Below the pieces are notes generated by a model. The model did not search any database. It saw only the letters and a program-made list of their open reading frames with translations, and had not been told where the DNA came from. A DNA stretch of 64,000 nt, from the NCBI RefSeq assembly GCF_900156885.1, contig NZ_FTOY01000010.1, forward strand, positions 434,001 to 498,000, read 5' to 3'. Origin of the DNA: Limosilactobacillus caccae (GTDB lineage Bacteria > Bacillota > Bacilli > Lactobacillales > Lactobacillaceae). Shown here one piece after another: positions 1 to 64,000 of the stretch. Position numbers and translations under genes: made by a program. The stretch's first letter is position 1, and each line of letters starts with the position of its first letter.

Positions 1-2
1 AC

Positions 3-1472
3 GAACAGATCTTCTTGGGGAATGTTTACCTTGATAATTACGATGAGTTAATTCAGGGGATGAGTGATTCGGATGTTTCTAACCTTCACAACTACGTAAC
101 TTCTGAAATCAGTGCTTGGGCAAACGCCAACCACTTGTTAATGAAGATCATTGATGATGATAATTACCTGATCATCGGTCACCAGGCCTCCTTGCGGGAG
201 CTTGAGAAGCAAAAGTTTAAGATCCTTGATACTATTCGGGAGAATACTTCCAAGCAAAATTCACCAGTGACGCTTAGTGTGGGGATTGCTTATGGGGAAA
301 ATGACCTTGTTAAGCTTGCTGACACGGCGCAGAACAACCTTGACCTGGCTCTTGGCCGTGGTGGAGACCAGGTTGTCGTGCGGGCGCAGGACCAGGAAGC
401 GCGGTTCTATGGTGGAAAGACCAACCCAATGGAAAAGCGGACCCGGGTACGGGCGCGGATGATCAGCCAGGCGCTCCAAGAACTGATGGCCCAGTCGGAC
501 CAATTATTCGTGATGGGTCACACCAACCCGGACATGGATTCGATTGGGGCCTGCCTCGGGATTCGCCGGATAGCGGAAATGAATGGCCGGGAGTGCTGGA
601 TTGTCGTTAACGATGAGCACTTGCACTCTGATATCCAGCGGTTGATGGCGGAGATGGATAATTACCAAAATATTAAGGACCATATCATTTCGCCAGCCAC
701 GGCCCTGGAAAAAGTTACCAACAATAGTTTACTGGTAATGGTGGACCATGCTAAACGGGCGATTACCATTGCCCCCGACCTATATGATAAAATGCAAAAT
801 AGGTTAGTGATTATTGACCACCACCGGCGGGGCGAAGATTTCCCTGAAAACCCATTGCTGGTCTACATTGAGCCATATGCCTCGTCGACGTGCGAGTTAA
901 TCACGGAAATGTTTGAATACCAGCCACGGGAAGGAAAGGGCTTGAATAAGCTGGAGGCAACGACAATGCTGACGGGGATTCAAGTCGATACCAAGTCCTT
1001 TACCAAGAGTGCGGGGACGCGAACCTTTGATGCGGCTAGTTATTTACGGTCTGCCGGGGCTGATGGGTTGATGATCCAGTCCTTTATGAAGGAAAATCCG
1101 CAGACATTTATGAAACGAAATCACTTAATTTCTCGTGCAGAGATAATCAATGCTAAAATAGCATTGTGTGCAGGTGAAGAGGGACAGGTATATGACCCGG
1201 TCACCGCTGCGCAATCTGCGGACATGTTGTTGCAGATGAGCGGGATTGAAGCTTCATTTGTTATCTATGCACGCGCTGATGGGAAGGTCGGCATTTCTGC
1301 CCGGTCGATGGGCAATGTTAACGTCCAAGTGATCATGGAAGAAATGGGTGGCGGTGGTCACCTTGCAAATGCAGCGACCCAGATTAGTGATAAGACAATT
1401 GACCAGGTTAAGCAGGAGTTGTTGACAATTATCAACAAACCTGACGAAGACCAGGATGAACCAGAGGAGTGA
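3..1472 (+). CDS. gdpP: Cyclic-di-AMP phosphodiesterase GdpP, C-terminal part
   Basis: Degrades the second messenger c-di-AMP and so influences osmotic and cell-wall homeostasis. The 5' end lies outside the window; the frame is open from base 3, so the TTG at 15 is only an internal codon. Visible domains are the tail of a degenerate GGDEF domain (ending near GRGGDQVVVR), a DHH domain (GHTNPDMDS, VDHAKRA, IIDHHRR metal-binding motifs) and a C-terminal DHHA1 domain ending in GGGGHLANAATQ. The missing part should hold two membrane helices and a PAS domain, as in the B. subtilis YybT/GdpP family. rplI follows 5 bases after the stop, as in most Lactobacillales. Confidence 0.95.
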   Translation, partial: EQIFLGNVYLDNYDELIQGMSDSDVSNLHNYVTSEISAWANANHLLMKIIDDDNYLIIGHQASLRELEKQKFKILDTIRENTSKQNSPVTLSVGIAYGENDLVKLADTAQNNLDLALGRGGDQVVVRAQDQEARFYGGKTNPMEKRTRVRARMISQALQELMAQSDQLFVMGHTNPDMDSIGACLGIRRIAEMNGRECWIVVNDEHLHSDIQRLMAEMDNYQNIKDHIISPATALEKVTNNSLLVMVDHAKRAITIAPDLYDKMQNRLVIIDHHRRGEDFPENPLLVYIEPYASSTCELITEMFEYQPREGKGLNKLEATTMLTGIQVDTKSFTKSAGTRTFDAASYLRSAGADGLMIQSFMKENPQTFMKRNHLISRAEIINAKIALCAGEEGQVYDPVTAAQSADMLLQMSGIEASFVIYARADGKVGISARSMGNVNVQVIMEEMGGGGHLANAATQISDKTIDQVKQELLTIINKPDEDQDEPEE

Positions 1473-1477
1473 CAGTA

Positions 1478-1930
1478 ATGAAAGTTATTTTTATGCAAGA
1501 CGTACGTGGCCGTGGTAAGCGGGGCCAAGTTAAAGACGTTCCTGACGGTTATGCCCAAAACTTCTTAATCAAGCGGGGCTTGGCAAAACAAGCCACTAAG
1601 GCTGCGATGAGCCAGTTAAAGGGGCAACAACGGGCTGAAGAAAAGCACGCGGCCGAAGAATTTGCGGAAGCTAAACGGATGAAGAAGATTTTAGAGGCTG
1701 ATGACACAGTTGTTGAATTGAGTGGGAAGGCCGGAACAGATGGCCGGATGTTTGGTTCAATTTCAACGAAGCAGATTGCGACAGCTTTGCAGAAGCAGTT
1801 TGACTTGAAGATCGACAAGCGCAAGATTGAATTAGCAGCGCCAATCAAGGCCCTGGGTTACGTTAATGTGCCAATCAAGCTGCACCCGCAAGTAGAAGCA
1901 ACAATTAGCGTGCACATCGCGGAAAAGTAA
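1478..1930 (+). CDS. rplI: 50S ribosomal protein L9
   Basis: Large-subunit ribosomal protein L9 (150 aa, normal length). The N-terminus MKVIFMQDVRGRGKRG is the L9 signature for rRNA binding, followed by a long connecting helix rich in Glu/Lys and a C-terminal domain. I chose ATG 1478 over the in-frame GTG at 1469, because GAGGAG at 1464-1469 is a ribosome binding site with 8-base spacing and the protein then begins exactly as other L9 proteins do. Cotranscribed with gdpP and dnaB. Confidence 0.97.
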   Translation: MKVIFMQDVRGRGKRGQVKDVPDGYAQNFLIKRGLAKQATKAAMSQLKGQQRAEEKHAAEEFAEAKRMKKILEADDTVVELSGKAGTDGRMFGSISTKQIATALQKQFDLKIDKRKIELAAPIKALGYVNVPIKLHPQVEATISVHIAEK

Positions 1931-1952
1931 TGATTTAAGGAGCGGTATCGCC

Positions 1953-3341
1953 ATGGATAATGCACCAGTGCAAGAAGAGCCACGCGATATAGAAGCCGAA
2001 AAAGCAGTTCTTGGGGCTGCTTTTTTGAGTAAAAACGCGTTAGCCGATGCAATGGAATACTTGGAGCCCCGGGACTTTTACCGGAAGGCTCACCAGATCA
2101 TTTTTGAAAAGATGATCCAATTAAATGATGATGATCAGCCAATTGATCCGTTGACGATGAAGAACGTCCTTGACCAGGATAACCAAACGGAAAATGTTGG
2201 TGGAATTGCTTATATTGGTGAACTGGCGACCGCGGTACCGACCGCTGCCAACGTCGTGTACTATTCTAAAATTGTCCACGATAAGGCAGTTTCGCGGCGG
2301 TTGATCAATACGGCGACGAAGATTATCAACGATAGCTATGCGGATGATGGAAAGATTGAAGAACAGTTGGACCGGGCAGAACAAGAGATCATGGCGATTT
2401 CGGAAAATAGTCGGCAGACTGGTTTTCAAAGCATTCGTGACGTATTGGAACAATCGATGCACCATGTCAGCGAGTTATCGCGGCAAGATTCGGAAATCAC
2501 TGGCTTGTCGACCGGTTACCCCCAATTGGATGAAATGACGACCGGCCTTCATAGTGATGAATTAGTTATTATTGCTGCCCGGCCAGCCGTGGGAAAGACT
2601 GCCTTTGCGTTGAACATTGCCCAAAACGTTGCGACCCGGACTGATAAGACGGTTGCGATCTTCAGCCTCGAAATGGGGGCAGAATCGCTGGTTAACCGGA
2701 TGCTGTGTGCGGAAGGAAATATCAGTGCTAACCACCTGCGGACGGGGCAGCTGACTACGGACGAGTGGAACAGCCTCTTTGTGGCGTCTGGGGCATTAAG
2801 TGATGCCAGCATCTTCATTGATGACACCGCCGGAATTAAGGTGGCTGAAATTCGGGCCCGGTGCCGGCGGTTAGCCAAGGAAAAGGGCAACCTCGGCCTG
2901 ATTGTCATTGACTACCTCCAGTTGATTGAAGGGAGTAACCCCGACAACCGGCAACAGGAAGTTTCAGAAATTTCGCGGCAACTAAAGAAGCTTGCTAAGG
3001 AATTAGGGGTGCCGGTGATTGCACTTTCCCAGTTATCGCGGGGAGTCGAACAGCGGCAAGATAAGCGGCCAGTGCTGTCTGATATCCGGGAGTCAGGGTC
3101 AATTGAGCAGGATGCCGATATCGTTAGTTTCCTCTACCGTGACGACTATTATGAGCACGCTGAGGGTGACGACGATCAGCAGCAAGGTAACCAGCAAAAT
3201 GACGATGACAATAGCGCAAGTGAAGTTGAAGTCATTATTGAAAAGAACCGTAGTGGTCCGCGGGGCACGGTCAAATTATTATTCGCGAAGTCCTATAATA
3301 AGTTTGCGCCGATTTCATATGTTCCAGAGGATAATAATTAA
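1953..3341 (+). CDS. dnaB: Replicative DNA helicase DnaB
   Basis: Hexameric 5'-3' replicative helicase (Gram-positive DnaC), 462 aa. The N-terminal DnaB domain begins IEAEKAVLGAAFL; the RecA-like ATPase domain has the Walker A ARPAVGKTAFALN, Walker B LIVIDYLQL and the SQLSRGVEQR motif. Between the last ATPase motif (YRDDYY) and the C-terminal EKNRSGPRG there is an acidic, Gln/Asn-rich insert (about residues 400-422) that looks longer than usual. AAGGAG lies about 10 bases before the ATG. Third gene of the gdpP-rplI-dnaB unit. Confidence 0.97.
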   Translation: MDNAPVQEEPRDIEAEKAVLGAAFLSKNALADAMEYLEPRDFYRKAHQIIFEKMIQLNDDDQPIDPLTMKNVLDQDNQTENVGGIAYIGELATAVPTAANVVYYSKIVHDKAVSRRLINTATKIINDSYADDGKIEEQLDRAEQEIMAISENSRQTGFQSIRDVLEQSMHHVSELSRQDSEITGLSTGYPQLDEMTTGLHSDELVIIAARPAVGKTAFALNIAQNVATRTDKTVAIFSLEMGAESLVNRMLCAEGNISANHLRTGQLTTDEWNSLFVASGALSDASIFIDDTAGIKVAEIRARCRRLAKEKGNLGLIVIDYLQLIEGSNPDNRQQEVSEISRQLKKLAKELGVPVIALSQLSRGVEQRQDKRPVLSDIRESGSIEQDADIVSFLYRDDYYEHAEGDDDQQQGNQQNDDDNSASEVEVIIEKNRSGPRGTVKLLFAKSYNKFAPISYVPEDNN

Positions 3342-3457
3342 TTAACACGAAAAGGGTATTTCAGACAAAACTGGGGTAGCCTTTTTCATTTATAAAGTCA
3401 TTAATAGAGATTTTATTGGAAAGTAAAGGTATCATAGTAATTGAGGAGGCGTTAATA

Positions 3458-4645
3458 ATGAACCGTCAAGGAGTTGAATTAAAGTGGCTATTATTTGGCA
3501 TGTTCCTGGGGAGCATTGGTAATAGCTTTGTGTGGCCACTAACAACAATTTATATTCACGACCAGCTACACGAATCGTTAACTATCTCGGGGATTGTCCT
3601 GCTTTTTTATTCAGGCGCCAATGTTGTTGGTAGTTACGTCAGTGGGCTATTATTTGACCGGGCGAACCCCCGGCACCTGATGATTGGCGGGACGTTATTA
3701 GCGACCGTCGTAATGGCCATCATGATTCCGTTTAACGGGTGGCCGGTTTATGGGATCCTGCTGACAGCAATTGGTTTTTTTAACGGCTGGATTATCACGA
3801 TGGTTAACTCGTTTGCTACCCGTTCGGGACGTGATGGACGCTATGTTTTCAACATGCTCTACTTCGCCAATAATTTGGGGATGGTGATCGGGACAACGAT
3901 TGTGGGGCCCCTTTACCAATACGCCCACGGGAATGTCTCCCCGATGTTTGCGATCACGACTATCCTGTACGTGATGTTCTTACTCGTTGTTATCCGCCAC
4001 TTTAAAGATAGCCGGCAGATTGCGCCAACTAGTAGCGATGAAGCCCAGCCAACCGCGGTAAAGATTCCGGCGGCCAACCTGTGGATCAGCTGGATCTTTT
4101 TCATTGCCCTGTGTGTCATCTGGACGATGTACGAGCAATGGTCAAGTAACCTGTCAGTCTTTATGACCGACCAGGGGATCTCGATGACGAAATATAGTCT
4201 TTTATGGACGTTAAACGGGGTCTTGATTGTTGTCTTGCAACTGGGGATCACTTACTTAAACCGCTGGTACAACCGGCCGTATTTGCAAGTCTTCTTAGGA
4301 ATCTTTACGATTGGTTTTTCCTTTGTCCTGTTACTCTTTGCCCGTTCATATGGCTGGTTTGTTGCGGCGATGGTTATTCTAACGATCGGGGAGGCAACCG
4401 CCCTGCCAACGATGCCCGCAATTGTCAATAGCCTGTCGCCCGCGGCAGTAAAGGGAAAGTACCAGGGAATCTTAAATGCTTTCTCGTCTTTAGGAAAGGC
4501 GTTTGGCCCGTTGTTTGGGGGGCTGATGATTGAGGCGAGTTCTTACCACGTTTTATTTGTAATTTGCGCGGCTTCGATTTTCGTGATGGAGGCAATCGTG
4601 ATGGTTGTTGTTAAATTGCAGCAAAGCAAGGTAACGGAATACTAA
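3458..4645 (+). CDS. MFS transporter, probable drug/efflux type
   Basis: A 395-aa major facilitator protein with about 12 hydrophobic segments. Between helices 2 and 3 it has a LLFDRANPRHLM loop, which resembles the MFS motif A. A polar loop near residues 190-210 (SRQIAPTSSDEAQP) divides the two six-helix halves. Start set at ATG 3458, preceded by GAGGAGG at 3443-3449; an upstream in-frame TTG at 3416 lacks such a site. The substrate cannot be told from sequence; the family includes MdtG/YceL-like exporters. The small gene after it starts 12 bases downstream and may be cotranscribed. Confidence 0.8.
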   Translation: MNRQGVELKWLLFGMFLGSIGNSFVWPLTTIYIHDQLHESLTISGIVLLFYSGANVVGSYVSGLLFDRANPRHLMIGGTLLATVVMAIMIPFNGWPVYGILLTAIGFFNGWIITMVNSFATRSGRDGRYVFNMLYFANNLGMVIGTTIVGPLYQYAHGNVSPMFAITTILYVMFLLVVIRHFKDSRQIAPTSSDEAQPTAVKIPAANLWISWIFFIALCVIWTMYEQWSSNLSVFMTDQGISMTKYSLLWTLNGVLIVVLQLGITYLNRWYNRPYLQVFLGIFTIGFSFVLLLFARSYGWFVAAMVILTIGEATALPTMPAIVNSLSPAAVKGKYQGILNAFSSLGKAFGPLFGGLMIEASSYHVLFVICAASIFVMEAIVMVVVKLQQSKVTEY

Positions 4646-4657
4646 AGAAGTGAGTCG

Positions 4658-4966
4658 ATGTTTTACAATAATTTTGACAATGTTCAGGGGGAAGACCGCT
4701 GGGGGATGGTCGGCAAGACTGGTGACCCCTTCCGCGAGGACTGCCAATTAAACTTACCGTGCTACCAGTGTCAGCAGGTGCCCTTAGTGATCGCCGAACG
4801 CAACTGGGCGGCGACGAATAATGATGATTCGCAGCGCTACCAGATTGTGGTCAGCTGCGAACACTGTGGGGCGGTCGATTATTTCACCGTTAATGATGGC
4901 CGGGAAGGAAAGAACGGGAAGCTGCGGCATAGTCACCGCCAACCGACAATTGAAGACTTAATTTGA
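4658..4966 (+). CDS. Small CxxC-containing hypothetical protein
   Basis: A 102-aa soluble protein I do not recognise. It has two Cys pairs, CYQC near residue 30 and CEHC near residue 68, spaced like a zinc-ribbon knuckle, so a structural metal site is plausible. The C-terminal half is charged (NDGREGKNGK, SHRQ). It sits 12 bases after the MFS gene and ends at a strong terminator, suggesting cotranscription with the transporter. Confidence 0.65.
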   Translation: MFYNNFDNVQGEDRWGMVGKTGDPFREDCQLNLPCYQCQQVPLVIAERNWAATNNDDSQRYQIVVSCEHCGAVDYFTVNDGREGKNGKLRHSHRQPTIEDLI

Positions 4967-4995
4967 GAACCGCTGACGTTTGGCGGTTCTTTTTT
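4967..4995 (+). terminator. Rho-independent terminator after the MFS unit
   Basis: GAACCGC and GCGGTTC arms flank a short loop and are followed by six T residues, beginning right after the stop of the small Cys-rich gene. Confidence 0.85.
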
Positions 4996-5072
4996 GATGG
5001 TGATATGAATTTTTTGGCATGTGTTTAGCAGGATCATTTCCTATTAGAAGAGCAACTTTATCAACTCATTTT

Positions 5073-5086
5073 AGTAAGCGCTTTCA
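5073..5086 (+). promoter_or_regulatory. Catabolite-responsive element (cre)
   Basis: AGTAAGCGCTTTCA matches the CcpA cre consensus TGWAANCGNTNWCA at all but the first base. It lies about 70 bases before the alcohol dehydrogenase start, so carbon catabolite control of that gene is likely. Confidence 0.6.
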
Positions 5087-5155
5087 AAAAGTGAGCGTTT
5101 TGTGATAAGATAAACAATGTAGAGTCGTTTAGATCAGTATAGGAGATGTTACTTT

Positions 5156-6277
5156 ATGAAGATCAAAGCCGCAATTGTTGATGAAAAAGGTGCAAAATTT
5201 GATATTCGTGATGACGTTGAATTAGCAGAAATGCAGCCAGATGACTTGCAGGTTCACATGGTGGCATCGGGGATTTGTCACTCTGATGAGGCGCTGCGGA
5301 AGGGGGATGCCGAGATTGGCTACCCAATTATCCTTGGTCATGAAGGAGCCGGGATCGTGGAAAAGGTTGGGTCCGAAGTTAAGGACTTCAAGCCGGGCGA
5401 CCATGTTATCCTTTCGTTTTACGGTTGTGGAAACTGCATTAATTGCTTGAAAGGGCAGCCAACAAAGTGCTTAAACTATGCTGCTAATAACCTCTCCGGG
5501 GTTCGTCCCGATGGTAGTGCGCACTTTACTGAAGGTGGGCATCAAGTCGACGATATGTTTGACCAATCATCGTTTACTTCGACGACCGTTGTTCGGGAAC
5601 GGAATGCTGTTAAGGTTCCGAAAGATCTTGACTTGCGGAAACTCGGCCCACTAGGCTGTGGTTATGTTACCGGGTCTGGGACCGTCTTTAATACATTGAA
5701 GCCAGCGCCGGGGTCAACGATTGCGGTCACTGGTACCGGGGCTGTCGGTCTTGCTGCAATGATGGCCGGGAAGATTTCTGGTTGTACCAAGGTAATCGCA
5801 ATTGACCGGTACGATGCCCGCCTTGACCTGGCAAAGGAACTAGGTGCTACCCACACAATTAATACGACTGATCAAGACATGGTGAAGGCTATTCAGGACT
5901 TAACTGATGGCAAGGGCGTTGACTACATCGTTGATACGACCGGTGCGACAAAGGTAATGGAGGATGCAATCCAGGCATTAGCACAAGGGGGCGTCCTTGC
6001 AGCGATTGCGGTCACTGCTAACCACATTGATGTAAATACCTGGGATGACCTGTGCCCTTCTGACCGGACAATTATCGGGGTTAACATGGGTGATTCGATT
6101 CCCCAAGTGGACATCCCACGGTTGATTGAATTCTACAAGCTCGGCATGTTTGACTTTGATAAGACGGAGAAGTTCTATGACTTTAGCCAGATCAATGAGG
6201 CAAATGCTGACTCGGTATCAGGAAAGACGATCAAGCCAGTACTTATCATCGATAAGGATTATCAGCCAGGTGATTAA
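5156..6277 (+). CDS. Zinc-dependent alcohol dehydrogenase (MDR family)
   Basis: NAD(P)-dependent alcohol/aldehyde oxidoreductase, 373 aa. The catalytic zinc ligands are in GICHSDEAL (Cys) and GHEGAGIVE (His-Glu), with the third ligand in the GPLGCGYVTG region. The structural zinc lobe GCGNCINCLKGQPTKC is complete. The Rossmann motif GTGAVGLAAMMAG is followed by IDRYDARL; Asp at the end of beta-2 favours NAD. It resembles aryl-alcohol dehydrogenases (AreB/XylB-like), but the substrate is not certain. AGGAGATG precedes the ATG, a cre lies upstream, and a terminator closes the single-gene unit. Confidence 0.9.
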   Translation: MKIKAAIVDEKGAKFDIRDDVELAEMQPDDLQVHMVASGICHSDEALRKGDAEIGYPIILGHEGAGIVEKVGSEVKDFKPGDHVILSFYGCGNCINCLKGQPTKCLNYAANNLSGVRPDGSAHFTEGGHQVDDMFDQSSFTSTTVVRERNAVKVPKDLDLRKLGPLGCGYVTGSGTVFNTLKPAPGSTIAVTGTGAVGLAAMMAGKISGCTKVIAIDRYDARLDLAKELGATHTINTTDQDMVKAIQDLTDGKGVDYIVDTTGATKVMEDAIQALAQGGVLAAIAVTANHIDVNTWDDLCPSDRTIIGVNMGDSIPQVDIPRLIEFYKLGMFDFDKTEKFYDFSQINEANADSVSGKTIKPVLIIDKDYQPGD

Positions 6278-6294
6278 TCCACGCGGTTAGGTAG

Positions 6295-6336
6295 AGTGCT
6301 AGTAAGCTTTTTAGGGCTTGCTGGCGCTTTTCTTTT
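6295..6336 (+). terminator. Terminator after the zinc ADH
   Basis: AGTGCTAGTAAGC pairs with GCTTGCTGGCGCT (with G-T pairs), followed by TTTTCTTTT. Confidence 0.75.
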
Positions 6337-6458
6337 GCGAGGATTTTAGTGAATCTGTTTTATGTTGGGATATTTTGGGTAAAATAGCTAAAATTAGAAG
6401 ATTACCGGTATCGTTAAGCAATTGCTTTTGCTAAGATAGGCATAATGAGGTGAGCATA

Positions 6459-7337
6459 ATGGAAATAAGTAAATATCGTTATACTGGGAAAGACTTTAAG
6501 ATCAAGGCAGCACCGACGATGGTCAAGGATTCGGCTGCTGAATTGAAGAAGATAAAAAAACAAATCCAGGTAAATGTTAAAGAAATCCGTGATGCACAGA
6601 AAATGATGTACGCTCGGCGTCATTACGGGGTCCTGGTCGTTTTTCAAGCGATGGACGCAGCCGGTAAGGATAGCATGATCTCGCATATCTTTGCGGGAGT
6701 TAACCCGGTCGGCTTTAAAGTTGCCAATTTTAAGCAACCGACCAGCTTAGAGTTGCGCCATGACTACCTATGGCGGGTCAACCGTGAGCTGCCGTTAAGG
6801 GGTGACATTGGCGTCTTTAACCGGTCATATTATGAGGACGTCCTTGTTTCCCGTGTTCACCCGGAGATTATCTTAAATTCAAACCTCCCGGAGATCCATT
6901 CCCTTCAGGATGTTGATGACCACTTCTTTGAAAAACGGTACGAAGATATTCGGGAATACGAAAAGTACTTAAGCCACAATGGCTACGTTGTGGTCAAGTT
7001 CTTCCTCCATGTCTCAAAAGAAGAACAGAAGAACCGGTTCCTTTCACGGATTAATACCCCGGAGAAGAACTGGAAATTCTCGGCGGCCGATATTCGGGAA
7101 CGGCAGTACTGGGATCAGTACCAGGAGGCCTACGAAAAGGCGATCAACGCGACTGCAACGAAGGAAAATCCATGGTATGTTATCCCGGCCGATGACAAGT
7201 GGTATTCGCGGTTGATTGTTTCTGATATTTTGACCAAGCAAATTAAGAAGCTACCACTATCCTATCCGACGATGACCCCAGAACAAGAAGGGGAGCTAGC
7301 TAAGGCCCGGCAACTGCTCCTTGATGAAGATAAATAA
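6459..7337 (+). CDS. Polyphosphate:nucleotide phosphotransferase, PPK2 class III-like
   Basis: Transfers phosphate between polyphosphate and nucleoside mono-/diphosphates. The 292-aa protein follows the PPK2 fold: Walker A-like loop FQAMDAAGKDSMI, the NPVGFKVANFKQPT stretch, DYLWRVNRELPLRGDIGVFNRSYYEDVLV with the Walker B Asp and lid Arg, and late motifs SAADIRERQYWDQYQEAYE and NPWYVIPADDKWY. Length and motif wording fit class III (bifunctional AMP/ADP) better than the two-domain class II. ATG 6459 is preferred, with GAGGTG 8 bases ahead, over the GTG at 6450. A monocistronic unit closed by a strong terminator. Confidence 0.9.
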   Translation: MEISKYRYTGKDFKIKAAPTMVKDSAAELKKIKKQIQVNVKEIRDAQKMMYARRHYGVLVVFQAMDAAGKDSMISHIFAGVNPVGFKVANFKQPTSLELRHDYLWRVNRELPLRGDIGVFNRSYYEDVLVSRVHPEIILNSNLPEIHSLQDVDDHFFEKRYEDIREYEKYLSHNGYVVVKFFLHVSKEEQKNRFLSRINTPEKNWKFSAADIRERQYWDQYQEAYEKAINATATKENPWYVIPADDKWYSRLIVSDILTKQIKKLPLSYPTMTPEQEGELAKARQLLLDEDK

Positions 7338-7380
7338 AACAAGCGCGGTAACCAGTTCCTTGGTCCCGCGCTTGTTTTCG
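7338..7380 (+). terminator. Terminator after the PPK2 gene
   Basis: AACAAGCGCGG and CCGCGCTTGTT are perfect inverted arms followed by TTTTCG. Confidence 0.85.
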
Positions 7381-7386
7381 CTAAAA

Positions 7387-7416
7387 GAAAAAGCTACCGA
7401 CGAATCGGTAGCTTTA
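7387..7416 (-). terminator. Terminator of tRNA-Lys copy 1
   Basis: Read on the minus strand, AAAGCTACCGA and TCGGTAGCTTT form an 11-bp stem followed by TTTCTTTT, just downstream of the tRNA. Confidence 0.8.
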
Positions 7417-7420
7417 GTAA

Positions 7421-7493
7421 TGGGCAGTCAGGGGATCGAACCCTGGACCCACGGATTAAGAGTCCGTTGCTCTGCCAGCTGAGCTAACTGCCC
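7421..7493 (-). tRNA. tRNA-Lys (CTT anticodon), copy 1
   Basis: Minus-strand cloverleaf with 7-bp acceptor GGGCAGT/ACTGCCC, D-arm AGCTCAGCTGGCAGAGC, anticodon loop CTCTTAA (anticodon CTT, reads AAG) and T-loop GGTTCGATCCC. The CCA end is not encoded. It has its own terminator. Confidence 0.95.
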
Positions 7494-7590
7494 ATGTCAT
7501 TGACAACATAAATAATAATATCAACTTTTATGATATTTGGCAAGAATTTTTTTAAATTAATTTATTTTTCTTTGCCGACGTATTTTGGAA

Positions 7591-7619
7591 AAGAAAAAGG
7601 CCACCGATAATGGTGACCT
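7591..7619 (-). terminator. Terminator of tRNA-Lys copy 2
   Basis: On the minus strand AGGTCACC pairs with GGTGGCCT, followed by TTTTTCTTTT. Confidence 0.7.
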
Positions 7620-7631
7620 GTAAACCTCTGA

Positions 7632-7704
7632 TGGGCAGTCAGGGGATCGAACCCTGGACCCACGGATTAAGAGTCCGTTGCTCTGCCAGCTGAGCTAACT
7701 GCCC
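7632..7704 (-). tRNA. tRNA-Lys (CTT anticodon), copy 2
   Basis: Identical over its whole length to the copy at 7421-7493, including the CTT anticodon and the lack of an encoded CCA. The flanks differ, and each copy carries its own terminator. The interval 7,500-7,590 between them holds no other feature I can see. Confidence 0.95.
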
Positions 7705-7802
7705 ATATCCTGTATCAGAATACTTAATTATAATAAACCACCCCACCATAATTGTCAAACCTTTTTTTGATTTTTCTAAATTAGTGATGAAATTTGCCCC
7801 TG

Positions 7803-7811
7803 TGCTATAAT
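7803..7811 (+). promoter_or_regulatory. walR operon promoter, extended -10
   Basis: TGCTATAAT is an extended -10 (TGn plus perfect TATAAT) about 70 bases before walR. The -35 region is weak. Confidence 0.6.
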
Positions 7812-7881
7812 AGAGGCACTAAAAAGATAACAAGAATAGTAAATAGACAATCAATTAACCCAATTGGAGGGAACCATTGAT

Positions 7882-8589
7882 ATGACAAAGAAAATTTTAG
7901 TTGTTGATGATGAAAAACCGATTTCTGACATTATCAAATTTAACCTGGAAAAAGAAGGGTATGAAGTCGTTGTTGCTTACGATGGTGAAGCCGCGCTTGA
8001 ACAAGTCGAAGCAGAAAGTCCTGATTTAATTATTCTTGACTTGATGCTTCCGAAGATTGATGGCCTTGAAGTTGCTAAGCGGGTACGTGCTAAGCACACG
8101 ACGCCGATTATCATGGTAACGGCCAAGGATTCAGAATTAGACAAGGTCCTCGGTCTTGAATTAGGGGCGGACGACTATGTCACCAAACCGTTTTCTAACC
8201 GTGAATTAGTTGCCCGGGTCAAGGCAAACTTACGGCGACAGGCCACGTTGAAGGCGCCAGCGGAAGAAGACAATAATACTGATATTCAAATTGGCGACCT
8301 GACGATCCACCCCGAAGCTTACACGGTTACTAAGCGGGGAGAAAATATCAACTTGACCCACCGCGAATTTGAGTTACTCCACTACCTCGCCCAACATATC
8401 GGTCAGGTAATCAATCGTGAACACCTCTTACAGACTGTTTGGGGTTATGACTACTTCGGCGATGTGCGGACGGTTGATGTTACTGTCCGGCGGCTGCGGG
8501 AAAAGATTGAAGACAACCCGAGCCATCCGCAATGGCTAGTTACCCGGCGGGGGGTTGGCTACTACCTGGCAAATCCTGATCAGAATTAG
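7882..8589 (+). CDS. walR: Response regulator WalR (YycF)
   Basis: OmpR-family regulator of the essential WalRK cell-wall homeostasis system, 235 aa. The receiver domain starts [14 protein letters not shown], has the phosphoacceptor Asp in [10 protein letters not shown] and the switch Lys in [10 protein letters not shown]. The winged-helix DNA-binding domain ends [23 protein letters not shown] 7882 is chosen because GGAGG lies 11 bases ahead and the protein then begins like other WalR. First gene of a five-gene operon with walK, yycH, yycI and yycJ. Confidence 0.96.
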
Positions 8590-8602
8590 AGGCTGAACCA
8601 TT

Positions 8603-10468
8603 GTGAACAGCAAGTTGAAATTTTACCAATCGATTCGTTTTAAAATCGCCCTCGTATTCGTGCTGATGCTAATGCTGACGCTCGAATGTGTGGGGGCGGT
8701 TTTTGTGCGTCAATTGGAACACCAAAACCTAAATACGTTTAAGCAGACGATCGAACTGCCGTCCTACGTTGATAATTCACTGGGCGAGCAGTTGTCCCGG
8801 TCAAATACGAAGAAGGCCAATAAGCAAATTAGCCAGATTCTTTCGGAAGTCAATAACAATAATATTTCAGAAATTCGGGTCGTCGATAACAAGAGTGTGA
8901 TTCGCGGTACCAGTAACAATGATAACCGCAGTATTATTGGGCAAAAGATGACCGACCAGGCCGTGAAGGCGACCCTCTTGAATAACCGGTCGCATACCGA
9001 AAACCTGTATGATAATTCCAACCATACCCGTTACTACATTAACGTTATCCCGCTAGTGGACAACAGTAATAACAGTGTTGTCGGGGCGGTTTACCTTCGC
9101 GCAAGCCTAGAGAGTGTCTACTCCAATATCAACAACATCACCCTGGTCTACCTATCGGCGGCGATGATTACGATTGTGATTAGCCTAATCCTCGCGATTA
9201 TTATTTCCCAGGAAATAACCCGGCCAATTGAAGAGATGCGGAAACAAACCCTGCGGATCGCCCGGGGCGACTATTCTGGCCAGGTCCGGGTAATGGGCAA
9301 TGATGAGCTGGGGCAACTCGCCGGGGCAGTTAATAACCTGTCCGTGCGGGTGGAAGAAGCCCAAGAGTCCAGTGATTCTGAACGGCGGCGGCTTGATAGC
9401 ATCCTTTCCCACATGTCTGATGGGGTGCTGGCAACTGACCGGCGCGGGAATGTTACTATCGTCAATAGCATGGCAATTCAGTTGCTGGGTGTCGACCATG
9501 AAGACGACTTGATCGGAAAGTCAATTATCGACGTTCTCGATATCCGTCATGACTATACCGTCCGTCAGCTGGTTGATAGTGAGCAAAAGGAAATGATCCT
9601 TGATATGGCTAATTCGGGTAATAATTTGATCTTGAATGCCTACTTTTCACCAATTCAGCGGGAATCAGGGTTTGTTAGCGGCCTTGTCTGTGTTCTTCAT
9701 GATGTCACGAGCCAACAAAAAGAGGAACGGGAGCGCAAGCAATTTGTTTCCAACGTCTCCCACGAATTACGGACCCCGCTTACCAGTGTGCGGTCGTATG
9801 TTGAGGCGTTGAGTGATGGCGCATGGCAGGATAAAGAAATTGCCCCGCAATTCTTGAAGGTGGTCCAGGATGAGACTGACCGGATGATCCGGATGATCAA
9901 TGACCTCTTGAGTCTGTCGCGGATGGATGCCGGAACGACCAAGTTAAACCTCGAATACGTGAATATTAACGAGCTGTTTAACTACATCCTTAACCGGTTT
10001 GACATGATTATCAAAAAAGAGGAAGACCCGAAAAAGAAGAAGTATACGATTGAGCGCTACTTTACGAAGAAGGATTTATGGGTTGAAATCGACACGGATA
10101 AATTCACCCAGGTAATTGATAACATCATGAATAACGCGATTAAGTATTCACCGGACGGTGGGGTCATCACCACCCGCCTATTAGAAACGCATAACCACGT
10201 TATTCTGAGTATTTCTGACCAGGGCCTTGGGATTCCGCGAAAGGACCTTGGCCGAATCTTTGACCGTTTCTTCCGGGTGGATAAGGCCCGAAGCCGCAAG
10301 CAGGGCGGTACCGGTTTAGGTCTCGCCATTTCCAAGGAAGTTATTAATATGCTAAACGGGCAAATCTGGGTAGATAGTGTTGAAGGCAAGGGCTCGACGT
10401 TCTATATTTCCTTGCCATATGTACCTTATGAGGAGGACGAATGGGATGATCAGGAAACTGAAGACTAA
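8603..10468 (+). CDS. walK: Sensor histidine kinase WalK (YycG)
   Basis: Membrane kinase partner of WalR, 621 aa, GTG start. Order: transmembrane helix 1 (about residues 13-33), extracellular sensor of about 145 residues, helix 2 (about 178-200), HAMP (from EITRPIEEMRKQT), PAS (from DSILSHMSDGVLATD), HisKA with phosphorylated His387 in SNVSHELRTPLTS, and HATPase_c with N-box NNAIKYSP, DQGLGIPR and GGTGLGLAIS. The architecture is that of low-GC Gram-positive WalK with one extracellular and one cytosolic PAS-like domain. Its end overlaps the start of yycH. Confidence 0.96.
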   Translation: MNSKLKFYQSIRFKIALVFVLMLMLTLECVGAVFVRQLEHQNLNTFKQTIELPSYVDNSLGEQLSRSNTKKANKQISQILSEVNNNNISEIRVVDNKSVIRGTSNNDNRSIIGQKMTDQAVKATLLNNRSHTENLYDNSNHTRYYINVIPLVDNSNNSVVGAVYLRASLESVYSNINNITLVYLSAAMITIVISLILAIIISQEITRPIEEMRKQTLRIARGDYSGQVRVMGNDELGQLAGAVNNLSVRVEEAQESSDSERRRLDSILSHMSDGVLATDRRGNVTIVNSMAIQLLGVDHEDDLIGKSIIDVLDIRHDYTVRQLVDSEQKEMILDMANSGNNLILNAYFSPIQRESGFVSGLVCVLHDVTSQQKEERERKQFVSNVSHELRTPLTSVRSYVEALSDGAWQDKEIAPQFLKVVQDETDRMIRMINDLLSLSRMDAGTTKLNLEYVNINELFNYILNRFDMIIKKEEDPKKKKYTIERYFTKKDLWVEIDTDKFTQVIDNIMNNAIKYSPDGGVITTRLLETHNHVILSISDQGLGIPRKDLGRIFDRFFRVDKARSRKQGGTGLGLAISKEVINMLNGQIWVDSVEGKGSTFYISLPYVPYEEDEWDDQETED

Positions 10469-11744
10469 CTGGCAAGCAATCGCCTTAACGGTTGTTGTAA
10501 TTATTAGTTTAGTTCTTTCGTGGATTATTTGGACCAACCCGTTTCCTTATGAGGGGGCCCGGCACGAAAACTTTAGTAATAGCCAGTCGCAACAGTTCAC
10601 CCCCCAGTCAATGGGTGATGTCTACCTGCCGACAAAGGCGATTCAAACGGGTAAGGATGGCAGGCAAAATCAGTTATTCAGCCAAAAAGCCAATTTGGTG
10701 CTGAGTGTCAAGAAACAGTTACAGGGGTGGAAGCTCGGCCGGACGAGTATTGTTAAACGGGATAACAGCGATGTCTATCTCAGTTACTTACGGCGGCGAA
10801 ACTCCCTGATGCTCACCTATCCCGATGAGATTCCATCATCGGTATTCAATGAGACCTTTTCCCAAGCCATTGATACCGCCCGGGTTGGGCAGATAAACCA
10901 TATCGTGATTCCGTTAAACGGTCAGCGGGAGATTTACCTCCTAAGTGACCACCGCTACGGTGTTTACCAGGTCCGGGTTTCAAAGGGGAGTACTAGTAAG
11001 GTCAAGCGATTGTTGGCGCCGATGAAAAAGATCCCGGTTGACCACAAGATTATTAATGGGACAGCGGTAATGATGTATCCACGGTCGTTTGAGTTGCCGG
11101 TAATTGGTTACCAAATTACGAGCCAAAACATTGATAACCTTAGTGCAAGTTTGATGAGCACTAGTCAGCATACAACGATTACGGCTAACCGAAGTGGCAA
11201 TGAGACGATTTATACGGACGGGACTAATAAGCGGCTAATATATAACCGTAGTATTGGGACAATGAAGTATGAAAACTACTTGAGCAAGGATGACCGGGAA
11301 TCAACGAGTCTGATATACCCGCACTTCTATACAAAGTTAACGAAGATTGGGATTCCACTGGATAATATCCGCTACGATAGTGCTAGCGCCCATGGTCGCC
11401 GCCTCACTTACCGTTCCTATGTGAATGGTTTTCCCATCTTTAATAATAATGAGTATGGTGAAGTTACTATGGAATCGACCAGTGGCGGTAATGAACGCTA
11501 CTGGATGAGTCTATATAGCCTTCAGGTGCCGCTACCGATCAACCACCAGAATGTCAAGTTACCATCGAGCACTGAGGTTATTAACCAACTTCACGCAACG
11601 AACCGGTTGAAAGACGTTAATAACTTGCGACTTGGTTATGCTTGGAAGACCGAAAATAAGAACCACCGGACGGTTAAGCTAGTGCCGACGTACTTTGTAA
11701 AGTATCGTGGTCACTGGGTTGAATATACGTACTTGGAGAAATAG
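10446..11744 (+). CDS. yycH: WalK regulator YycH (WalH)
   Basis: Membrane-anchored extracytoplasmic modulator of WalK, 432 aa. It has one N-terminal helix (AIALTVVVIISLVLSWIIWT) followed by a large extracellular YycH domain. ATG 10446 fits AGGAGGA at 10431-10437 (8-base spacing) and overlaps the last 23 bases of walK, typical of this operon; the upstream in-frame ATG codons lie deep inside walK. In B. subtilis YycH and YycI jointly hold WalK in check; the same role is inferred here from synteny. Confidence 0.9.
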   Translation: MIRKLKTNWQAIALTVVVIISLVLSWIIWTNPFPYEGARHENFSNSQSQQFTPQSMGDVYLPTKAIQTGKDGRQNQLFSQKANLVLSVKKQLQGWKLGRTSIVKRDNSDVYLSYLRRRNSLMLTYPDEIPSSVFNETFSQAIDTARVGQINHIVIPLNGQREIYLLSDHRYGVYQVRVSKGSTSKVKRLLAPMKKIPVDHKIINGTAVMMYPRSFELPVIGYQITSQNIDNLSASLMSTSQHTTITANRSGNETIYTDGTNKRLIYNRSIGTMKYENYLSKDDRESTSLIYPHFYTKLTKIGIPLDNIRYDSASAHGRRLTYRSYVNGFPIFNNNEYGEVTMESTSGGNERYWMSLYSLQVPLPINHQNVKLPSSTEVINQLHATNRLKDVNNLRLGYAWKTENKNHRTVKLVPTYFVKYRGHWVEYTYLEK

Positions 11745-11756
11745 GAGGGGTCGAAG

Positions 11757-12599
11757 ATGAATTTTAAACGTATTCAGTGGATATTCCTCCTGGCCTTTCT
11801 GCTTTTTGACATTATCGTCGGTAGTTCCCTTGTCCTCGAGACACGTTTTACGGTGTCAAATGGGCAGCAGAACCGCCAGTCAGCAGTCCTAAAAGAAATG
11901 AAAAACGACTCGATTAGCTATGGTGAACTGACTGGCAAGCGGCAGACTGGTTATTATATTGCCGGTAAGCGGTCCGCAGATAACGGGGTGCTCGAACAAG
12001 AAAGCAATAAGCTTCGTAATCAAGATGCCCACTTCTCTTCGGAAACGTTGACGAGTGAATTTGATGACCCGCTTAAAATTAACCCCGAAAATCCCGCTAA
12101 ACGGCTCAACCAGCTAGTAATGAATAAAAAGATGGTGGTGCTAGGGAAACATTACCGCTATAATGAGCAATTATCTGATAAGAACACCATTGTCTACTCC
12201 CAAGTCCTCGAAGGCTTACCGCTGGTTGGCAGTGATGGCCAGTTACGGTTCCGCGTAAATTCCGATCATGAGGTGACGGGGTATACGCAGACCTACTTAC
12301 AAGATGTTGAAGTATTGCGGCAACGCTCCAATACAATTAGTCAACGACGGGCCGTCACCTGGCTGTACAAGCACAACCAGATCCCGAATAATTCTCGGAT
12401 ATTATGGGCAAACTTATCGTATGCCAAGCTGTTAAATACCACGACCGACAATAAGGCGGTCTACGTGCCGACCTGGGTTGTCGAGATTCGGACAAAGAAC
12501 TCCGGCGCGGTTCAACGCTTGCAGGTAAATGCCTTCAATAGCACGGTGATGAAGGAGTCGCCAGACAGTGTAAATACTAATTCATTAAATAATAACTAA
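11757..12599 (+). CDS. yycI: WalK regulator YycI (WalI)
   Basis: Second modulator of WalK, 280 aa, with an N-terminal membrane helix (IQWIFLLAFLLFDIIVGSSLV) and an extracellular domain structurally related to YycH. AGGAGGGG precedes the ATG by 9 bases; 12 bases separate it from yycH. Its identity rests on operon position, the N-terminal anchor and size, since sequence conservation in this family is low. Confidence 0.88.
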   Translation: MNFKRIQWIFLLAFLLFDIIVGSSLVLETRFTVSNGQQNRQSAVLKEMKNDSISYGELTGKRQTGYYIAGKRSADNGVLEQESNKLRNQDAHFSSETLTSEFDDPLKINPENPAKRLNQLVMNKKMVVLGKHYRYNEQLSDKNTIVYSQVLEGLPLVGSDGQLRFRVNSDHEVTGYTQTYLQDVEVLRQRSNTISQRRAVTWLYKHNQIPNNSRILWANLSYAKLLNTTTDNKAVYVPTWVVEIRTKNSGAVQRLQVNAFNSTVMKESPDSVNTNSLNNN

Positions 12600-12611
12600 G
12601 GAGTAATTCGC

Positions 12612-13418
12612 GTGGCAGAAACAGATCCGTTGCGTTACAGTATCCTAGCTAGTGGCAGTACTGGTAACGTCACTTATTTAGAAACAAATAATCACCGAAT
12701 TTTGATTGATGCTGGTCTAAGTGGCAAGCGGATTGAAAATTTGATGAACAAAATTGACCGCTCCCTAAAAGATGTCGATGCGATTTTCGTAACGCATGAG
12801 CACAGTGACCATACCCACGGGGTTGGTGTATTAGCGCGACGTTATGGGATGGACGTGTATGCCAATGAGGGGACGTGGCAGGCGATGGCTAGCAAGGTCG
12901 GCAAGATCCCCCTTGAACAAAAGCACATCATCGCCCCTAACACGGTAAAGGACTTTGGTGACATGGATATCGAAAGCTTTGCCGTCTCTCATGATGCGGC
13001 CCAACCCCAGTTTTACCAGATCCATCATGACAATAAGACCTTTTGTGTTTTGACGGATACTGGCTATGTCTCTGACCGGGTGGCGGGGACGATCCGCGAT
13101 GCCGATGCATACCTGATGGAGTGTAACCATGATACGGAGATGTTGCGGATGGGGCCTTATGCCTGGTCGTTAAAGCAGCGGATCCTGGGGGATGAAGGTC
13201 ACCTCTCAAATGAGGAGGGGGCTGATGCCTTGATGGACATAATTGGGCACCGCACGAAGGAGATTTTTCTGGGGCACCGCAGCCAGCATAACAATATGCG
13301 GTCACTAGCCCACTTGACGGTTGCCAGTTTAATGGAGCAGCACGACTTTGGGGTAAATCATGATTTTAACTTGCATGATGCGGAACCGGAAACGCCCAGC
13401 AAATTAATGACTTTATAG
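12612..13418 (+). CDS. yycJ: Metallo-beta-lactamase-fold exonuclease YycJ (WalJ)
   Basis: Metal-dependent hydrolase of the MBL superfamily, 268 aa, GTG start behind AAGGAG. The metal-binding motif THEHSDHTHG is at residues 61-70 (His62, His64, Asp66, His67); further ligands are His in VSHDAAQP, Asp in TDTGYVSD and the late LGHRSQHNN. WalJ proteins of this type are 5'-3' DNA exonucleases linked to mismatch repair in B. subtilis. It closes the walR operon. Confidence 0.93.
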   Translation: MAETDPLRYSILASGSTGNVTYLETNNHRILIDAGLSGKRIENLMNKIDRSLKDVDAIFVTHEHSDHTHGVGVLARRYGMDVYANEGTWQAMASKVGKIPLEQKHIIAPNTVKDFGDMDIESFAVSHDAAQPQFYQIHHDNKTFCVLTDTGYVSDRVAGTIRDADAYLMECNHDTEMLRMGPYAWSLKQRILGDEGHLSNEEGADALMDIIGHRTKEIFLGHRSQHNNMRSLAHLTVASLMEQHDFGVNHDFNLHDAEPETPSKLMTL

Positions 13419-13523
13419 TGCAAAGGCGAAGAGATTAATGTTTTTACTGAATTTGTTCAATTATTTTTCACATTTAAATTGTAATTTAATAACAACAAAT
13501 TCAATTAGGGGAGGAGCTTATGA

Positions 13524-14792
13524 ATGAATAAGATGTTTAAAAATCTGCGTGGACGCTTGTGGCTAGGGGTTATCCTCGTCGGTTTGCTTGCCGGTTTAAT
13601 CGGTAGTGGGATTGGACTGGGAATCAATAACATGGTGCAAAACCACGAAGAAGTAACCGGCACCCGGGTACCAAGCAGTTCTAATAAGAATGGCGGCACC
13701 AAGGTCAATAAAAACAAGGCGGACTTAAACGGTGAGGCTTCCCAGGCATATAAGTCAGTTCAAGGGGCCGTTGTTAGTGTGATCAATAAACAAAAGGTCC
13801 AACAATCAAGCGGGACGCTAGGGATCTTTGGTTATGGCAGCAGTAGTGACAACAGTTCTTCAGCGGACAGCAACAAGCTGGAAACTGCCAGTGAAGGTTC
13901 TGGGGTTATTTACAAGAAGGATGGTGACTCCGCCTATGTCGTAACTAATAACCACGTTGTAAAGGGGTCAAACGCCCTGCAAGTAATCTTGAGCAACGGA
14001 AAAAAGGTTAACGCTGACTTGGTTGGGGCAGATTCCGCAACCGACTTAGCAGTTTTGAAGATTAACTCCAGTAACGTTAAGACGGTGGCATCGTTTGGAA
14101 ACTCAAACTCAATTGTCCCTGGTCAAGATGTATTAGCGATCGGTTCACCAATGGGGAGCGAATACGCTAATACCGTTACGAAGGGGATTGTTTCTGCCAA
14201 GAACCGGACACTAAAGGCGGGCACGGATGGGACCCTCACGTCAGTTATTCAAACCGACGCGGCGATTAACTCCGGTAACTCTGGTGGCCCATTGATCAAC
14301 ATGGCAGGACAAGTAATCGGGATCAACTCGATGAAGTTGGCATCTGATACCCAGGGGTCGTCTGTTGAAGGGATTGGTTTTGCGATCCCAAGTAATGAAG
14401 TAGTGACGATTATCAACCAGTTAATCAAGGACGGCAAGATTTCCCGGCCATCACTAGGAATCAGCATGGTGGACTTGAGCAATGTTACCTCCGACCAACA
14501 GCAATCAGTGCTAAAGCTACCAACAAGTGTTACTAAGGGGGTCGTGGTCATGGATGTGAACGGCGGCTCTGTCGCTGACACTGCAGGCTTAAAGCAGTAT
14601 GACGTGATTACCAAGCTGGGTGATACCACCATTACCGACACGGGTTCGTTGAAGGCCGCCTTGTACAAGTACAAGGTTGGTGACACGGCCAAGGTTACTT
14701 ACTACCGTGACGGTCAACAGCAAACAGCAACCCTCCACCTAACCAAGAGTACTGATACAACAAATAACTCCACCCAAAATGATGGAGAATAA
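13524..14792 (+). CDS. htrA: Membrane-anchored serine protease HtrA (DegP-like)
   Basis: Surface quality-control protease, 422 aa. A single N-terminal anchor (LWLGVILVGLLAGLIGSGIG) is followed by a Ser/Asn-rich linker, the trypsin-like domain and one PDZ domain (from about residue 315). The catalytic triad reads His144 (TNNHVV), Asp174 (SATDLAVL) and Ser253 (NSGNSGGPL). It has its own intergenic region downstream of yycJ, and synteny with the wal operon is typical of lactobacilli and streptococci. Confidence 0.96.
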   Translation: MNKMFKNLRGRLWLGVILVGLLAGLIGSGIGLGINNMVQNHEEVTGTRVPSSSNKNGGTKVNKNKADLNGEASQAYKSVQGAVVSVINKQKVQQSSGTLGIFGYGSSSDNSSSADSNKLETASEGSGVIYKKDGDSAYVVTNNHVVKGSNALQVILSNGKKVNADLVGADSATDLAVLKINSSNVKTVASFGNSNSIVPGQDVLAIGSPMGSEYANTVTKGIVSAKNRTLKAGTDGTLTSVIQTDAAINSGNSGGPLINMAGQVIGINSMKLASDTQGSSVEGIGFAIPSNEVVTIINQLIKDGKISRPSLGISMVDLSNVTSDQQQSVLKLPTSVTKGVVVMDVNGGSVADTAGLKQYDVITKLGDTTITDTGSLKAALYKYKVGDTAKVTYYRDGQQQTATLHLTKSTDTTNNSTQNDGE

Positions 14793-14835
14793 GCAAATAA
14801 CGGCTGGCATTCGTGTCAGCCGTTATTTTGCTTTA
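14793..14835 (+). terminator. Terminator after htrA
   Basis: AATAACGGCTG and CAGCCGTTATT form a strong stem followed by TTTGCTTT. It also separates htrA from the next gene and argues against starting that gene upstream of it. Confidence 0.8.
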
Positions 14836-14859
14836 AAGGGGTATAATGGAGGGAGTACT

Positions 14860-15378
14860 TTGAAAAGGATGGTGGACCAGATGAATAATCCACGTTTTAA
14901 GTATCCAGACACCAAGGCGTATAACTTTGTGGTTCAGCGTCTCCAAGACCGGGGCGTCAACTTGGACGACCTAGCGCAGATCGTTTATGACACCCAGAAG
15001 AAGTTTGAACCAGAATTGACTCTTGAGTTTTGTCAGACGGCGCTAGTGGACGCCCTGCACAAGCGGGAGCTATTAAACAATGCGATGGTGGCGTTAGAAC
15101 TTGACCGCCTAACCCAGGAAGGGAAGGTCGAAGAGCCCCTAGCAAGTATTATTAAAAATGATGTTGGGGTCTTTGGGGTGGATGAAACCCTCGCCCTGCA
15201 GATCGCCAATATTTACGGGACAATTGGGACAACTAACTTTGGCTTTTTTGACCGGGAGAAGAACGGAATTATCGCCCGGTTTGACCGCGACGGAATCCAT
15301 GTGAATACGTTCATTGATGACTTGCTAGCGGCAATTGTGGCCGCGGTTTGTGGGAAGATTGCCCATCAATATGCTTAA
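14860..15378 (+). CDS. Phosphatidylglycerophosphatase A-like protein (YutG family)
   Basis: A 172-aa PgpA-domain protein of the Gram-positive YutG type. Family landmarks are the EEPLASIIKNDVGVFGVDE stretch and the IGTTNFGFFDREKNGII stretch. E. coli PgpA dephosphorylates phosphatidylglycerol phosphate, but the YutG branch is poorly characterised, so a lipid role is only inferred. TTG 14860 is preferred because GGAGGG at 14848-14853 fits it and the htrA terminator excludes the upstream frame; ATG 14869 or 14881 are alternatives. Confidence 0.8.
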   Translation: MKRMVDQMNNPRFKYPDTKAYNFVVQRLQDRGVNLDDLAQIVYDTQKKFEPELTLEFCQTALVDALHKRELLNNAMVALELDRLTQEGKVEEPLASIIKNDVGVFGVDETLALQIANIYGTIGTTNFGFFDREKNGIIARFDRDGIHVNTFIDDLLAAIVAAVCGKIAHQYA

Positions 15379-15401
15379 ATTAGTTTTTTTTAATTTTTTA
15401 A

Positions 15402-15430
15402 TTGACATCTAATTTTCTCCCTGGTACAAT
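15402..15430 (+). promoter_or_regulatory. Strong promoter of the substrate-binding protein leader
   Basis: Perfect -35 TTGACA (15402-15407), 17-base spacer and -10 TACAAT (15425-15430). The transcript would start about 25 bases before the leader ORF. Confidence 0.85.
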
Positions 15431-15462
15431 AATTGCAATTCATCAAGAGGAGTAAATGACAA

Positions 15463-15507
15463 ATGAGAAACCAAACTTTACAATTTAATAATTGGCAAAG
15501 CCGGTGA
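15463..15507 (+). CDS. Leader peptide, 14 aa, with one Trp codon
   Basis: ATG 15463 opens a 14-codon frame, MRNQTLQFNNWQSR, stopped by TGA 15505. AAGAGGAG at 15445-15452 gives a 10-base spacing, better than the ATG at 15456 (3 bases). The single TGG codon (15493-15495) lies directly before the 5' arm of the first hairpin (15497-15505), and the stop codon begins at the last base of that arm. A regulatory role is inferred from this geometry; the peptide itself matches nothing I know. Confidence 0.55.
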   Translation: MRNQTLQFNNWQSR

Positions 15508-15673
15508 CTCAGGAGTAACCGTTGTACGGATACAACCTGGGTTGATTCACAGATTGTATCTGTACCGGCTTTTTAATTGAGTATTAAGGCCTGTACGGAT
15601 TCACGTACGGGCTTTTCTTTATCTTTTTATTTAAGAAGGAGATTCCCGTTCGTGGAACTCCTTCTTATTTTTT
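15497..15673 (+). promoter_or_regulatory. Three-hairpin attenuator leader
   Basis: Three successive terminator-like hairpins lie between promoter and gene. Hairpin 1 (15497-15574): AAAGCCGGT with ACCGGCTTT, inner GTACGGATACAA with TTGTATCTGTAC, then five T. Hairpin 2 (15589-15620): GCCTGTACG with CGTACGGGC, then TTTTCTTT. Hairpin 3 (15632-15673): TAAGAAGGAG with CTCCTTCTTA, then six T. The 3' arm of hairpin 1 (ATCTGTACCGGC, 15558-15569) can instead pair with the 5' arm of hairpin 2 (GCCTGTACGGAT, 15589-15600) at 11 of 12 positions, so the two are mutually exclusive. No T-box sequence is present. Confidence 0.65.
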
Positions 15674-15698
15674 ATCCAGGTGAAAGGTGGTAATTATT

Positions 15699-16685
15699 AT
15701 GAAGAAAATTATCAAGTATCTTGTTGTGACGATTATTATTGTCGGTGGGTATATGGGGCTTTTACAGCTTCATCGGCAGACAACGAAACCAGTTGTTGGT
15801 ATTTTGACGATGATGCATCACCCGGCCCTTGACCAGATTCAAAAGGGGGTCGTTGCGGGATTAGCTGCTGAAGGTTACCATGATGGCAAAAATATTAAGA
15901 TTGAATATCAAAATGCAAATGGTGACCAGAGCAACTTAAATACAATGGCAAGTAAACTCGTTAATGATAAGGCAAAAGTTACGGTAGGAATCACAACCCC
16001 AGCTTGTCAGGCACTTGCTAATGCAACTAAGGATATTCCTGTAGTGATGGGCGGCGTTGGTGACCCAATTGGTGCTGGTCTTGTTAAAGACGAAAAGCAG
16101 CCGGGAGGAAACGTCACAGGCGTTCACGGGATAAATCCTAGTGCGCAACAAATCGCCCTTGTGAAGAAATTTATCCCTAATCTAAAAACCCTTGGTGTAA
16201 TCTATACGTCCAGTGATCCGTCTTCGGAAAGTCAATACAAAACAATGGTTAAGGCTGCTAAACAAATGCATGTAAATCTTAAAACCTACACGATTGCTAA
16301 TAGCAATGAGCTCGATCAAGTTTCACAGACAATGTTGAACAAAGTTGATGCTGTGATAGTCCCTAGTGATAATACAATCGCCGGATCAATGGGGACGTTA
16401 GTAAAGAATGCGAATGCAGTTAACAAGCCGGTTTTTCCAAGTGCTGATACGATGGTAAAAGACGGTGGTGTAGCAACGATTGGTCTGAGTCAAGATGGGC
16501 AAGGATTTGAAGCTGGGAAGATGGCTGCACGAATTTTGAAGGGTGAAAAAGCAAGCACAATGCCAGTAAACGACTATAAACATGGTGAACCAGTGCTTAA
16601 CTTAAAGCAGGCCCATAAATTAGGGTTAAAGATCCCAGCAGATTTCCAACAAGCAGCCGAACAAGACGGTAAGGTATTTAGGTAG
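15699..16685 (+). CDS. ABC transporter substrate-binding protein, TrpX-like
   Basis: A 328-aa periplasmic-binding-type protein of the ABC_sub_bind family (PF04392), whose streptococcal member TrpX serves tryptophan/tyrosine uptake. It shows the family phrases VGILTMMHHPALDQIQKG, VTVGITTPACQALANAT and PVVMGGVGDPIGAGLV. An N-terminal hydrophobic segment (YLVVTIIIVGGYMGLLQL) is present but no lipobox Cys follows it, so it is probably helix-anchored rather than a lipoprotein. No permease or ATPase gene lies nearby. ATG 15699 follows AAAGGTGG. It is more AT-rich than its neighbours; the M20 gene follows after 6 bases. Confidence 0.85.
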   Translation: MKKIIKYLVVTIIIVGGYMGLLQLHRQTTKPVVGILTMMHHPALDQIQKGVVAGLAAEGYHDGKNIKIEYQNANGDQSNLNTMASKLVNDKAKVTVGITTPACQALANATKDIPVVMGGVGDPIGAGLVKDEKQPGGNVTGVHGINPSAQQIALVKKFIPNLKTLGVIYTSSDPSSESQYKTMVKAAKQMHVNLKTYTIANSNELDQVSQTMLNKVDAVIVPSDNTIAGSMGTLVKNANAVNKPVFPSADTMVKDGGVATIGLSQDGQGFEAGKMAARILKGEKASTMPVNDYKHGEPVLNLKQAHKLGLKIPADFQQAAEQDGKVFR

Positions 16686-16691
16686 TGGCTA

Positions 16692-18017
16692 ATGGATAAG
16701 ATTGAAAAATATATTACGGCAGAAAAATTACGGTTTGCGAAAATCCTTGGAGAATTTATTGAGCAAGCTGGCATTAGTGAGACTGGTGAAGGCATTCGGG
16801 CAAGCTATACTTTTATTATTCAACTGTTAGAAAAATTACTTCATGCGAAAGTTAAAGTCTATCCGACAACTACTTCCCCGGTAATTGTCGCTACTATTGA
16901 GCCGGGAAAGCAAAGAACTATCTTAATGTATGCGCACTATGATGTAATGGCAGCAGGAAATCTTGACGAATGGCAAAGTGATCCGTTTAAGCTGATTAAG
17001 CGTAAAGAAAAATTCTATGGCCGAGGAACGGGGGACGATAAAGGACAACTAATTGCCCAAATTTGTGGCCTCTATGTTTATCAACGACTATATGGGCATT
17101 TTCCTGTGACAATTAAATTATTTTATGAAGGACAGGAAGAAGCGGGAAGTATTGATTTACAAAAGATTGTGCATCAGTTACGAGATACTGACTTACGCGG
17201 GGTCAAAAATGTGGTTGTTAGTGATGGTGCTTATAATGGGCATCATATGATCTCGTTAGGTAATCGTGGTGGATTAGGATTTCGCTTAACCGTTAAAGAA
17301 AATGATAGTGATCTTCATTCGGGTAATTTTGGTAATGTTGCACCTAATGCAGCTTTAAAACTGGTTCAGCTTCTTAATCGGCTTGTTGATCCAACTACTG
17401 GAATAGCGCGGATTCCAGGTTTCTATGACGGGATTAAGCAGGCTAGTGATGAAGAGAAGAAAATAATTGCAGAATTACCCAAGCCATTGACCCACTATTA
17501 TTCAGCAATGGAATATTACCAGCGATTGATGTTTTACCCGACAATTAATATTAATGGGATAAGTAGTGGCCATGTTGGCAAAAGAATAAAAACTATAATT
17601 CCCGGAAGAGCAACAGTCCAAATGGACATTCGGTTAGTGAAGGGACAATCAATAAAACAGATAAAGTGGGCGATTGAAAACCTCTTTATAAATGAAATGG
17701 CACGTGGGATTGTGAAAATTGAGTGGCTAGTCGAAACGCCGCCGAGCAAAGTTGATATAACTAGTTCATTTCTTCAACTACTGCAAGAAGCCGTTACTAG
17801 TGTCACAGGGAGATGTTTATTGCAACCAGTAATGCCAGGAACAGTGCCTAATTATGTATGGGAAAAGGAGTTAGGAGCTGATGTCTTCACGATTCCGTTA
17901 GCCAACAGTGACCATCATGCACATGCTGCTAATGAAAATATTGCTGTAAAAGATTTTTTTGATGGGATAGCGATATATGCGTATTTTTGTCAAAAACTTG
18001 GCGACCGATTTAGTTAG
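16692..18017 (+). CDS. M20-family metallopeptidase
   Basis: Zinc peptidase/deacylase of the M20/M25/M40 group, 441 aa. Metal and catalytic residues are visible in order: His-x-Asp in MYAHYDVMAAG, Asp in GRGTGDDKGQL, Glu-Glu in YEGQEEAGSIDL, Asp in VVSDGAYNG and His in ANSDHHAHAANEN. The inserted dimerisation domain lies in the middle (from about residue 195). Probably a dipeptidase or aminoacyl hydrolase; the substrate is unknown. It is cotranscribed with the binding protein and shares its higher AT content, unlike genes on either side. Confidence 0.85.
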   Translation: MDKIEKYITAEKLRFAKILGEFIEQAGISETGEGIRASYTFIIQLLEKLLHAKVKVYPTTTSPVIVATIEPGKQRTILMYAHYDVMAAGNLDEWQSDPFKLIKRKEKFYGRGTGDDKGQLIAQICGLYVYQRLYGHFPVTIKLFYEGQEEAGSIDLQKIVHQLRDTDLRGVKNVVVSDGAYNGHHMISLGNRGGLGFRLTVKENDSDLHSGNFGNVAPNAALKLVQLLNRLVDPTTGIARIPGFYDGIKQASDEEKKIIAELPKPLTHYYSAMEYYQRLMFYPTININGISSGHVGKRIKTIIPGRATVQMDIRLVKGQSIKQIKWAIENLFINEMARGIVKIEWLVETPPSKVDITSSFLQLLQEAVTSVTGRCLLQPVMPGTVPNYVWEKELGADVFTIPLANSDHHAHAANENIAVKDFFDGIAIYAYFCQKLGDRFS

Positions 18018-18063
18018 AGAATCCCTAATAAGTAATTTCCGAATACTTTAATTTTGTGATCAC

Positions 18064-18470
18064 CGAATATTCGCAAGATAACAATCTGTTGCATCGGGGC
18101 CACACCCTGTGTTGTAATTCGTTAGAAATACGTTAAAATAAGACAGGGAAATCTCCTGTGGATAAGTCGGTGGATAACTTTCGTCCTCTTTAGGAATTTT
18201 TAAGAATTATTGATATAATAGGAATTCTAATTGTTAAAAAGTTATCCACAGGTAGGGCACTAAGATGTGGATAAGTGGATGTTTAAACGAATTTGTTTTG
18301 CTGAACGCTTGTGTACCAACGGATTCGGAAATCCACAGCGAACGATTGTTTTTGTTGATAACTGTGGATAAGTAATTTTTAAGAAAGCGTTTTTTCGCCA
18401 AAAAATTAGCCGAACATTCGGTAAACGTTAAACAATTCTCGTGAGCCTGTGGATAACTTTGTGGATAAGT
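18064..18470. repeat. DnaA-box cluster upstream of rlmH
   Basis: This 470-base non-coding interval holds six exact DnaA boxes (TTATCCACA or its complement) at 18157-18165, 18242-18250, 18266-18274, 18363-18371, 18448-18456 and 18460-18468, plus a one-mismatch copy at 18169-18177. Five of the six exact boxes read TGTGGATAA on the plus strand. An AT-rich segment (18190-18240) with an extended -10 (TGATATAAT, 18211-18219) lies between the first boxes. Flanking palindromes CGAATATTCG (18064-18073) and CCGAACATTCGG (18410-18421) are also present. It looks like a replication-control site rather than chance. Confidence 0.8.
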
Positions 18471-18490
18471 TGTGGAAGGTAGTGGATATC

Positions 18491-18970
18491 TTGAATATAA
18501 AAATTATTGGTGTGGGAAAGCTAAAGGAAAAATATTTTAAAGCCGGAATTGCGGAATACGCGAAACGGCTCGGCCGCTTTTGCAAGTTTGAAATCGTGGA
18601 GGTACCAGATGAAAAGGCACCGGAATCACTAAGTCAGGCCGAAATGGACGAGGTGATGGCAAAGGAAGGAGAACGAATCCTCGCGAAGATTAAGGATCGG
18701 GAATACGTGTATGCTTTAGCGATTAAGGGGAAGGAACGGACGTCAGAAGAATTCGCCAAAGAAATTAATCAACTGACGACGTACGGGCATAGCGACATTA
18801 CCTTTGTCATCGGTGGATCATTGGGACTCAGTCCGGCGGTGCTTAAGCGCGCGGATACGCAAATTTCGTTTGGCCGCTTCACACTTCCCCACCAACTGAT
18901 GCGGTTAGTATTGACCGAGCAGATTTACCGGGCATTTACGATCATCAATGGCCTTCCTTATCACAAGTAA
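18491..18970 (+). CDS. rlmH: 23S rRNA pseudouridine(1915) N3-methyltransferase RlmH
   Basis: SPOUT-class methyltransferase (former OrfX), exactly 159 aa when started at TTG 18491, the canonical length; N-terminus [15 protein letters not shown]. The SAM-binding trefoil knot contains [13 protein letters not shown], and the C-terminus [19 protein letters not shown] is the family end. GGAAGG lies 11 bases ahead of the TTG. The in-frame ATG at 18449 would place the start inside a DnaA box and give an atypical extension. Staphylococcal SCC elements integrate at the end of this gene; none is present here. Confidence 0.95.
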
Positions 18971-19093
18971 TTAAGGATTTATTGGGATTGTTAATTTTCG
19001 TTATGGCTTTCGGCGGTTACCGTTTATCGCGTTAAGAAGATGGTATAGTTAGCTTGTACCCTTGTTTAACTGATGAATGGAGGATGCAACTAT

Positions 19094-19366
19094 TTGATGG
19101 AAGCTGACGAATCGCAGCAATTACGGTTTAAAAAGATGCTGGTTATGATGCTGCTAACGGTGGGCTTGTCACTAGGCTTGATGACCACCCGGGTAGCGGC
19201 AAGGGAAGTTTTTGATGCCCAGCCACTAGTGTTGACGACCAGCGATGACCGGGGTGAAATGCCAGCGGGCAAGCGGCACCAGTTTCGGGCAAAGCTTTTG
19301 CGGAATTGGTGGCAGGTGCGACAACCAAAGTATGTAATTTATCGGCCGCTTTTTTACAAACGCTAA
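19094..19366 (+). CDS. Small hypothetical exported protein
   Basis: About 90 aa, TTG 19094 or ATG 19097, both served by GGAGG at 19079-19083. A hydrophobic segment (MLVMMLLTVGLSLGLMT) ending TRVAAREV looks like a signal peptide with an Ala-x-Ala type site or an anchor; the rest is basic with Trp/Tyr (RNWWQVRQPKY). I do not recognise the family. It lies alone between rlmH and the reductase gene. Confidence 0.5.
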   Translation: MMEADESQQLRFKKMLVMMLLTVGLSLGLMTTRVAAREVFDAQPLVLTTSDDRGEMPAGKRHQFRAKLLRNWWQVRQPKYVIYRPLFYKR

Positions 19367-19442
19367 TTAACTGCCTTGCAGGGGGAATCAATTGCCTTTG
19401 CAGGGCTTAAATTTTAAAATAAGGACAAAGGAGGGTTGACGA

Positions 19443-19994
19443 GTGCAAAAAGTAGGAATTGTTATCGGTAGTGTTCGTCCTAACCGACGGAGTATGCAAG
19501 TTGCGGCCTGGCTTAAGCGCCAGCTACAAAAAGAAACGAAGGTGCAATATGACCTAATTGATCTAAAGAAGGTTGACTTGCCAATGATGGCGGAACCACA
19601 CCTTCCCGTCACCGGTCTGTATACCCAGCAAAAAACGCGGGCGTGGAGTGCACTGATCCAGCAATACGATGGCTTTATCTTCGTCTTTCCCCAATACAAC
19701 TGGGGCTATCCAGCAGTGCTTAAAAACGCGATTGATTACCTGGCAAAGGAATGGCAAGGGAAGCCGGTTAGCTTGGTAACGTTTGGTGGTCATGGTGGTA
19801 CGCAGGCCCAACTTGCGATGAAAATGGTTATTGCAGGGTTAAAGATGCAGGCGTTGCCAGTCAACTTACAAATTGACCTCTTGCCAGCAGACAGCTTAGC
19901 AGTCGCAGAGCGGAAATTAAATAGCTATAATTGGCAAGTAGAGTTATTAAGTGAATGTTTTGATAAATTTTTTAAGCAACAGAGGATAAAATAG
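19443..19994 (+). CDS. NAD(P)H-dependent FMN reductase family protein
   Basis: Flavodoxin-fold oxidoreductase, 183 aa, GTG start after AAGGAGG. The FMN-phosphate loop is GSVRPNRRSMQVA; the isoalloxazine-side motif is FPQYNWGYPAVLKNAIDYL, and FGGHGGTQAQ binds the flavin ring. This is the YieF/ArsH/azobenzene-reductase-like group that reduces quinones, chromate or azo compounds; the physiological substrate is not evident. Monocistronic. Confidence 0.9.
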   Translation: MQKVGIVIGSVRPNRRSMQVAAWLKRQLQKETKVQYDLIDLKKVDLPMMAEPHLPVTGLYTQQKTRAWSALIQQYDGFIFVFPQYNWGYPAVLKNAIDYLAKEWQGKPVSLVTFGGHGGTQAQLAMKMVIAGLKMQALPVNLQIDLLPADSLAVAERKLNSYNWQVELLSECFDKFFKQQRIK

Positions 19995-20016
19995 TATTAA
20001 TTTGTGATAGAAAGTG

Positions 20017-20033
20017 CAAAGTAGGGTACTTTG
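20017..20033. repeat. Perfect dyad upstream of the iron ADH
   Basis: CAAAGTA-GGG-TACTTTG, a 7-bp inverted repeat with 3-base centre about 135 bases before the start of the dehydrogenase. Operator-like; the cognate regulator is unknown. Confidence 0.5.
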
Positions 20034-20128
20034 TAAAACATATTACTGTAAAATGTGGTTATTTTGCCCTAGATAATGAAAGAAGTCACAATTTTATCAT
20101 TGCAAAAGGCCGCTACTTGGTTAATAAT

Positions 20129-20142
20129 AGAAAGCGTATTCA
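20129..20142 (+). promoter_or_regulatory. Possible cre site
   Basis: AGAAAGCGTATTCA matches the cre consensus at 12 of 14 positions and lies just before the ribosome binding site of the iron ADH, a position that would block elongation or initiation. Confidence 0.4.
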
Positions 20143-20165
20143 GATACCATGAGGAGGGTATTTTT

Positions 20166-21338
20166 ATGAACAGACAATTTGATTTCTTAATGCCAAGTGT
20201 TAACTTCTTTGGCCCAGGGGTTATTGAAAAGATTGGTGATCGTGCAAAGATGCTCAATATGAACAAGCCATTAATTGTTACAACTGATGGTTTGGCTGAT
20301 ATTGATAACGGTCCAGTAAAGCAAACGCTTGCTTCTTTAGACAAGGCGGGCGTTGACTATGCCGTATTTACTGGTGTAGAACCTAACCCAAAGATTCGTG
20401 ACATCAAGGCCGGTAAGAAGATGTACGAAGAAGAACACTGTGACTCCATTATCACTGTTGGTGGGGGTTCAGCCCACGACTGTGGTAAGGGTATTGGGAT
20501 CATCTTGACTAACGGCGATGACATCTCCAAGTTAGCCGGAATTGAAACCTTAGACAACGCTCTTCCACCACTGATGGCCGTTAACACGACTGCTGGGACT
20601 GGTTCAGAATTGACTCGTCACGCGGTTATTACTAACGAAGAAACACACTTGAAGTTCGTTGTTGTTTCATGGCGTAACATTCCATTGGTATCATTCAACG
20701 ACCCAATGTTAATGCTTGATATTCCACAAGACATCACTGCTGCTACTGGTTGTGACGCCTTTGTTCAAGCAGTTGAACCATACGTTTCTGTTGACCACAA
20801 CCCAATCACTGATAGCCAATGTAAGGAAGCTATCCAATTGATCCAAACTGCTTTACCAGAAGTAGTTGCTAATGGTCACAACGTTGAAGCACGGACAAAG
20901 ATGGTTGAAGCTGAAATGCTTGCCGGAATGGCCTTCAACAACGCTAACCTTGGTTACGTTCACGCAATGGCTCACCAACTTGGTGGTCAATACGATGCTC
21001 CTCACGGTGTATGTTGTGCATTACTGCTCACTACTGTTGAAGAGTACAACTTGATTGCTTGCCCAGACCGTTTTGCTGAATTAGCAGAAATCATGGGTTA
21101 CGACACGACTGGTTTGACGACGATGCAAGCCGGCCAAAAGGCAATCGAAGGAATGAAGGAATTGTGCAAGGCAATTGGTATTCCAGGCTCAATCAAGGAA
21201 ATCGGTGCTAAGCCAGAAGACTTCGAATTGATGGCTGAAAATGCCCTCAAGGATGGTAATGCCTTCTCTAACCCACGTAAGGGAACGAAGGAAGAAATCG
21301 TTCAACTTTACCAAAAGGCTTACGATGGTATTTACTAA
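20166..21338 (+). CDS. Iron-containing alcohol dehydrogenase, 1,3-propanediol type
   Basis: 390-aa group III alcohol dehydrogenase close to the 1,3-propanediol oxidoreductase of L. reuteri, which regenerates NAD+ by reducing 3-hydroxypropionaldehyde and other aldehydes. The NAD motif is TVGGGSAHDCGKG. Metal ligands appear as Asp in GCDAFVQAVE and His in YVHAMAHQLGG and DAPHGV; the residue normally His in the DAxxH motif is Gln. ATG 20166 follows GAGGAGG. Codon use (AAG, GAA, CAA, CTT) suggests high expression. No glycerol dehydratase genes lie nearby. Confidence 0.88.
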   Translation: MNRQFDFLMPSVNFFGPGVIEKIGDRAKMLNMNKPLIVTTDGLADIDNGPVKQTLASLDKAGVDYAVFTGVEPNPKIRDIKAGKKMYEEEHCDSIITVGGGSAHDCGKGIGIILTNGDDISKLAGIETLDNALPPLMAVNTTAGTGSELTRHAVITNEETHLKFVVVSWRNIPLVSFNDPMLMLDIPQDITAATGCDAFVQAVEPYVSVDHNPITDSQCKEAIQLIQTALPEVVANGHNVEARTKMVEAEMLAGMAFNNANLGYVHAMAHQLGGQYDAPHGVCCALLLTTVEEYNLIACPDRFAELAEIMGYDTTGLTTMQAGQKAIEGMKELCKAIGIPGSIKEIGAKPEDFELMAENALKDGNAFSNPRKGTKEEIVQLYQKAYDGIY

Positions 21339-21360
21339 TTAAAATAAGCATTAAGTATCA

Positions 21361-21398
21361 AGAGGATGGGAATAATTTATTTTCCATTCTCTTTTTTG
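21361..21398 (+). terminator. Terminator after the iron ADH
   Basis: GAGGATGGGAA pairs with TTTCCATTCTC (one G-T pair) and is followed by six T. Confidence 0.8.
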
Positions 21399-21426
21399 CT
21401 TTCACCGGAAAACTAACTAGCACCCC

Positions 21427-21434
21427 AAATAAAA
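21427..21434. repeat. Left target-site duplication of the IS
   Basis: AAATAAAA, identical to 22930-22937 on the other side of the element. Confidence 0.9.
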
Positions 21435-22929
21435 GGCTCTTCGTCAAGAAGTACTGATAGAAAAAATTAAATAACTTTTCAAGCAGCTCGTGCCAGACTT
21501 TTGGTATGGGCTGTTCTTTTGTTTTTCCAATTGATGGCAATGTATGAATTTGGTAAAGCGAGGAGAATACGTGCCCGAAAGTTGAAGAAGTTCCGGAAAC
21601 CATAAGCAGTCCGCTTAATTACTTTGATTTTGTTGTTAGTTCCTTCAACTGGCCCGTTAGTATAGTTGTCATATTTGAAGCTAGTGATGATCTCTGCTTT
21701 GTGTATGCGCAAGGTCCGTTGAACTTTTTGAAGTGGTTGTGGCAGAAGGGTCCATTTAATAGCGAGAAGATGGTTGAGTTCTTTCTGATCGCGGTGGTTG
21801 ATTGCGAGAATCAGGTCTTGGTAATAGCGATACGCCTGTCTTAGATCATCGTCGTAGGAAAGCAAGCGATGGACTACTTCAACGTCGGTTAATTGCGCAT
21901 AGTGAAAGTTACGGCGCGACCAGTAATTATCGTATTTAAGGGAAGCTGATGGCGTTAAGATCAGTTTCCAGAAACGTTTTAAGGCCCGCCATTGATGAGT
22001 TCCTTTACCAGCACGATTCATTGCCTTGATTCTGATTTTGTTTAAGGCCCGGTATGCTTGTGCGACCACGTGAAAGTGGTCGGCGATAATTAACGCATGA
22101 GGGAAAAGCTCATGAATTAAATGACGATAGGGAGTATATAAATCAACAGTAACCGTTTGTACGGCCAAACGAGCGGAGCGATCATAGCGGAGAAAGTAGT
22201 TATATAAGTAACGGCTGCGTCGTGACAAAATAATGTCTAAGGTGCGTTTATTTTCAATATTCATTAAGATCATACTCATGTCACTGGGCGCAAATCGGCC
22301 AGATTTGAAGTCATCAAAGGCGATGTGGCGTGGTAACCAATGATAATTAGGCTTAAAGACTTGATCGAGGTTAGAAATGATGCGTCTGACAGTCCAATCA
22401 GAGACACCAAAAGATTTGGCAATATCAGTTTGCGATTCATTAGTTGATAATTGCATCATAATACGCTGTTTGACGGCTAAGGCGATGTGATGACGATATT
22501 TAAGATCAGTAACCTTGGCGAAATCAGTAACGGTCTTAGGACAATTTTCTGAAGGCTTACAGATATACTTCTGCTTGCGAATTGACCAAATGGTTGGCTT
22601 GTAGTGCAGCGATGGCCCTAAACTCCGCACAGTTTTAAAGCCATTCTTGCTCATTAATTGTCCGCAAAGAGGACAATGATGGGGATAACTTTGCGTAAGA
22701 TGGACAACGATCAAGTTACCTTGATCCTCAATCGGGTTTTTGAAATGTTTGATATCAAGTTCAAGGTGGCGATCTTTAATTCCTAAAGCAATTTTGGTAG
22801 AATAATTCATGAAAGATGGTCCTTTCTTAAACGAAGACGGGGTCCAACCATCTTTCGTTTTTTTATTTTAAATTTTAAAACAAAATAAGCACCGATGTTA
22901 AATCCATCAGTACTTAAAATTGTAGACCC
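21435..22929 (-). mobile_element. ISL3-family insertion sequence, complete
   Basis: A 1,495-bp element bounded by imperfect 26-bp inverted repeats: left GGCTCTTCG...AAGTACTGATAG, right (complement) GGGTCTACA...AAGTACTGATGG. It is flanked by an exact 8-bp duplication AAATAAAA at 21427-21434 and 22930-22937, the size ISL3 elements make. One full-length transposase gene is inside. It sits in the U-tract of the terminator of the gene at 23003-23779, so insertion broke no coding sequence. Confidence 0.93.
21479..22810 (-). CDS. ISL3-family transposase
   Basis: 443-aa DDE transposase, apparently intact. The N-terminal zinc-binding region has CPLCGQ and a second Cys pair (CKPSENCPK); a helix-turn-helix follows (TDIAKSFGVSDWTVRRII). 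The acidic triad is Asp in HIAFDDFKSGRF, Asp in IIADHFHVVAQA and Glu in NGPVEGTNNKIKVIKRTAYG, the ISL3 (transposase_12) pattern. The start ATG 22810 lies immediately at the foot of a 10-bp hairpin (22811-22856) whose loop holds the AAAGGA ribosome site. Confidence 0.95.
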   Translation of the reverse strand: MNYSTKIALGIKDRHLELDIKHFKNPIEDQGNLIVVHLTQSYPHHCPLCGQLMSKNGFKTVRSLGPSLHYKPTIWSIRKQKYICKPSENCPKTVTDFAKVTDLKYRHHIALAVKQRIMMQLSTNESQTDIAKSFGVSDWTVRRIISNLDQVFKPNYHWLPRHIAFDDFKSGRFAPSDMSMILMNIENKRTLDIILSRRSRYLYNYFLRYDRSARLAVQTVTVDLYTPYRHLIHELFPHALIIADHFHVVAQAYRALNKIRIKAMNRAGKGTHQWRALKRFWKLILTPSASLKYDNYWSRRNFHYAQLTDVEVVHRLLSYDDDLRQAYRYYQDLILAINHRDQKELNHLLAIKWTLLPQPLQKVQRTLRIHKAEIITSFKYDNYTNGPVEGTNNKIKVIKRTAYGFRNFFNFRARILLALPNSYIAINWKNKRTAHTKSLARAA

Positions 22930-22937
22930 AAATAAAA
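22930..22937. repeat. Right target-site duplication of the IS
   Basis: AAATAAAA; read on the minus strand (TTTTATTT) it is the T-run of the adjacent terminator. Confidence 0.9.
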
Positions 22938-22972
22938 TGCCCCCAACAGCGGAAAACCGCCTGTTGGGGGCA
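22938..22972 (-). terminator. Terminator of the proC-like/VOC unit
   Basis: TGCCCCCAACAG pairs with CTGTTGGGGGCA around a CGGAAAACCG stem-loop; the minus-strand T-run TTTTATTT follows and is the IS target. Confidence 0.85.
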
Positions 22973-23002
22973 TTATCGTTGGTAAGCGGGTGACACCTAC
23001 GC

Positions 23003-23779
23003 TTATTTGTTAGTGGTTAAGGCAAAGTTAATTTGTCCTAATGCTAGTTCTGCGACGCTTGTTGCACCGTTGAAGACTAGTTTGATCAGGCGATTTTCTG
23101 GACCGGGCTTAAAGATAAGTTGCCGGTCGCTGATGGTAATTACCTCGCCACTTTCTTCGTGAACGGGAGTAATCATTAACGCCTTTCCTAGTGCGGCGGC
23201 AGCCTGTTGGGGGTCCGTGACGTGGAAAATGGCCTGTTTAACATAGATATCGCCAGCGGGGTGCGGCTTGATTAAGCCTTTTTCTTTTAACGTCTGTTCT
23301 CGTTGCTGGTCTGCTTCTCCCCATTGAATAAAGAAGGGGAAGGGGAGGTTATTTGGCAATTTATCGTTGACGTAGAAGATTTGCCACTGGATTAGGTTGC
23401 CGTGCGGGTCGACCCGTTTTCCACTGGTAATCTCGCCGACGTCGACCCCGGCAGCAGCAAGGCGGCGGTGGGTTGCCTTAATATCGCTTGAACGAATTGC
23501 GATCGTCGTAAAGCGTTGGATGCCGTTAAAGTAGTCTTGCACTGCCTCGTAAATCCCTGAATTATTTTCATAGGGGAAGGCGGCCGCTTGCTTCTTATCG
23601 GCGACCGTTAAGAGTTCGAGATAGTTTATGCCAAAGTAGTCGAGGGCGTTTTTGGTTCCCCAGTATTGGTGGTTACCGCCGGGGGTAAATCCAAAGCCGT
23701 GGTCATTGAAATACTTAACCGCGGCGTCAAGGTCAGTGACCGCAACCATCGTGTGGTCCCAGTTTAAGGTTTCTGTCAT
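23003..23779 (-). CDS. VOC-family (glyoxalase-like) protein
   Basis: 258-aa two-lobed protein with a glyoxalase-like domain. The N-terminal lobe begins LNWDHTMVAVTDLDAAVKYFND with the His usual for metal ligation, and continues to GINYLELLTV. The second lobe is around YVKQAIFHVTDPQQAAAALG. The substrate is unknown. ATG 23779 is preferred over GTG 23788 because AGGTGA lies just upstream. It starts one base after the stop of the proC-like gene, so the two are translationally linked. Confidence 0.8.
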   Translation of the reverse strand: MTETLNWDHTMVAVTDLDAAVKYFNDHGFGFTPGGNHQYWGTKNALDYFGINYLELLTVADKKQAAAFPYENNSGIYEAVQDYFNGIQRFTTIAIRSSDIKATHRRLAAAGVDVGEITSGKRVDPHGNLIQWQIFYVNDKLPNNLPFPFFIQWGEADQQREQTLKEKGLIKPHPAGDIYVKQAIFHVTDPQQAAAALGKALMITPVHEESGEVITISDRQLIFKPGPENRLIKLVFNGATSVAELALGQINFALTTNK

Positions 23780-23780
23780 T

Positions 23781-24593
23781 TTAATCACCTGCGTTTTGCT
23801 TGCCGAGTTCCTTTGTCCGTTTAACAGCTGCTACAACGGCGTTTTCGAGTCCTGATGCAAACGAACTCTTGTCTAATTCGTGCTGGGCAGTGATACCGAC
23901 GCCCCCGGCGGAATTATTAATATCAAGCAATTCGGCGGGGTGTTTACCACTTTGTTCGACGAAAGCGGCTGCTGCCTTGAGGTTTTCCAGGGCAAGCTTG
24001 TTTGCCTGTTGCCGTGGCATTCCCGCGAGAACACCAGCGTTGGTAAAACTGATTAGGAAGTTATAGATGAAGTTTGGCCCGGTAACCCCGTAGCCAGTAA
24101 AGACATCGAGCAGGGATTCGGCGATATATTCTACCTTCCCGAAGCTATTGAGAAATTCTTCAACGTTCGCCTGGTTGGCCCGGTCGTTCTTGACCACCCC
24201 GCTATACCCCAGCGCGACATCGGTAAGGGTGTTGGGGATGATCCGGGTAACGGCAAACTGGTCGTCAGCGGATGTGAGCTGGTCGAGGGAAACCCCAGCG
24301 ATGATGGAAATGACGTCGTGCTGGTAACCGTGTTCGACTAGGTTCTTCATAATCGCTGCCCAGTTATCTTGTGGCCGGACCCCTAAAATGACGATGTCTG
24401 CACTAGTAACTTCATCCCAGTCAGGTTCCCGGCTTGCTGAAAAGCCATACTGCTCTTGCAGGTACTTGATCCGGGAAGCTGCGATATCGACAATCCCGGT
24501 CTCGTTTGCATTAATTACGTCCTTCTTTAATGCTGCTCGTAACATTGCTTCAACCATTTGGCCACCACCAAATGAGTAGATTTTTACTGTCAT
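23781..24593 (-). CDS. proC: Pyrroline-5-carboxylate reductase-like protein
   Basis: 270-aa ProC-family oxidoreductase, which forms proline from pyrroline-5-carboxylate with NAD(P)H. The Rossmann start is IYSFGGGQMVEAML, then VILGVRPQD, and the dimerisation region carries YGVTGPNFIYNFLISFTNAGVLAG and NNSAGGVGITAQHEL. These motifs diverge from typical ProC (SGSGPAYVF, SPGGTT), so a different imine or keto substrate is possible. GAGGTGAAC precedes the ATG. No proA/proB nearby. Confidence 0.75.
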   Translation of the reverse strand: MTVKIYSFGGGQMVEAMLRAALKKDVINANETGIVDIAASRIKYLQEQYGFSASREPDWDEVTSADIVILGVRPQDNWAAIMKNLVEHGYQHDVISIIAGVSLDQLTSADDQFAVTRIIPNTLTDVALGYSGVVKNDRANQANVEEFLNSFGKVEYIAESLLDVFTGYGVTGPNFIYNFLISFTNAGVLAGMPRQQANKLALENLKAAAAFVEQSGKHPAELLDINNSAGGVGITAQHELDKSSFASGLENAVVAAVKRTKELGKQNAGD

Positions 24594-24894
24594 TAAAGTT
24601 CACCTCTTAGTATTGTCCTAGTTTAATCCTAACTTATTTTGGGGATGAAGGCTAATCAAAAGTCATTGCCAAAAATTTAAATTCACGAATTGGTCTAGTT
24701 GAACTTGTTGAACAAGGCAGACCTCCTTGCCCTTAACGCTTTCTTTAATAAAAAGGGGCTAATTATCCATTTTTATGTTATAAAATGAACTTTACATTTG
24801 CCGATAGTCAAAATAAATATCAAGCAAATGGCTTGAATTGGTCTAGTGTTTAGTTATAAAATGTAAGCGCTTATAAAATAAGGAGGATATATTA
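24594..24894. other. Intergenic region with direct repeats before the aldehyde dehydrogenase
   Basis: Divergent 301-base region between the proC-like gene and the aldehyde dehydrogenase. It holds a perfect 13-base direct repeat, GAATTGGTCTAGT, at 24687-24699 and 24835-24847, and a cre (24862-24875). No small ORF with a convincing ribosome site was seen. Confidence 0.6.
24862..24875 (+). promoter_or_regulatory. Cre site before the aldehyde dehydrogenase
   Basis: TGTAAGCGCTTATA matches the cre consensus at 13 of 14 positions, just upstream of the AGGAGG of the aldehyde dehydrogenase gene. Confidence 0.6.
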
Positions 24895-26271
24895 ATGGCA
24901 TACCAAACGATTAATCCATACACAAATAAAGTCGAAAAGACATTTGAAAATACTAGTGATGAACAATTAGAAAAGACGATCGCCACTGCTCATGAATTAT
25001 ACAAGGACTGGCGCTTTAATGATAAGTTAGAAGAACGGAAGAACGTTATTCTCAACCTCGCGAAGAACTTACGCGAACACAAGACAGAATACGCTGCAAT
25101 CATGACCAAGGACATGGGGAAGCTGATTGGGGAAGCAGAAGGCGAAGTTGAACTCTGTGCCTCATTTTGTGACTACTATGTTGCCCACGTTGACCAGTTC
25201 CTCCAACCGGAAGTAATTGCGACGACTTCTGGACGGGCAAAGGTCTTGAAGCAATCGCTTGGGGTCTTGGTTGCGGTCGAACCATGGAACTTCCCATTCT
25301 ACCAAATCGCCCGGGTATTCATCCCTAACTTCCTCCTGGGGAACCCAATGATTTTAAAGGATGCTTCTAACTGTCCTGCTTCTGCCCAAGCCTTTGCGGA
25401 TGCCGTTAAGGAAGCCGGCGCACCTGAAGGCAGTTTAACCAACCTCTTCTTGTCATACGACCAAGTTAACGCCGCAATCGCTGACAAGCGGATTGTCGGT
25501 GTCTGCTTGACTGGTTCTGAACGTGGTGGTGCAACGGTTGCTAAGGAAGCTGGCGCAAACCTTAAGAAGAGCACGATGGAACTTGGTGGGAACGATGCCT
25601 TCATCATCCTTGACGATGCTGACTGGGACCTCGTTGAAAAGGTTGCTCCCGCTGCCCGGCTATACAATGCTGGTCAAGTCTGCACCTCATCCAAGCGGTT
25701 CATCGTATTATCCAAGGATTACGACCGCTTCCTCAAGATTTTGCAGGACGCCTTTTCAAAGGTTAAGATGGGAGACCCACTGGATCGCACAACAACATTA
25801 GCACCACTTTCTTCTAAGAAGGCAAAGGAGAAGTTGCAAAGCCAGGTTGACTTGGCAGTTGAAAATGGCGCCAAGGTCTACTATGGTAACCAACCGGTAG
25901 ACGACCTTGATGGTCAATTCTTCATGCCAACGATCTTGACGGACATTGCGCCGGACAACCCAATCTTTGATACTGAAATGTTTGGTCCAGTTGCATCTGT
26001 TTACAAGGTTGACACTGAAGAAGAAGCGATTGCCTTGGCTAACAACTCCAGCTATGGCCTAGGGAACACGATCTTTAGTAGTGACCGTGACCATGCTGAA
26101 CGGGTCGCTGCGCAGATTGAAACGGGGATGACCTGGATCAACTCTGGTTATGCTTCCCTTCCAGAATTGCCGTTCGGGGGCGTTAAGAACTCCGGTTACG
26201 GTCGTGAATTGAGCAGCTACGGGATTGAAGAATTCATGGGCAAGCACTTGATTTACGAAGTACGGCAATAG
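24895..26271 (+). CDS. NAD(P)-dependent aldehyde / succinate-semialdehyde dehydrogenase
   Basis: 458-aa aldehyde dehydrogenase superfamily enzyme. Catalytic Cys263 is in YNAGQVCTSSKR and the general-base Glu229 in TMELGGNDAF; EPWNFPFYQ holds the oxyanion Asn. The C-terminal motif LPFGGVKNSGYGRELSSYGIEEF groups it with succinate-semialdehyde dehydrogenases of lactobacilli (GabD/Sad-like), but the true substrate is uncertain. AGGAGG precedes ATG 24895. Expression appears under carbon catabolite control via the cre. Confidence 0.88.
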   Translation: MAYQTINPYTNKVEKTFENTSDEQLEKTIATAHELYKDWRFNDKLEERKNVILNLAKNLREHKTEYAAIMTKDMGKLIGEAEGEVELCASFCDYYVAHVDQFLQPEVIATTSGRAKVLKQSLGVLVAVEPWNFPFYQIARVFIPNFLLGNPMILKDASNCPASAQAFADAVKEAGAPEGSLTNLFLSYDQVNAAIADKRIVGVCLTGSERGGATVAKEAGANLKKSTMELGGNDAFIILDDADWDLVEKVAPAARLYNAGQVCTSSKRFIVLSKDYDRFLKILQDAFSKVKMGDPLDRTTTLAPLSSKKAKEKLQSQVDLAVENGAKVYYGNQPVDDLDGQFFMPTILTDIAPDNPIFDTEMFGPVASVYKVDTEEEAIALANNSSYGLGNTIFSSDRDHAERVAAQIETGMTWINSGYASLPELPFGGVKNSGYGRELSSYGIEEFMGKHLIYEVRQ

Positions 26272-26299
26272 GAAAATTAGTAACTTTTGAATAGCTAAA

Positions 26300-26343
26300 A
26301 ATAAGCACTGATTGGTTAACGACCGACCAGTGCTTATTTTTTC
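26300..26343. terminator. Bidirectional terminator
   Basis: AATAAGCACT and AGTGCTTATT with T-runs on both strands, between the convergent aldehyde dehydrogenase and SMR genes. Confidence 0.8.
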
Positions 26344-26346
26344 ATG

Positions 26347-26667
26347 CTAGTGATTGGCCGAAATTTGAATCCCGATGATGCTAATAATCAATAAGACCAC
26401 AAAGAACCAGGTAACACCGGTGATGTGATTATGGAAGAACCAGGCACCGACAAGGACAGATCCGACCGCCCCAATCCCGGTCCAAATGGGATAGGCAATG
26501 CCAATCGGCAGGTGTTTAGTAGCAATTACTAACCCACCCATACTGATAATTAACCCGATAACAGTGAGGAGCGCAAAGAACCAGTTAGAAAAGCCGTTGC
26601 TTAACTTCATCATTGTTGCCCAGAAAGTTTCCATTAGTCCAGAAAATAATAGTATTAACCATGCCAT
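26347..26667 (-). CDS. Small multidrug resistance protein, Gdx (SugE) type
   Basis: 106-aa four-helix SMR transporter that works as a dual-topology dimer. The proton/substrate Glu is in SGLMETFWA (helix 1). The helix 3 phrase AYPIWTGIGAVG is typical of the guanidinium-exporting Gdx branch rather than EmrE-like polyspecific pumps. AGGAGGAAT lies upstream of ATG 26667. A terminator hairpin sits in its 5' leader (26685-26740), pointing to transcript-level control. Confidence 0.9.
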   Translation of the reverse strand: MAWLILLFSGLMETFWATMMKLSNGFSNWFFALLTVIGLIISMGGLVIATKHLPIGIAYPIWTGIGAVGSVLVGAWFFHNHITGVTWFFVVLLIISIIGIQISANH

Positions 26668-26684
26668 GATTATTCCTCCTTCAA

Positions 26685-26756
26685 ATAAAAAAGGATGGCT
26701 ACTACTTTCTTCAAAGACCTAACGAAAGTAGCAGTCATCCTCATCCCCGGTGGGAT
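26685..26756 (-). promoter_or_regulatory. Leader RNA with terminator before the Gdx gene
   Basis: On the minus strand a small hairpin ATCCC-ACCG-GGGAT (26743-26756) precedes a long stem in which GGATG.CTGCTACTTTC pairs with GAAAGTAGTAGCCATCC (26693-26740), followed by six T; the ribosome site comes after it. Such a terminator between promoter and gene implies a riboswitch or attenuator. The rest of 26,757-26,990 holds only the divergent promoter region. I could not match the leader to the guanidine-I or -II patterns I know. Confidence 0.55.
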
Positions 26757-26990
26757 TAATCTTTAGTTCTAATAAGTGTAACACAAAGTGAACGGGGCGG
26801 ACAATTTTTCCTGCTTAGGACTTACGCTAAGCTGAACAGGAGGGTGATGTTATTATTACGGTCGTTTACTTAATAACTTTTATTATTTTGCCAAATGAGC
26901 GCTACAATAGAAATTGATTAATCAACGAAAGCACAATATGATAAGGAAAAAGGGGTATCCTAATTATTGTTATTAAATGGGGAAGTGCGG

Positions 26991-28166
26991 ATGGAAGAGC
27001 AAAAAATTCAAAAAGAAATAAAAGATAAAATTTTTGACGGGGCGCGGTGGGTTTCGCTATGCTGGATATGGATGTTTATGTCATTGATCTTCAGTCCCTT
27101 GTTTAGAACGGATGACCACTTAGATGGTAAAAAACTTCCAATTGCGATTTTATACCTATCATTAATTTTTGCCCCACAGCTAGTTAAGCTAATTCCCCGC
27201 CTAGTTTTATTATTAGTTCAAGGGGGAATCTTAGTCGGGGTTTCGTTGCTGCTGACATATGGCACTAAGATCGTTTTCTTAATGGCGGGGCTACCAGTGC
27301 TATTATTTGAGGAATTAATCTTTATCGCTCCCCCAAAGAAGGTGCCACTAATCTCGCTGCTGTACGGGGCGTTTATCTTAGCTAATGCGAATAACTTAAT
27401 GAGCTTTATCTTGCAACTTGAAGCATTCGCGATTGTTTTTGTCCTTGTGGTAATCGCATACCGGACGACTTATCGGCAGTTTATGCAGGCAGAAGAACTG
27501 CGGGTAGTAAACGAAAAGCTTAACCACGCGAACCAACGGATCGAAAAACTGACGGCGGAACGGGTCCATAAAGAAGTCGCCCGTGATTTACATGATACCT
27601 TAACCCAGGACTTTGTTGGGCTTAATATGCGGTTGACCGTTATTAAGCAGCTGGCAGAAAAACAGGAATATGCCAAATTATTGCCAATGGTTACGGAGAC
27701 GCAGCAAATGGCGACGAATGCGATTGAACAGTCGCGAAGCATGATTAAGCAGTACCGGGACCTTGAATTTCCCCGGGAGAAGCAGTCATTAAAGCAGATG
27801 ACGTTAGACACGATCGCACTATTGGAAGAGAATTATTCATTGAAGACCAAGTTGACGATCAATCAAGATGTGGCCATTTGGATGGGGGAACTGGTTGACA
27901 TTGAACGGGTTGTTAGTGAAGCCTTGATGAACGTTGTTAAGCATGGTGAAACCGACCAGGCAGCGGTTAACATGGTCGTGGATGATAACCAGCTGACAAT
28001 TGAGATCATTAATCACGGTAAAAACTGGCAGCCGACTAACCGGGATAACCACTACGGGATGACGAACATGAAAGAACGCGCTGCAAAGTATAATGGTGAG
28101 ATTAAGTTTTCATCGCTAGCAAAGGGGTTGAAAGTAACCGCCACATTTGAACTAGGAGAAAATTAA
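26991..28166 (+). CDS. Orphan sensor histidine kinase (HisKA_3 type)
   Basis: 391-aa membrane kinase of the NarX/DesK/LiaS class. About five hydrophobic helices (residues 22-155) are followed by a coiled coil (MQAEELRVVNEKLNHANQRIEKL), the HisKA_3 domain with His201 in VARDLHDTLTQDFVGLN, and a HATPase domain with N-box EALMNVVKHG and a short YGMTNMKERA G-motif. ATG 26991 has GGGGAAG ahead; TTG 26967 is less supported. No response regulator lies beside it, which is unusual for this class. Confidence 0.88.
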   Translation: MEEQKIQKEIKDKIFDGARWVSLCWIWMFMSLIFSPLFRTDDHLDGKKLPIAILYLSLIFAPQLVKLIPRLVLLLVQGGILVGVSLLLTYGTKIVFLMAGLPVLLFEELIFIAPPKKVPLISLLYGAFILANANNLMSFILQLEAFAIVFVLVVIAYRTTYRQFMQAEELRVVNEKLNHANQRIEKLTAERVHKEVARDLHDTLTQDFVGLNMRLTVIKQLAEKQEYAKLLPMVTETQQMATNAIEQSRSMIKQYRDLEFPREKQSLKQMTLDTIALLEENYSLKTKLTINQDVAIWMGELVDIERVVSEALMNVVKHGETDQAAVNMVVDDNQLTIEIINHGKNWQPTNRDNHYGMTNMKERAAKYNGEIKFSSLAKGLKVTATFELGEN

Positions 28167-28218
28167 CGGGAGCATGGCTGAAGTTATTACGACTTCATGA
28201 CCATGCTCCCGTTGTTTA
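28167..28218. terminator. Terminator between the kinase and osmC
   Basis: CGGGAGCATGG and CCATGCTCCCG arms with an inner TGAAGT/ACTTCA stem, followed by TTGTTT; it starts one base after the kinase stop. Confidence 0.8.
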
Positions 28219-28243
28219 TCTAGTGAGAAAAACCTTTTTCTGG

Positions 28244-28672
28244 TTACTTTACGTTGACATACCCGTCTTGAACAAACTTTGTTCCGTAGATCAGGGTGTT
28301 TTCAACTGGACACTTTGCGGCAACGTCAGCAAGAAACTTCTTAATATCTTCGTCAGACTCATCGCTGCGTAGGTGTGGTTGGTAGTGGATTTCGGTGTAC
28401 TTGCGGACGTTTTTGCCATCAGCAACATCTTCGCGGTCAAGCTCCCCTTCAACAGTTACCCAGAAGGCGCGGAGGTCGAAGTTCCGCTTCTTTGCCAGGG
28501 CAGTTGCGGTGATTGCTTGGCAGGCACCGAATGAGGTGAGCAGGATCTCAACCGGATTCATCCCGGTATCGGTACTACCCGGTTCATCAAAGGTGATTTC
28601 AAACCCGCGGGTTCCTGCTGATACTTGCATTCCAGTCGTTGTCTTTGTGGCGGTTACCTTGTACTTAGTCAT
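28244..28672 (-). CDS. OsmC/Ohr-family peroxide-reducing protein
   Basis: 142-aa OsmC-like thiol peroxidase. The two redox Cys are in TSFGACQAITATAL and VAAKCPVENTL. These proteins detoxify organic hydroperoxides or respond to osmotic stress as dimers. It appears monocistronic, between the sensor kinase and the hydroxyacid dehydrogenase unit, with a GGAGGAG-type ribosome site. Confidence 0.9.
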   Translation of the reverse strand: MTKYKVTATKTTTGMQVSAGTRGFEITFDEPGSTDTGMNPVEILLTSFGACQAITATALAKKRNFDLRAFWVTVEGELDREDVADGKNVRKYTEIHYQPHLRSDESDEDIKKFLADVAAKCPVENTLIYGTKFVQDGYVNVK

Positions 28673-28747
28673 TACGATCTCCTCCTAATCCTTACTACCG
28701 TTAGTGTAGTTGATTAATTAAGCTGGGGCAACGAAATTACTTCTTTA

Positions 28748-29737
28748 TTATTTAATTTCGTGCGGGGATGACTTACCAGCAAGGATGAGGCGAACGTCAT
28801 CGAGGGAGAAGTCAACCATGTTTTGCACGGCGCGGTTAGTGAAAAAGGCAATGTGGGGCGTTAAGATAACATTATCCATCTCGTGAAGTTCCTGAACTAA
28901 CGGGACATCAGCGAGTCCTTTTTTGCGGCGGTCAGTCATGACAACCTGGTTTTCCCCTTCGAAGGTATCGAGGGCAGCGGCGGCAATTTCCTTATTCTTT
29001 AGTGCGGTGACTAAGTCGGCGGTAACCACCACCGGTCCCCGACTGGCATTAACTAGTCCCGCAGATGCTTTCATTAATGCAAAGTCATTAGCGGTGATTA
29101 GCCCTTCGGAGGTCGGGTTGAGGTCAACGTGGAGGCTAACCACGTCGGCGTGCTTAAGAAGTTCTTCCTTTGAAACAAACTTAACGATTCCATCGAGGTC
29201 ATCCCGTGGTTTGATGTCATAACCAAGGACAGTTGCACCGAGAGAATGAAGGAGCTTAGCGAGGGTGCCACCAATTCGGCCGACCCCAATGATCCCAATC
29301 GTGGCGGTATGGATTTCAATCGCCTGCTCATTGCTAAACCACCGGTAGTCGTTATTAGCAACCTGCTGGTCAAACATGTAGGACTTCCGCAGCAGGCGGA
29401 ATATCTGCATTAGGGCATGTTCAGCAACACTGCGGGGCGAGTAGGCGGGAACATTGGTGACGGTTAGGCCGTTTTCGTGGGCCTTCCTAATGTCGACCAT
29501 GTCAAAGCCGGCAGTCCGGGTGGCAATTTGCGTTAATCCATTCGCTTTGAGTTTTGGGTAGATGTCAGCAGGAAGCTTGCTCCGTTGCTGGATGACTAGT
29601 CCATCGACGTCAGCAGTCATGTCAACTGCATCATCAATTAGTTTGGGTGTTGTGATGATTTCAACGTTATTTTTTTGCGCGTATTCCTTAATCGCCGCTT
29701 GCTCATCGTCGCGAACACTAGTCATTAAAATCTTCAT
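28748..29737 (-). CDS. D-2-hydroxyacid dehydrogenase (D-lactate dehydrogenase-like)
   Basis: 329-aa NAD-dependent enzyme reducing 2-oxo acids to D-2-hydroxy acids. The Rossmann motif is GIIGVGRIGGTLAKLL with Asp in GYDIKPRDD. Catalytic Arg is in VNASRGPVVV, Glu in LDTFEGENQ and His in NVILTPHIAFFT. Sequence resembles the D-LDH/D-HicDH group of lactobacilli. Its ATG directly follows the TAG stop of the aminotransferase, so the pair form an operon that could convert amino acids to 2-oxo acids and then to hydroxy acids such as phenyllactate; this pathway is inferred. Confidence 0.88.
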   Translation of the reverse strand: MKILMTSVRDDEQAAIKEYAQKNNVEIITTPKLIDDAVDMTADVDGLVIQQRSKLPADIYPKLKANGLTQIATRTAGFDMVDIRKAHENGLTVTNVPAYSPRSVAEHALMQIFRLLRKSYMFDQQVANNDYRWFSNEQAIEIHTATIGIIGVGRIGGTLAKLLHSLGATVLGYDIKPRDDLDGIVKFVSKEELLKHADVVSLHVDLNPTSEGLITANDFALMKASAGLVNASRGPVVVTADLVTALKNKEIAAAALDTFEGENQVVMTDRRKKGLADVPLVQELHEMDNVILTPHIAFFTNRAVQNMVDFSLDDVRLILAGKSSPHEIK

Positions 29738-30925
29738 CTAATCTGCCTCCTCCACAAAATTAGCAATTCTATTAACGGCAGTTTTGATATTGTCCATGCT
29801 TGTAGCGTAACTGATCCGTAAGTAGCCTTTACCACCAGCACCGAAGAATGAGCCGGGGATTACCGCAACTTGCCCGTTATTGGCAAGGTCAGTTGCAAAT
29901 TTAACATCATCATCGCCAAACTTGGCCGGTAACTTAGCAAAGACGTAAAAAGCACCGTTCGGGCTGGTAATTTCAAAGCCCATTTTCCGTAAGGCACCAA
30001 GCAAGAAGTCACGCCGTTCACGGTAGGCTGCCTTCATTTCAAGGGTGGCTTGGCGGCCATCCTCGGTATTAAAGGCAGCAACCGCGGCGGCCATGGCTGG
30101 ATCAGAAGCAGCGGTCACCATCATTGCGTGAATGGCGCTGACAGATTTCATCAAGTCAGCGGGACCAGCGATAAAGCCGATCCGGTAGCCGGTCATTGCA
30201 TGAGACTTCGACGCCCCGTTTAAAATTAAGGTTTGTTCGGGGATAAATTCCGCAATCGATGTGTGCTGACCTTCGTAGACTAGTTCGGAGTAAATCTCGT
30301 CAGCGATAACAACCAGGTTTGTGTCCTTGATTGCTGCCGCTAATGCTTGAACTTGGTCGTGGGTGTAAGTTACCCCGGTTGGGTTAGATGGGTAGTTCAG
30401 GATGATACCCTTGGCGTTAGGGTGACTGGCAAGCACGGCTTTAAGGGTTTCTGGGGTAAGGATAAAGTCAGTCTTGCTGGTATCAATTTCAACTGGGTTA
30501 CCGCCCAGGATATTCGTAACGGCCATGTAGAGGGGGAAAGTTGGCGTGGTGATGAGGATTTCGTCGCCGGGGTTAATGATCGCGGAGAGGGAGGCGTAAA
30601 TCCCTTCCGTTGCGCCGACAGTGACGGCAATTTCGCTGTCAGGGTCATAAGTCAGGCCGTAGCGGTCACTCATGAAATGGGCGATTGCCTTCCGCAAAGC
30701 AACCGTCCCGGTTCCTGGAGCATAGTGGGAGTCGTTGGCATTAATGCTATCAATGGCGGCTTGTTTCATTGCGTCAGGGACGTTGAAGTCGGGTTCCCCT
30801 AATGTGAGTTTGACGATTCCAGGAATGGCACTGACCTGGTAGTCAAAGGCACGGATTCCGCCGGGGGAGAGACGGGCGAAGTTCTTATTTAAACGGGATA
30901 ATAATTCTTTCTTTGTTGCTGGCAT
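29738..30925 (-). CDS. Class I/II aminotransferase, aromatic/aspartate type
   Basis: 395-aa PLP fold-type I enzyme. The PLP-binding Lys is in LNGASKSHAMTGYRIG; NYPSNPTGV and DEIYSEL are family motifs, and the late Arg in LRISYA binds the alpha-carboxylate. It resembles the AraT/PatA-type transaminases of lactic acid bacteria. The upstream leader peptide with Tyr-Ala-Phe-Trp-Phe codons supports an aromatic substrate. GGAGGAAT precedes ATG 30925. First gene of the unit with the D-2-hydroxyacid dehydrogenase. Confidence 0.88.
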   Translation of the reverse strand: MPATKKELLSRLNKNFARLSPGGIRAFDYQVSAIPGIVKLTLGEPDFNVPDAMKQAAIDSINANDSHYAPGTGTVALRKAIAHFMSDRYGLTYDPDSEIAVTVGATEGIYASLSAIINPGDEILITTPTFPLYMAVTNILGGNPVEIDTSKTDFILTPETLKAVLASHPNAKGIILNYPSNPTGVTYTHDQVQALAAAIKDTNLVVIADEIYSELVYEGQHTSIAEFIPEQTLILNGASKSHAMTGYRIGFIAGPADLMKSVSAIHAMMVTAASDPAMAAAVAAFNTEDGRQATLEMKAAYRERRDFLLGALRKMGFEITSPNGAFYVFAKLPAKFGDDDVKFATDLANNGQVAVIPGSFFGAGGKGYLRISYATSMDNIKTAVNRIANFVEEAD

Positions 30926-30959
30926 AATAAATTCCTCCTTATAAAGGTAAGTTTAAACT

Positions 30960-31064
30960 AAAAGGAGCCCTGAATGCTAACTGATTACATTCAGGGCTCC
31001 TTCAATTGGAATGAGTATAAAAGAGGATCCCGAATGTTTGGGTCATCCGGGAACGCCACAATGA
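30960..31064 (-). promoter_or_regulatory. Antiterminator/terminator part of the aromatic leader
   Basis: On the minus strand: a middle hairpin CCCGGATG/CATTCGGG (31029-31051) then a terminator GGAGCCCTGAATG/CATTCAGGGCTCC (30964-31000) followed by TTTTAG. CATTCGGGATCC (31025-31036) is an imperfect copy of the terminator's 3' arm, so it can pair with the terminator's 5' arm and act as an antiterminator. The middle hairpin would in turn sequester it. Confidence 0.65.
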
Positions 31065-31143
31065 AAAACACTGCTGGTTAGCGGACGACTGTGTCGCTAA
31101 ACCAGAAGGCATACGCTTGGCTTAAATGAAGTAAAGCAGTGTT
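31064..31143 (-). terminator. First hairpin of the aromatic leader, overlapping the leader ORF
   Basis: Outer arms AACACTGC (31136-31143) and GCAGTGTT (31067-31074), inner arms CTGGTTTAGCG (31095-31105) and CGCTAACCAG (31074-31083), then a short T-run. The inner 5' arm is made of the Trp-Phe codons and the 3' arm contains the leader stop codon, so translation and folding compete. Confidence 0.6.
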
Positions 31144-31149
31144 CATCAT
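31078..31149 (-). CDS. Aromatic leader peptide (23 aa) of the aminotransferase operon
   Basis: ATG 31149 (or the next codon, ATG 31146) with GGAGG at 31155-31159 opens a 23-codon frame ending TAA 31078. It begins MMNTALLHLSQA; residues 13-17 are YAFWF (TAT GCC TTC TGG TTT) and it ends SDTVVR. Four of five consecutive codons specify Tyr, Phe, Trp and Phe, all three aromatic amino acids, directly ahead of an aromatic-type aminotransferase gene. Overlap with mutually exclusive hairpins marks it as a probable attenuator leader. Translation has not been shown. Confidence 0.7.
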   Translation of the reverse strand: MMNTALLHLSQAYAFWFSDTVVR

Positions 31150-31181
31150 TGCATCCTCCTTTGATTAACTGATTGTTAATT

Positions 31182-31209
31182 ATTCTAATCTGTTTTTAAT
31201 AATTGTCAA
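31182..31209 (-). promoter_or_regulatory. Promoter of the aromatic aminotransferase operon
   Basis: Minus-strand -35 TTGACA (31204-31209), 16-base spacer, -10 TAGAAT (31182-31187), placing the start just ahead of the leader peptide's ribosome site. Confidence 0.8.
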
Positions 31210-31327
31210 TACTTTACGCGTAAAAACTTCTGCTTTTGATTGAAAATGTTGATTTAATAGTGCTTTTGCCCGCCAATTTAATGTGGATTCCTTTAATTAT
31301 TCGCCGGAAAAAAGTTTAAAAATATAT

Positions 31328-31365
31328 CACAAATGTGTTGTATTAGTTCACAGATGTGGTATACT
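31328..31365 (+). promoter_or_regulatory. Promoter with two phased dyads before the small HTH gene
   Basis: -35 TTGTAT (31338-31343), 16-base spacer, -10 TATACT (31360-31365). Two copies of a CACA-NN-TGTG dyad (31328-31337, CACAAATGTG; 31349-31358, CACAGATGTG) are spaced 21 bases start to start, one just upstream of the -35 and one in the spacer. This is the layout of an autorepressed operator. Confidence 0.6.
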
Positions 31366-31392
31366 TATAAGTGTAAAGGAAGTGGAAAAGCG

Positions 31393-31614
31393 ATGCGGAT
31401 CGATATAAAACATTATTTGAAAGTGAATCACCTGACGATTTATCAGGTGTCGAAGCGTTCCGGTTACGGATACACGACTTTACATAAGTCATTTAACAAG
31501 CCACAGTCTAGTTCGACGTCCCTCAACTTGCGTGACCTTGATGCCCTTGCACAGGCGCAGGAAAAGACAATGTGGGAAGTGCTAAAGGAGCTAGAAGAGC
31601 ACTACCTTGAATGA
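31393..31614 (+). CDS. Small helix-turn-helix protein
   Basis: 73-aa basic protein, probably a minimal Cro/CI-type (XRE) DNA-binding protein: helix-turn-helix in HLTIYQVSKRSGYGYTTLHK, then a helical tail LRDLDALAQAQEKTMWEVLKELEEHY. ATG 31393 follows GGAAGTGG. It is a candidate autoregulator binding the paired CACANNTGTG dyads in its own promoter. Its stop overlaps the start of a 23-codon ORF (ATGA), and clpL follows. Confidence 0.7.
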   Translation: MRIDIKHYLKVNHLTIYQVSKRSGYGYTTLHKSFNKPQSSSTSLNLRDLDALAQAQEKTMWEVLKELEEHYLE

Positions 31615-31682
31615 AGAAGCTGGTGGCAAAAGCAGTCACCAATAAGAAGGTCGGCCAGTGGATTGGGATGGCTTTGCGTTAA
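31611..31682 (+). CDS. Coupled 23-aa basic micropeptide
   Basis: ATG 31611 overlaps the TGA stop of the HTH gene (ATGA), the classic translational-coupling arrangement. The 23-residue product begins MKKLVAKAVTNKK and ends GQWIGMALR; with six Lys/Arg, no acidic residue and alternating hydrophobics it is an amphipathic cationic peptide. I do not recognise it; it could be a membrane-active peptide, a leader for clpL, or a chance frame. Confidence 0.4.
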   Translation: MKKLVAKAVTNKKVGQWIGMALR

Positions 31683-31736
31683 CTTTGATTATTAATATAG
31701 AAAACAAAAAATAAGGATATAGGGAGGAATTCATCT

Positions 31737-33926
31737 ATGGCACAAAATCCAATGAACCCATTTGACAACGACATGAACGACATTTTCAACCAATTGATGG
31801 GTGGCATGAACGGCTTTAATGCGGATAACCGTCGGTACCTCATCAATGGCCGGGAAGTAACACCAGAAGAATTTGCCCAATACCGCAAGACTGGTCAATT
31901 GCCAGGTGGAGCGAACCCGCAACAACCTGGTCGCCAGGCAAACAACGGCAAGAACAGTATCTTGCAAAAGTTGGGCCGCAACTTAACAGAAGAAGCACGG
32001 CAACACAAGCTTGACCCGGTCATTGGCCGGAACAAGGAAATTCAAGAAACCGCGGAAATCTTAAGCCGGCGGACGAAGAATAACCCCGTATTAGTCGGTG
32101 ACGCCGGTGTTGGTAAGACCGCGGTAGTAGAAGGGTTGGCACAAGCAATTGTGTCCGGTGATGTTCCGGCAGCAATCAAGGACAAGGAAATCATTTCAAT
32201 TGACATTTCCAGCCTTGAAGCGGGGACCCAGTACCGTGGTAGTTTTGAAGAAAACATGCAAAAGCTGATTGACGAGGTCAAGAAGGCGGGCAACATCATC
32301 CTCTTCTTCGATGAAATTCACCAAATCATCGGCGCCGGTTCTGCCGGTGACGCTGACGGCTCCAAGGGGATGTCTGACATCATCAAGCCAGCATTATCCC
32401 GTGGCGAAATCACGGTAATCGGTGCAACGACCCAGGATGAATACAGGAACACAATCATGAAGGACGCTGCCTTAGCACGGCGGTTTAACCCAGTAACGGT
32501 CAACGCGCCAAGCAAGGCTGATACATTAAAGATCCTGGAAGGAATTCGGGACCTTTATGAAAAGCACCACAATGTCCAATTACCAGATGACGTCTTAAAG
32601 GCGGCGGTCGACTACTCTGTTCAATACATGCCACAACGGTCATTACCAGACAAGGCGATTGACTTAGTTGACATGACGGCTGCCCACCTGGCTGCTAAGC
32701 ACCCGGCACGTGATGCAAAGGCAATCGAAAAGGACATTGAAGAAGAAGAAAAGAAGCAAAAGGACGCTGCGAAGAACGAAGATTACAAGGCAGCTCAGGC
32801 TTCAAAGGAAAAGATTGCCGACTTGAAGAAGCAATTGAGCGATAACTCTGAGTCTGACAAGGTTACTGCTACTCCGGAAGATGTTGCCAAGGCAGTTGAA
32901 CAAATGACTGGCATTCCGGTTTCTAAGATCGGGGCAAGTGACGTTGAACGGCTAAAGGACATGGATAAGCGGCTTGAAGGCAAGGTAATTGGTCAAGATG
33001 AAGCGGTTGAAGCAGTTGCCCGGGCCATCCGTCGTAACCGGGCTGGCTTTGATGAAGGCGAATCACCAATTGGTAGCTTCCTCTTCGTTGGCCCGACAGG
33101 TGTTGGTAAGACCGAATTGGCTAAGCAGTTAGCCTTAGACATGTTTGGCTCTAAGGACGACATCATCCGGTTAGATATGTCTGAATACTCCGACCGGACA
33201 GCTGTTTCTAAGATGATCGGGGCCACTGCTGGATACGTTGGTTACGAAGACAACGGGAACACCTTAACTGAAAAGGTTCGTCGTCACCCGTACTCCATCA
33301 TCTTGCTTGATGAGATTGAGAAGGCTAACCCACAAGTTATCACGCTCTTACTCCAGGTTCTTGATGATGGTCGCTTAACTGACGGTCAGGGGAACACGGT
33401 TGACTTCAAGAACACCGTTATTATTGCAACATCAAACGCTGGCTACTCCAATGATGCGCCAGTTAAGGTGGGGGCAAGTGAAGATGAAGAAGACTTAATC
33501 AAGAAGTTAACGGCATACTTCCGCCCAGAATTCTTGAACCGGTTCAACGCAATCGTTGAATTCCACAGTTTGACCAAGGACGACCTGAAGAAGATTGTTG
33601 ACTTGATGTTGGCTGACGTTAACAAGACCCTCGCTAAGAAGGGCATGGACGTTAAGGTTACCGATACTGCTAAGCAATACTTGATTGATCAAGGATACGA
33701 TGAAGCAATGGGTGCCCGTCCACTCCGGCGGGTTATTGAACGGGAAATCCGTGATAAGGTAACGGATTACTACCTTGACCACCTTGATGTAAAGCACTTA
33801 GTTGCGGAGATGAAGGATGGCAAGTTAGTAATTATCGATGCAAAGGATGCTTCTACTGATGATCACAAGGAATACACCCCTGCTGATGACAAAAAGGATG
33901 ACTCTGCAACAGAGGAACACAATTAA
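31737..33926 (+). CDS. clpL: Clp ATPase ClpL
   Basis: 729-aa AAA+ chaperone of the stress-induced ClpL type found in lactobacilli and streptococci. It lacks the long Clp_N domain; instead a short N-terminus rich in Asn/Met/Gly ([21 protein letters not shown]) leads to ATPase domain 1 (GDAGVGKTA near residue 121, [10 protein letters not shown]), a short middle coiled coil ([20 protein letters not shown]) and ATPase domain 2 (GPTGVGKTE near 451, [10 protein letters not shown]). The end is acidic. ClpL acts as a ClpP-independent disaggregase/chaperone. AGGGAGG precedes ATG 31737. Confidence 0.95.
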
Positions 33927-33942
33927 TAAGGTAGATTAAGTT

Positions 33943-33999
33943 AACGGAAGTAGGAAAATGGTCATTAATGACCACGCTCCTGCTTCCGTTTTGTATTTT
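33943..33999 (+). terminator. Terminator after clpL
   Basis: AACGGAAGTAGGA pairs with TCCTGCTTCCGTT around an inner palindrome TGGTCATTAATGACCA, then TTGTATTTT. Confidence 0.85.
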
Positions 34000-34752
34000 A
34001 AAAAGCTAACTTGCACGCAAATTATGCATAAAATTAGGAGCCATTTTAGTGGAAAAAAAGGGCCAAAAAAGCGCTTTTTTTCGCTTTTTTGGCTCTAAAT
34101 CAGCCCCTTTTTCGCGGTTAACTTATCGCCTTATTCGATGAGCCGGATAAAAGATCTCACTTATTAAAAAGAAGCGCCTTGAAGCCCGGCATTATGGGAA
34201 ACTTCGCCCTTACCAAGTGTTAAATAACGAGGTGAATCGGGGCCGTTTTACTGATAAATTAGCTGTTTTTAAGCGCTATATTTGTCGCTTAATAAGACAA
34301 ATATGACGTTTTGTGAGCATTAACAAGGGGATTTTTGCTGTCATTTGCAAAGGAAAAGGAACTTATTTAGTACCTTATAATTATCGCAGGAACGGTTTTA
34401 AATTTTTTTAATTTTTTTCACAACTGTAATCCATGAATCAATAGTGGGAAAGTATAAATTTAAAAACTGTTGTTGACTGATTACATGATTAGCTAATAAT
34501 CGTTGATATATAAGCATTTATTACACATAATAATTTTTATTCAAGTGATTAATGAACGTGATATTCGCTAATAATCTGCCCAATTTAACAGGTGAATAGC
34601 AAAAATAACGAATTGATCGTTTGAAAATTTGGGGCGCTTGTAATCCCCAGAAACCTTGATATCATAAGAATTGTTAAGTCATTAAGCAATAAACCTTGCA
34701 TGAATAATTTATAATTCTTTTGAATATTTTTCATAAACGGGGGTTTATTAAA
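34000..34752. other. AT-rich non-coding stretch before the surface protein
   Basis: About 750 bases without a convincing gene. It contains an inverted repeat GCCAAAAAAGCG/CGCTTTTTTGGC (34062-34093), a second dyad ATATTTGTC/GACAAATAT (34278-34304), long A/T runs near 34,400 and a -10-like TATAAT at 34709-34714. A 51-codon open stretch (34151-34306) has no start or ribosome site. It probably serves as promoter and long leader for the surface-protein gene; a small RNA is possible but not shown. Confidence 0.5.
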
Positions 34753-37680
34753 ATGAGAAATTCGAATACAAATAATTGGCGTTCTACTGCTTTAATTGCG
34801 GGGGCAATTTTAACAGCAGGTGTCGTTACCACCACTTCAACGACTAATGCACACGCTGATGATAACCAAACTAATGCACAAGTAAGTACCAACCAAGCTA
34901 CTTACCAACAAGTACAGGCAACTGCTGATCAGCAACTTGCACAATTGCAATCAGCTAATGATAGTAAAGAAGCTCAACAAGCCACGGCCAACGAGCAATC
35001 GAATGCGGCAGATCTTGCACAAACTAATGCCCAAATCGATCAATTAAAAGCTAGTCATGCTGCCTTACTAGATGAACAGGCTGATGCGATTGCACAAGCA
35101 CAAGCCGCTACTGCTTCTTCTATTGAAGAACAAACTGAAGCTGCACAAGCTGAATACCAACAACAAATTAACGCACAACAACAAAATCAAGCCACTCAAC
35201 AAGCTGCAAATGACCAAAAGTACGCACAAGCTGTAAGTCAAGCAGCTGAAAACCAATCTGCAGTTGCTAACATCCAAGCACAATACCAAAAGGCTGTTAG
35301 TGATGCTGCTGGTAACTTAGCTAGTCAAAACCAAACTGCTACTACTAATTACAATGACGCAGTTGCTAAGGAAAACGCTAAGTATGAAGCAAAAGTTTCT
35401 GCACAAAAGACGACTAACGAATCTAATGTTAACAACGCGCAAGTTGCTCTTGATAACGCAACAAAGGATGCACAACAACCAAAGACTGTTAACGTTACAA
35501 GTCAAAAGGATGTTTACGGGAAGGTAGCTCAAGGGCAAGCAAACCCTGAGATTTACCAAGTATACCAACAAAAGGGCTTCCCACTAGAAGTAGAAGGATA
35601 CTGGAACGGTAAAACTTACTTCATCCCAGTGTCTGCCTACACTAACCCAGTTTTTGCTAACACTTACTACGGTGAATACCCAGATGCTGCGGCTATCTCT
35701 AGCAAGACAGAAGCTTCAACACCAACGAACATCAATGAAATGCCATTGGACTTCAAGCCAGGTCTCTTGAACTACGATGCTAAGAAGGACAACTCTGAAA
35801 AGGTTGCTGCTAGTGGTTTGTCTGCACAACAAATCCAAGTACTTCGGGCATTGGCAACTTCATGGACCAACGGTTTCCGGAACAACGTTTACCAAAACTA
35901 CCGTGCCTTCTACAACACTGTTAACAGTAAGAACGGCTTTAAGGACGTTGCCCCAATGACAATGATGTCAACAAGCATCTTTGATGATGTTGCTAACCAA
36001 GTAGCTGCTAGCCGGGCAAAGCACAACATTGATAACAACACGCACTCTGTAAATGGTAGTGGCCTTCCAGCTGACCAGACTTACAGTGCTTACTTAATCA
36101 ACAAGCTCAATGGCTTTGAAAAGCAGATTACTAACAATAACAGGGGTACGGAAATTTACTCATTGCGGAACGAAAACTTAACCACAATGCAAGCCGAAAA
36201 TCCAACCCTCCTTAACTACGCAATTAACCTTTACAACTCAATGCAAGGGATGTACTACGGTGAATTAGTTAACGCTAATGATCCAAAGCAAATCGGTGGT
36301 CACGCACGGAACATCTTACGTGGGGACTTACGGGTTAACGGAATTGGTTTCCAAAAGTTAAGTGACGAAATTGCTCGCAAGCCAGGTTCTGGTATCAGTG
36401 ATTTAACTAACGCTTACGCTGTAACCTTTAACAACGCCGGCTTTAACATTGGACATGATGCTAACCGGACTAAGGCAGTTCAAAATGACGCTGCCTGGGG
36501 AACTTCATCAGTTGAAGCACAATTAAACGACATTAAGCACGCACAACACCACAAGGTTGATGTAACGACGCAAAAGCAAGTTCAACCATCTGCTGAAGAA
36601 GTTCAACAAGCTACCGCTGGTGCACAACAAAACTTAGCTAATGTTAAGGCTCAAGCACAAAAGGACCTTGATGCATTAGCAAGTGCCCACCAAGCTAACT
36701 TAGCACAGCTTCAAAAGCAATACGACGCTACGAAGGGTCAATTAAAGGCTAACTACGACCAAGCAGTTGCCGCTGCTGCAACTGCTCGTGATAACGCCCT
36801 TAAGGCAACTGGGACGACTGACCTTGCTGCTTACAAGGCTCAATTAGACGCTGCTTACCAAGACTTAGTTAAGGCTGACCAAGCTGCTGCACAAAAGTTT
36901 GCTGCTGACCGCGATGCTAAGATTAACAATATCAAGGCTACTGAAAACGAAAAGCTCGCAGCAAAGATTGCTGAATTGGTACCAAGCGTAGAACCACAAA
37001 TTCAAGAATTGCAACAAAAGCACCAAGCTGTAATTGCCCACGGTGACGAAGTTCTTGCCGCATTGAAGGCTGAAAACAAGGCTGCTTATGCTAAGCTTGA
37101 ACAACAATTCAAGACGCAATTAGCACAGATTCAGGAACGTGAAGCTGCTAAGAACCAAAATGAGGTTCAACTTGGCAATGCGACTGTTGTTCTACCAACG
37201 ACTAACGCTTCTGTTACAAACACAGTTGCAAGTCGTCCACAAGCAGCTGCTAACGTTACTGCTGGCCGGGTACAAACTGTTGCTAACCCAGTAATCGTTC
37301 GCCCTGCTACGCAAACAATGCTTGCTGCTGCACCGGTAGTTGCTACTAACCAAGCTGCAACTCCTGCTTCAGCAACCCCAGCACCAGCTGTTACAACAAC
37401 TTCCGCTGTCGCTGCTACTACTGCTGCTAACACCAACGTAATTGCTACTCCAGCAACACCAACTCCTGCTGTTTCTGCTAATTCTCAAGCCACTAAGGCA
37501 GACAACAACAAGAAGTCAGCTCCAGCTAAGAAGACTGACACTACTGTTGCTAAGAAGCAAACAACTAAGAAGGCTTCACAAAAAGTTGACCAGTCTTCAA
37601 TGTCAATTGTTGCTTTAGCCGCCACTGCATTGCTTGGAGCTGTTGGTATTACTTACAGCACAAAGAAGCACCACAACTAA
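34753..37680 (+). CDS. SEC10/PgrA-type surface exclusion-domain protein
   Basis: 975-aa exported cell-surface protein. The signal peptide ends TTNAHA-DDN. A long Gln/Ala-rich coiled coil (about 30-245) leads to a central domain (about 255-600, with EVEGYWNGKTYFIPVSAY and the CAP-like GLSAQQIQVLRALATSW and IGGHARNIL), a second coiled coil (about 620-800), a Pro/Thr/Ala-rich wall-spanning tail and a C-terminal hydrophobic helix plus KKHHN. The wall-sorting LPXTG is missing; QKVDQSSMS stands in its place. ATG 34753 is chosen over TTG 34720. Family members are adhesion or aggregation-related. Confidence 0.85.
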   Translation: MRNSNTNNWRSTALIAGAILTAGVVTTTSTTNAHADDNQTNAQVSTNQATYQQVQATADQQLAQLQSANDSKEAQQATANEQSNAADLAQTNAQIDQLKASHAALLDEQADAIAQAQAATASSIEEQTEAAQAEYQQQINAQQQNQATQQAANDQKYAQAVSQAAENQSAVANIQAQYQKAVSDAAGNLASQNQTATTNYNDAVAKENAKYEAKVSAQKTTNESNVNNAQVALDNATKDAQQPKTVNVTSQKDVYGKVAQGQANPEIYQVYQQKGFPLEVEGYWNGKTYFIPVSAYTNPVFANTYYGEYPDAAAISSKTEASTPTNINEMPLDFKPGLLNYDAKKDNSEKVAASGLSAQQIQVLRALATSWTNGFRNNVYQNYRAFYNTVNSKNGFKDVAPMTMMSTSIFDDVANQVAASRAKHNIDNNTHSVNGSGLPADQTYSAYLINKLNGFEKQITNNNRGTEIYSLRNENLTTMQAENPTLLNYAINLYNSMQGMYYGELVNANDPKQIGGHARNILRGDLRVNGIGFQKLSDEIARKPGSGISDLTNAYAVTFNNAGFNIGHDANRTKAVQNDAAWGTSSVEAQLNDIKHAQHHKVDVTTQKQVQPSAEEVQQATAGAQQNLANVKAQAQKDLDALASAHQANLAQLQKQYDATKGQLKANYDQAVAAAATARDNALKATGTTDLAAYKAQLDAAYQDLVKADQAAAQKFAADRDAKINNIKATENEKLAAKIAELVPSVEPQIQELQQKHQAVIAHGDEVLAALKAENKAAYAKLEQQFKTQLAQIQEREAAKNQNEVQLGNATVVLPTTNASVTNTVASRPQAAANVTAGRVQTVANPVIVRPATQTMLAAAPVVATNQAATPASATPAPAVTTTSAVAATTAANTNVIATPATPTPAVSANSQATKADNNKKSAPAKKTDTTVAKKQTTKKASQKVDQSSMSIVALAATALLGAVGITYSTKKHHN

Positions 37681-37702
37681 TCCGATCGGGTAAAATATAA
37701 GA

Positions 37703-37734
37703 AAAAAGACTGAGCAAATGCCCAGTCTTTTTTA
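37703..37734. terminator. Terminator between the surface protein and GNAT gene
   Basis: AAAGACTGAGC and GCCCAGTCTTT arms with T-runs on both strands, usable by both convergent genes. Confidence 0.8.
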
Positions 37735-37737
37735 TGT

Positions 37738-38322
37738 TTAAAGATTATCAATTAAGGATTGCATGAAGTCGTTGTTGACGTGGTGCAGTTGGGGAGTGCT
37801 AGCCAGGTTTAGCTCGTAGGCAATTCGGTGGGGATCAAGCCGGTCATCAATGGTAATAATTCCCCGCCGCTGGAAGTTAAAACTTTCCGCAATGTGTTGC
37901 ACGGCCTTATTTTGGGCGTGGGTATCGAGCCGGAAGTTCTTCATTCCTTGCATTTGGCCAACAGTTAAGAGGTTGGAGAAGAGGAAAGTACTCATGTGCT
38001 GGCCCCGGTACTTACTACTAATTGCAACCCGGTGGATTGTCGCATAGGGCTCATTTGGCTGTGCCCAGTGGCCTTGCTCAATGACCCGGTAGGCAGGATC
38101 AGGAGTTAGCTGCAAGCTAGCTGTACCGGCAATGTCGTTATCATGAACCAGCACCCAGTTGATTTGGGCCGCAATATCTTTGGCAAACATTTCCTGGTTA
38201 GGGTGCCCATCTTGCCACTGGGGACTTCCGCTTTGCTTCATAAATTCTTTGGCGTCATCGATGATTTTCATAATTGCGTCAAGATCTTGCTCTTGTGCGC
38301 GGCGTAAAAAGATTTTAGCCAT
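37738..38322 (-). CDS. GNAT-family N-acetyltransferase
   Basis: 194-aa acetyltransferase. The GNAT core shows IHRVAISSKYRGQHMSTFLFSNLL, where R/Q-x-x-G/A-like residues bind acetyl-CoA, followed by LDTHAQNKAVQHIAESFNFQRRG. An N-terminal ATIHRV beta strand precedes it. The acceptor substrate is unknown. AGGAATT precedes the ATG. Convergent with the surface-protein gene. Confidence 0.88.
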   Translation of the reverse strand: MAKIFLRRAQEQDLDAIMKIIDDAKEFMKQSGSPQWQDGHPNQEMFAKDIAAQINWVLVHDNDIAGTASLQLTPDPAYRVIEQGHWAQPNEPYATIHRVAISSKYRGQHMSTFLFSNLLTVGQMQGMKNFRLDTHAQNKAVQHIAESFNFQRRGIITIDDRLDPHRIAYELNLASTPQLHHVNNDFMQSLIDNL

Positions 38323-38478
38323 TAAAATTCCTCCAATCTGAGTGAACGATAAGCTTTTAACATTCTTATTGTAGTGTAATCTGTCAATTCTGTCTTGAAA
38401 AAATAGCAGATAATGTTTCCCCGCATTATTGATTGAGTTAGAATGGAAATCAATGATATTTTACGGGGAGGATTAGCA

Positions 38479-39945
38479 ATGGAATTAACATGGAAAATTA
38501 TTTTGTGGACATTGCTAGCGGTAATCCTCATTAATGAAATTGCGGCAATTTTTACTGTCTTTCGGGAAAAACGAGATATTGCGGCAACCTGGGCATGGTT
38601 ACTAGTCTTGACCCTGATCCCGGGCTTTGGCTTTATCATTTATGCGCTGTTAGGGCGGAAACTGCCCCACAAGCAGTTGGAACGGATTAAGTCACAGACG
38701 CAATTAAAGTTGCGCACGGCCCTGGAAGCACAGAAAAAGCAGTTCCTTAATATGCCCAAGCCAAAGGACCAGTCAGTCCAGACATACCGGCAGACAATCA
38801 TGCTCTTCCAAAGCATTGATGACTCGTTCTTGACCCGGCATAACCACGTTGATGTTTATACTGATGGACAGCAGCTGTTTAAAAAGATGTTTAATGACAT
38901 TGCGGCGGCTAAGCGGAGCATCCACGTTGAGTTTTATACGATTTATAATGACAAAATCGGTAATCAACTGCGGACGTTGCTTGAGCAAAAAGCAGCAGAA
39001 GGCGTTGAAGTCCGGGTCCTTTACGACTCCTGGGGTTCAATGGGGGTTTGGCCAAGCTTTTATGACCACTTGCGCGAAGCCGGTGGCTATGCTGCGCCAT
39101 TTCTGATGTCCCATAGTAACTTTTTTGATTTCCGGATTAATTACCGTGACCACCGCAAAATTGTGGTAATTGATGGTGAAATTGGCTATATTGGGGGCTT
39201 TAATGTTGGGGACCAGTACTTCGGCCGGGTGCCGAAGTTTGGGCCATGGCGTGATACGCACTTACGAATTATCGGTGGGGGCGTGTATGGTTTGCAACGG
39301 CGCTTTATTAGCGACTGGAACGCCTCGATGAAGAAGGATAAGTGGCAGATTCGCCATTTCCATCCTTATTTCAAACCAATTAAAGTGATTAAGGGCAACG
39401 TTGCCTTACAGATGGTGGCGAGCGGGCCAGAAGCACCGTTAGAAAAGATTAAGATGGGCTACTTGCGGCTAATCAATGCCGCCCAGGACCATATCTGGAT
39501 TCAAACGCCATACCTGATTCCTGATGATAGTATTTTAGACGCGTTGCGGGTTGCTGCCCGGTCAGGGATTGATGTGCGGATCATGATCCCTTCTAAGCCA
39601 GACCATGTCTTTGTTTATCGCGCTACCCAGTACTATGCGCGGGAGCTTGCTAATCAGGGAGTGACGATTTATTACTATCAAAAGGGCTTCCTGCATGCCA
39701 AGACAATGATGGTTGATGGACGGATGGCTTCCGTTGGCTCAGCAAACCTTGACTTCCGGAGCTTTAAGCTCAACTTTGAGATTAATGCCTTTATTTATAG
39801 CGAGGATACGGTTGACGACCTTGAAAAAATTTATGTTAATGACATTCGTGATTGCCGGGTGATCACGCCAGAAATGTTCGCTAACCAACCGCGGTGGCTT
39901 CGTTTCAAGCAGACCTTTTCCCGGCTGCTTTCACCAATTTTATAG
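38479..39945 (+). CDS. cls: Cardiolipin synthase
   Basis: Membrane phospholipase D-type enzyme joining two phosphatidylglycerols, 488 aa. Two N-terminal helices (WKIILWTLLAVILINEIAAI and WAWLLVLTLIPGFGFIIYALL) precede two HKD motifs: YRDHRKIVVIDGEIGYIGG with His225 and FLHAKTMMVDGRMASVGSANLD with His406. ATG 38479 follows GGGGAGG. Single gene, closed by a terminator. Confidence 0.95.
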   Translation: MELTWKIILWTLLAVILINEIAAIFTVFREKRDIAATWAWLLVLTLIPGFGFIIYALLGRKLPHKQLERIKSQTQLKLRTALEAQKKQFLNMPKPKDQSVQTYRQTIMLFQSIDDSFLTRHNHVDVYTDGQQLFKKMFNDIAAAKRSIHVEFYTIYNDKIGNQLRTLLEQKAAEGVEVRVLYDSWGSMGVWPSFYDHLREAGGYAAPFLMSHSNFFDFRINYRDHRKIVVIDGEIGYIGGFNVGDQYFGRVPKFGPWRDTHLRIIGGGVYGLQRRFISDWNASMKKDKWQIRHFHPYFKPIKVIKGNVALQMVASGPEAPLEKIKMGYLRLINAAQDHIWIQTPYLIPDDSILDALRVAARSGIDVRIMIPSKPDHVFVYRATQYYARELANQGVTIYYYQKGFLHAKTMMVDGRMASVGSANLDFRSFKLNFEINAFIYSEDTVDDLEKIYVNDIRDCRVITPEMFANQPRWLRFKQTFSRLLSPIL

Positions 39946-39978
39946 GAAAAGGACTGACGATTTGCCAGTCCTTTTTTA
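39946..39978 (+). terminator. Terminator after cls
   Basis: AAAAGGACTG and CAGTCCTTTT arms separated by ACGATTTGC, followed by TTTAG. Confidence 0.85.
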
Positions 39979-40044
39979 GCAGAATATACGTTCGATATAT
40001 GGTAAAATAAGGGAGCAATTACATGTTAGAAAGGAACGAATAAC

Positions 40045-43000
40045 GTGGGAACACTGGGCTTTGTATTAGGGACCGCCGCGATGGATCACCAACAGGTATT
40101 GATTGACCAGCTGGCTGACCAACTTGAACACGCACCGGCGGAGGATAGTTTTTATTATTTAGTGCCAAACCACATTAAGTTTGAAACGGAAATTAACGTT
40201 TTGGCGGGTCTCCGGCAACGTCAGGGACATAAGACGACGGACAGGTTTGCTTCAGAACGGGTTCAGGTGCTCTCCTTTAGCCGGTTAGCCTGGTATCTGC
40301 TTCGTGACACGCCGGCATTTCAGGCCCCGCGGATTTCTAAGATTGGGATGGCGATGCTTACTTCCCAGGTTGTTCAAGAACAGGCAGCCGATTTGCGATT
40401 ATACGCTAGTGAGGTAAAGCAGCCAGGTTTTATCCAAAAGATGACCGCCCAGCTGGAAGAGTTGAAGAGTGCCAACATCAGTGCCGACGACCTAAGTGCA
40501 ATTATTGACCAGGTTAAGGAGGCAGCTGACCCAGGCGTTAGTCAGTCATGGTTGGCAAAGATGCATGATGTTGAGGTCATTTACCATGCCTATGAGCAAC
40601 GGTTACAGGCACGGTTCTTGGGAAATAGCGAACTATACCAGCAACTCGTGACCTACTTAAACCAGTCACCAGCAACGGCCAAGATGCACTTCTTTATTGA
40701 CCGCTTTGCGCAGTTTACAGCTAATGAGCAGCAAGTGGTCGACGCCCTAATTACTAACGCGGCATCGACAACCATTTCTTTGACCCTGGACCGGGGTTAT
40801 CCTGATCAAAACCACCCGGACCCGCGTGAGTTGCCAGCGAAAAATGACCTATTCTATTCGTCAGCGATGCAATTTCACCGTTTGTGGAAGTTTGCCCAGG
40901 CCCATCTACAAACGGTCAAGGGATTAAAAAACGTAACGTTTGCGACCACCCCGCGGGTCAGTGAAGACTTGCAGCTAGTTGACGCTTACTTCAAACGGTA
41001 TGCGAAAGAACCACTGGATCCAGCAGAACACCAGGCATTGCCGCACCCGCGAAATGTTCAGTTTATGCAAACGACGAACCGGCTGACGGAACTAAATAGT
41101 GTCGCTACCCAGATCCGCCACCTGGTTGCGAGTGGTAAGTACCGCTACCGGGATTTCTTAATCCTCAGTCGGCACCTTGATGGCTACCAGACGATGATTG
41201 AGCCAGTCTTCGCCGCGCATGGGATTCCGGCCTTCAATGACCACGAGCGGCTCATGGATGACCACCCGTTGGTTACCCTTTTATCAACGTTGATCGAATT
41301 GCCGCAACGAAACTGGCGGACGGCTGATATTATTCAGCTGCTGAAGACCTGGTTGCTGGTGCCGCGCAGCAGTAGTGGCGACTTGATGAGTGTCAGCGAG
41401 TTCCAGCGGGCAGTCTTTACGACGGAAAACTGGTGCTTAAAACAGGCAATTGACGGTAAAAAAGCCTGGACAACAACTGACCATGATGAGCTGGTGCAGT
41501 TATGGCAGGCGCCGGGAACTGATGAGAGCGACCCCAAGTACGCCAATTCACGACTAAAGAAGTTAAATGACCGCCTGGCACTAGTCAAAAACTATGTTGC
41601 AGGGGAAATCATCCCCTTCCTCGACCGCCTGCGACAAGCGCAGGATGGGCGTGAGCTTGCAACGTTGCTTTACCAGTTTTTGACCAGGATGGGCGTTACC
41701 GAACGGCTGTATGCTTGGCAGCAGTACCAGAGCACCCGTGACCTCGACCTGGCCCGGCAACCGCAACAGGTCTGGTCGACTTTCTGTCAAATTTTGCAAG
41801 AATATGTTGAGATTCTCGGACAGCAAGCATTTTTAACAACGGGAACGGCAGCCCTAGCAACTTTTAGTGAGCTGCTGCAGAGTGGCTTTGCTGCCGCCCA
41901 GTATTCGCAAATTCCAGCAACCCTGGACCAGGTAATGATCTCAGAAACCGGGATTGTCCAGAGTCAAGACCGGAAAGTTGTCTTTATGATTGGCTCCACC
42001 GACGATGTGATGCCGGAGATGCAGGAAAATGAAGGCCTGTTGACCGATCAAGATAAGGATATCCTCAGCGAATATTTGGATGCGGACTACCAATACTTGC
42101 CGGGCAGTGCGATTGACCAACTGGTTGATGAACCGTTTGTTCACTATACCGGGTTTATGAATGCCAAGGAACGACTTATCTTTACCGCCCCGCGGACAGA
42201 TAGTGATGATAAAGAACTGGGAATCTCGCCATATATGCGCGATATGGCCGGGTACTTTAACCAACTGTGTCACGATTATCCGCTAGTCACAAGCAAGCAG
42301 GGGCAAGAACACGCGCTGGCATTCGTTAGTGCCCCGTTTGCGACAATTAACCGGCTGGTGGAAGTTGGTCGCCAGCGACGCGATGATCAGGGAGTGCCAG
42401 CTAACCAGCAACCGGTATTACCAGCTGGCTGGCAGTTTGTTGCTCAAGAGTTAGTCAAGCTTGCTAAGCAGTGGCAAAATAGTCCTGACGCCGAAATGCA
42501 ACGGCAGGGAGTCGCGCTAGGCCAGCGGTTAGGCTTAGTTGCGGCTGGTTTCCACTACCAAAACAAGGTCGACGCGTTAGGCAATGAGCTAGCCCAGGCC
42601 CTTTACCTGCGGACAACACCGGATAAGGATGAGGGCCGGGTCTTGTATGCCTCAATTTCCCAGCTGCAAGACTTCTACATTAACCAGTACGAATACTTCT
42701 TGAAGTATGGCCTACGCTTGCAAAAACGCGATGAGCTAACCCTATCGACTGACCGGATTGGGACTTTCTTCCATAAGGCGATGGAGAGTTTTGTCAACGC
42801 AGTCCAGCAAAGCGGCACCCCGTTTGCCGACCTTGCTAAAGAAGACCACCAGGGACAACTAAATCAGCTAGTTGACCATGCCCTTGTCACTGCGCAGGAA
42901 AATCAACCATCCTTGCTGCGGTTGGTAAGTTCATCTAACCAGGCGCAGTTCCAATACCATCAGTTAACGGCGATTGTTAAGACCATGTTCACCACCCTCT

Positions 43001-43839
43001 GTCAGCAAGCGCGGTATAGTGGGGCGCAGCCAGTACGGACTGAGGTCCAATTTGGCCGGATCGGCAGTAAGCAAGACGGTGACCTTGGTTCCCTAGAGTA
43101 CCCACTCAAGGATAACCACCACCTTTACCTGCGGGGGCGGATTGACCGGATTGATAACCTGAAGCAGGGGGACCATGACTTCTTAACGGTTGTTGACTAC
43201 AAGTCGAGCAACCACCTGTTTGACCTTACGTCAGCGTACTACGGTATCTCATTGCAGCTTTTGACCTACCTAAACAGCCTCCAAGCCAACTTACGGGAAC
43301 TTGACAGTAATGACCCACAGTTGGCCGGGGCACTCTACCTGCGCTTGAATAATCCAACAATCAAGGCGGCTGACTTACACAAGGGTTCACTCGATGAATT
43401 AAAGCTCAAGGAGCACCAGTACAAGGGAATCCTACTAAATGATCCGCAACTGTTGAAGAAGTTAGACAATAGTCTTGACCGCCAGTCGTTCCTCTACCCG
43501 CTTAAGGAGTATAAGAACGGCAATATCAAAGCAAACAAGGACGCCCTGCTCGTTACGCCACAGCAGTTAGAATGGCTCCAAGAGATGAACAAGCAGCTCA
43601 TTATCAATGCCGGTAATCACATTTTGAGCGGGGACCTTAAATTAAACCCATACCGCTTGTTAACCGGGAGTATGCGGCGGACCGGGCTTGATTATAGTGA
43701 CTACTTGGATGTCTTCCAGTTTGATAATATGCTTGACCAGCAAAATTACCGGGACCTTAATCCCAACCTAGCCCAGGATGCGTTTAACAATGTAGTGACA
43801 GATGACCACGAGGAGGATGAAGATAATGGCAACATTTAA
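40045..43839 (+). CDS. rexB: ATP-dependent nuclease subunit RexB (AddB)
   Basis: 1264-aa subunit of the AddAB/RexAB helicase-nuclease that processes double-strand breaks for recombination. The N-terminus [12 protein letters not shown] replaces a functional Walker A, so it is a non-ATPase helicase-like scaffold as in other RexB. The RecB-type nuclease domain has [10 protein letters not shown] and [10 protein letters not shown]. The iron-sulfur Cys of B. subtilis AddB are absent: the expected first site reads YINQYEYF and the late cluster reads [17 protein letters not shown] start behind AAAGGAAC. It overlaps rexA by 14 bases. Confidence 0.93.
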
Positions 43840-46800
43840 GCCTACCCCTGCCCAGCAGCAGGCAATCAGTGACCGTCACCAGAATATTCTAGTCTCGGCT
43901 TCTGCTGGTTCGGGGAAGACAGCGGTCCTCGTCAACCGGACAATTGACCTTATCAAGGAAGGGCAAAGCATTGACCGGATGCTGTTAGTAACCTTTACGG
44001 ATGCGGCCGCCAAAAATATGCGGGATAAGATTCGGGCTGAACTGCAAAAAATCGCCCAAGATTCCAGCAAGCCCAAAGACCTGCGTGACCGGATGAGTAA
44101 CCAGATCAACTGCTTAGCCGCCGCAGACATTAGTACAATCCATGCCTTCTGTTTAAAACTTATCAAACGTTATTACTACTTAATTGACCTGGATCCGCAG
44201 TTTCGCTTGTTGACGGATGAGACCGAACGGTTATTGTTGCAAGAGGATGTTTGGCATGAAGTTAGTGAGCAGCTGTACCAACATGCGGCCGACCAGCAAG
44301 CTGGCGTTGCCTCCTTTGCGGACCTGGTAGTGAACTTTTCTAGCGACCGTGATGACCAGGGGCTAGACGACTTGGTTTTACGCCTATACGAAATTGCAAA
44401 TGCCCAGCCAGCACCGGAAGAGTGGCTAACGCACTTAGCGGATAATTACGCCCTCGGTGATGGTGATCTGTTAGCATCGGATTTTTACCAGCAGCAGTTA
44501 TTGCCACTAGTAACCGAGAAACTCCAGCAGTTTATCCAGGACTTTCATGAACTGGCGGTGCGGGCAGCAAATAATGGCCTAGATAAGGCCGCTGGGGTGT
44601 TGAATGGTGACCAGGAGCTGCTTAAGCAACTTTCGTCAGCACTAACCGGCATTAGCCCGCAAGAAATTGGTGGTGTCATGGCGGAACAAAAATTTGGGAG
44701 TTTGCGCGGTCGACCGAAAGCAGACGATGACCGCCTCGATGTCTTTAAGCAGCTACAAAAGCACCGGAACGAACTTAAGAAACAGTGGGAAGTTGTCGTT
44801 AAGGACTGCCTGGGAATGACTGCCAAAACAGCGGCCGAGTTTACCCAGGCAGTCGTGGAGAAGGTCACCCCCCTGCGTGATGCCTTGCTTGCGTTAACTG
44901 ACGAGGCAAAGGCAGCGCAGTTAGACGAGAAGACGGTTGACTCCTTAGGAAAGGATCAGCAGATGGTCCAGGGAGTCTTAGACCTGTTAGCGCCACCGTC
45001 ATGGGATAGTATTCGCCAGTTCTTTACCAGCGCAAAATTCGCCCGGATGGCGGGAAAACCTAAGGACGACGAGCTAGCAGAAGAGGTCTACCAGGAAGTT
45101 ACGAGCTCCCGGACGGCGATTAAAAAGCAATATGACCAGCTAGTCAGCCGTTTCTTTGCTTATGATGAAGCGCAGTTTCGGGCAATTTCAGCAAACGCCC
45201 AGGCCCTGCTGCGGAAACTGAGTATGGTAACGATTGAATTTCGCCACCACTACCAACAGACGAAGCTGAACCGGCACGTTTTAGAATTTAGTGACCTCGA
45301 ACACTATGCTTATCAAATTTTAACGCCACCAGCGGATGAGGATGACTGGCAGGACCTGGTTGCGGACCTCCGTAACCATTACCAGGAAATCATGATTGAT
45401 GAGTACCAGGATACTAACCGCTTACAGGAAAGCATTTTGATGAAGCTGACGTCAGCGGACCGGAAGAACCTTTTTATGGTAGGGGATGTTAAGCAGTCAA
45501 TCTACCGCTTCCGCCAGGCGGACCCGTCGCTGTTCTTAAATAAGTACCAGGATTATCGCGGTGATGGTAACGGGGAAGCAATTGTCCTCGGCGAAAACTT
45601 CCGGTCGATGAACAACGTGACTGGCTTTACCAACCTCTTATTTGAACAGCTGATGGATAAGGAAGTGGGGGAGATCGACTATGATGAAGATGCCCACTTG
45701 AAGTATGCCGCCCGCTACTATGAGGAAAACGAACACAATCGCGCCCAGCCAACGGAAATCCTTCTTTACGACGCAAATGCCGACAAGGCGACCGCTGAGG
45801 AGGAGACTGTCCACGAAGATGATAAACTTGCTGGGGAGCTCCGGATGGTCGGGATGCGGATTAAGCAAATGGTCGAGGGCCAGGAGCAAATTTACCACGC
45901 TGACGATCAGCAGATGCACCCCATCCAGTATGGCGATATTGTGTTGCTTGAACGAACGAAGGCGATTAACAATACTTTGATGGAGGAGTTTAACAAGCTC
46001 AATATTCCGTTGACCGTTCATGATGTTGAGAGCTACTTTCAAGCAACCGAAGTGCGGGTAATGATGTCATTGTTAAAACTAATCGATAATCCGCAACAAG
46101 ACATTCCCCTGGCGGCAGTTTTACGGTCCCCAATCGTGGGGCTGACGAACCAAGAACTGGCCTTTATCCGCCTGCAGAACCGGTCGGCAGACTTCTACAC
46201 TGCGCTGTTATCATTTGCCGGTAATTACCGGGAGAAGAAGCTGCAACGGGCGTCATTGATTACTGCTGACCAAGCTCGGACACTGTTTGATAAGGTTGAT
46301 CATTTTCTTGACCAACTGGCCGTTTTTCGGCAGACAGCCCAGCAGCAATCGCTCGTTGACCTGATTTGGCAAATCTATGAAATGACGGGCTACCTCGACT
46401 ATGTCGGTGCAATGCCGGGCGGTCACCAGCGGCAGGCCAACCTTCACGCCCTCTACCAGCGGGCCAATAGTTATGAGCAGAGTAGCTTCAAGGGCCTTTA
46501 CCAGTTCATTCGCTTCATTGAAAAAATGCAGGATCATGATAAGGACCTTGGTGTTGCCCCGACCCAGTTAACGGCGAACACGGTTAACGTAATGACAATC
46601 CACGGTAGTAAGGGCCTGCAATTCCCGATTGTCTTCTTAATTGATGCTGGCCACGGCTTTAACCAGGGGGCAACCCGGGAGAACGCGGTTGTTGACGCAG
46701 TTGCTGGTGTTGGGATTCGTTACATGGATTCACAACGGGTTATTTATGACACCCCCCAGCGGCAGGCAGTGATTAGTGAAGTGCAGCGGGGAGAACGGGC

Positions 46801-48010
46801 AGAAGACTTGCGGGTCCTCTACGTTGCCTTGACACGGGCCGAACAGCGGTTAATCGTCACGGCGTCCTTTAACGAAGAAATGCGGACACAGAGCCTGCAA
46901 GGGTCGTGGCAGCGGTGGCAAAAAGCGTTCCAAAGTGACCAGCTCTTAGTCGGCCCCCAGCCGCGGATTAGTGCTAATTCCTTCATGGACTGGATCGGCC
47001 TGGCGCTAGCCCGCTACCCCGAATTTAGTGCCCAGCAACTGAGTGCGGCCGGGGTGACCTTAGAAGAGAGCGTTCTGGATACGGGAAAGAAACTGGCCCA
47101 GCTTGTTTCCCAGCCTAATTTCACTGCCCAGACTTACACGCGTAAAAAGGTCGCCGAACAACTGGCAAGCCTTCACCAGGAGGTCGCTGCTGAACAACCC
47201 CAAGGGGATCCGCTCGCTGCTCAGGAAAATATTTCCCGGGAAAAGATTGCGGATGTTTTACGTTACCGTTACCCCCATACTGTTGCAACGCAGACGACCG
47301 CTTACCAGTCTGTCACTGATGTAAAGCGGGTCTTTGAAGATCCTGATAACCGCAACATGGCCCGGTGGGATTATGAGCACCAGCGGAAGATGAAGACGCA
47401 GGGGATGTATTTAAACAATGACTTTGACGTTCCGGCCTTTATCCAGCAAGCTGACCACCAACCAGCGGCAACTGAGATTGGGACCGCGACGCACCTGGTC
47501 TTCCAAAAGATCCCCTTATCAGCAAAAATTGATGAAGCAGTCGTTGAAGAAGAGATCAACCGCCTAGTTGCCGACAAACTGATTAACCCTCGCGTGGCCG
47601 CAAAGATTAACCGGGCAGGTATTGCGGCCTTTTACCAGACTAGTGTTGGTCAGCAGATCTTAGCACGGCCAGCTGACTATCACCGGGAGGCGCCGTTCTC
47701 GATGATCATGAATGGTCATGAGCTGTTCCAGGGAGTTAATGCCAGCGATGACGAGCGAATTTTAATTCACGGAATTATTGATGGTTATCTGCAGACGGAC
47801 GAGGGAATCATCCTAGTCGACTACAAGACTGACCACCTAGATCCCGACTTTAAGGATTTTGCGATTGCCAGAATTAAGGACCGCTACCGGGGCCAGCTAG
47901 CGCTTTACAAGGAAGCCCTTAATATGATGGCAGGGGTTCCGGTTGTTCAAATGGGCCTTTACCTGGTAGAATTGAAACAGTTTATACCATTACAAGGGGA
48001 AGGTGATTAG
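43826..48010 (+). CDS. rexA: ATP-dependent helicase/nuclease subunit RexA (AddA)
   Basis: 1394-aa UvrD/RecB-like motor and nuclease subunit. Helicase motifs in order: PTPAQQQAI (Q motif), [15 protein letters not shown] (Walker A), [10 protein letters not shown] (II), [15 protein letters not shown] (III), ENFRSMNNV (IV), [16 protein letters not shown] (V) and [13 protein letters not shown] (VI). The C-terminal nuclease domain has HGIIDGYLQ and [14 protein letters not shown] 43826 follows GAGGAGG and gives the standard [11 protein letters not shown] start. With RexB it loads RecA after Chi recognition in related bacteria. Confidence 0.95.
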
Positions 48011-48949
48011 TTGGCAACCATCAAAGATATTGCAGAGCGAGCGGGAGTATCAGTCTCGACAACGTCACGGGCGTTAAATGATAACCCCCGGATTAGTGAA
48101 AAAACCCGTAAACGAATTAAGGAGATTGCCCAGGAGCTTGGCTACCAACCAAACTATAATGCCCGTAACTTAACACGGGGTGAATCAAACATGGTCGGGT
48201 TAATCTTCCCGGTGACTAGCGATACTGCGCCGGCTAACCCTTTCCATATTGACCTAATGCGGGGGATCAGTATGGCCCTAAAGCCGATTCACTACGAGAT
48301 GGTAGTGGCAATCTCGCCGACTGCGCCTGATCTATTGGCGAGTGTCAAGTCGATGGTCACCCAGTCGAAGGTGCATAACTTCCTTGTTTTCTACACCCAA
48401 AAAGATGACCCGGTGACGGCCTACCTGCGGGAAAATAACCTTAATTTTGTTGTAATTGGGCATCCAACCTGCAACCACCGTGACCGTTATGTTGATAATG
48501 ACAATGTAGCAGCAGGACGGGAAGCGACCGCTTACCTGATGAAACATCAGCAAGTCCGTCACCCGTTATTTATCCAGTCTGCTAATGACTGGGTATATGA
48601 ACAAAACCGCTGTCATGGCTACCAGCAATGGATGGAAGAGCAACAGTTACCAGGGCTGGTCTGGCGTTACTCAGATGAAAATGCTTCAGTTGCGGACTTT
48701 ATCCGCCAGCACCAAGAGATTGACTCAATCGTCTGCGCGGATGACTTAATCCTCGTGCGGTTGATCCGCCAGTTACAGGAATTTGACCTGCCGACTATCT
48801 GCTTTAACAATAGCCGGTTGATGGGGATGTTAATCAACCAGGAAGAGAAGGTTGACTTGCAGCCACGGAAATTAGGCCAACAGGCGGTTGAATTACTGTT
48901 TGAACCGCAAGAACGATCACGAATCGTTGACTTTAAAATTAATGCTTAA
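48011..48949 (+). CDS. LacI/GalR-family regulator, probable maltose regulator
   Basis: 312-aa repressor, TTG start immediately after the rexA stop. The helix-turn-helix (TIKDIAERAGVSVSTTSRALN) and hinge helix (YNARNLTRGESNMVGLIFP) are typical. The sugar-binding domain is slightly short and its end VDLQPRKLGQQAVELLF is the family dimerisation segment. Location near the maltose genes and LacI-type dyads before the transporter suggest it is MalR; this is inferred. It probably depends on read-through from rexA or an internal promoter. Confidence 0.85.
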   Translation: MATIKDIAERAGVSVSTTSRALNDNPRISEKTRKRIKEIAQELGYQPNYNARNLTRGESNMVGLIFPVTSDTAPANPFHIDLMRGISMALKPIHYEMVVAISPTAPDLLASVKSMVTQSKVHNFLVFYTQKDDPVTAYLRENNLNFVVIGHPTCNHRDRYVDNDNVAAGREATAYLMKHQQVRHPLFIQSANDWVYEQNRCHGYQQWMEEQQLPGLVWRYSDENASVADFIRQHQEIDSIVCADDLILVRLIRQLQEFDLPTICFNNSRLMGMLINQEEKVDLQPRKLGQQAVELLFEPQERSRIVDFKINA

Positions 48950-48950
48950 A

Positions 48951-48992
48951 AAGGGGCCACTAGCTGTTAGCGACAGGCCCCTATTGTTTCTG
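48951..48992 (+). terminator. Terminator after the LacI-type regulator
   Basis: AGGGGCC and GGCCCCT arms with a short T-rich tail (TATTGTTTC), just before the thiolase ribosome site. Confidence 0.7.
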
Positions 48993-49008
48993 ATGGAGGA
49001 ATTACTAA

Positions 49009-50187
49009 ATGGAGAAGGTTTATATTGTTGCTGCCCAACGGACGCCAATCGGTAAATTCAACGGTCAGCTAGCTTCAAAATCGGCAGTCGAATTAGGGGC
49101 GATTGCGATTAAAGCGGCCGTGGAAAAGGCAAAGTTGAGCGGTGATAAGGTTGACCAGGTATTGATGGGAAACGTTATTCAAGCAGGGACCGGCCAGAAT
49201 CCAGCGCGCCAGGCGTCGATGAAGGCGGGCCTGGGTGAAGGGGTGCCAGCAATCACGATTAATGATGTCTGTGCTTCAGGCCTTTCTAGCATTAACCTTG
49301 CCGCGAGTTTAATCCGGGCTGGTCAGGGCCGGGTAATTGTTGCGGGGGGAATGGAAAGTATGTCCCAGGCCCCATATGTTCTGCCCAAGGCACGGAATGG
49401 TTACCGCTTTGGCAACGGCACCTTGCTGGATGCGATGCAAAGTGATGCCTTAAATGATGTATACGGCAACTACCCGATGGGAGTTACGGCGGAAAACATC
49501 AATGAGCGATACGACATTACTCGGGAGCAACAAGACCAGTTTGCCCTAACCAGTCACCAGCTGGCTGTTAAGGCCCAGGATGAAGGGCGCTTTACCGATG
49601 AGATTGTTCCGGTAACGGTGGCGAAGAAGGGCACAACGGTTATCGTTGACACTGATGAAGCTCCCCGGCGAGAGACCTCGTTAGCGGCATTGGCAAAACT
49701 CAAGCCAGTCTTTAAACCGGATGGCAGCGTCACGGCGGGGAATGCTTCCGGGATAAATGATGGCGGTGCGGCAGTTGTTTTAGCGGCCGCCAGCGCGGTT
49801 AAAGAATACGGCTTAACCCCGCTAGCAGAATGGCAGGCGTCTTCTGTTGTAGGAATTGACCCGGCAGTGATGGGGTTAGGGCCCTACTATGCGATTAGCA
49901 AGTTGGTTAATGAGCACCACATCAGTACAGATGAGATTGATACGTTTGAAATCAACGAGGCATTTGCAAGCCAGGCATTGGCTTGTATCGACTTACTCCA
50001 CATTGATCCGGCAAAGGTGAACCCGTGGGGCGGGGCACTTGCGTTAGGGCACCCGGTTGGCTGTTCAGGCGCGCGGATTGTTGTCACGATGGTACACGAG
50101 ATGATCGCTAATAAGCACACTAACGGGGTTGCCTCCCTTTGCGTTGGTGGCGGAATGGGTGAAGCAACATATCTTAAGTTAGTTTAG
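49009..50187 (+). CDS. Acetyl-CoA C-acetyltransferase (thiolase)
   Basis: 392-aa thiolase condensing two acetyl-CoA to acetoacetyl-CoA, the first step of the mevalonate pathway in lactobacilli. Nucleophilic Cys88 is in NDVCASGLSS; His is in ALGHPVGCSGAR and the second Cys in SLCVGGGMGEA. GGAGG precedes ATG 49009. Its place between a sugar regulator and the maltose operon is not functionally obvious; terminators on both sides make it an independent unit. Confidence 0.94.
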   Translation: MEKVYIVAAQRTPIGKFNGQLASKSAVELGAIAIKAAVEKAKLSGDKVDQVLMGNVIQAGTGQNPARQASMKAGLGEGVPAITINDVCASGLSSINLAASLIRAGQGRVIVAGGMESMSQAPYVLPKARNGYRFGNGTLLDAMQSDALNDVYGNYPMGVTAENINERYDITREQQDQFALTSHQLAVKAQDEGRFTDEIVPVTVAKKGTTVIVDTDEAPRRETSLAALAKLKPVFKPDGSVTAGNASGINDGGAAVVLAAASAVKEYGLTPLAEWQASSVVGIDPAVMGLGPYYAISKLVNEHHISTDEIDTFEINEAFASQALACIDLLHIDPAKVNPWGGALALGHPVGCSGARIVVTMVHEMIANKHTNGVASLCVGGGMGEATYLKLV

Positions 50188-50214
50188 CCTGATAGTTTAA
50201 ATAATTAATTTTAT

Positions 50215-50253
50215 AGGGCAGGACCTGCAATAAGGCCTGCCCTGTTACTTTTT
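50215..50253 (+). terminator. Terminator after the thiolase
   Basis: AGGGCAGG and CCTGCCCT arms, followed by GTTACTTTTT. Confidence 0.75.
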
Positions 50254-50263
50254 AAAATAAAAA

Positions 50264-50302
50264 ATGCGAAACCGATTACAGAAATTTTGCGCAACCGGTT
50301 GC
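50264..50302. promoter_or_regulatory. LacI-type operator pair before the maltose operon
   Basis: A perfect dyad GCAACCGGTTGC (50291-50302) and a related imperfect site GCGAAACCGATTAC (50266-50279) precede a TATAAT -10 at 50325-50330. The CG-centred palindrome is typical for LacI-family binding and fits the nearby regulator. Confidence 0.6.
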
Positions 50303-50343
50303 ACAATCAATTTGAATCTGATATTATAATATTGCAATAAAAA

Positions 50344-50357
50344 TTAAAGCGCTTACA
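50344..50357 (+). promoter_or_regulatory. Cre site of the maltose operon
   Basis: TTAAAGCGCTTACA matches cre at 13 of 14 positions, just downstream of the -10, a repressing location. Confidence 0.55.
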
Positions 50358-50404
50358 GAAAGATGAGTACTTTTAGGACTTATTTTAGTTAAGGAGTTGT
50401 TAGC

Positions 50405-51751
50405 ATGAGTCAAGAAAAGTCCGCTGGTGCTGGATTACCGACGCTCTCAAAGAGCACAATCTGGATGATTAACTTCGGATTCCTCGGTGTTCAGACTGCA
50501 TTTACTTTACAAAGTTCTCAAATGAGTCGGATTTTCCAAACGATCGGGGCCGACCCTAACAACCTTGGCTGGTTCTTCATCTTACCACCGCTTGCTGGTT
50601 TGATTGTTCAACCAATCATTGGTTACTATTCTGATCGTACATGGGCACCAAAGCTTGGTGGCCGGCGTCTCCCTTACCTGTTGTTAGGGATGATCGTTGC
50701 GGTTATCGTGATGTTGCTGTTGCCAAACTCTGGTAGTTTTGGCTTTGGGTATGCATCACTTGCCGCCTTGTGGTTCGGGGCAATTACCGTTGCCTTGCTT
50801 GACCTTTCATCAAATGTTGCTATGCAGCCATTCAAGATGATGGTCGGTGACATGGTTAATGATGACCAAAAGAGTTACGCTTACGGGATTCAAAGTTTCT
50901 TATCAAACACCGGGGCGGTTTTAGCGGCCATCTTCCCATTCCTCTTAACCTGGTTTGGGGTTCGCAACACGGCGGCCAAGGGTGTTGTTCCTGATTCGGT
51001 TATCATTTCATTCTACGTTGGGGCAGCATTACTGGTTATCACTAGTCTGTTTACTGTTTTCCGGGTTCACGAATATGACCCCGCAACTTACGCAATGTAC
51101 CACGGTATTTCTGAAGAAGATAACAAGGAAGGTGGAAACTGGCTTACATTATTGAAGCACGCGCCAAAGGCCTTCTGGACAGTAACCCTTGTCCAATTCT
51201 TCTGCTGGTTTGCATTCCAGTACCTCTGGACATACTCTGCAGGGGCAATCGCCAAGAACGTTTGGAACACCACCAACGCGACATCTGCTGGCTACCAGGC
51301 TGCTGGTAACTGGTACGGGGTTCTCGCGGCCGTTCAATCAATTGCGGCGGTTATCTGGTCATATGTCTTGGCAAAGGTTCCTAACAAGTACCACAAGTTA
51401 GGTTACGGTGGTAGTTTATTCCTCGGTGCCCTTGGTTTTCTCTCCATCTTCTTCATTCACAACCAATGGGCATTGATCGTCTCATACGCCCTTGTTGGGA
51501 TTGCCTGGGCCGGAATGAACACCTACCCATTGACGATTGTTACAAACGCATTATCCGGTAAGCACATGGGTACTTACCTTGGACTCTTCAACGGGTCAAT
51601 CTGTTTACCACAGATCGTTGCTTCATTGCTTAGTTTCGCATTATTCCCACTGCTTGGTGGCTCTCAAGTTAACATGTTTATCCTCGCCGGGATTGTAATG
51701 GTACTTGGTGCTATCTCAGTTGGAACAATTAAGGAAACATATGTTGAATAA
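50405..51751 (+). CDS. malT: MFS sugar transporter, probable maltose permease
   Basis: 448-aa 12-helix carrier of the SLC45/GPH-like maltose:H+ symporter type found next to maltose phosphorylase in lactobacilli. Visible features: N-terminal STIWMINFGFLGVQTAF, the loop YYSDRTWAPKLGGRRLPYLL with the MFS charged motif, and the central hydrophilic loop EYDPATYAMYHGISEEDNKEG. AAGGAG precedes ATG 50405. First gene of the operon with maltose phosphorylase and beta-phosphoglucomutase, so maltose is the likely substrate. Confidence 0.85.
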   Translation: MSQEKSAGAGLPTLSKSTIWMINFGFLGVQTAFTLQSSQMSRIFQTIGADPNNLGWFFILPPLAGLIVQPIIGYYSDRTWAPKLGGRRLPYLLLGMIVAVIVMLLLPNSGSFGFGYASLAALWFGAITVALLDLSSNVAMQPFKMMVGDMVNDDQKSYAYGIQSFLSNTGAVLAAIFPFLLTWFGVRNTAAKGVVPDSVIISFYVGAALLVITSLFTVFRVHEYDPATYAMYHGISEEDNKEGGNWLTLLKHAPKAFWTVTLVQFFCWFAFQYLWTYSAGAIAKNVWNTTNATSAGYQAAGNWYGVLAAVQSIAAVIWSYVLAKVPNKYHKLGYGGSLFLGALGFLSIFFIHNQWALIVSYALVGIAWAGMNTYPLTIVTNALSGKHMGTYLGLFNGSICLPQIVASLLSFALFPLLGGSQVNMFILAGIVMVLGAISVGTIKETYVE

Positions 51752-51818
51752 TTAGTAAATATTTTATAATGGGGGTAGCTGCAAAAGGTGCCCCTATTTC
51801 ATGAAAGGATGAAATTCA

Positions 51819-54071
51819 ATGAAACGTACATTTGATATCGCTCCATGGCATGTTGCTACTAAGACATGGGACCCAGCAGACAAGCGGCTCCAAGAGTCAA
51901 TGACTAGTTTAGCTAACGAAAACCTCGGGATGCGTGGCTTCTTTGAAGAAGGCTACACCGGTGACCACATGCAAGGTGTTTACCTCGGTGGCGTTTGGTT
52001 CCCTGACAAGACTCGTGTTGGTTGGTGGAAGAATGGTTATCCAAAGTACTTCGGAAAGATGATCAACGCAGTTAACTTCTTGAAGATGGTTATCAAGGTT
52101 AACGGTGAACAACTGGACCTTGCTAAGCAAACACCAAAGGACTTCAAGCTCGACCTTGATATGAAGCGTGGTATCCTTACCCGTGAATTTACGGTTGAAA
52201 TTGGTGGAACTGAAATGGCCTTCAACTTTGAACGGTTTGTTTCAGCAGTTCAAAAGGAATTAGTTGGTCAACGGCTCCACATCAAGAACAATGGTAACAG
52301 TGATGCCAAGGTTGAAATTACCAGCATGATTGATGCCGACGTTTACAACGAAGATGCTAACTACGACGAACAATTCTGGAACGTTTTGAAGAAGAGTGCT
52401 AATGGTGAACACGCCGAATTAACCTCCGAAACAAAGGAAAACGACTTTGGCACCCCCCAATTTACTGTTGGTATGCAAACAACAACGAAGACTGACCTTG
52501 ACCACCAAGGCGACGGGACCGATGAAAAGGATGCTTACAACACCTTTGCCGGAACGGTTGCTGCTGGTAAGGAAATCAACGTTGAAAAGCGGACAGTTGT
52601 TGTAACTTCCCGTGACTTTGATTCTGAAGACGCCATTGAAAAGCGCCTTAACGAATTAAGTGACCAGTTTGACAGCCAAAGCTTTGACGACTTGCTTGAC
52701 CCTCACGTTAAGGAATGGGCAGATCGGTGGACTAAGTCAGATGTTGAAATTGATGGTGACGAAGGGGCTCAACAAGGGATTCGTTTCAACCTCTTCCAAC
52801 TCTTCTCCACTTACTACGGTGAAGACTACCGGCTCAACATTTCACCAAAGGGCTTCACTGGTGAAAAGTACGGTGGTGCTACTTACTGGGATACTGAAGC
52901 TTACTGTATTCCAGTTTACCTGGGGGTTGCCAACCCAGAAATCGCTCGTAACCTCTTAATGTACCGTTACAAGCAATTAGATGGTGCCTTTGTTAACGCT
53001 AAGGAACAAGGCCTTGACGGGGCATTATTCCCAATGGTTACCTTCAACGGGATTGAATGTCACAACGAATGGGAAATCACCTTCGAAGAAATTCACCGTA
53101 ACGGGGACATCGCTTACGCCATCTACCTCTACACGAAGTACACTGGCGACAAGTCATACGTCCTTCACGAAGGGGCAGAAGTCCTTACTGAAATTTCACG
53201 CTTCTGGGCAGACCGGGTACACTACTCACAACGTCAAAACAAGTACATGTTACACGGGGTTACCGGTCCTGACGAATACGACAACAACGTTAACAACGAC
53301 TGGTACACCAACCTCTTATGTAAGTGGACCTTACAATACACCCTTGAAATCCTGGATGAAGTTGATGACGAAGTTGCTAAGAAGCTCAACGTTTCTGAAG
53401 ATGAAAAGCGTCGCTGGAAGGGAATTGCAGACAACATGTACCTTCCTTACGACAAGCAAAAGGATATCTTCCCAGAAAACGATGGCTTCTTAGACAAGGA
53501 CCTTACGCCAGTTTCCGAAATTCCATCCGACCAATTACCATTGAACCAAAACTGGTCATGGGATAAGATCTTACGGTCACCATACGTAAAGCAGGGTGAC
53601 GTTATCCAAGGTCTTTGGGACTTCATCGATGACTTTACCAAGGAAGAAAAGAAGAAGAACTTTGACTTCTACGAGCAATTCACGGTTCACGAATCAAGTC
53701 TTTCTGCTTCCGTTTACTCCATCATCGCTGCTGATATTGGCTACGAAGACAAGGCCGTTGAATTGTATGAACGGTCAGCACGGCTTGACCTTGATAACTA
53801 CAACAACGATACTTCCGACGGTTTGCACATCACTTCGATGACTGGTTCATGGCTTGATATCGTGCAAGGGTTCGCCGGTATGCGGGTTCGTGACAACGAA
53901 TTACACTACGCCCCATTCCTGCCAAAGAAGTGGAACTCTTACCAATTCCGTCAAATGTTCCGTGGCCGGATCTTGAAGGTTAAGGTTGACAAGAACGGTA
54001 CTAAGATTGACTTAGTATCTGGTGACCCAATTACCATCGACCTTGACGGTAAGAAGCTTGAATTAAAGTAA
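51819..54071 (+). CDS. mapA: Maltose phosphorylase (GH65)
   Basis: 750-aa glycoside hydrolase family 65 enzyme splitting maltose with phosphate into glucose and beta-glucose 1-phosphate. The catalytic acid Glu486 lies in HGVTGPDEYDNN; ECHNEWEITFEEIHRN and the late HESSLSASVYSIIA (phosphate site) are also family hallmarks. Length agrees with L. brevis maltose phosphorylase. GAAAGGATG precedes ATG 51819. Codon use suggests strong expression. Its product is used by the next gene. Confidence 0.96.
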   Translation: MKRTFDIAPWHVATKTWDPADKRLQESMTSLANENLGMRGFFEEGYTGDHMQGVYLGGVWFPDKTRVGWWKNGYPKYFGKMINAVNFLKMVIKVNGEQLDLAKQTPKDFKLDLDMKRGILTREFTVEIGGTEMAFNFERFVSAVQKELVGQRLHIKNNGNSDAKVEITSMIDADVYNEDANYDEQFWNVLKKSANGEHAELTSETKENDFGTPQFTVGMQTTTKTDLDHQGDGTDEKDAYNTFAGTVAAGKEINVEKRTVVVTSRDFDSEDAIEKRLNELSDQFDSQSFDDLLDPHVKEWADRWTKSDVEIDGDEGAQQGIRFNLFQLFSTYYGEDYRLNISPKGFTGEKYGGATYWDTEAYCIPVYLGVANPEIARNLLMYRYKQLDGAFVNAKEQGLDGALFPMVTFNGIECHNEWEITFEEIHRNGDIAYAIYLYTKYTGDKSYVLHEGAEVLTEISRFWADRVHYSQRQNKYMLHGVTGPDEYDNNVNNDWYTNLLCKWTLQYTLEILDEVDDEVAKKLNVSEDEKRRWKGIADNMYLPYDKQKDIFPENDGFLDKDLTPVSEIPSDQLPLNQNWSWDKILRSPYVKQGDVIQGLWDFIDDFTKEEKKKNFDFYEQFTVHESSLSASVYSIIAADIGYEDKAVELYERSARLDLDNYNNDTSDGLHITSMTGSWLDIVQGFAGMRVRDNELHYAPFLPKKWNSYQFRQMFRGRILKVKVDKNGTKIDLVSGDPITIDLDGKKLELK

Positions 54072-54089
54072 TTACTGGAGGCATTTGAG

Positions 54090-54755
54090 ATGAAGTTTGC
54101 AGATTTGAAAGGTTTTGCTTTTGACCTCGACGGGGTGATCGCCGATACTGCCCGTTTTCACGGCCAAGCATGGCACCAATTAGCGGACAAGGTGGGCACT
54201 GAATGGACCCCTGAACTAGCTGACGCCTTAAAGGGGGTCAGCCGGATGGATTCACTCGAACTTATCCTCAAGGCTGGCGGTCACGAAAATGATTACAGCC
54301 ATGATGAAAAGGTAGCCTTGGCGACCGAGAAGAACGATAACTACATCAAGTTAGTTGAAACCTTGACACCGGCTGATATTTTGCCGGGGATGAAGGACTT
54401 CTTGGATGAATTAAAGGCCAACAACTACCACATTGTGTTAGCCTCGGCATCAAAGAATGCGCCAAAGGTCTTGAAGTACTTACAACTTACTGATTACTTC
54501 GAAGGGATCGTTGATCCGGCGAAGTTGACCCACGGGAAGCCAGACCCAGAAATTTATAGCGAAGCAGCGAAGTTAATGGACTTGCCTGCTGACCAGGTTG
54601 CTGGGTTAGAAGATGCCCAAGCCGGGGTTGAATCAATCAACCGTGCCGGTGAATTATCAATCGGCTTCGGGGCTGACCTGAAGGATGCTGATGTTAAGTT
54701 TGCCCACACTGGTGACGTTTCATTAGCCGCCATTAAGGCCCAGATGGAAGATTAA
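54090..54755 (+). CDS. pgmB: Beta-phosphoglucomutase
   Basis: 221-aa HAD-superfamily mutase converting beta-glucose 1-phosphate to glucose 6-phosphate. Nucleophile Asp12 and acid/base Asp14 are in FAFDLDGVIADTARFH; the cap motif GVSRMDSLELIL, the Ser/Lys in LASASKNAPKVL and GKPDPEIY plus GLEDAQAGVESI complete the site. GGAGG precedes the ATG, 18 bases after mapA. It ends the maltose operon. Confidence 0.96.
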   Translation: MKFADLKGFAFDLDGVIADTARFHGQAWHQLADKVGTEWTPELADALKGVSRMDSLELILKAGGHENDYSHDEKVALATEKNDNYIKLVETLTPADILPGMKDFLDELKANNYHIVLASASKNAPKVLKYLQLTDYFEGIVDPAKLTHGKPDPEIYSEAAKLMDLPADQVAGLEDAQAGVESINRAGELSIGFGADLKDADVKFAHTGDVSLAAIKAQMED

Positions 54756-54790
54756 CCAAATTAACCTCATACGACAACAATAAAATATGT

Positions 54791-54836
54791 GAAGCAGCGA
54801 ACGGAAAAGATGGGTTTCCGGCCGCTGCTTTTTCGT
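54791..54836 (+). terminator. Terminator of the maltose operon
   Basis: AGCAGCG and CGCTGCT arms with an inner CGGAAA/TTTCCG stem, followed by TTTTCGTT. Confidence 0.75.
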
Positions 54837-54936
54837 TAAAGAGAGGAATAACGGCTTTTTACGCTTTTGGAAGGCATAATTGTGTTTTTTGTAAGCGCAA
54901 ACCTTTATAATTAAAGATAAAAGGAGTGGGTAAAAA

Positions 54937-55803
54937 ATGATTGAATTGAATAATATTAACGATAAATTGAATTTAAACAACGGCGTCCAGATTCCATGTG
55001 TTGGTTATGGCACCTTCCGGACACCTGCTGATGTTGCCGAGAAGGCCGTCAGCGATGCCATTGCCAATGGTTACCGGCACATCGATACCGCGGCTGTTTA
55101 TGGCAATGAAGAAGCGGTTGGGAAGGGGATTAAGGACTCTGGGATTGACCGGAAGGACCTCTTTGTTACCAGTAAGCTCTGGAACACGAACCGGGGTTAC
55201 GATGCGACTAAGAAGGCTTTCCAAGAGACCCTTGATCGCCTGCAGATGGACTACCTTGACCTTTACTTGATCCACTGGCCAGCTAACCAGAAGCAATTCG
55301 GTGAAGATGCGGCGAAGATCAACGCCGAAACGTGGCGGGCGATGGAAGACCTGTACCATGACGGCAAGATCCGGGCAATCGGTCTCAGTAACTTCATGCC
55401 CCACCACATTGTGGACTTAATGCAGACCGCTAAGGTTGCCCCAGCGGTTGACCAGATCGAGGTTCACCCGGGCTGGCCACACACTGAAGAAGTTAAGTAC
55501 CTGCAAGCACACAACATCTTAGTTGAAGCCTGGGCACCACTAGGCGGCCAGGGTGCGACGGTAATGACAAACCCAACGATCTTACAGATTGCTGACAAGT
55601 ACGGCAAGTCCGCCGCCCAGGTTTGCTTGCGCTGGGTTATCCAACAGGGTGTCGTTCCATTGCCAAAGTCAGTTCATGAAGAACGGATGATTCAAAACAA
55701 GGACTTCTTTGACTTTGAATTAACTGATGAAGAAATGGAGAAAATCAGCATGTTACCAAACATGGGTGGCCAGTGTGCGGACCCTGATGATGTTGATTTC
55801 TAA
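54937..55803 (+). CDS. Aldo/keto reductase
   Basis: 288-aa NADPH-dependent reductase of the AKR5 type (2,5-diketogluconate/prostaglandin F-like). The catalytic tetrad is complete: Asp50 and Tyr55 in DTAAVYGNEEAVG, Lys80 in SKLWNTNRG and His113 in YLDLYLIHWPAN. The NADPH site is in PLPKSVHEERMIQN. Probably reduces small aldehydes and ketones such as methylglyoxal. AGGAGTGG precedes ATG 54937. Confidence 0.92.
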   Translation: MIELNNINDKLNLNNGVQIPCVGYGTFRTPADVAEKAVSDAIANGYRHIDTAAVYGNEEAVGKGIKDSGIDRKDLFVTSKLWNTNRGYDATKKAFQETLDRLQMDYLDLYLIHWPANQKQFGEDAAKINAETWRAMEDLYHDGKIRAIGLSNFMPHHIVDLMQTAKVAPAVDQIEVHPGWPHTEEVKYLQAHNILVEAWAPLGGQGATVMTNPTILQIADKYGKSAAQVCLRWVIQQGVVPLPKSVHEERMIQNKDFFDFELTDEEMEKISMLPNMGGQCADPDDVDF

Positions 55804-55811
55804 ATAATTAA

Positions 55812-55854
55812 ATATGACCTCACTAACTATCAAGGCTAGTGAGGTCATTTTATA
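55812..55854 (+). terminator. Terminator after the aldo/keto reductase
   Basis: ATGACCTCACTA and TAGTGAGGTCAT form a perfect 12-bp stem, followed by TTTTAT. Confidence 0.9.
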
Positions 55855-55898
55855 TTATAATAGGTTTCAGCTAATTCTTATTTAGGGGCGCGAGTAAC

Positions 55899-57689
55899 GT
55901 GAAGTTAATATGGGACGACTTACGGCAGTATTCACGGCAATTTTGGCAGCACTGGCTAGCGCTGATTGCCTTATTTGTTGGCATTGATGTACTTAATCAG
56001 TTGGTATTCATTCCACTATTGCGGTGGGGGACGACTTTTATCTTGCAGGCTGGGGGGATCCCATTTGTATCTTATCAAAACCTGCTAATCCTTATTACCC
56101 AGCACCAGTTTGTTGTTTTGGCCTTGCTGGGGGAGTTAATCATCTTGCTACTGCTAATTTACTGGCAGTTTGCCCTTTTGCTATCAGGGCTACGGCTAAT
56201 TCTGCATGACCAGGCGACCTGGCGGTTAATGCTACAACAATCCTGGCAGGCTGTGCGGCAGATCCGGTGGGGGTCATTGCCCTTGATGCTCGGCTATTTC
56301 ATCCTGGTAATCCCATTCGTTGACTTAGTCTTTCGCACCCCCTTATTATCAAAGGTCCAGATTCCCGAGTTTATCGTCGACTTCATGACCCGCAGCGGGG
56401 CACTTTTGACGACATTAATTGTGTTCTACACGATTATCACAGTCCTGGGCGTTCGGTTGATTTTAACCCTGCCGCTGATGATTTACGAGGGGCAACCGAC
56501 CAAGACCGCTGTTACCAATAGCTGGCGGTTGACCGGGCATTTGCGCTGGTGGAGCTACCTTAAGCGGTTGATTGTCCTTGGCTTATTAGCGACACTTTTT
56601 CTGGGGGCCTTTTATGCAGTGATTTACGGGGTGCAGTGGGTAATGGATTTATTTCCCGGGAAATTTGCCTTCGTCACGGCAGTCATTAACCTGACCTTGA
56701 TTCAGGCAGTTAGTGAACTGCTGACAATTTGGGCAGGAATTGTTGCCTTGCAAATTATCATTGCCCTGCTACCGGTTAAGGGAATTGTTTCCGCACCGCC
56801 AACAAAAGAGCCGTACCGGGGAGTGGGACTGGTCTTTGCGATCCTGATGCTAATGATCGCCGGTGTCGCGATTTTTAACAATATTTATTACTTACGCGGC
56901 GCACAGGTAAACCAACCAATTACGATTTCGCACCGGGGAGTGGCCGAGGAAAACGGGGTGCAAAATACGATCCCCGCCCTGCAAAAAACGCACCGGCTTC
57001 ATCCAACCTATGTGGAAATGGATGTTCACGAGACGAAAGACCACCAGTTTGTTGTCCTTCATGATGAAAACTTAAAGGAGCTAACGGGAGTTGACAAGAC
57101 GCCCCACCAACTGACCTTAAAGCAGCTTACTAAGCTGACCGCAAAGGAAAATGGCCACCAAGCTAAGATTGCCAGCTTTGACCAGTACTTAGCGGCGGCT
57201 GAACGGCTGCATCAAAAACTACTGGTGGAAGTTAAAACAACTCCCCAGGACTCAAAGGGGATGCTTCGTCGTTTTAACCAGCAATACGGGCAACGGCTTA
57301 TCCGGGACCATGATCAGGCGCAATCGTTGGATTATTGGGCAGTGACGACGTTGAAGAAACTCAACCCGCAGTTAAAGGTACTGTATATCCAGCCCTATAA
57401 CTTTTCTTACCCCCACAGTATTGCGGATGGTTATTCGATGGAATATTCGACATTAAATTTTGAGTTCATCCGCCAATCACACTACCAAGACCACCCGGTG
57501 TACTCCTGGACGGTAAATGAGCCAGGGGTGATGAAACAGATGATGTACAATCACGTTGACGGCATTATCACGGATAATCTTGGTGAACTTAACCGGACAA
57601 TTGGCAGTTATACGGGGGCGATGAGTTACGCCAACCGGCTACTCAACTTTATCCTGGTCGTCCCAACCGGTGGCGGCTTAGAGCCGTAA
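55899..57689 (+). CDS. Membrane glycerophosphodiester phosphodiesterase
   Basis: 596-aa two-part protein: about eight hydrophobic segments (residues 1-330, the GPDPase membrane domain) fused to a C-terminal GDPD TIM barrel. Catalytic residues are in ISHRGVAEENGVQNT (His345), EMDVHETKDHQFVVLHDENL (Glu/Asp metal ligands and second His) and KLLVEVKTT. It hydrolyses glycerophosphodiesters, possibly from lipoteichoic acid turnover, releasing glycerol 3-phosphate. GTG start at 55899, with a weak ribosome site. Confidence 0.9.
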   Translation: MKLIWDDLRQYSRQFWQHWLALIALFVGIDVLNQLVFIPLLRWGTTFILQAGGIPFVSYQNLLILITQHQFVVLALLGELIILLLLIYWQFALLLSGLRLILHDQATWRLMLQQSWQAVRQIRWGSLPLMLGYFILVIPFVDLVFRTPLLSKVQIPEFIVDFMTRSGALLTTLIVFYTIITVLGVRLILTLPLMIYEGQPTKTAVTNSWRLTGHLRWWSYLKRLIVLGLLATLFLGAFYAVIYGVQWVMDLFPGKFAFVTAVINLTLIQAVSELLTIWAGIVALQIIIALLPVKGIVSAPPTKEPYRGVGLVFAILMLMIAGVAIFNNIYYLRGAQVNQPITISHRGVAEENGVQNTIPALQKTHRLHPTYVEMDVHETKDHQFVVLHDENLKELTGVDKTPHQLTLKQLTKLTAKENGHQAKIASFDQYLAAAERLHQKLLVEVKTTPQDSKGMLRRFNQQYGQRLIRDHDQAQSLDYWAVTTLKKLNPQLKVLYIQPYNFSYPHSIADGYSMEYSTLNFEFIRQSHYQDHPVYSWTVNEPGVMKQMMYNHVDGIITDNLGELNRTIGSYTGAMSYANRLLNFILVVPTGGGLEP

Positions 57690-57739
57690 CGTTGGCTGAT
57701 GGTGTTAGAGGCGCGACAATGATTTGCCGGGTAATAAAA

Positions 57740-57776
57740 TAAGCGGTCGGGAAAGTTCCCCGGCCGCTTGTTTTTA
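57740..57776. terminator. Terminator between GDPD and ECF genes
   Basis: AAGCGGTCGGG and CCCCGGCCGCTT arms followed by GTTTTTAT; it lies between convergent genes and may serve both. Confidence 0.8.
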
Positions 57777-58274
57777 TAAATTAATATTTCTCTTCTTCAG
57801 TTGTTGAATGATGACGAGGGCGACAAGACCGCCGACCATTCCCTGGATGAAGTTTGACCCCAGGCTCATAAAGCCGGTAATGACGTGGTACATCACAGAG
57901 TTGCAGATAAAGTAGATGGCAATCATTACGATTGTGCCGGCGAGGACCGCTAACCACTTACCCCACCGGTACTGACCATACTTCTTGTAGATCCAACCGC
58001 TGATCAAGCCTTCCAGACCATGGGCGGCAAATGAGAAGAGGGCATCCTGAGGGAAACCGGAGATGAGGTCTAAAAATAATCCCCCGAAGCCGCCGACAAC
58101 GGTCCCGGCACCAGGACCGAGTAACATGGCGGCAGTAAATACTCCTGCGTCGCAGAGGTTGACATTGCCGTGGGTCCACGGAATGGGAAAGAGGAAGAAG
58201 CGGCCGAGAACGAGGGTGAGGGCAAGCAGCATTGCCCCGATAATAGTTCGTGTAAACTTGCGATTTGTGCGCAT
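57774..58274 (-). CDS. ECF transporter S component
   Basis: 166-aa substrate-binding membrane subunit with about six helices, of the PF07155-like group (riboflavin/HMP-type S components). Start ATG 58274 (MRTNRKFTRTIIGAMLLALT) follows AAGGAG; the longer frame to 58373 lacks a ribosome site. The AxxxA-like helix 1 segment (GAMLLALTLVLG) would contact EcfT. The substrate cannot be assigned. The EcfAA'T module must lie elsewhere, as is usual in lactobacilli. Confidence 0.82.
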   Translation of the reverse strand: MRTNRKFTRTIIGAMLLALTLVLGRFFLFPIPWTHGNVNLCDAGVFTAAMLLGPGAGTVVGGFGGLFLDLISGFPQDALFSFAAHGLEGLISGWIYKKYGQYRWGKWLAVLAGTIVMIAIYFICNSVMYHVITGFMSLGSNFIQGMVGGLVALVIIQQLKKRNINL

Positions 58275-58370
58275 GATAACTCCTTGCAAAGTGACTTGCT
58301 GATAATTGTACTTGATTTGTGTTACTGGAAAAGGTTTTTCCTCCCGGTGACTAGGTAGCTGACCATTAAA

Positions 58371-58406
58371 CAAAAATAGAGGTCAGAGTCTACTCCCTGA
58401 CCTCTA
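58371..58406 (-). terminator. Terminator after guaC
   Basis: Minus-strand AGAGGTCAG and CTGACCTCT arms (inner GAG/CTC), followed by ATTTTTG. Confidence 0.8.
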
Positions 58407-58415
58407 AAATAATCT

Positions 58416-59390
58416 TTAGTAGTCACCATTCATAATTGAGTTTTTAACAATCATGTAGTCGACCTTCCGGATGGCTTCAAGGTCCTTACCCCCGGCGTAG
58501 GAAATTGATGATTGTAAGTCTTCTTGCATTTCACGAAGGGTGTCTTCGATTGAACCGCGGTAAGGGACCAGCATCTGCTTCCCTTCGACGTTGCGGTAGG
58601 CGCCCTTTTGCACTTCAGAAGCAGACCCCCAGTATTGCTTATAGCGCTTGCCATCAATGTTGATGACGTGGCCTGGTGATTCGAGGTGGCCGGCGAGTAA
58701 TGAACCAATCATTACCATTGATGCACCGAAACGTACAGACTTGGTAATATCCCCGTTATGGCGGATGCCACCGTCAGCGATGATTGGCTTGCGGGCTGCC
58801 TTAGCACACCAGCGGATGGCAGACAGCTGCCAGCCCCCGGTTCCAAAACCAGTCTTTAGCTTGGTGATGCAGGCCTTGCCGGGACCAACCCCGACTTTTG
58901 TCGCGTCAGCGCCGGCATTCTCAAGGTCGCGGACTGCTTCTGGCGTTGCGACATTTCCAGCAGTGACAAAGGCAGTTGGTAATTGCTCCTTGATGTATTG
59001 GATCATCTTAATGACGTAATCAGAGTGACCATGAGCGACATCAATGGTGATGTATTCAGGAACTAATTGTTCGGCTTTTAGTTGGTCGATGAAGTCATAT
59101 TCACTATCCTTAATGCCGACTGAAATCGAAGCAAATAGCCCCTGGTCGTGCATTCGCTTAATAAAACCTGGCCGGTCAGCGGGCTGGAAGCGGTGCATGA
59201 CATAGTAGTAATCATTTTGTGCTAACCACACAGCGAGCTCCTCGTTAATCACACTCTCCATGTTGGCAGGGACAACGGGAATCTTAAAGGTCCGGGGACC
59301 AAACTTGATGCTCGTATCAGCATCCTTGCGACTCTTAATAATGCATTTATTAGGTACCAGTTGGATGTCATCGTAATCGAATGTTTTCAC
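58416..59390 (-). CDS. guaC: GMP reductase
   Basis: 324-aa IMPDH/GMPR-family enzyme reducing GMP to IMP with NADPH, balancing adenine and guanine nucleotides. The catalytic Cys is in [35 protein letters not shown] binds the phosphate. No CBS domains, which with its length separates it from IMP dehydrogenase. GTG start 59390 with AGGAGCT ahead. It is divergent from purA; the two supply opposite branches from IMP. Confidence 0.95.
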
Positions 59391-59428
59391 AAAGATAGCT
59401 CCTTTTTTTATTAAAAATACCGTAAATT

Positions 59429-59457
59429 ATTATGCACTTAAAGATTGGCAGCGTCAA
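59429..59457 (-). promoter_or_regulatory. guaC promoter
   Basis: Minus-strand -35 TTGACG (59452-59457), 17-base spacer, -10 CATAAT (59429-59434). Confidence 0.75.
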
Positions 59458-59508
59458 TAAAATAGCGTACATTTTTTGGGATGGTTTCTGAAAAAGTTCG
59501 AGAAACTG

Positions 59509-59537
59509 TTGACGATTGCGTTGAAATCCAGTAGGAT
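59509..59537 (+). promoter_or_regulatory. purA promoter
   Basis: -35 TTGACG (59509-59514), 17-base spacer, -10 TAGGAT (59532-59537). Its -35 is the same hexamer as in the divergent guaC promoter. Confidence 0.65.
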
Positions 59538-59586
59538 AAGGAAGTAAAAACGTTAATTTAGAAACTAAACGATGAGGTGAAAATAA

Positions 59587-60882
<1,296 letters not shown>

Positions 60883-60898
60883 ATTACTAATAATTGTG

Positions 60899-60936
60899 AA
60901 AAGAGCGGTGAGATTTGCGATCACGGCTCTTTTTTA
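60899..60936 (+). terminator. Terminator after purA
   Basis: AAAGAGC...GTGA pairs with TCAC...GCTCTTT and continues into six T. Confidence 0.8.
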
Positions 60937-60987
60937 TATTGTGCTATAATCAAGCAAGATAGACGATTGAAAATAGGGAGAAAAACG

Positions 60988-61797
60988 ATGTCACAACCAA
61001 CAATTACGGTTAGCCGCCATTACCTTGACTGGCCGCTTAACCAAACGATTAACCAGAATGACTTACTACAACAACTCGGTGTTCACGCCACTGGCAGCAA
61101 CGGCCAGGACCTGACGAGTAAGGTCATCATTAACTTGACCCAGGTAAACATCAACCAGGTGGGGGAATACCCGCTAATGCTCAGCGTAATGGATGCTGAC
61201 GGCCAAAGTAGCCAGGACAGTGTTACCCTAAACGTCCGGGTCATGGCTAACCAGGAACCGGCTAATCACCAGTCGTCCACGCCCGCCGCGACACCAACGG
61301 ACCAAAAGTCGAAAAAGGGGTGGCTGTGGCTGATCTTAGCCCTCTTGATAATCGTTGGTGTGTGGTGGGCCATCAATAACCGTAACCGCCAAGCAGACCA
61401 AGCGGCCAATAACAACGAGCAGAGCAGTCAGATTAGCAATAACTCAAGCAACATTAACAAGCTCAGTGAGGACAACCAAAAGCTTGCCAACCAGGTTGCC
61501 CAGCTAAAAGGAGCCACCCAGCAGTACCAAAAGGACCACGACCAGCAGGCACTCCAGGAGCGGTTAGACACCATCCAAAACCAGAACCAGCAGCTCCAAA
61601 ACCAGGTACAAGATAACGGGGTTAAGCAGGACTTCAACCAGGTCAACGACACAATTAACGAGATCCAGCAAAACCCCGATGACGGAACCCAGATAGTCAA
61701 TAACCTCAAAAACGAGGGTGACTTTGCCGAAATCTGGAGTAATGTCTCACAACAAGTACAAAAATGGTTAAGTGAGTTCGCTAGCACGGATAATTGA
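60988..61797 (+). CDS. Membrane protein with N-terminal Ig-like domain and C-terminal coiled coil
   Basis: 269-aa protein of unknown function. Residues 1-90 look like a bacterial Ig-like/DUF5011-type beta domain (VSRHYLDWPLNQTI, VNINQVGEYPLMLSVMDADG) without any signal peptide. A Pro/Thr/Ser linker leads to one transmembrane helix (KGWLWLILALLIIVGVWWAI, about 111-130) and then a Gln/Asn-rich coiled coil. The positive charges are mixed on both sides of the helix (KSKK before, NRNRQ after), so topology is unclear. GGGAG precedes ATG 60988. Monocistronic. Confidence 0.7.
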   Translation: MSQPTITVSRHYLDWPLNQTINQNDLLQQLGVHATGSNGQDLTSKVIINLTQVNINQVGEYPLMLSVMDADGQSSQDSVTLNVRVMANQEPANHQSSTPAATPTDQKSKKGWLWLILALLIIVGVWWAINNRNRQADQAANNNEQSSQISNNSSNINKLSEDNQKLANQVAQLKGATQQYQKDHDQQALQERLDTIQNQNQQLQNQVQDNGVKQDFNQVNDTINEIQQNPDDGTQIVNNLKNEGDFAEIWSNVSQQVQKWLSEFASTDN

Positions 61798-61841
61798 CAG
61801 GGGCATGCTAGACCCTTAAAATAAAACTAATAATTTACCTA

Positions 61842-61912
61842 ATTCCCGGATGGCAGGTGGGTAGTCGCCGGGGAGACTGAAAAAGAAGCGGGAATGAAGG
61901 GGTTGCCCTTTA
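61842..61912 (+). promoter_or_regulatory. PyrR-binding attenuator leader of pyrR
   Basis: An outer stem ATTCCCG (61842-61848)/CGGGAAT (61889-61895) encloses a loop hairpin AGTC-GCCGGGGA-GACT (61863-61878), resembling the PyrR binding loop (GGGGAGACT-type purine-rich element). It is followed by a short AAGGG/CCCTT hairpin with TTT. UMP-bound PyrR would stabilise this anti-antiterminator and terminate its own transcript. Confidence 0.55.
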
Positions 61913-61940
61913 TCACCACGTCCAATTAAAAATAATATAA

Positions 61941-62489
<549 letters not shown>

Positions 62490-62535
62490 TAAAGTGGGGC
62501 TTCAGGACAATTAGTCTTGGAACCCCACTTTATTA
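62490..62535 (+). terminator. Terminator after pyrR
   Basis: TAAAGTGGGGC...TTC pairs with GGA..CCCCACTTTA, directly after the pyrR stop. Confidence 0.85.
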
Positions 62536-62612
62536 ATGGCTAAATTTTATTTACTTATTTTTTATAAACGTTTAATATAGGGAACGTGAAAACGGCGAGA
62601 GGAGAAGAGACA

Positions 62613-63344
62613 ATGGGAAAACCGATTATTGGAATTTCAGGCTCACGAATTATTAATAATAGCGGGGCCTTGCCGGGATATTACCGGAGCTACGTTAACG
62701 AGGACTATGTTGACTCGGTGATCAAAAATGGTGGGATCCCGTATATCATTCCGTTTAATGAGGACCCGGATGTCACCGCGGCACAAATTGCCAATGTCGA
62801 TGGCTTGATCTTGTCCGGGGGGCACGACATTGATCCCCGCTTATATGGGGAGGAATCGCAACAAAAGATTGGGATGATCTGGCCGGAACGCGACCGCTTT
62901 GACATCCGCCTGCTGACCGGTGCTGAGCAACGGCACTTGCCCGTTCTAGGGATTTGCCGCGGTGCCCAGCTGATCAACGTGGCGCATGGTGGCTCGCTTT
63001 ACCAGGACCTTAGCTACCGGCAGGAGCGGACGTTAAAGCATGACCAGGGACACACCCCGACATTGGCGACCCAGACCGCCGAGCTTATCGACGGTAGTTA
63101 CTTGGCAAAGTTATTTGCGGAAAAGGAAATCTCAATCAATAGCTTCCACCACCAGCTGATCAAGAACATGGGGAAGGGCTTAGCAATCTCAGCCCAGGCC
63201 AAGGACGGCGTGGTTGAAGCCTTTGAAAATGAGGATGGCTCAATTATTGGGGTGCAGTGGCATCCAGAAATGCTCCACGGTAACGTCCAAATTATGAATA
63301 AGCTGTTTACTGACTTAATCAATAAAACGAGAAAAGAGGGCTAA
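62613..63344 (+). CDS. Gamma-glutamyl-gamma-aminobutyrate hydrolase-type C26 peptidase
   Basis: 243-aa class I glutamine amidotransferase-like hydrolase (PuuD/peptidase C26). The nucleophilic Cys115 is in LGICRGAQLINV; His217 and Glu219 are in GVQWHPEMLHG, completing the triad. GGHDIDPRLYGEE is the family oxyanion region. It would cleave gamma-glutamyl compounds. ATG 62613 follows GAGGAGAAGAG; an upstream GTG at 62586 is less likely. The amino acid permease begins 4 bases after its stop, suggesting uptake and hydrolysis are linked. Confidence 0.92.
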   Translation: MGKPIIGISGSRIINNSGALPGYYRSYVNEDYVDSVIKNGGIPYIIPFNEDPDVTAAQIANVDGLILSGGHDIDPRLYGEESQQKIGMIWPERDRFDIRLLTGAEQRHLPVLGICRGAQLINVAHGGSLYQDLSYRQERTLKHDQGHTPTLATQTAELIDGSYLAKLFAEKEISINSFHHQLIKNMGKGLAISAQAKDGVVEAFENEDGSIIGVQWHPEMLHGNVQIMNKLFTDLINKTRKEG

Positions 63345-63348
63345 GCAG

Positions 63349-64000
63349 ATGACAAAAACAAAGTTAGGCTTTTGGTCAATTGTCCTGCTGGCAATTAATT
63401 CCATCATTGGTTCCGGGATCTTTCTTACGCCCGGCTCAGTTGTTTCAATGGTCGGCACGAAGGCTCCGCTGGCTTACTTCCTCGCGGCCATCTTTGCCGC
63501 TGTCTTAGCGATTACCTTTGCTGCGGCGGCAAAGTATGTCAGTAAGAGTGGGGCGGCCTATTCCTACGCAAAGGCCGCTTATGGCGAAAACATGGGCTTT
63601 TACATGGGGGTCGTCCGTTTCTTCTCGGCCTCCGTTGCCTGGGGAGTAATGGCCGTCGGCGTCATCCGGACGACGTTCTCCATCTTTGGTTGGCACCAGT
63701 CATTTGAAAATATTACTCTTGGTTTCATCGTATTAATGCTAATTATCATGGCAATTAACATGATGGGGCGGCGGGTCTTTACAGTTATCAATGACCTATC
63801 GACGGTCGGAAAACTGGCGGCCTTAGCGCTGATTATTGTGGCCGGGGTGGTCGTCCTCTTAAAGACGGGGGACAACCACTTTAACGAACTTGATCAGATG
63901 GTCTCACCGACTGGTAAACCCCTGATCCCCGCCTTTACGACTTCGGGCTTTGTGATGGCGGTCATTTCGGCCTTTTATGCCTTCACCGGTTTTGAAGCAG
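63349..64000 (+). CDS. APC-family amino acid permease, N-terminal part
   Basis: Truncated by the window end: 217 codons visible. It begins MTKTKLGFWSIVLLAINSII and continues GSGIFLTPGSV, the unwound helix 1 motif that binds the substrate backbone in APC transporters. About six helices are present, including SGAAYSYAKAAYGENMGF and a late FYAFTGFEA. ATG 63349 follows AGAGGG within the preceding gene's end. It is cotranscribed with the C26 hydrolase; the substrate is probably an amino acid or gamma-glutamyl derivative. Confidence 0.92.
   Translation, partial: MTKTKLGFWSIVLLAINSIIGSGIFLTPGSVVSMVGTKAPLAYFLAAIFAAVLAITFAAAAKYVSKSGAAYSYAKAAYGENMGFYMGVVRFFSASVAWGVMAVGVIRTTFSIFGWHQSFENITLGFIVLMLIIMAINMMGRRVFTVINDLSTVGKLAALALIIVAGVVVLLKTGDNHFNELDQMVSPTGKPLIPAFTTSGFVMAVISAFYAFTGFEA

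Follow-up and report, generated by a model that had tools for sequence, protein, structure and literature searches.

The leader of the his operon in enteric bacteria is a classical attenuator in which six segments, A to F, engage in alternating pairings. The E. coli pheA and trp leaders, as well as the multivalent ilvGMEDA leader, carry a run of codons for the amino acid or acids sensed, a stop codon near hairpin 1, and a terminator. Aromatic regulation in low-GC Gram-positive bacteria is said to have been covered by Panina et al. in 2003. For Firmicutes, His leader-peptide attenuators have been proposed earlier, as set out in passages of two papers (PMC2965389, PMC9413887); those of the latter place novel His attenuators in the B. 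cereus group, Eubacteriales and Erysipelotrichales, and have Lactobacillales use T-boxes. A leucine-rich attenuator peptide has likewise been proposed in S. aureus (PMC5794164).

The window analysed here is a 64,000-nt stretch of DNA from Limosilactobacillus caccae. On its minus strand, at 31209-30960, we describe a leader that very probably acts as a ribosome-mediated transcription attenuator, coupling an aminotransferase/D-2-hydroxyacid dehydrogenase operon to the charging of aromatic tRNAs. Support for this reading comes from the anatomy of the leader, the conservation of that anatomy, compensatory changes in helices of both states, and energetics. Like the his leader, it sets helices 1:2, 3:4 and 5:6 against 2:3 and 4:5, places its regulatory codons within or beside segment 1 and contains an intrinsic terminator; unlike the his leader, it has aromatic codons, precedes an aminotransferase/D-hydroxyacid dehydrogenase pair in Lactobacillaceae and lacks an Rfam match. 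With the pheA, trp and ilvGMEDA leaders it shares the codon run, the stop codon near hairpin 1 and the terminator, while differing from them in mixing Tyr, Phe and Trp in one run and in its longer relay. The Firmicute His leaders resemble it as cases of classical leader-peptide attenuation where T-boxes are usual, and differ in amino acid, genes and lineage.

The mechanism, ribosome-mediated attenuation, is already known; its occurrence before this lactobacillus gene pair is not, and there is no report of this leader among the matches listed in the open-licence PMC literature. It also brings a conserved leader-peptide regulon into an order for which T-boxes are the usual description. A sequence-only reading of the locus had stated that T-boxes are what Lactobacillales mostly use for such genes, and this agrees with the passages of PMC9413887 on histidine and with a T-box in the same genome (described below).

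Anatomy of the leader

The sequence-only reading had identified a promoter, a Shine-Dalgarno (SD) sequence, a 23-codon ORF with a YAFWF run, hairpins, a mimic of the terminator 3' arm and the terminator itself; re-reading minus strand 31209-30960 reproduced all of their coordinates. The features are as follows, with the basis of each in brackets (clades are defined in the next section but one).

31182..31209, minus strand: promoter, TTGACA (31209-31204), 16-nt spacer, TAGAAT (31187-31182) (sequence)
Minus strand: SD of the leader ORF, AAAGGAGG (sequence)
31078..31149, minus strand: leader ORF MMNTALLHLSQAYAFWFSDTVVR, 23 codons, ATG at 31149, stop codon TAA at 31080-31078 (sequence and conservation)
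31099..31113, minus strand: regulatory codons 13-17, TAT GCC TTC TGG TTT (Tyr Ala Phe Trp Phe, YAFWF) (sequence; codons of 55 leaders)
31095..31105, minus strand: segment 1, CTGGTTTAGCG, 5' arm of hairpin 1, made up of the last base of a Phe codon, the Trp-Phe-Ser codons and one further base (pairing tests; clade C compensatory Trp-to-Lys change)
31074..31083, minus strand: segment 2, CGCTAACCAG, 3' arm of hairpin 1, containing the stop codon (pairing tests)
31082..31089, minus strand: segment 2 in the alternative helix 2:3, GTCGTCCG, with its partner CGGATGAC at 31049-31042 (pairing and clade A alignment)
31044..31051, minus strand: segment 3, CCCGGATG, 5' arm of the middle hairpin (folding, pairing tests)
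31029..31036, minus strand: 3' arm of the middle hairpin, CATTCGGG (sequence)
31025..31036, minus strand: segment 4, the mimic CATTCGGGATCC, which is the antiterminator and overlaps the 3' arm of the middle hairpin (4:5 duplex -17.3 kcal/mol)
31005..31017, minus strand: TACTCATTCCAAT, conserved stretch between the middle hairpin and the terminator (clade A and osmC copies)
30964..31000, minus strand: intrinsic terminator, segment 5 GGAGCCCTGAATG (31000-30988) and segment 6 CATTCAGGGCTCC (30976-30964) (stem -27.6 kcal/mol)
30960..30963, minus strand: terminator U-run, TTTT (sequence)
31060..31160, minus strand: putative start-sequestering stem, in which the SD/start and codons 3-5 (31160-31135) pair with AGCAGTGTTTTTCATT (31075-31060) and a few further bases (-28.8 kcal/mol)

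Two elements were absent from the sequence-only reading: the alternative pairing of GTCGTCCG with CGGATGAC, which would free the mimic (segment 4), and the long pairing between the SD/start region and the bases that follow hairpin 1, whose energy in the window is reached by 0/200 shuffles. The leader as a whole (218 nt) folds at -83.6 kcal/mol, as compared to -49.9 +/- 3.8 in 200 shuffles (z -8.8), and dinucleotide shuffles (n = 200) match the energies of the window duplexes in 1% of cases for 1:2, 2.5% for 2:3 and none for 4:5. A short ORF preceded by an SD, and predicted to be translated, lies upstream of the terminator here, and an aromatic ORF is present in all 55 distinct leaders.

No Rfam family reaches its cut-off over the leader, all matches listed to E 10 lying below their cut-offs, and the locus is free of any unrelated element of that collection. 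Like a T-box, the leader would answer to uncharged tRNA, and the T-box is in use in the same genome (L052); unlike it, the leader gives no RF00230 covariance match. The trpB motif RF04312, also a terminator leader before Trp-related genes (as a passage of PMC11109978 has it), is present in the window only at 15523-15624 and has no covariance match at the leader; unlike the latter it is a separate element with its own Trp-codon ORF.

Proposed mechanism

We infer stalling and the direction of the response along classical lines. When aromatic amino acids are plentiful, the ribosome would reach the stop codon in the 3' arm of hairpin 1 and cover segment 2; segment 3 would then pair with 4 in the middle hairpin, locking the mimic, so that terminator 5:6 would form and transcription would end. 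With uncharged Phe and Trp tRNAs (and, more weakly here, Tyr tRNA), the ribosome would stall on YAFWF and cover segment 1, allowing 2 to pair with 3 and the freed segment 4 with 5; the terminator would be blocked and the operon transcribed. If the leader is not translated, hairpin 1 would form by itself, the middle hairpin would be possible and the terminator would win.

Conservation of the aromatic leader ORF

We sampled 50 genomes of the genus, 38 of which hold an orthologue of the aminotransferase (at least 59% identical to that of the window). In 36 of the 38, a short ORF with an aromatic run lies approximately 195-300 nt upstream. One of the two misses is G042: 107 nt of contig remain upstream, and they are unlike the leader. 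The other is G034 (L132), whose record has abutted genes, lying on a single strand through most of the 10 kb examined, and no intergenic DNA; such a record would hide every leader and is probably a data artefact. In G027 the leader sits at a contig edge and the aminotransferase orthologue is absent from the assembly. Before the 11 paralogue loci examined (47-53% identity; a minority of the paralogues listed in the genus genomes) there is no aromatic ORF at the conserved place, chance ORFs with scattered aromatic codons being present at three of them.

A search of 396 genomes of the family yielded an aminotransferase match at E 1e-145 or better in 43. Among the 29 of these from other genera the leader is present in 19 and absent in 10. 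Together with the 36 of 38 within the genus, the compensatory changes described below and the lack of an unrelated Rfam element, this gives good support to the attenuator proposed by the sequence-only reading. As for named records (45 loci), all loci above 51% identity belong to Limosilactobacillus, Lactobacillus or Lactobacillaceae, the nearest, at 80%, being L. rudii and a pair of Lactobacillus records, of which one is partial.

Further analysis used 55 distinct leaders: 25 in clade A (near the window), 12 in clade B (deeper in the genus), and 14 in clade C and 4 in clade D (other genera). We dropped L013 (contig edge), L016 (no intergenic DNA), L017 and L123 (duplicate leaders) and L026 (near L007), as well as the repeat genomes L001, L003, L054-L065, L067-L069, L080 and L099-L101.

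Across these 55 leaders the run keeps its aromatic character while its letters vary (YAFWF, YYFWF, FYYWFW, FYAYWF, YLAWFFF, FYFWYF), as expected of tRNA sensing. Trp is present in 48/55 runs and missing from seven, namely 6/14 in clade C (FYFKYF or YYFKYF) and 1/25 in clade A; in L058, Trp is replaced by Arg and the hairpin 1 arm shows no matching change. The residues upstream of the run differ among clades, and the run begins 10-12 codons after the start codon in 52/55 leaders. This near-constant distance also suits an arrest peptide, in which the nascent aromatic chain would stall the ribosome on a free metabolite rather than on uncharged tRNA and act through the same RNA relay, much as the TnaC nascent chain arrests the ribosome with Trp (PMC8429421). 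Since the aromatic residues change in kind and in order, those upstream of them lack conservation from clade to clade, and Lys or Arg takes the place of Trp in some leaders, we consider an arrest peptide very unlikely and retain the sensing of aromatic tRNA charging.

Energetics and compensatory changes in the relay helices

The relay consists of five helices: 1:2, 3:4 and 5:6 in the stop state versus 2:3 and 4:5 in the go state. In 55/55 leaders a T-run is preceded by a terminator stem at or below -17.0 kcal/mol, the best hairpin having been chosen per leader without a shuffled control, and an intrinsic terminator precedes the first gene in all 55 as well as in 20/20 further loci checked (of 26). 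The 4:5 duplex reaches -8 or lower in 54/55. Compared with dinucleotide shuffles at the 5% level, helix 1:2 stands out in 47/55 leaders, 2:3 in 27/55 (A 7/25, B 6/12, C 12/14, D 2/4) and 4:5 in 29/55 (A 24/25, B 2/12, C 1/14, D 2/4). Swapping arms between dissimilar species weakens pairing, with mean z of -1.9 for 1:2, -1.0 for 2:3 and -2.1 for 4:5; within clade A the effect on 2:3 is near zero (z -0.35).

The competing stems show compensatory changes in the alignments of clades A, B and C, whose counts are of non-independent events because the rows within a clade are related. In whole-leader alignments of clade A the terminator region mixes sub-clades, so we counted pairs on alignments A4 and A5, which are trimmed, and on A2 and A3, which are per clade. 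In 6/14 clade C leaders the Trp codon TGG has become AAG, and both altered pairs of hairpin 1 are restored by the 3' arm (U-A 8/A-U 6 and G-C 8/A-U 6), with a pair of 2:3 flipping alongside (A-U 8/U-A 6). Changes on both sides are also found at three pairs of 4:5 in clade C and at 7/14 pairs of 2:3 and 4:5 in clade B. In clade A, the 2:3 core of six pairs is formed in 97.8% of cells and one pair varies (U-A 9, C-G 8, U-G 3, other or unpaired 3); both-side changes are limited to that 1/6 of the pairs, which 251/500 shuffles also achieve.

The strength of the terminator, together with a 4:5 duplex that mostly does not rise above shuffles in clades B and C, is what one would see if a constitutive terminator merely followed a chance ORF and nothing were regulated. 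Such a terminator accounts neither for conservation across several genera with compensatory changes, nor for the window 4:5 duplex at 0/200 shuffles, nor for the recurrence of the leader before related genes, and it is the least probable of the explanations that we weighed.

The start-sequestering stem beats shuffles at 5% in 21/25 clade A leaders (B 2/12, C 0/14, D 0/4). It shows no covariation in the alignments, 80.3% of cells being paired as compared to 79.8% in shuffles, and given strong energy in clade A without covariation we keep it as putative.

We also observed conservation of TACTCATTCCAAT across clade A, where the L021/L022/L058/L095 group has an altered form, and across the osmC copies described below, with no such conserved stretch in the clade B and C alignments. 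We rejected it as an anti-SD: its duplex with the SD/start region fails against shuffles (clade A z -0.27, 4/25 at 5%; C 1/14; D 1/4), with 4/12 at 5% in clade B and a borderline value in the osmC copies (z -1.55, 1/6). A conserved stretch with no known pairing role could point to a ligand-binding riboswitch or a protein-binding leader to which the ORF is incidental. Its absence from clades B and C, the lack of Rfam matches in 13 sources other than the L052 T-box, and the retention of the ORF in 55 leaders despite sequence change make this highly improbable as compared to a translated attenuator.

Ribosome position and folding

We modelled stalling by masking the RNA as far as 12 nt beyond the first base of the A-site codon. 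By equilibrium folding, the probability of the middle hairpin in the window is 0.70 without a ribosome and 0.87 with the ribosome at the stop codon, and upon stalling it is 0.75 at Tyr13, 0.27 at Phe15, 0.03 at Trp16 and 0.04 at Phe17. A Tyr13 stall thus keeps the middle hairpin and Phe and Trp stalls disrupt it: the window circuit switches as expected, with Tyr as the weakest signal. The earlier claim that all three aromatic aminoacyl-tRNAs are sensed is plausible in this light, but the sensing would be uneven, given the Tyr13 value and the 7/55 leaders without Trp.

A loss of the middle hairpin greater than 0.5 upon stalling is seen in 20/55 leaders (A 11/25, B 7/12, C 1/14, D 1/4). Folding of the two states agrees with the earlier reading in the window, but yields a clear equilibrium switch in these 20 leaders only; switching in the remaining 35 would need kinetic ordering. 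At the point where segment 3 has just emerged, its pairing with upstream RNA is higher on stalling than at the stop codon by more than 0.4 in 29/55 leaders (17/25, 7/12, 1/14 and 4/4 for clades A to D); the difference in the window is small (0.75 versus 0.62). Clade C is poorly explained by equilibrium estimates in this model. We discarded a score of antitermination as any pairing of the terminator 5' arm, as it barely separated the states (difference above 0.3 in 20/55; 7, 5, 6 and 2 by clade). The antiterminator pairings are present and partly covary, and in equilibrium folding their dependence on ribosome position is clear in the window and in 20/55 leaders overall.

Operon genes and predicted regulon

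The leader precedes the following genes.

29738..30925, minus strand: class I/II aminotransferase, ArAT-like, 395 aa (Pfam PF00155; best PDB match 4my5, a putative amino acid aminotransferase)
28748..29737, minus strand: D-2-hydroxyacid dehydrogenase, 329 aa, starting directly after the aminotransferase stop codon (PF00389/PF02826; best PDB match 4xkj, a D-lactate dehydrogenase)
28244..28672, minus strand: OsmC-like protein, after a 75-nt gap on the same strand (PF02566)

In this species the operon perhaps ends with the OsmC-like gene. The enzymes are named by family, ArAT by analogy, and aromatic substrates of the aminotransferase are suggested by family resemblance; on that resemblance, the codon run matches amino acids related to the controlled genes. 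A D-2-hydroxyacid dehydrogenase gene adjoins that of the aminotransferase on the same strand at 48/55 leader loci versus 0/48 leaderless loci, the latter having aminotransferases of less than 60% identity, many distantly related, and six of them less than 400 nt of downstream sequence.

Searching the family with a covariance model built from 13 clade C leaders turned up 44 matches, spread over 36/396 genomes (L116 was left out of model R2). All 31 matches outside the model-building set (26 newly read, 5 already known) have an ORF with an aromatic run, which is partly by construction because the model contains the codons; the start codon, the stop codon, the terminator (20/20 checked) and the neighbouring genes are independent of it. 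The 26 newly read leaders lie upstream of an aminotransferase (12), an amino-acid permease (8) or an EIIC-like protein (6). One permease was scanned (PF13520; the nearest NCBIfam model, BcaP, was below its cut-off) and one EIIC-like protein (PF13303, PTS_EIIC_2); the others resemble these at 77-93% identity. The permease and EIIC-like loci (AA_permease_2 8, PTS_EIIC_2 6; L204-L217) are from other genera of the family, and the permease leaders, e.g. MQNYLSVAQAFSYFTYFG, are without Trp. A permease relative occurs within the stretch read at 5/12 of the aminotransferase loci and an EIIC relative at 1/12. Judged by their sequences, the leaders of the aminotransferase/dehydrogenase, permease and EIIC-like genes form a small predicted regulon, and the leader suggests aromatic substrates for three proteins that family models name only vaguely.

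Metabolic direction

Aryl-lactates such as indole-3-lactate are under study as signals to the host. In some lactic acid bacteria, neighbouring ArAT and fldH/HdhD genes have been proposed as a functional indole-3-lactate operon, the passages on this pair not stating its regulation (PMC10040830). The sequence-only reading, too, had the operon's genes able to make aryl-lactates, a direction that we now doubt. Prephenate dehydratase (PF00800) was found in 3/50 genus genomes (G003, G026, G032), all without a leader-controlled aminotransferase, and in 0/36 leader-bearing ones; chorismate synthase was found in 14/50, and 26/36 leader carriers are without it (10/36 with), which places the leader operon mostly outside de novo synthesis; 41/50 of the genomes reach 90% completeness or more, and gaps may account for some of these absences.

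In genomes where the search for prephenate dehydratase came up empty, induction by aromatic shortage is more in keeping with the salvage of aryl-keto or aryl-hydroxy acids than with production of aryl-lactates. We infer recovery by the operon: the data suggest that it regains aromatic amino acids from aryl-keto or D-aryl-hydroxy acids. The window's genome has chorismate synthase and a prephenate-dehydrogenase match over its cut-off, and Tyr synthesis may be a further use of the operon there. More tentatively, and with rather more doubt than belief, we propose that Lactobacillaceae possess a leader-peptide regulon dedicated to aromatic amino acids (aminotransferase and D-hydroxyacid dehydrogenase, amino-acid permease, EIIC-like membrane protein), with a codon set that is adjusted from lineage to lineage (Trp loss) and a core operon that regains aromatic amino acids from aryl-pyruvates and D-aryl-lactates in species unable to make Phe. 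If so, the release of aryl-lactates (e.g. indole-lactate) would be a salvage pathway running in reverse in cells that are not starved. With a codon-reading attenuator, the operon would answer to the level of aromatic aminoacyl-tRNA, and it is predicted to be kept low in rich media.

Related leaders elsewhere

The trpB motif RF04312 at 15523-15624 lies upstream of a trpX gene (NCBIfam equivalog over its cut-off). At 15463-15624, plus strand, the ORF MRNQTLQFNNWQSR precedes the motif. A passage of PMC11109978 treats the motif, an orphan, as a strong riboswitch candidate without excluding a classical attenuator. At E 0.001 it occurs in 88/148 Lactobacillales genomes, in 36 of them over the cut-off. 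All 30 loci examined, taken from among the best-scoring matches, have an SD-like-preceded ORF with Trp codons that ends 9-21 nt before the motif, with two Trp codons (W-x-x-W) in 26/30; the selection required an SD-like stretch, chose ORFs with Trp and had no shuffled control. The motif is probably a Trp leader-peptide attenuator.

The promoter-side 46 nt of the aromatic leader (31209-31164) are 87% identical to the DNA upstream of the T-box in the same genome. We observed that this T-box leader (L052, 410-655), before a gene that we take to be brnQ-like, shares its promoter stretch with the aromatic leader. The similarity between L002 and L052 had been a candidate for a second leader copy and was set aside as a shared promoter before a T-box; model R1 finds a single leader copy in this genome at E 0.01.

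In six genus genomes (L148-L153) a related leader stands before osmC. It shares the promoter type, the middle hairpin and TACTCATTCCAAT, and has a hairpin resembling a terminator. Its short ORF is non-aromatic, M[NT]NLVSL in five and MAKIVIVISFLCVL in one. Four of the six genomes are without the aminotransferase orthologue, G042 has the orthologue at a contig edge, and G048 has both.
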